From Candidatus Hodarchaeaceae archaeon (GTDB lineage: Archaea; Hadarchaeota; Hadarchaeia; Hadarchaeales; Hadarchaeaceae), in contig JASEGJ010000023.1 of assembly GCA_030018135.1 (NCBI GenBank), positions 1-16,545 on the forward strand: a DNA stretch of 16,545 nucleotides, given 5' to 3'. This document shows positions 1-16,545 of the stretch, one piece after another; positions within the stretch are counted from its first letter, which is position 1, and each line of letters opens with the position of its first letter. The notes below the pieces were generated by a model. The model did not search any database. It saw nothing but the letters and a program-made list of their open reading frames with translations, and was not told the DNA's origin. Position numbers and translations under genes: made by a program.

Positions 1-277
1 CCCGCCTCTTCCTATGCGGCTTCAATGCTGCAGCTGCCTCGCCCAGCTGCTGGAACCAGTACCAGATTGCGGAGTGGGCTACCTCAAGTTCGAGATCCTC
101 AAGCAGGCGCTTAGCCTGTCGAAAACTCGGGCCGTGAAGGTAAAGGTAACAGGCTAGGACCTTCACCCCGGGCGGCTTCTTATTCCTCCGAAAAACTTTT
201 TTGCCCGCTCTCGCAAGCATTTGCGGGAGGAGGTTTGAGAGGAACTCTCCGAGTTCCGGCAGGTGAATCACCTCCAT
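1..277 (-). CDS. Transposase-like protein, N-terminal part, cut by window edge
   Basis: An open frame of 92 codons runs from an ATG at 277 off the left edge. The start is fixed by an in-frame TAA two codons upstream and a GGAGGGGTG ribosome site 8 bases before the ATG. The protein has a basic stretch (residues about 23-34), then a helix-turn-helix-like segment containing YLHGPSFRQAKRLLEDL and HSAIWYWFQQLGEA, ending in a basic HRKRR. This pattern (VLACYLYLHGxSxRxAxxxL followed by SAIWxWxxxLGE) resembles the DNA-binding N-terminus of IS6-like DDE transposases found in archaea. The catalytic DDE domain would lie outside the window, so family and intactness cannot be checked. No inverted repeat marking an element end was recognised between 278 and 618. 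Confidence 0.5.
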   Translation of the reverse strand, partial: MEVIHLPELGEFLSNLLPQMLARAGKKVFRRNKKPPGVKVLACYLYLHGPSFRQAKRLLEDLELEVAHSAIWYWFQQLGEAAAALKPHRKRR

Positions 278-618
278 GGGTTATTCACCCCTCCTCCCAG
301 TCGCCTCTTCATCGACGATGAATTACGGTACAAAAACTAAAGCCTTATTTGAACAGCACCGTGTTCGAGGACAATGAGCTATTTAAACTTAACGGTCGGG
401 AAGCTTAATACACACACGATGGAAAATATAAGAATGCCATCCTGATGATTTGTACCTCAGAAAATAAATTAGCAATTCTCCTTGAAATTGTGCATGATCG
501 CGGGAGAATGATCGTCTGTCGCTATAACACATCAGCGTTCCGTGCAAAAAACTCTACACGATGTTAGCGACCTTTTGGCCATTGTCGTGATCAGCTAAGT
601 GAATACCAGACTTCACTT
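278..618. other. Non-coding gap between transposase-like gene and ligase gene
   Basis: This stretch of 341 bases is AT-rich and has no convincing ORF. It holds TATA-like stretches (around 341-348 and 369-380), which could serve the leftward transposase-like gene, and a run of six A's at 546-551. On the minus strand that run is a T6 tract downstream of the ligase gene. A hairpin lies at its right end (597-618). No tRNA, CRISPR repeat or clear element boundary was seen. Confidence 0.5.
597..618 (-). terminator. Hairpin directly after the ligase stop codon
   Basis: AAGTGAA at 597-603 is a perfect inverted repeat of TTCACTT at 612-618, giving a 7-base-pair stem with an 8-base loop. It abuts the TAA of the ligase gene at 619-621. 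The nearest T-run in the direction of transcription is T6 at 551-546, about 45 bases further on. It may mark the 3' end of the Ku-ligase transcript or protect it from degradation. Function is inferred from position only. Confidence 0.35.
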
Positions 619-1569
619 TTAAGACTCGACCAGCACTTTACACTCCTCCGGTGCCTTGTCAAACCTAAGCCTCTTGAAGCTAGGCGCGCGGAACTTGAGG
701 GCTGGCGTCAGATCCATGTATTTGACCTCGCACACCAGCTCGGGCTTCACCCACTTCACCTCGTAAGGCGGCTCAGCATCCACTGGTTTGACATCGGTCA
801 CCCTATCGCTCAGCAACGAGGTGAGCAACTTAAGCAGGTGCTCATCAAAGCCCGTACCTACCTTCCCCATAAATTCGAGCTTGCCCTCACGATAAGCACC
901 CAGCACCAGCGCGCCAAAGTGCCCCTTGCGCCATCCCTCACCCGGCGTATAGCCGACGATGACGCAATCCATCGTTTTAATGCCCTTGAACTTCAGCCAG
1001 TCGCGGCTCCGCTTGCCGATCTGATAGGTGCTCTGTCTTCGCTTCGCCATCGCGCCTTCTAGGCCAAGCTTGATCGCCTCCTCGAAGAAGCGCCTGCCAT
1101 GAGTTTCGACGTAATGCGACAACAGGATGCGCGGGCTCTCGGTGACTACCTCTTCCAGCTTGGCCCGCCTCTGCTCGAGGGGTAGCCCCACTAGCGGCTC
1201 ACCGTTTAAGTAGAGCAAGTCAAACGCGACGAAGGTGGCTGGCATCGTCTGCGAGAGGAGCTCAATCCTCAACTCATCTCCGACGTGTTCGCGGGTTTGC
1301 AACAGCTTGAAATTCGGCCTGCCCTCCCTCAGCACGACGATTTCTCCATCCAAGATGGCTTCATTCGCATCGACATCGTCCCTCAGCGTGAGTTCGGGGT
1401 AACGGCTCGTGATGTTGAGCAGCCGACGATTTTGCAGCCTTAGCTTCTCGCTCACGAAAGCGAGGGTGCGGCTCCCGTCCCACTTCACCTCGAACCAAAA
1501 ATCTTCAGAGTCGAATGGATCAGCGATGTGGGCCAACATTGGCCTGATCTTGCGACCCATCCAGCTCAA
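619..1569 (-). CDS. ligD: ATP-dependent DNA ligase, LigD ligase-domain type
   Basis: A 316-residue protein consisting only of the ligase domain of LigD: an adenylation domain then an OB fold. It would seal double-strand breaks in end joining with Ku. Motif I is EVKWDGSR with the adenylated lysine K29. LDGEIV (E76), FVAFDLLYLNG (about 113-123), LEGAMAK (170-176) and DWLKFK (190-195) follow. The OB fold starts near residue 201 (CVIVGYTPGEG) and ends with KFRAPSFKRLRFDK. There is no polymerase or phosphoesterase domain, unlike full bacterial LigD, so those activities, if present, are encoded elsewhere. The TTG start at 1569 lies 10 bases after the Ku stop; ATG at 1560 is an alternative giving MGRKIRPML. 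Neither has a strong ribosome site, so coupled translation with Ku is likely. Confidence 0.9.
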   Translation of the reverse strand: MSWMGRKIRPMLAHIADPFDSEDFWFEVKWDGSRTLAFVSEKLRLQNRRLLNITSRYPELTLRDDVDANEAILDGEIVVLREGRPNFKLLQTREHVGDELRIELLSQTMPATFVAFDLLYLNGEPLVGLPLEQRRAKLEEVVTESPRILLSHYVETHGRRFFEEAIKLGLEGAMAKRRQSTYQIGKRSRDWLKFKGIKTMDCVIVGYTPGEGWRKGHFGALVLGAYREGKLEFMGKVGTGFDEHLLKLLTSLLSDRVTDVKPVDAEPPYEVKWVKPELVCEVKYMDLTPALKFRAPSFKRLRFDKAPEECKVLVES

Positions 1570-1579
1570 GGGATCGCCC

Positions 1580-2377
1580 TTAAGTTGCAGAAGCTGGTTT
1601 CTGCTCTTTCTTGACCGCCTGCACGCTCGCCTGTAGCGCCTTCATCAAATCCACCGTCGCGGCGACCTCGACTGGCTTGGCGGCGGGAACCTCGATCCCC
1701 TCGGCCTTCTGCCTGATGAGCTGCATTACAGCTTGGCGATAGCTGTCTACGTATTCCTCCGGCTTAAACTCGCCGCCCATGTGCTCTATCAGTACCTTGG
1801 CTAGATCGAGTTCATTCCCTCGCACCGCCGCAGGCTTCTCCAGCCCCTCGATTTTATCGATGTCGATCACTTCGCTGGGATAGTGCAGCGTAGTCATCAC
1901 CAATGCCTTTTGGTAGGGCCTCACCGCAATCACATGCTCCTTGTTGTGGATCACCACCTTGCCTACCGCTACCTTGTTCGTCAGCGCTAGGACATCGCGG
2001 AGTAATGAGTAGGCCTTCTCGCCCCCCTCGTCTGGCGCGAGGTAATAGTGCGTGCTGAAGTAAATTGAGTCGATGGTGGCGGAATCCACGAATTTTTGAA
2101 CATCTATGTTCTTGACGGTCTTTAGCTGTAGCCCTTCAAGCTCCTCTTTTTTGAGCGCGATGAATTTATCCTTCGTTATGGGGTATCCTCTATCGATCTC
2201 GGCCCACCCGACCTCTCTCCCGCAGGCCGGGCACCAGCGCTGGTACTTGAGCGGTGTATGACACTCGCTATGGAGCATCTTAAATGAGATCGTGCGATCC
2301 CTCGTCGCCGCGTACGCTTTGACCGGTATGTTCACCAATCCAAATACTAAACTGCCTCTCCAAATCGCACGGGGCAT
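1580..2377 (-). CDS. ku: Ku protein, bacterial-type NHEJ end-binding
   Basis: A 265-residue homodimeric-type Ku of the usual length for bacterial Ku. Ku rings thread onto DNA ends and recruit LigD. The N-terminus MPRAIWRGSLVFGLVNIPVK is the hallmark of prokaryotic Ku, followed by the Ku core (residues about 10-190, with SFKMLH and LRPY/AVRPYQKAL-type segments). C39, H40, C49 and C52 (CH...CPAC) form a zinc-ribbon-like cluster near the N-terminus. The C-terminal segment VDLMKALQASVQAVKK (about 242-257) matches the conserved tail implicated in LigD recruitment in bacteria. The gene is first in a two-gene operon with the ligase. It begins at ATG 2377 with no obvious ribosome site, consistent with a short-leader archaeal transcript. 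Confidence 0.95.
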   Translation of the reverse strand: MPRAIWRGSLVFGLVNIPVKAYAATRDRTISFKMLHSECHTPLKYQRWCPACGREVGWAEIDRGYPITKDKFIALKKEELEGLQLKTVKNIDVQKFVDSATIDSIYFSTHYYLAPDEGGEKAYSLLRDVLALTNKVAVGKVVIHNKEHVIAVRPYQKALVMTTLHYPSEVIDIDKIEGLEKPAAVRGNELDLAKVLIEHMGGEFKPEEYVDSYRQAVMQLIRQKAEGIEVPAAKPVEVAATVDLMKALQASVQAVKKEQKPASAT

Positions 2378-2388
2378 TCAAACCACAT

Positions 2389-2420
2389 TTTTTAAATTGG
2401 TTGGAAAGGGTTTATTTCTT
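2389..2420. promoter_or_regulatory. Divergent promoter region of Ku and the MBL-fold gene
   Basis: The 72 bases between the two divergent starts hold two AT-rich boxes. TTTTTAAATT at about 2389-2398 could be a TATA box for the rightward gene. TTTATTTCTT at 2411-2420 (AAGAAATAAA on the other strand) could be the TATA box for Ku, placing its transcript start near 2389, about 12 bases before the ATG. Assignment of each box is inference from the usual 25-base TATA-to-start distance in archaea. Confidence 0.35.
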
Positions 2421-2449
2421 CCGCAGGATTTATTGTTTGCAGTGATTTG

Positions 2450-3301
2450 ATGGTCGACCTCGTATTTTTGGGATGCGGCGGGGGGAGATACCAAACCGTC
2501 GATCAATATTTTAAGACCGGCGGCTTTCGTTTGCATGGCCAAGCCAACATCCACGTCGATCCAGGCCCCGGGGCACTTTTGCTGACGCACCAGCACGGTT
2601 TAGATCCGCTCGATCTCGACTGTATCGTCGTCACACATTGCCACCCCGATCACTACACGGATGCGGAGGTGCTCGTCGAGGCCATGACCCAGCACATGAC
2701 GAGGAAGCGAGGGGTGCTGATAGGCAGCGAGAGCGTGCTTCACGGGAGGGGGGAATTTGGGCCTGCCATCTCTAGGTACCACCAACATAAAGCGGAGAAG
2801 GTCATCGTTTTGCGGCCCGGCGAAACCTATGAATTCGAGGACCTTAAGCTAGAGGCCACACCCACGCAACATAGCGATTCCACCACTTTTGGGCTAAAAT
2901 TTCACTCGCGACACGGCACCATCGGCTACACGAACGACACGCAGTACTTCGACGAGCTAGCCGATAATTTCAAGGGCGCTCGTGTGCTCATCGCGAACGT
3001 CACCAGGCCGCTCGCCATGCGCATCCGTTGGCACCTATGCTCTGACGACCTCATCACGCTTCTGAAAGAGGTGAAGCCCGAGCTGGCGGTGATGGTGCAC
3101 ATGGGCATGCTGTTCTTGAGGCATCCGCCAGAGGGGGAGGCGGCCAGGATCAGAGCTGAAACTAACGTTGAAATCGTGCCGGGGTATGCTGGGTTGCGCA
3201 TCGGCGTCGATAAGGAAATAAATGTTAGGCGACCGGTTAGACAGCCCAGCTTGGAAGCGTTCGCGAAGGCGCGCCCAGAGCGTTTTGTTGGGGCAGAGTA
3301 G
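2450..3301 (+). CDS. Metallo-beta-lactamase-fold metal hydrolase
   Basis: A 283-residue MBL-fold protein. The metal-binding signature THCHPDH (H63, H65, D67, H68) sits at the usual place, with further ligand candidates H141 (PTQHSDSTTFG), D163 (YTNDTQYFDEL) and H217 (VMVHMGM). The N-terminus VFLGCGGGRY is the typical first strand and glycine loop. It looks like a conserved archaeal MBL family of unknown substrate, related in plan to RNase Z/UlaG-like hydrolases. The insert that defines beta-CASP nucleases such as Artemis is absent. The start is ATG 2450; a TTG immediately before it at 2447 is possible but unneeded. It is transcribed away from Ku and followed by valS, which has its own TATA box. 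Substrate unknown. Confidence 0.85.
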   Translation: MVDLVFLGCGGGRYQTVDQYFKTGGFRLHGQANIHVDPGPGALLLTHQHGLDPLDLDCIVVTHCHPDHYTDAEVLVEAMTQHMTRKRGVLIGSESVLHGRGEFGPAISRYHQHKAEKVIVLRPGETYEFEDLKLEATPTQHSDSTTFGLKFHSRHGTIGYTNDTQYFDELADNFKGARVLIANVTRPLAMRIRWHLCSDDLITLLKEVKPELAVMVHMGMLFLRHPPEGEAARIRAETNVEIVPGYAGLRIGVDKEINVRRPVRQPSLEAFAKARPERFVGAE

Positions 3302-3308
3302 TCCGAAC

Positions 3309-3320
3309 AGATTTATATCA
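3309..3320 (+). promoter_or_regulatory. TATA box of valS
   Basis: AGATTTATATCA is a clear archaeal TATA box centred near 3315. A transcript start about 25 bases downstream (near 3340) would leave a leader of only about 9 bases before the ATG at 3349. The box lies in the 47-base gap after the MBL-fold gene, so valS can be transcribed independently. Confidence 0.55.
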
Positions 3321-3348
3321 TTAGCTTAGATTTTGATGAGGGCTTCCC

Positions 3349-6027
3349 ATGGAGATACAAAAGGATTACAACCCGCTCGAGGTCGAGCCTAAATGGCAAA
3401 AGCGGTGGGAGGAGCTGGGGATATACCGCTTCAGGCGCGAAGACATGAAGACGCCGACCTACGTGATAAATACCCCGCCCCCGTACCCGAGCGGCGAATT
3501 TCACATGGGCACAGCCTTGAACTGGACATACTTCGACATCGTCGCCCGCTACAAACGGATGCAGGGCTACAACGTGTTTTTCCCCCAGGGCTGGGACTGT
3601 CATGGCCTGCCGACCGAGGTTCAAGTTGAGAAGCGCTACGGCATTCGAAAGGGCGATCTGCCGCCGGAGAAGTTCCGCGAACTCTGCGTCAGGCTGACCG
3701 AGGAGAACATCGCGCACATGCGCGAGGAGATGCGCTCCTTGGGCTTCTCCATAGATTGGACGACGGAGTATCGCACCATGGATCCGAGCTATTATGGTAA
3801 GACACAGCTCTCCTTCGTGCAACTCCATAAGAAAGGACTGATCTACCGAGGTGAGCATCCCGTCAATTGGTGCCCGCGCTGCGAGACTGCCATAGCGGAC
3901 GCTGAGGTCGAATATGAGGATAAAGCGGGCTTGCTCAATTACATCAAGTTCAAAATTCACGGCGAGGACGGTTACCTAACCATCGCGACGACTAGGCCCG
4001 AGTACCTTCCGGCATGCGTGGTAGTGGTAGTTCACCCTCAGGACGAGCGCTACAAAAGCTACATCGGTAAAAAGCTCGAGGTTCCGCCCCTCGGCCAAGT
4101 AGTCGAGATAATCGAGGACCATGAGGTAGACCCCCAATTCGGCACCGGGGTGGTGATGGTCTGCACGTACGGCGACAAGACGGATGTGCGATGGGTCAAG
4201 CGTCACAGGCTGCCCACGGTGAAGATGATCGATGAACGAGGGCGTATTACGGAAGTGGCTGGCAAGTACGCTAATCTGACACTTGAGGAGTGTAAGCAGA
4301 GGATAACCGACGACCTCCGCAGGGCTGGTCTCATCGTCAAGCAAGAGGAACTCATGCAAAGCGTCGGAATATGCTGGCGCTGCAAGACGCCGGTCGAGAT
4401 CTTGACCAAGCCGCAGTGGTTCATGCGCGTGCTCGACCTCAAGGATGACGTGGTCGAGGGCGCAAGGCGGGTGCGCTGGGTTCCCGAACACATGCGAACT
4501 CGCCTCATAGATTGGGCTGGTTCTATGGACTGGGATTGGGTGATCTCCAGGCAGCGCCTGTTCGCGACACCCATACCCGCTTGGTACTGTGCAAGTTGTG
4601 CCGAGCCCATCGTAGCCGAGGAGGAACAGCTGCCGGTGGATCCGACAAAGGACGGCCCGCCCCTCGAGCGCTGTCCGAGGTGCGGCAGCGTCAGCTTCAA
4701 ACCTGAGCAGGATGTGCTCGACACATGGATGGATAGCTCCATAACCATCGCAGTCCACGCTGGTTGGCCCAACTTGGATCGACGCCTATTCCCGGCGGAC
4801 CTTCAGTCTAACGGCACGGACATCATCCGGACTTGGGACTATTACCTGTTAGTTCGTCACCTAGCGCTGCTGGGCGACGTACCGTACAGGACCGTGTTGA
4901 TAAATGGCATGGTGTTCGGTGAGGACGGGCGAAAGATGTCTAAATCGCTCGGCAACTATGTTGATACGACATTCGCTAGGAGCAAATATGGGGGGGATGC
5001 GCTGCGCCAGTGGGCCGCAATAGGTGCCTCCACTGGCTCGGATGTGCCGTTTGCTTGGAAGGATGTGGATTTTGGCTATAGGTTCATGCGAAAGTTTTGG
5101 AACGCCGCCCGCTTCGCTGGCCCGCACTTCAAGGGCGCGAAAATCAACGAAATGGTCCCGGACGAACTCGAGTTCAGGCCGACCGACAGATGGATATTGA
5201 GTCGTTTGAATCGCTTGGTCAAGCAGGTCACAGAGTACCTTGAAGAGTTTCAGTTCAACCGGGCAATTAGCACCATTCAAACTTTCATTTGGCATGAGTT
5301 CTGCGATATGTATATCGAGGAGGTTAAGTATCGGCTCTACGGCGGCGACCGAACTGCCGACGCCGCGAGATATTCCCTCTACAATGTCATCCTGACAGCG
5401 ACCAAACTGCTCGCGCCGTTCACGCCGCACTTTGCGGAGGAGATATATCAAACGTACTTTGCCGCCGATTATCCACACCCAAGCGTTCATGTCGCTGGTT
5501 GGCCGAGCGCAGATAAGCGGTTCATGGATGACATCAGCGAGGAGATGGGAGAGCTTACAAATATCGTGATAAGCGCAATTCGTCAATTAAAGTCGGAGCG
5601 CGGGATGGCCCTGAGCAAGGAGTTGCCCGCTATCGAGATCTATACGTTAAACGCGAAGACTGCAAAGCGACTTGTGCAAGCTAGCGAGGACATATCGGGA
5701 ACGATGAGGGTAAATAGGCTAGACGTTGTAGTCGGTAAGCCAAAGCTTGCCGAGCGAATCATCGCAATCGAGCCCAACATGGCAATGATGGGCCAACGCT
5801 TACGCGCCGACTCAAAGCTTGTAGCGCAGGCCCTGCGCGAGGCCGATCCAGAGGAATTGGGAAAGCAACTCGCAAAGGGGAGCATCGTACTCACAGCTGG
5901 CGGGAAGGAATTTAAACTGATGCCGGATGAATTAAAGGTGATAAAGGAGACGGCTAAGGGAGGACGAAAAGTCGAAGTGGTCGATATCCCAGAGCCGGCA
6001 TTAACGCTCTTGGTCACTTTGCCGTAA
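3349..6027 (+). CDS. valS: Valyl-tRNA synthetase
   Basis: An 892-residue class I aminoacyl-tRNA synthetase that charges tRNA-Val. The HIGH-equivalent motif is FHMGTA (51-56) after PPPYPSG, followed by FFPQGWDCHGLPTE, the archaeal ValRS signature. Cysteine pairs that may bind zinc are C175/C178, C342/C345, C414/C417 and C442/C445. The CP1 editing domain spans about 200-355 (TTRPEYLPACVVVVVHP; FGTGVVMVCTYGDKTD) and would clear Thr-tRNA-Val. KMSKS is intact at 529-533, then the anticodon-binding helical domain (about 600-770; ILSRLNRLVKQ, WHEFCDMYIEEVK). Length fits archaeal ValRS. The ATG start is supported by the TATA box just upstream. The gene ends 2 bases before the stop of the convergent Zn-ribbon gene. 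Confidence 0.96.
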   Translation: MEIQKDYNPLEVEPKWQKRWEELGIYRFRREDMKTPTYVINTPPPYPSGEFHMGTALNWTYFDIVARYKRMQGYNVFFPQGWDCHGLPTEVQVEKRYGIRKGDLPPEKFRELCVRLTEENIAHMREEMRSLGFSIDWTTEYRTMDPSYYGKTQLSFVQLHKKGLIYRGEHPVNWCPRCETAIADAEVEYEDKAGLLNYIKFKIHGEDGYLTIATTRPEYLPACVVVVVHPQDERYKSYIGKKLEVPPLGQVVEIIEDHEVDPQFGTGVVMVCTYGDKTDVRWVKRHRLPTVKMIDERGRITEVAGKYANLTLEECKQRITDDLRRAGLIVKQEELMQSVGICWRCKTPVEILTKPQWFMRVLDLKDDVVEGARRVRWVPEHMRTRLIDWAGSMDWDWVISRQRLFATPIPAWYCASCAEPIVAEEEQLPVDPTKDGPPLERCPRCGSVSFKPEQDVLDTWMDSSITIAVHAGWPNLDRRLFPADLQSNGTDIIRTWDYYLLVRHLALLGDVPYRTVLINGMVFGEDGRKMSKSLGNYVDTTFARSKYGGDALRQWAAIGASTGSDVPFAWKDVDFGYRFMRKFWNAARFAGPHFKGAKINEMVPDELEFRPTDRWILSRLNRLVKQVTEYLEEFQFNRAISTIQTFIWHEFCDMYIEEVKYRLYGGDRTADAARYSLYNVILTATKLLAPFTPHFAEEIYQTYFAADYPHPSVHVAGWPSADKRFMDDISEEMGELTNIVISAIRQLKSERGMALSKELPAIEIYTLNAKTAKRLVQASEDISGTMRVNRLDVVVGKPKLAERIIAIEPNMAMMGQRLRADSKLVAQALREADPEELGKQLAKGSIVLTAGGKEFKLMPDELKVIKETAKGGRKVEVVDIPEPALTLLVTLP

Positions 6028-6029
6028 AA

Positions 6030-6221
6030 TCAAGCTTTAAACCAAGACGATAGCAATATCAGCAGGAAGAGAGCGATGAAGATCGCCATAGTAAACAATC
6101 TCATGCGCAACATCCGTTTTTGGTGCTGCTTAAACATATTCTCGCACTCGACCGAGCATAGGAGCTTCTCAGGGGCCACCGACCGCCCGCAGACCACACA
6201 ATGTTTATGATCTTCGACCAT
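6030..6221 (-). CDS. Small Zn-ribbon membrane protein, DUF2116-like
   Basis: A 63-residue protein. The N-terminal half is a treble-clef/Zn-ribbon with C8, C11, C22 and C26 (CVVCGRSVAPEKLLCSVEC). A basic linker (KQHQKRMLRMR) follows, and a single C-terminal membrane helix (about 46-61, MAIFIALFLLILLSSW). This is the architecture of the archaeal DUF2116 Zn-ribbon family, whose function is unknown. The start at ATG 6221 is set by AGGAGG five bases upstream, which lies in the end of pyrH. The pyrH stop is one base before this ATG, so the two genes are translationally coupled. An in-frame longer reading up to 6347 would run antiparallel to nothing but overlaps pyrH in another frame and lacks sense. 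The membrane topology (Zn-ribbon probably cytosolic, N-in) is inferred from the basic linker. Confidence 0.75.
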   Translation of the reverse strand: MVEDHKHCVVCGRSVAPEKLLCSVECENMFKQHQKRMLRMRLFTMAIFIALFLLILLSSWFKA

Positions 6222-6222
6222 G

Positions 6223-6912
6223 TCATCCTCCTGGCAAAATGGCTGTGCCGCTGTGTTTGTCCCCCTCCAAAATTTCGGGCATGCGCTTGATCTCGTGCCT
6301 GCCCAGAACGAGGGTCCTGATTCTCGCTCGCTCGATGATCCTCGCACCGACGGGATCGACGATTACCTTTACGCCCGGCTCCATCTTAACGCCGGTCACC
6401 AATTTTACCAGCTCGCACGCCGTCATCGCCTCAAGTTTTTTCGCGCTTGGGTCGAGCTTCGGATCTGCGGTGTAGACTCCGTCGACATCGGTAAAAAACA
6501 TAAGCATCTCGGACCTGCTGGAATTCGCGAGCATCGCAGCAACCGCGTCGGTCGTGTGTCCGGGTACCGTGCCACCCATCACAGGAATTTTGCCGCGAAG
6601 CATTGCCCTGATGGCCGCTTCAAATGTTAGGACAGGACTCGGCTCGGCCAGCTCACCCAGTGCAGCGATCAGGAGGCGGGCGTTTAGGCGCGTGGCATCT
6701 ATGCCGATGGTATCGCAGGAAACATCGGAGGCCTTGAGCTTGCGCGCGGCTTCTATGTATGTGCGCGAGGTTGCACCGCCGCCAACTACGGCAAGGACCT
6801 CATGTCTTCGCGATCTCAGCTCCCGCAGCGCGTCCGCTATCTCACGTATGCAGCCGAGGTCTGGTACATTCGGCGCAATTATCGATCCGCCAAAGCACAG
6901 CGTCACTCGCAC
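6223..6912 (-). CDS. pyrH: UMP kinase, archaeal type
   Basis: A 229-residue amino-acid-kinase-family enzyme that phosphorylates UMP to UDP in pyrimidine nucleotide synthesis. The N-terminus VRVTLCFGGSIIAPN matches the phosphate loop at the start of archaeal UMP kinases. VVGGGATSRTYIEAA, KIPVMGGTVPGHTTDAVAAMLA and FFTDVDGVYTADPK are family signatures, and the C-terminus SGTAILPG is normal. GTG 6912 was chosen because it gives the usual length and because a TTAATA box about 35 bases upstream would start a transcript near 6922. ATG 6942, with a weak GAGGG site, would add ten residues (MPPYRTSGDG) and cannot be excluded. The gene is co-transcribed with the Zn-ribbon gene downstream and divergent from the aRF1 gene. 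Confidence 0.92.
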   Translation of the reverse strand: MRVTLCFGGSIIAPNVPDLGCIREIADALRELRSRRHEVLAVVGGGATSRTYIEAARKLKASDVSCDTIGIDATRLNARLLIAALGELAEPSPVLTFEAAIRAMLRGKIPVMGGTVPGHTTDAVAAMLANSSRSEMLMFFTDVDGVYTADPKLDPSAKKLEAMTACELVKLVTGVKMEPGVKVIVDPVGARIIERARIRTLVLGRHEIKRMPEILEGDKHSGTAILPGG

Positions 6913-6942
6913 ACCATCGCCAGATGTCCTGTAGGGCGGCAT

Positions 6943-6951
6943 GCTATTAAC
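6943..6951. promoter_or_regulatory. Possible shared TATA box between pyrH and aRF1
   Basis: GCTATTAAC near 6943-6951 is the only AT-rich stretch between the two divergent genes. Read rightwards it would start a transcript near 6972, just before the aRF1 ATG at 6983. Read leftwards (GTTAATAG) it would start one near 6922, just before the GTG of pyrH. A single nearly symmetric box serving both directions is inference. Confidence 0.3.
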
Positions 6952-6982
6952 CCTCGCGGTTAGAACATCAGATGGCGATGCG

Positions 6983-8236
6983 ATGGCAGCAGAAAGCATG
7001 AAGCGCTACCAATTCAGGCGCCTGCTCGACGAGCTGGCGAGCAAGCGCGGGCGGGGCACGGAACTCATCTCGGTTTACATTACCCCAGATTTTGACCTCA
7101 GCAAGGTGGTGCAGCAACTGCGGGACGAGCAGGGCACTGCCGCGAACATCAAGTCCAAAAGTACGCGCAAAAACGTCATTGGGGCGCTTGAGAAGATAAT
7201 CCAATTTCTGCGCACGTACATAGATGTCAATAGGCGTCCCCCGCCAAACGGCATGGCAATATTTTGTGGCAACGTAGCTGGGCGGGAGGATGTCGCTGAT
7301 ATCCAGCTTTATTGGATCGAGCCCCCCGAACCCGTAACCGTGCGGATGTATCGCTGCGACCAAGAGTTCGTGCTTGAGCCGCTTCGAGAGATGCTTCAAA
7401 TCAAAGAAACGATCGGCCTTTTGGTTCTCGATCGCCGCGAGGCAACACTTGCCACGCTGCGGGGTAAGCATGTGGACATCATCCGTACCATGACATCCGG
7501 CGTGCCCGGGAAGCATCGCCACGGCGGTCAGTCCGCGCGGCGCTTCGAACGTTTAATAGAAATAGCCGCGTACGAGTTCATAAAGCGAATTGCAGAGTCG
7601 ACGAACGAGATTTTCTCCCAAATTCCTGACCTGCGCGCCGTGTTGATCGGCGGCCCAGGCCCAATCAAAGAGGAGTTTCTCAGGAGTGAGTTATTGCGCG
7701 ATGATATCAGGAAAAAGGTCGTTGGGCTAATCGATACGGGATATACGGATGAGCAGGGTATAAAGGAACTGGTCAACAAATCTGGCGAGCTCCTGACAGA
7801 TCTTGATATAACAAAGGAAAAGTCGCTCGTGCAACGCTTCATGTCCGAGCTCGTGGCTGGCGGCGGATTGGTAGCGTACGGCGAGCTAGAGGTCAGGCGC
7901 TTCCTAGAACAAGGCGCGGTCGAATTGCTTTTAATCTCCGAGGCGCTGCGTCGCCACCGCACCTTGGCGCGATGTCAAGCATGTGGGAATGAGCTAAGGG
8001 AAACAGTCGAAGACATCGAGATTTATAGGCGACAGCTAGTAGGGCGTCGATGCCCGAGATGTGGCGAAGCCAAACTTGAACTTGCTGAAAGCAAGGATAT
8101 GGTCCAAGAACTCTGCGAGATCGCGGATGAGTTCGGCACCAACGTCGAGTTCATCTCCACCGAGACCGAGGAGGGCAAGCAACTATGGTCGGCGTTCAAG
8201 GGCCTGGCGGCGATATTGCGCTTTAGGGCCGGTTAA
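6983..8236 (+). CDS. prf1: Peptide chain release factor aRF1
   Basis: A 417-residue archaeal class I release factor that recognises all three stop codons in the ribosomal A site and triggers peptide release. Domain 1 carries the NIKS motif (55-58, AANIKSKSTRKN). Domain 2 carries the GGQ motif (181-183, PGKHRHGGQSARRFERL). Domain 3 holds an intact zinc motif with C331/C334 and C357/C360. It ends AAILRFRAG, as expected for the family. ATG 6983 follows the likely transcript start by about 10 bases; the internal ATG 6998 (MKRYQFRRLLDEL) matches the start of many homologues and is an equally good alternative. The 3' end overlaps the convergent HAD gene by 54 bases. Confidence 0.95.
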   Translation: MAAESMKRYQFRRLLDELASKRGRGTELISVYITPDFDLSKVVQQLRDEQGTAANIKSKSTRKNVIGALEKIIQFLRTYIDVNRRPPPNGMAIFCGNVAGREDVADIQLYWIEPPEPVTVRMYRCDQEFVLEPLREMLQIKETIGLLVLDRREATLATLRGKHVDIIRTMTSGVPGKHRHGGQSARRFERLIEIAAYEFIKRIAESTNEIFSQIPDLRAVLIGGPGPIKEEFLRSELLRDDIRKKVVGLIDTGYTDEQGIKELVNKSGELLTDLDITKEKSLVQRFMSELVAGGGLVAYGELEVRRFLEQGAVELLLISEALRRHRTLARCQACGNELRETVEDIEIYRRQLVGRRCPRCGEAKLELAESKDMVQELCEIADEFGTNVEFISTETEEGKQLWSAFKGLAAILRFRAG

Positions 8237-8893
8237 GCCGAATAGGGCCGGCAACTCTACCACGCTTTTAATAACGGCGTCTGGGGCCGCCCTCACAAGG
8301 CTCTCTTGGTCGGAGGATCCCGATAAAACCGCCACTGCTTTTAGGCCCAAGCCCTTGGCCGACTCCATATCTGCAACGTAGTCCGCAACTAAGACTGATT
8401 TTTGAGGATTTACTTTTAACATCTCGAGTACCTGAATTATCTCCAGGGAACGGGAAAAGAGTTCTGCGGGTTTGAGCTGGGCCAGCACCAGTTTTTTCGT
8501 CACAATCGCGTCTATTAAGTCGCCCAGCCCTCGTTCGCGCAGTTCGGCGAGAACATCTTCTGGTTCGCACAGCCGACCAGTTACCAGCCCAATTTTAGTC
8601 CCACCCTCCCTTAAGATCTTTATCGCTTCGCGGGTGCCGGGAAAGGCATTTGAGAACTTTTCGTGGGCGCCGCTGTACGAGTTGAGAAATGTGATCCAGA
8701 ATTTATGTTTGTCCTCGAGTTCGACGAGGTCATCAAGCTGATTTGCCCTGAATTTTTTCATGAATAGCTCCTTTTCGACGGGCGGAAGACGGTATGCCTT
8801 CAGCGTGTCGAGAAAAACGCGATAAAAGCGCTCCTCCACACTAACGAGCGTGCCATCTAGGTCGAAAATTACAGCTTCGATGTCTTTAAACAA
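8183..8893 (-). CDS. HAD-superfamily phosphatase, phosphoglycolate phosphatase-like
   Basis: A 236-residue HAD hydrolase with a helical C1 cap. Motif I is FDLDGTL (nucleophile D11, acid D13), motif II is GLVTGR (T105), motif III is K141 in LKPAELF, and motif IV is VLVADYVADM (D171, D175), where the usual G of VGD is replaced by A. The substrate cannot be read from sequence. The TTG start at 8893 follows AGGTGGGAGA directly upstream, 8 bases after the stop of the hydrolase gene, so this is the last gene of the four-gene operon. The expected fold ends near residue 218 (VVELPALFGL); the last 17 residues (TGPKAQYRRQALERRP and neighbours) are read antisense through the end of the aRF1 gene, probably after loss of an earlier stop. 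Confidence 0.85.
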   Translation of the reverse strand: MFKDIEAVIFDLDGTLVSVEERFYRVFLDTLKAYRLPPVEKELFMKKFRANQLDDLVELEDKHKFWITFLNSYSGAHEKFSNAFPGTREAIKILREGGTKIGLVTGRLCEPEDVLAELRERGLGDLIDAIVTKKLVLAQLKPAELFSRSLEIIQVLEMLKVNPQKSVLVADYVADMESAKGLGLKAVAVLSGSSDQESLVRAAPDAVIKSVVELPALFGLTGPKAQYRRQALERRP

Positions 8894-8901
8894 TCTCCCA
8901 C

Positions 8902-10161
8902 CTATGTGCCCAGTCGCCAGGACTTCAGATATCTTACCTGTTCGGGCCTAAGTTTTTCTAACTCAACTTTTAGCGACCTAAGCTTAAGTTCTGCCACCTT
9001 ACGGTCGATTTCGTTGGGCACATCGTAGACCCTGTTCTCGAGTTCCCTTCCATGTTTTGCCAAGTATTCAACGCTTAACGCCTGCAACGAGAAGCTCATA
9101 TCCATTATCTCGATTGGGTGTCCAAGCGATCTCCTGCCTGCTAAATTGACCAGCCGACCCTCCGCGAGCAGGTAGAGGCGCCTACCGTCCTTGAGCTGGA
9201 ATTCCTCGATGTCATCGAGCATCCTATGCCGCTTCACTGCGAGTTCAGATAATCCTTTGAGGTCTATTTCAACGTTAAAGTGACCGGCATTACAAAGGAT
9301 TGCGCCATCGTGCATGAGTCGCATGTGCTCCCTTCGAATGACATTTAGATTGCCGGTTGCAGTTATGAAGATGTCGCCAACCCGCGCGGCATCCGCCATT
9401 GGCATGACTCTAAAGCCGTCCATTACGGCCTCGAGCGCCTTGACCGCATCGCTTTCAACGACCGTGACTATTGCACCCATCCCCTTCGCGCGCGAGGATA
9501 TCCCCCGGCCGACGAACCCGTAACCGACCACGACGACATTTTTGCCTGCTATCAGGATGTTCGTGATGCCCATGATCGCCTGCAGCGTTGACTCCGCGGT
9601 GCCAAAGCGGTTATCAAACAGCCGCTTGGTCGGCGAGTCGTTCACGGCAATGACCGGAAATCTCAGCGTGCCACCGGTTGCCATCGCCCGTAGCCTGTTG
9701 ACGCCGGTTGTGGTCTCCTCGGATGCTCCCCGGATGAGGGGGATGAGTTCCGGGTACTTGGTATGGGCGAGCGAGATCAAATCGGCGCCATCGTCTATGA
9801 GCACATTTGGCTTATTCCTAAGAACTCGACCAAGGTTCGCGTAGTATTCTGCCTCGCTTTCGCCCCTCCACGCGTATACATTGGCACCATCCTCAGCTAG
9901 GGCAGCTGCGACCTCATCCCGCGTGGATAGCGGATTGCAGCTCGTTATCGCGACCCTCGCGCCAGCTGCCATAAGCGCGCGAACTAGCGCGGCGGTTTTT
10001 GCCTCCACATGCAGCGCCGCTCCAACGACCAAGCCCTCGAGGTCCCTTGTTTTGGATAGCTCGCGACGGACGGTCATGAGCACTGGCATGTGGCGCTCCG
10101 CCCATTCTATCATCCGCCTGCCCTCGGGCGCCAGCTTGATGTCCTTGACTTCATACTTCAT
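8902..10161 (-). CDS. ahcY: S-adenosylhomocysteinase family; probable S-inosylhomocysteine hydrolase
   Basis: A 419-residue NAD-dependent enzyme that splits SAH, or its deaminated form SIH, to homocysteine and a nucleoside. Catalytic residues are visible: D124 (LIDDGADL), E148/E149 (GASEETTTGVNR), N174, K179, D183 and N184 (NDSPTKRLFDNRFG), and H294 (NAGHFNVEID). The Rossmann loop is VVGYGFVGRG (212-220). It is the shorter archaeal/Thermotoga form ending YLKSWRLGT. The base-pocket motif is H51-V-E53-A-K55, HxExK, where adenosine-specific enzymes have HxTxE/Q; to my recollection HxExK has been tied to inosine-type substrates. The ATG at 10161 has GGGAGG 7 bases upstream and overlaps the stop of the deaminase gene as ATGA. 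A GTG at 10179 is less likely. Confidence 0.93.
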   Translation of the reverse strand: MKYEVKDIKLAPEGRRMIEWAERHMPVLMTVRRELSKTRDLEGLVVGAALHVEAKTAALVRALMAAGARVAITSCNPLSTRDEVAAALAEDGANVYAWRGESEAEYYANLGRVLRNKPNVLIDDGADLISLAHTKYPELIPLIRGASEETTTGVNRLRAMATGGTLRFPVIAVNDSPTKRLFDNRFGTAESTLQAIMGITNILIAGKNVVVVGYGFVGRGISSRAKGMGAIVTVVESDAVKALEAVMDGFRVMPMADAARVGDIFITATGNLNVIRREHMRLMHDGAILCNAGHFNVEIDLKGLSELAVKRHRMLDDIEEFQLKDGRRLYLLAEGRLVNLAGRRSLGHPIEIMDMSFSLQALSVEYLAKHGRELENRVYDVPNEIDRKVAELKLRSLKVELEKLRPEQVRYLKSWRLGT

Positions 10162-11468
10162 CTTATGGCCTCCCAGCACGCGAGCAGACCGCCGGAAGCC
10201 TTTTGTGCCTCTTCGAGGACCTTATCTTCATCGACCGTCAAAACCTCGCGCTCTCGCATCACGACCTCGCCGTCCACGATGACGGTGTCGACGTCGCTTC
10301 CGACCGCGTTATACACTAGATGCGAAACTACGTTGTACAGGGGTACGAAGTGGGGTTTCTTGAGGTCGACCAGTAAAACGTCCGCCTTTTTTCCGACCTC
10401 GAGCGAGCCTATCTCATCCTGCAGGCCCAAGGCGATTGCCCCGTTGATCGTCGCCATCTCAAGCACCGCTTGCGCCGGTACTGCGGTTGGATCGAGCTTA
10501 TGGACCTTGTTGAGCAGCGCCGCGAACTTCATCTCGTTGAACATGTCAAGCGCGTTGTTGGATGCCGCCCCGTCCGTGCCCAACGCGACCGGTATGCCGG
10601 CGGCGAGCATCTCCGGCACCGGCGCCACGCCGGAGGCGGTTTTCATGTTGCTTACCGGACTGTGGACGGGCTTGACGCCGCGCTCGCGGAGGATCGAAAT
10701 TTCTTGCTCGGTTAACCACACGCAGTGCGCGGCCAGTACCTCTGGACCGAGGAAGCCGATCGCATCGAGATGCTCGACCGGCCGCCTGCCGTACTTTTTG
10801 GTGACGCGTTCGACTTCATCTTGGCTCTCCGAGATGTGGGTGTGTATGCCCACCTTGTACTTTTTCGCCAGCTCCTTCACCTGCATCAGGCACTCGGGCG
10901 AACATGTATACGATGCGTGCGGCCCAAACATCGTTAGAATTCGACCATTGGCGGTCCCATGGCACTCCTTCACAAGCTTTTCACCGGCTTGCAGCTCAGA
11001 TTTTCGCCTCTCCGGATCGTCCCTTTCAATTATGCCGTAAGAAAGCACGCCCCGTATGCCAGCCTCTTCAACCGCGTTCGCCACATCCTTCATGAAAAAA
11101 TATTGATCCGCGAAGCACGTCGTGCCGGATTTGATCATCTCCAAGCAACCAAGCATGGCGCCAGCGTAGCAGTCCTGCCCTTTGAGGTTCCGCTCTATCG
11201 GCCAGATCTTATTTTCCAGCCATTCCATGAGGGGCATGTCGTCGGCCACGCCTCGCAGCAAGGTCATCGAAAGATGGGTATGGGCGTTGATGGTGCCCGG
11301 CAGGACGGCCTTGCCGCTGGCATCGATTACAACATCGGCTCGTTCGCGAACCTCCTTGCCCACGGCGCTGATCCTGTCGCCCTCTATGGCCACCGAGCCC
11401 AGTTTGAAGACCCTGCGTTGGGCATCCATGGTAATTATGTAGCCATCCCTAAGAAGAATATCCGCCAA
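10158..11468 (-). CDS. mtaD: Amidohydrolase deaminase, MtaD/DadD type (5'-deoxyadenosine, MTA or SAH deaminase)
   Basis: A 436-residue amidohydrolase of the COG0402 type, close to the family's usual length. Metal and catalytic residues are visible: H63 and H65 (NAHTHLSMTLLRG), H211 and E214 (GIHTHISES), H248 (LAAHCVWL) and D299 (ALGTDGAASNN). SGTTCFADQY and GPHASYTCS are also typical of the SAH/MTA/5'-deoxyadenosine deaminases. These convert the adenine base to hypoxanthine while attached, for example SAH to S-inosylhomocysteine. The TTG start at 11468 is supported by GAGGGG five bases upstream. It lies 10 bases after the DJ-1 gene and overlaps the downstream hydrolase gene by 4 bases, suggesting product hand-off between the two enzymes. 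Which adenosine derivative is preferred is not decided by sequence. Confidence 0.88.
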   Translation of the reverse strand: MADILLRDGYIITMDAQRRVFKLGSVAIEGDRISAVGKEVRERADVVIDASGKAVLPGTINAHTHLSMTLLRGVADDMPLMEWLENKIWPIERNLKGQDCYAGAMLGCLEMIKSGTTCFADQYFFMKDVANAVEEAGIRGVLSYGIIERDDPERRKSELQAGEKLVKECHGTANGRILTMFGPHASYTCSPECLMQVKELAKKYKVGIHTHISESQDEVERVTKKYGRRPVEHLDAIGFLGPEVLAAHCVWLTEQEISILRERGVKPVHSPVSNMKTASGVAPVPEMLAAGIPVALGTDGAASNNALDMFNEMKFAALLNKVHKLDPTAVPAQAVLEMATINGAIALGLQDEIGSLEVGKKADVLLVDLKKPHFVPLYNVVSHLVYNAVGSDVDTVIVDGEVVMREREVLTVDEDKVLEEAQKASGGLLACWEAIR

Positions 11469-11478
11469 ATCATCCCCT

Positions 11479-11994
11479 CTAGCGTCCGAGTGCCTTGGCT
11501 ATGGCGCGCCCGAACTCAGTTGCAGCCTTTGGCCCGTTTGCGGTGATGATGTTTCCATCGACCTCCACCGACCTCCCGGTGTATCTCGCGCCCTTGGCCT
11601 CGATCATCTCCACGTAATCGCCGTCCCACACCGTCGCGCGCTTGCCCTCGAGCACCCCGGCGTTTGCCAGAATGACCGGTGCTATGCAGATGGCGCAGAC
11701 CTTCTTGCCCCTTCTTGAGGCCTCCTTGGCTATCGAGATCGCTCGGCCGTCGTTGAAGTAGGTCGCTGCCCCGCTACCCCCGACGAAAATCACTGCGTCG
11801 TAGTTATCGACCTTTACTTTGTCGAGCTCGATATTCGGGCGCACCGTCGTCCCGAACATGCCCCGCGCCGTCGTCCTCGTGCTCGCCACGGTTACGCTAA
11901 CTCCGGCATTCTGCAGCACCTGCTTGGGCTCCTTGAACTCCTCGTCCCTGAAATTCTCGGGCGCTATCACCATCAACACGCGCTTTTCCGTCAA
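11479..11994 (-). CDS. DJ-1/PfpI family protein
   Basis: A 171-residue protein of the DJ-1/PfpI (class I amidotransferase-like) family, of normal single-domain length. The nucleophile elbow is CAIC-I-AP with the probable reactive C103 (another cysteine at C100); the residue after the nucleophile is Ile, where classical PfpI proteases have His. A conserved acidic segment FRDEEF lies near residue 15-20, and DAVIFVGGSGAATY is the second family loop. Members act as glyoxalases/deglycases, chaperones or proteases; the role here is unknown. The start was placed at TTG 11994 because GGAGGTG lies 6 bases upstream and it yields a normal N-terminus (MTEKRVLMVIAPENF). GTG 12015 would add seven residues that encode the ribosome site itself. 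It is the first gene of the operon running to the HAD gene. Confidence 0.85.
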   Translation of the reverse strand: MTEKRVLMVIAPENFRDEEFKEPKQVLQNAGVSVTVASTRTTARGMFGTTVRPNIELDKVKVDNYDAVIFVGGSGAATYFNDGRAISIAKEASRRGKKVCAICIAPVILANAGVLEGKRATVWDGDYVEMIEAKGARYTGRSVEVDGNIITANGPKAATEFGRAIAKALGR

Positions 11995-12038
11995 GTTTGG
12001 CACCTCCTCATCCACCTCTCAACACCTATTAACACATG

Positions 12039-12051
12039 GGAAATAAAAACC
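12039..12051 (-). promoter_or_regulatory. Possible TATA box of the DJ-1 operon
   Basis: On the minus strand GTTTTTATTTCC spans about 12039-12051. A transcript start 25 bases on (near 12020) would give a leader of about 26 bases that contains the GGAGGTG site of the TTG start at 11994. A second AT patch (TTAATA, near 12030) is closer but would leave little leader. Confidence 0.35.
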
Positions 12052-12155
12052 TAGGCCGCCCCACACCAAAAGGCGCCCTTCAATGACTTCCCCCTCAATA
12101 TTTTCCGCAGAAACTTTCCAAGGCTCCTTATCTGATCTCCCCCGCGACCCGCTAG

Positions 12156-12167
12156 TTAAAAAACTAA
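12156..12167. terminator. T-rich palindrome downstream of the DNRLRE pseudogene
   Basis: AGTTAAAAAACT forms a short palindrome with a central A6 (T6 on the minus strand). It lies about 90 bases beyond the final stop of the DNRLRE gene and could end its leftward transcript. The rest of 12016-12257 shows no ORF or RNA gene. Confidence 0.25.
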
Positions 12168-12257
12168 ACTCTACGGAGCAAGCCCAACCTCAATTTTAAC
12201 CAACTTTCTGGCATGGGACATGATAATTTCTCTAGGGTTCTGGTCACAATCGATTGC

Positions 12258-12838
12258 TCACAAAAGAAAATATGCGACCTCGAGGTACGGGCGGTAGGCC
12301 GCGTCGGCGTGCTCCCTCGACCTCGCGACGTTGTACTCATAGAACCCCTCGCCTGCCGCCTTGAGGCATCACGTGATCAGCCCATCGCCCGCAAGTTGAC
12401 CTTGGACATCAGACGCCACGGCCCAGCCCCTCCACACGTTCACGTCGCCGAAGTGTGGGACGCTATCCGTGGGCGTGGGATTAAAGGACGGCTCGCTGCC
12501 CCAGGCGATGGCGTTCTCGCCCCAATTGTCGTTCTCGGAAGGTACGCGCCTATCCCGCCGACGGCGCCCCCAAACTCGCCCGCATCGTGGAAGTAAAGCC
12601 AGAGCTTCGCGCCCGTTATAGTCGCGCTCTTGGGCAAACCTGAGATGTCGAACTTGAGCCAGGCACGCCACTGCTCGCGCTCCATGCTTCCCACCCATAG
12701 CTCCGGCTCCGAGCCGAAGTTCGCTGAGTTATGGTCCTCGACGTAGGAAAGACCGAGAAAACCTGCTATTACAAAGGCTAAAACAACGATGGCAATTGTC
12801 CCTACGGTACCAATCACTTGTAACCGACTTTTTCCCAT
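12258..12838 (-). pseudogene. DNRLRE-domain secreted protein gene, broken by frameshift and TGA
   Basis: The gene starts at ATG 12838 (GAGGTG 6 bases upstream). It encodes a membrane/signal helix (VIGTVGTIAIVVLAFVIAGF) and then the opening of a DNRLRE domain: WRAWLKFDISGLPKSATITG, AKLWLYFHD. Near 12551-12554 the frame is lost. The expected continuation is in the neighbouring frame, VPSENDNWGENAIAWG, SEPSFNPTPTDSV and then VNVWRGWAVASDVQ. One missing base (for example a T making TAT, Tyr) would join them. That frame then meets an in-frame TGA at 12369-12371, and resumes as CLKAAGEGFYEYNVARSREH, AYRPYLEVAY to a final TGA at 12258. This ends like a normal DNRLRE domain, where the TGA position would be a bulky residue such as Trp (TGG). 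Two lesions suggest a decayed gene. The intact protein would be a surface or secreted protein of about 193 residues. Confidence 0.75.
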
Positions 12839-12854
12839 CTTCCCCACCTCAACT

Positions 12855-13085
12855 TCATTTCACCCGCCTATAATTTAGCCTTTGTAATAATTTTTGGTTC
12901 GTTCGTGAAACCCTCTCGCCGTCGCATGTGTGGACTGGGCCAGAATAGATGACTTGCTTATACTCTCCCGTAAGCTCGTTCCGGCAGATGATGTATCCCT
13001 TTTGATCCCTTTGCTGCTTGCCATGATTTATATCGGGATCGGGCTTTACCTCTTCGCCACCCATCCCAGTTAAAACCAAGTTCAA
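12855..13085 (-). CDS. Possible small protein upstream of the DNRLRE gene, unrecognised
   Basis: An open frame of up to 76 codons (TTG 13085; internal ATG at 13064 gives 69) ends 16 bases before the DNRLRE ATG. The stretch KGYIICRNELTGEYKQVIYS followed by GPVHTCDGERVSRTNQKLLQ looks protein-like, with two cysteines and mixed polar residues. No family is recognised. No ribosome site precedes either start, and the N-terminal third is unconvincing, so it could be a fragment of an older gene or chance. If real, it is co-transcribed with the neighbouring pseudogene. Confidence 0.3.
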   Translation of the reverse strand: MNLVLTGMGGEEVKPDPDINHGKQQRDQKGYIICRNELTGEYKQVIYSGPVHTCDGERVSRTNQKLLQRLNYRRVK

Positions 13086-13391
13086 AACCTGTTTGGGGCC
13101 ACGAGCTAAGCTTTATCGCTCGGCTCATCGGAAGTATGTTCATTTTTAACGTTCTTCATTCTTCATGATAGTACATACCTCTCAGTTTCTTTCCTTTCTA
13201 ACGTTATTGGTCATCCTCATCACATGTGGTTTGTTGCAGTATTCTTTGGGATGATTTCATATTCCTGTAAAGATGAGGATCGTCATGGGCTGGGTTTATT
13301 TTAAGCGTAGTCAATATTTTGACATAAACCAAGCCTTGGTGCTTAATACCATGCTTAATAAAATTGGTAAAGGAAGTTTGGGGGCGTAAAT
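13086..13391. other. AT-rich non-coding gap before metG
   Basis: This stretch of 306 bases has no convincing ORF. Its right end holds the metG promoter with two copies of GCTTAATA (13341-13348 and 13354-13361 region). Earlier it contains pyrimidine-rich sequence and a weak box C/D-like pair on the minus strand that was not accepted. No tRNA or repeat array was seen. Confidence 0.4.
13352..13366 (+). promoter_or_regulatory. TATA box of metG with repeated GCTTAATA
   Basis: TGCTTAATAAAATTG is centred near 13359 and would start a transcript near 13384, about 8 bases before the TTG start of metG. GCTTAATA also occurs about 12 bases upstream inside GGTGCTTAATACC, which is a short imperfect inverted repeat (GGT...ACC). 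A regulatory role for the doubled motif is speculation. Confidence 0.45.
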
Positions 13392-15407
13392 TTGGTCGAA
13401 AAGTTCCTCGTAACCGCGGCCTTGCCCTACGCAAGCGGTCCAAGGCATATCGGCCACGCGGCGGGCGTCTACATCCCCGCGGATATCTACGCAAGATACA
13501 ACAGGATGAAGGGCAACGATGTCGTCTTCATCTGCGGCACGGATGAGCACGGCACGCCGATCACCGTGCAAGCGATCCAAGAGGGCGTTAAACCGATAGA
13601 CATCGCCGACCGCTACCACAAGGTAATAAAGGAATCGTTTGACAGGCTCGGCTTTTCGTTCGACAATTTCTCGCGCACAACTCGTGAAATCCACTACCGC
13701 CTGGCTCAGGATTTCTTTCTGACGCTCTACAAGAAGGGCTACATTTACGAGAGGCGGATGAAGTTGCTCTATTGCCCAAATTGTAAAAGATTCCTACCCG
13801 ATAGGTACGTCGAGGGCATCTGCCCGCATTGCGGCTCGGAGGGTGCCCGGGGCGACCAGTGCGACGCTTGTGGTCGAGTTTTGAACACCGTGGATCTAAT
13901 CCATCCACACTGCACCATCTGCGGTACCCCGCCGACCACGCGGGAGAGCACGCAGTGGTTCTTCAAGCTAAGCGCCTTCGAGGGGGCAATCAAGAACATG
14001 CTCGAGGAGAGCCGCCACTGGCCCGACAACGTACGCAACTTCTGCCTGCAGCTGATCGAGAAGGAGGGCCTTAAGGACCGCGATATCACGCGCGATATGG
14101 AGTGGGGTATCCCCGTGCCGCTGCCCGAGGCCAAGGGCAAGGTGCTTTACGTTTGGTTCGATGCCCCCATAGGCTATATTTCGGCAACTAAAGAATGGGC
14201 TCAGCAAATCGGACAGCCGGAGAGATGGCGGGAATATTGGCAAGGCAACGTAAAGATCGTGCATTTCCTCGCGAAGGACAACATCCCATTTCACGCGCTC
14301 ATCTGGCCGGCGATGCTCATGGCGTACGGTGATTTCAACCTGCCATGGATGATTCCGGCTTATGAGCACCTCAACCTAGAGGGGCGAAAGATGTCGACGA
14401 GCCGCGGCTGGGTGGTGGAGCTCAACGACTTCCTCGATGAGTTCGATCCGGATATGCTCCGCTATTACCTGACCATCAACGCCCCCCAGAGGCGGGACGT
14501 CGATTTCTATTGGAAGGAGTTCCAGCGCCGGGTCAACGATGAATTGGCGGACATCATCGGTAACCTTATCCACCGCACGCTCTCCTTCATCTACAACAAT
14601 TTCGATGGCAAAATCCCGACGCCGAGCGAGTTCGACGAGCAGGACAAGGAGATGATACGCTTGATCAAGGGGGCGCCGCTGACCGTTGGAAAACACATCG
14701 AGGAATTTAACTCCAGCGCTGGTCTCAAGGAGGTTATAAAATTGGCGAGATTTGGCAACAAATACTTCAATGATAAGCAGCCCTGGCGCACCCTTAAGGA
14801 GGACCCGAAGAAGTGTGCGACAACTCTTTACATCTGCGCACAGCTTGCAAGGTCGCTCGCGATCCTCCTTGCCCCCTACCTGCCGTTCGCGAGTCAAGGG
14901 CTTTGGAAATCGCTAAACTTGCGGGGCGATATACACAGGCAACGCTGGGAGGCAGCAGTCGAATTAGGCCTTAAGCCCGGCCAGCACATCAACAAACCTG
15001 AGCCACTGTTCACAAAGCTCTCGGACGAGGTCATAAAAAAACAGGAGGGGAAACTTCAGGCCCTCTTGAAATTTCAGGCACCAAGCGTGGTATCGGAGCA
15101 GGACTTTGCCAAGCTCGACATCCGCGTGGGCAAAATCGTGAGAGCCGAGCCGGTTCCGAAGTCGAAGAAGCTTCTAAAGCTCTCGGTCGATATCTCCGGA
15201 AAGCGGCGCACCATCGTCGCCGGGCTTGCCCAGCATTACTCGCCGAAGGAGCTCGTCGGGAAAGAAGTGGCAGTCGTCGTGAATTTAAAACCCGTGCAAA
15301 TAATGGGCATCAGATCGGAGGGCATGCTGCTGGCGGCTGAAGACGAGAAGGGCCCCTCCATCCTGACTACGGACAGGCCGGTGAAAGCGGGCGCGAGGGT
15401 GAGGTGA
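13392..15407 (+). CDS. metG: Methionyl-tRNA synthetase with fused tRNA-binding domain
   Basis: A 671-residue class I synthetase that charges initiator and elongator tRNA-Met. HIGH is at 19-22 (ASGPRHIGHAAG), followed by CGTDEHGTPI. The connective peptide has four Cys pairs (C128/C131, C144/C147, C157/C160, C174/C177), the two-zinc type. The KMSKS loop reads KMSTS (333-337), followed by RGW as in many archaeal enzymes. An anticodon-binding helical domain follows. Residues 572-671 (LDIRVGKIVRAEPVPKSKKL; GIRSEGMLLAA) are an EMAPII/Trbp111-like OB-fold tRNA-binding domain, which in several archaea is a separate protein. The start is TTG 13392, giving MVEKFLVTAALPYASG, which is the normal N-terminus. 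The stop overlaps the next gene region (GGTGAGGTGA). Confidence 0.96.
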   Translation: MVEKFLVTAALPYASGPRHIGHAAGVYIPADIYARYNRMKGNDVVFICGTDEHGTPITVQAIQEGVKPIDIADRYHKVIKESFDRLGFSFDNFSRTTREIHYRLAQDFFLTLYKKGYIYERRMKLLYCPNCKRFLPDRYVEGICPHCGSEGARGDQCDACGRVLNTVDLIHPHCTICGTPPTTRESTQWFFKLSAFEGAIKNMLEESRHWPDNVRNFCLQLIEKEGLKDRDITRDMEWGIPVPLPEAKGKVLYVWFDAPIGYISATKEWAQQIGQPERWREYWQGNVKIVHFLAKDNIPFHALIWPAMLMAYGDFNLPWMIPAYEHLNLEGRKMSTSRGWVVELNDFLDEFDPDMLRYYLTINAPQRRDVDFYWKEFQRRVNDELADIIGNLIHRTLSFIYNNFDGKIPTPSEFDEQDKEMIRLIKGAPLTVGKHIEEFNSSAGLKEVIKLARFGNKYFNDKQPWRTLKEDPKKCATTLYICAQLARSLAILLAPYLPFASQGLWKSLNLRGDIHRQRWEAAVELGLKPGQHINKPEPLFTKLSDEVIKKQEGKLQALLKFQAPSVVSEQDFAKLDIRVGKIVRAEPVPKSKKLLKLSVDISGKRRTIVAGLAQHYSPKELVGKEVAVVVNLKPVQIMGIRSEGMLLAAEDEKGPSILTTDRPVKAGARVR

Positions 15408-15409
15408 AC

Positions 15410-16042
15410 TTGTTTCGTTACGACCTCCACGTTCATACCGAGCATTCGCGAGATGGTTTTTGCTCCATCGCCGAAGCCGTGAGGGCGGCGAGGGCGATGG
15501 GTTTGAAAGGCATCGCGATCACCGACCACGACACCATAGACGGCAATTTAGAGGCCGCGAAGATCGATTCCGATGATTGTATTGTCATCCCGGGCATCGA
15601 GGTATCGAGCAAGGATGGTCATATCTTGGGCCTTGGCGTGAGCGAGCTAATCCCACGTGGTTTATCCGCCACGGAGACCGTGGCATCGATAAAGGGGCAA
15701 GGCGGTCTCGCCATAGCTGCCCACCCGTTCGGGCTCGGGAGGAGGGTAGGAATAGTATCAAAAGCCAAATTCGATGCAATTGAAGTTTTCAACTCGCGCA
15801 CATATCTCGGCAATCGTCTGGCTTACGGGTTCGCCGAGCGAAATGGGTTACCGATGGTCGCGGGTTCGGATGCCCATCACCCAGACGAGATCGGCCTCGC
15901 TGGGGTAACGATAAATTGCGAGCCCGAAATCGATGCGATCCTAGAATCTATAGCGAAAGGGGAGGCGTCCATCTTCGGGCGGACACTTTCCCCTGTTATT
16001 TATATTCAAAGGGCTTTTCAAAAACTTATTCGCAAGTTATGA
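15410..16042 (+). CDS. PHP-domain metal-dependent phosphoesterase
   Basis: A 210-residue PHP-domain protein. Metal-binding motifs appear in order: DLHVHTEHS (D5, H7, H9), ITDHDT, PGIEVSSKDGHILGLGV, IAAHPF and GSDAHHPDEIG. Stand-alone PHP proteins of this size hydrolyse phosphate esters, for example nucleoside bisphosphates or short nucleotides in some bacteria; the substrate here is unknown. The start was set at TTG 15410 because GAGGGTG lies 8 bases upstream and the N-terminus becomes MFRYDLHVH. A GTG at 15404, overlapping the metG stop as GTGA, is the alternative and adds two residues. It is translationally coupled to metG. A TATA box for the following RNA candidate lies inside its 3' end. 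Confidence 0.88.
   Translation: MFRYDLHVHTEHSRDGFCSIAEAVRAARAMGLKGIAITDHDTIDGNLEAAKIDSDDCIVIPGIEVSSKDGHILGLGVSELIPRGLSATETVASIKGQGGLAIAAHPFGLGRRVGIVSKAKFDAIEVFNSRTYLGNRLAYGFAERNGLPMVAGSDAHHPDEIGLAGVTINCEPEIDAILESIAKGEASIFGRTLSPVIYIQRAFQKLIRKL
15997..16007 (+). promoter_or_regulatory. TATA box inside the PHP gene end
   Basis: TTATTTATATTC is a good archaeal TATA match, centred near 16003. The predicted transcript start is near 16028, some 20 bases before the GC-rich structured segment. Because it lies within coding sequence, its use as a promoter is inferred from sequence and spacing alone. Confidence 0.35.
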
Positions 16043-16148
16043 TGAAAGTAAAGGTGAGGGGGGCCTTCACCTCAAACAGAATGGCCCCCCTCGCCTGACA
16101 CCCCGTCGGAGGCTGGACCGAGGAGGAGGTGGGGTGACCTTGAATTTT
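16028..16148 (+). ncRNA. Candidate structured RNA with a three-way junction
   Basis: A GC-rich island between AT-rich flanks, with no ORF. AGGTGAGGGGGGCC (16052-16065) pairs along 14 positions (one G-U) with GGCCCCCCTCGCCT (16083-16096), closing a 17-base loop. A second stem pairs CACCCC (16099-16104) with GGGGTG (16131-16136), holding an inner TCGG/CCGA stem (16106-16109 with 16118-16121). AAGGT (16051-16055) can also pair with ACCTT (16137-16141), closing a three-way junction. CACCTC in the first loop (16068-16073) is complementary to GAGGTG (16126-16131), allowing a long-range contact. A TTTTT run (16144-16148) ends it, and a TATA box lies 25 bases before the start used here. It matches no RNA family I recognise. 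It might instead be the 3' end of the metG-PHP transcript. Confidence 0.45.
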
Positions 16149-16150
16149 TC

Positions 16151-16182
16151 GATGAAAAAGATTTAGATCAGCTTTTTTCATC
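16151..16182. terminator. Palindrome between convergent transcripts, possible two-way terminator
   Basis: GATGAAAAAG (16151-16160) is the inverted repeat of CTTTTTTCATC (16172-16182) apart from one extra base. The loop is 11-12 bases. It gives T-rich tracts on both strands and lies between the PHP/RNA transcript and the leftward ribbon-helix-helix gene. Confidence 0.45.
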
Positions 16183-16191
16183 TACCCCCAA

Positions 16192-16401
16192 TCATCTCTT
16201 TGACACATACCCCTTTGCGGCCGCTTCCTCGCGCAATTTTTGCCACTCCTTTATCTTGTCCACGTTTGCGCTGAGCCACTCATGTATGAGTGTTCGGATG
16301 ACCTCGCTCCGCGTATTGCCGTGGCTCGGGACGAGGTCATCGATGATCTTGAGGTGAACACCATCCAAGAAGACCCGAACTTCTGCCTTCTTTTGGGACA
16401 T
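16192..16401 (-). CDS. Ribbon-helix-helix (CopG-like) DNA-binding protein
   Basis: A 69-residue regulator. The strand AEVRVFLDGVHLKIIDDLV, then the turn SHGNTRSEVIRTLIHEWL, form the ribbon-helix-helix fold (residues about 6-44), with the conserved N/T-R-S-E start of helix 2. A short charged tail follows (VDKIKEWQKLREEAAAKG). Such proteins bind operator DNA as dimers through the strand. The ATG at 16401 has GGAGG 9 bases upstream. No toxin gene is adjacent within the window, so an antitoxin role is unsupported; self-regulation is suggested by the three repeats in its promoter. Confidence 0.85.
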   Translation of the reverse strand: MSQKKAEVRVFLDGVHLKIIDDLVPSHGNTRSEVIRTLIHEWLSANVDKIKEWQKLREEAAAKGYVSKR

Positions 16402-16436
16402 TTTTTTCAGCCTCCACCTAACCCCTTCACCTTTCC

Positions 16437-16469
16437 AGTTAACTGCAACTTTACTGCAATTTAACTGCT
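16437..16469. repeat. Three tandem 11-base repeats, likely operator of the RHH gene
   Basis: On the plus strand the units are AGTTAACTGCA (16437-16447), ACTTTACTGCA (16448-16458) and ATTTAACTGCT (16459-16469), with a partial fourth beginning ATTTAA at 16470. They share ..TTAACTGC with exact 11-base spacing, one helical turn. CAGTTAACTG at 16436-16445 is a perfect palindrome. They lie next to and downstream of the gene's TATA box, over its likely transcript start, where a bound repressor would block transcription. Ribbon-helix-helix proteins commonly bind such helically phased arrays; the link to this protein is inference. Confidence 0.6.
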
Positions 16470-16478
16470 ATTTAAAAG
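16467..16478 (-). promoter_or_regulatory. TATA box of the RHH gene
   Basis: CTTTTAAATAGC on the minus strand, centred near 16473, predicts a transcript start near 16448, inside the three-repeat array and about 47 bases before the ATG. This leaves room for the GGAGG site. Confidence 0.5.
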
Positions 16479-16519
16479 TTTCTATCGCCTGGTTTTCCTC
16501 GGAATCCGTGAGTTAGGAT

Positions 16520-16541
16520 GATTTTTTCCTTTTGAAAAATC
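16520..16541. repeat. Short T-rich inverted repeat at the right edge
   Basis: GATTTTT and AAAAATC form a 7-base-pair stem with an 8-base loop at 16520-16541. It may end a gene lying beyond the window edge. Nothing else was recognised in 16479-16545. Confidence 0.25.
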
Positions 16542-16545
16542 TCTG

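Follow-up and report, generated by a model that had tools for sequence, protein, structure and literature searches.

A conserved deaminase and HxExK hydrolase gene pair in an uncultured hadarchaeon: a probable operon for SAH recycling through S-inosylhomocysteine

Two overlapping genes, one for an amidohydrolase-family deaminase and one for a homologue of the SAH hydrolases, probably constitute a conserved two-enzyme operon for the S-inosylhomocysteine (SIH) route in uncultured archaea. The window, that is, the whole stretch of DNA that was analyzed, comprises 16,545 nucleotides of contig JASEGJ010000023.1. We consider it likely that the two enzymes work as a pair that recycles SAH by way of SIH. 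The genes would form a co-transcribed, translationally coupled module, in which a metal-dependent deaminase would turn SAH, and probably also MTA and 5'-deoxyadenosine, into the corresponding inosine compounds, and an NAD-dependent hydrolase, whose Glu53 would face N1 and whose Lys55 would face O6, would convert SIH to inosine and homocysteine. The homocysteine would then be returned to methionine and again to SAM, and the inosine would pass to purine salvage. Transcription as an operon, the substrate preferences of both enzymes and the flux through the route are the parts of this scheme that we infer.

Anatomy of the gene pair

The gene anatomy, the conservation of the overlap, the motif, the clade of the hydrolase and the presence of other pathway genes were observed directly. 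Both genes of the pair are intact (Table 1). The length of the hydrolase is counted from the ATG at 10161, and the same open frame contains an alternative start, GTG, at 10179. The deaminase reading frame starts with TTG and is preceded by GAGGGGATGAT.

Table 1. Features of the deaminase-hydrolase locus, in window coordinates
Feature	Position	Strand	Remarks
SAH-hydrolase homologue with HxExK motif, probable S-inosylhomocysteine hydrolase	8902..10161	-	419 aa, TIGR00936 592 bits
Base-binding motif H51-V-E53-A-K55 (HxExK)	9997..10011	-	Read from translation
Base-contact loop A341-G-R-R-S-L346	9124..9141	-	6 residues, not 4, before GHP
Amidohydrolase-family deaminase, DadD-like, probable SAH/MTA/5'-deoxyadenosine deaminase	10158..11468	-	436 aa
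ATGA, 4-base overlap of deaminase stop and hydrolase start	10158..10161	-	
DJ-1/PfpI-family gene, probable first gene of the operon	11479..12015	-	10 bp upstream of deaminase
HAD-family phosphatase	8183..8893	-	8 bp downstream of hydrolase; no conserved cluster member

A first-pass annotation of the locus had described a 4-base overlap of the two genes and an HxExK motif at H51, E53 and K55 of the hydrolase. Both were borne out: in the ATGA the start codon ATG of the hydrolase runs into the stop codon TGA of the deaminase (10160-10158), and the motif is present in the translation. The same annotation had warned that a plain adenosylhomocysteinase label would mislead, and this is likely so. NCBIfam gives the hydrolase exactly that name, 'adenosylhomocysteinase' (TIGR00936), and calls the deaminase 'N-ethylammeline chlorohydrolase' (NF004701, 620 bits against a cut-off of 609), so automatic annotation likely misleads on two genes, and both names are corrected here.

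Conservation of the overlap and of gene linkage

The phylum was sampled with 28 species, with genomes of about 1.1 Mb. In all 11 of the other genomes of the family in which the junction was read the 4-base overlap was kept, as ATGA in nine and as GTGA in two, and pfpI lay directly upstream of the pair in 10 of these 11. The HAD gene adjoined the pair only in the window and in genome G005 among the same 11 genomes and the window. The deaminase and hydrolase genes are also adjacent in G001, which of all the phylum members is the most distant one; in a sister family (f3) the hydrolase gene lies apart from that of the orthologous deaminase. The overlap within the family, the adjacency in the distant member and the separation in the sister family together suggest that the linkage is old and favored but not essential. 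Every hydrolase of the phylum with a readable motif has HxExK, and H51, E53 and K55 do not vary across the alignment of the phylum. Since the overlap is kept throughout the family genomes and the motif is found phylum-wide where readable, the pair and its motif are not due to chance. The fixed overlap in the family and the conserved pair are among the points added here to published work.

Over the tree, adjacency changed 10 times within the HxExK hydrolases and twice within the HxTxE hydrolases, in a sample that took in loci chosen for proximity; among the Halobacteriota, which were included without such selection, the genes were adjacent for 3 of 50 HxExK and 0 of 40 HxTxE hydrolases. Three Bathyarchaeota loci (L035, L036 and L041) have an HxTxE hydrolase 55-75 bp behind a deaminase; this deaminase is not the paralogue nearest to that of the window but another one. 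The first-pass annotation had suggested checking the motif across homologues next to the deaminase: HxExK was found throughout the phylum where readable, and these three loci departed from it. Because they pair HxTxE with a deaminase, gene linkage carries less weight than the first-pass annotation implied, operon linkage is ruled out as proof of the SIH route, and a deaminase beside an SAH hydrolase does not alone signify that route. The Bathyarchaeota with a linked HxTxE pair have DadD-like genes at other genomic sites as well.

Published work on the HxExK motif

Koeppl et al. (2024) assayed 18 hydrolases (PMC10978960). SIH was preferred by the HxExK enzymes of P. furiosus, T. kodakarensis, M. 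jannaschii, M. infernus, M. maripaludis and T. maritima, which retain some residual SAH activity, and SAH was preferred by HxTxE/Q enzymes; no characterized HxExK enzyme prefers SAH (PMC10978960). In the solved structures Glu replaces Thr at N1, Lys contacts O6, and main-chain carbonyls between RLVNL and GHP contact the 6-position of the base (PMC10978960). Hadesarchaea are listed among the groups with HxExK, and DadD homologues are reported only in Euryarchaeota and bacteria (PMC10978960). A 2026 review restates the motif rule and suggests that the transition took place once (PMC13406329).

The central idea of the first-pass annotation, an SIH route via deamination of SAH that is linked to this motif, was therefore largely right but not new: the route had already been demonstrated in other archaea, and the motif preference had been published (PMC10978960). 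Its structural argument, that E and K in place of T and E fit hypoxanthine, was broadly right and inexact in detail, as it is Thr at N1 that Glu replaces, with Lys at O6. Since published HxExK enzymes keep some SAH activity, the SIH route need not be exclusive. The main text of Koeppl et al. 2024 (PMC10978960) mentions neither an operon nor a loop insertion; in the window the deaminase is directly co-encoded with the hydrolase.

Phylogenetic and structural placement of the hydrolase

The window hydrolase matched the family models TIGR00936 (592 bits), PF05221 and PF00670. A single change separates HxExK from HxTxE in a tree of 215 hydrolases (support 98), and the same split was recovered when the motif and loop columns were left out (100-row IQ-TREE tree, 99 SH-aLRT). 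The window hydrolase lies on the HxExK side of this branch with the solved enzymes of P. furiosus, M. maripaludis and T. maritima, and the S. acidocaldarius enzyme lies on the other. Repeated independent origin of HxExK was not seen, the motif changing once on each of the two trees. The trees thus support one motif switch and place the window hydrolase with the SIH-preferring group. This placement, together with the published assays (PMC10978960), supports the earlier reading of the hydrolase as an SIH enzyme, and its prediction as the SIH-preferring type is well supported by homology.

The window hydrolase shares its family, fold, NAD domain, HxExK motif and side of the tree with the SIH hydrolases of M. 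jannaschii, M. maripaludis (7R3A), P. furiosus (7R37, 7R38) and T. maritima, and is about 54-56% identical to the P. furiosus and M. maripaludis enzymes by structure alignment. It shares fold and reaction chemistry with the canonical SAH hydrolases (HxTxE or HxTxQ; S. acidocaldarius, 7R39), but differs from them in the base motif, in loop length and in lying on the opposite side of a strongly supported branch. An AlphaFold model of the hydrolase had 7R37 as its nearest match (Z 64.8, rmsd 1.2 over 417), and the SAH-preferring 7R39 was close behind (Z 63.7); the model, in which residues 341-350 have a mean pLDDT of 81, confirms the fold only.

The family models, which say adenosylhomocysteinase, and the best PDB sequence match, which is to the SAH-specific S. 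acidocaldarius enzyme (501 bits vs 489 for that of P. furiosus), would both agree with an ordinary SAH hydrolase that stands by chance beside an unrelated amidohydrolase. We regard this as very improbable, as it is contradicted by the motif, by the placement with the SIH hydrolases in the tree and by the conserved overlap, and a preference for SAH is absent from the characterized HxExK enzymes (PMC10978960).

A six-residue loop near the base

Between RLVNL and GHP the window hydrolase has six residues, AGRRSL, and so lacks the 4-residue loop ending in Asp of the solved SIH hydrolases of P. furiosus, M. maripaludis and T. maritima; that form is a feature seen in solved members and not a published defining one. 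The six-residue form was found in 53 of 98 HxExK loci, a small number of them duplicates; the 112 HxTxE loci with a readable loop all have four residues. The longer loop occurs in the main order of the window's phylum, in many Halobacteriota and in one Micrarchaeota, its loci outside the window including some within L215-L254 (Halobacteriota) and L090. Multiple origins of the loop were considered and not adopted: the trees need two to three changes, and a single origin was not rejected (AU p 0.595).

The six-residue loop marks a subgroup and does not exclude membership in the SIH hydrolases. Since the window hydrolase falls in a subgroup outside the solved SIH structures found, its preference for the base is an extrapolation from that of its relatives. 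The variant is absent from solved structures and is pointed out here. It is conceivable, if on the unlikely side, that the hydrolases with this loop form a structurally distinct, unsolved subclass of SIH hydrolases, in which the longer loop would alter how the base 6-position is recognized; the residual SAH activity might, for example, be lost and deamination become obligatory.

The deaminase

An alignment with TM0936 showed that the metal and catalytic positions are kept in the window deaminase as H63, H65, H211, E214, H248 and D299; we take the matching TM0936 positions to have these catalytic roles. In addition, E92 corresponds to TM0936 E84, a Glu common to the solved MTA/SAH deaminases. 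The genome encodes four related deaminases, and only the one in the operon has this Glu; the others have Gln, Asp and Asp, and one of these three is clearly of the SsnA type. Arg136 and Arg148 of TM0936, presumably contacts of the homocysteine carboxylate of SAH, are Tyr144 and Lys156 in the window deaminase, at positions that vary among relatives and where the alignment is gappy. The curated cut-off of NF005557, '5'-deoxyadenosine deaminase', was not reached (466 bits vs 522).

The window deaminase thus has the amidohydrolase family, the metal and catalytic residues and the Glu at TM0936 E84 in common with the DadD and MTA/SAH deaminases (M. jannaschii DadD; TM0936, 1P1M/2PLM; 4F0R), and is unlike TM0936 in that Arg136 and Arg148 are not conserved. 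The residues are compatible with the SAH/MTA/5'-deoxyadenosine type to which the gene had been assigned, although SAH is inseparable from MTA or 5'-deoxyadenosine by sequence, and we designate the enzyme a probable DadD-like SAH/MTA/5'-deoxyadenosine deaminase. The published restriction of archaeal DadD homologues to Euryarchaeota (PMC10978960) was not upheld at the family level, as apparent relatives are found in Bathyarchaeota genomes.

The remainder of the cycle

The genome, which is 93% complete, contains one SAH-hydrolase homologue, an archaeal SAM synthetase, two MetE-type matches, one MTAP/MTIP-family phosphorylase and two further phosphorylase-family genes. With the hydrolase and these synthetase, MetE-type and phosphorylase genes present, a route from SAM through SAH, SIH and homocysteine to methionine can be closed on paper. 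An MTA/SAH nucleosidase-like gene with a hydrophobic N-terminus (L115, G000:C43:27104-27873) is present in the genome only as two overlapping frames, which may reflect a frameshift or an assembly error.

Co-occurrence of motif and deaminase

Presence of the deaminase in Halobacteriota was scored as a genome match at E 1e-60, and was found in the genomes of 49 of 50 HxExK and 29 of 40 HxTxE hydrolases, the latter being 28 of 40 at this threshold plus G129, whose match was split in two (Fisher p 0.0004, computed ignoring kinship). Among named genomes the deaminase was present in 6/6 with HxExK and in 21/39 others. HxExK therefore nearly always occurs with the deaminase, but the converse does not hold. 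Because the motif changed once on the tree, the counts are not many independent tests, and the association was downgraded as independent evidence. One HxExK hydrolase (L214) is in a genome (G106) without a clear DadD relative, which may reflect incompleteness or another source of SIH.

The many HxTxE genomes with a deaminase (21/39 and 29/40) indicate that the deaminase has other uses. They favor the main rival to the SIH-route pair, a pair in which the deaminase would mainly remove the MTA and 5'-deoxyadenosine that arise in polyamine and radical-SAM chemistry and the hydrolase would take SAH directly and SIH occasionally, co-expression serving general disposal of SAM by-products with no obligate SIH route. 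In M. jannaschii the homologue bears the name 5'-deoxyadenosine deaminase, and the tested HxExK enzymes all kept SAH activity (PMC10978960); the MTAP/MTIP-family phosphorylase is also in keeping with such a role. On its own, however, this explanation, which we think unlikely, leaves unexplained the near-constant company of HxExK and deaminase, the repeated linkage and the fixed overlap. Recycling through SIH remains the reading that we prefer, and what counts against it is Tyr144 and Lys156 at TM0936 Arg136 and Arg148, the residual SAH activity of HxExK enzymes (PMC10978960), the Bathyarchaeota linkage with HxTxE, the separation in the sister family and the unsolved loop.

Other features of the window

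The methionyl-tRNA synthetase gene (window 13392-15407) encodes a protein 82% identical to that of G005 and 34-36% identical to the product of the gene at the same place in other family genomes, and replacement or transfer of this gene is possible, judging from these identities. Genes for Ku and a LigD-type ligase are adjacent (window 619-2377), a bacterial-type end-joining pair in an archaeon.
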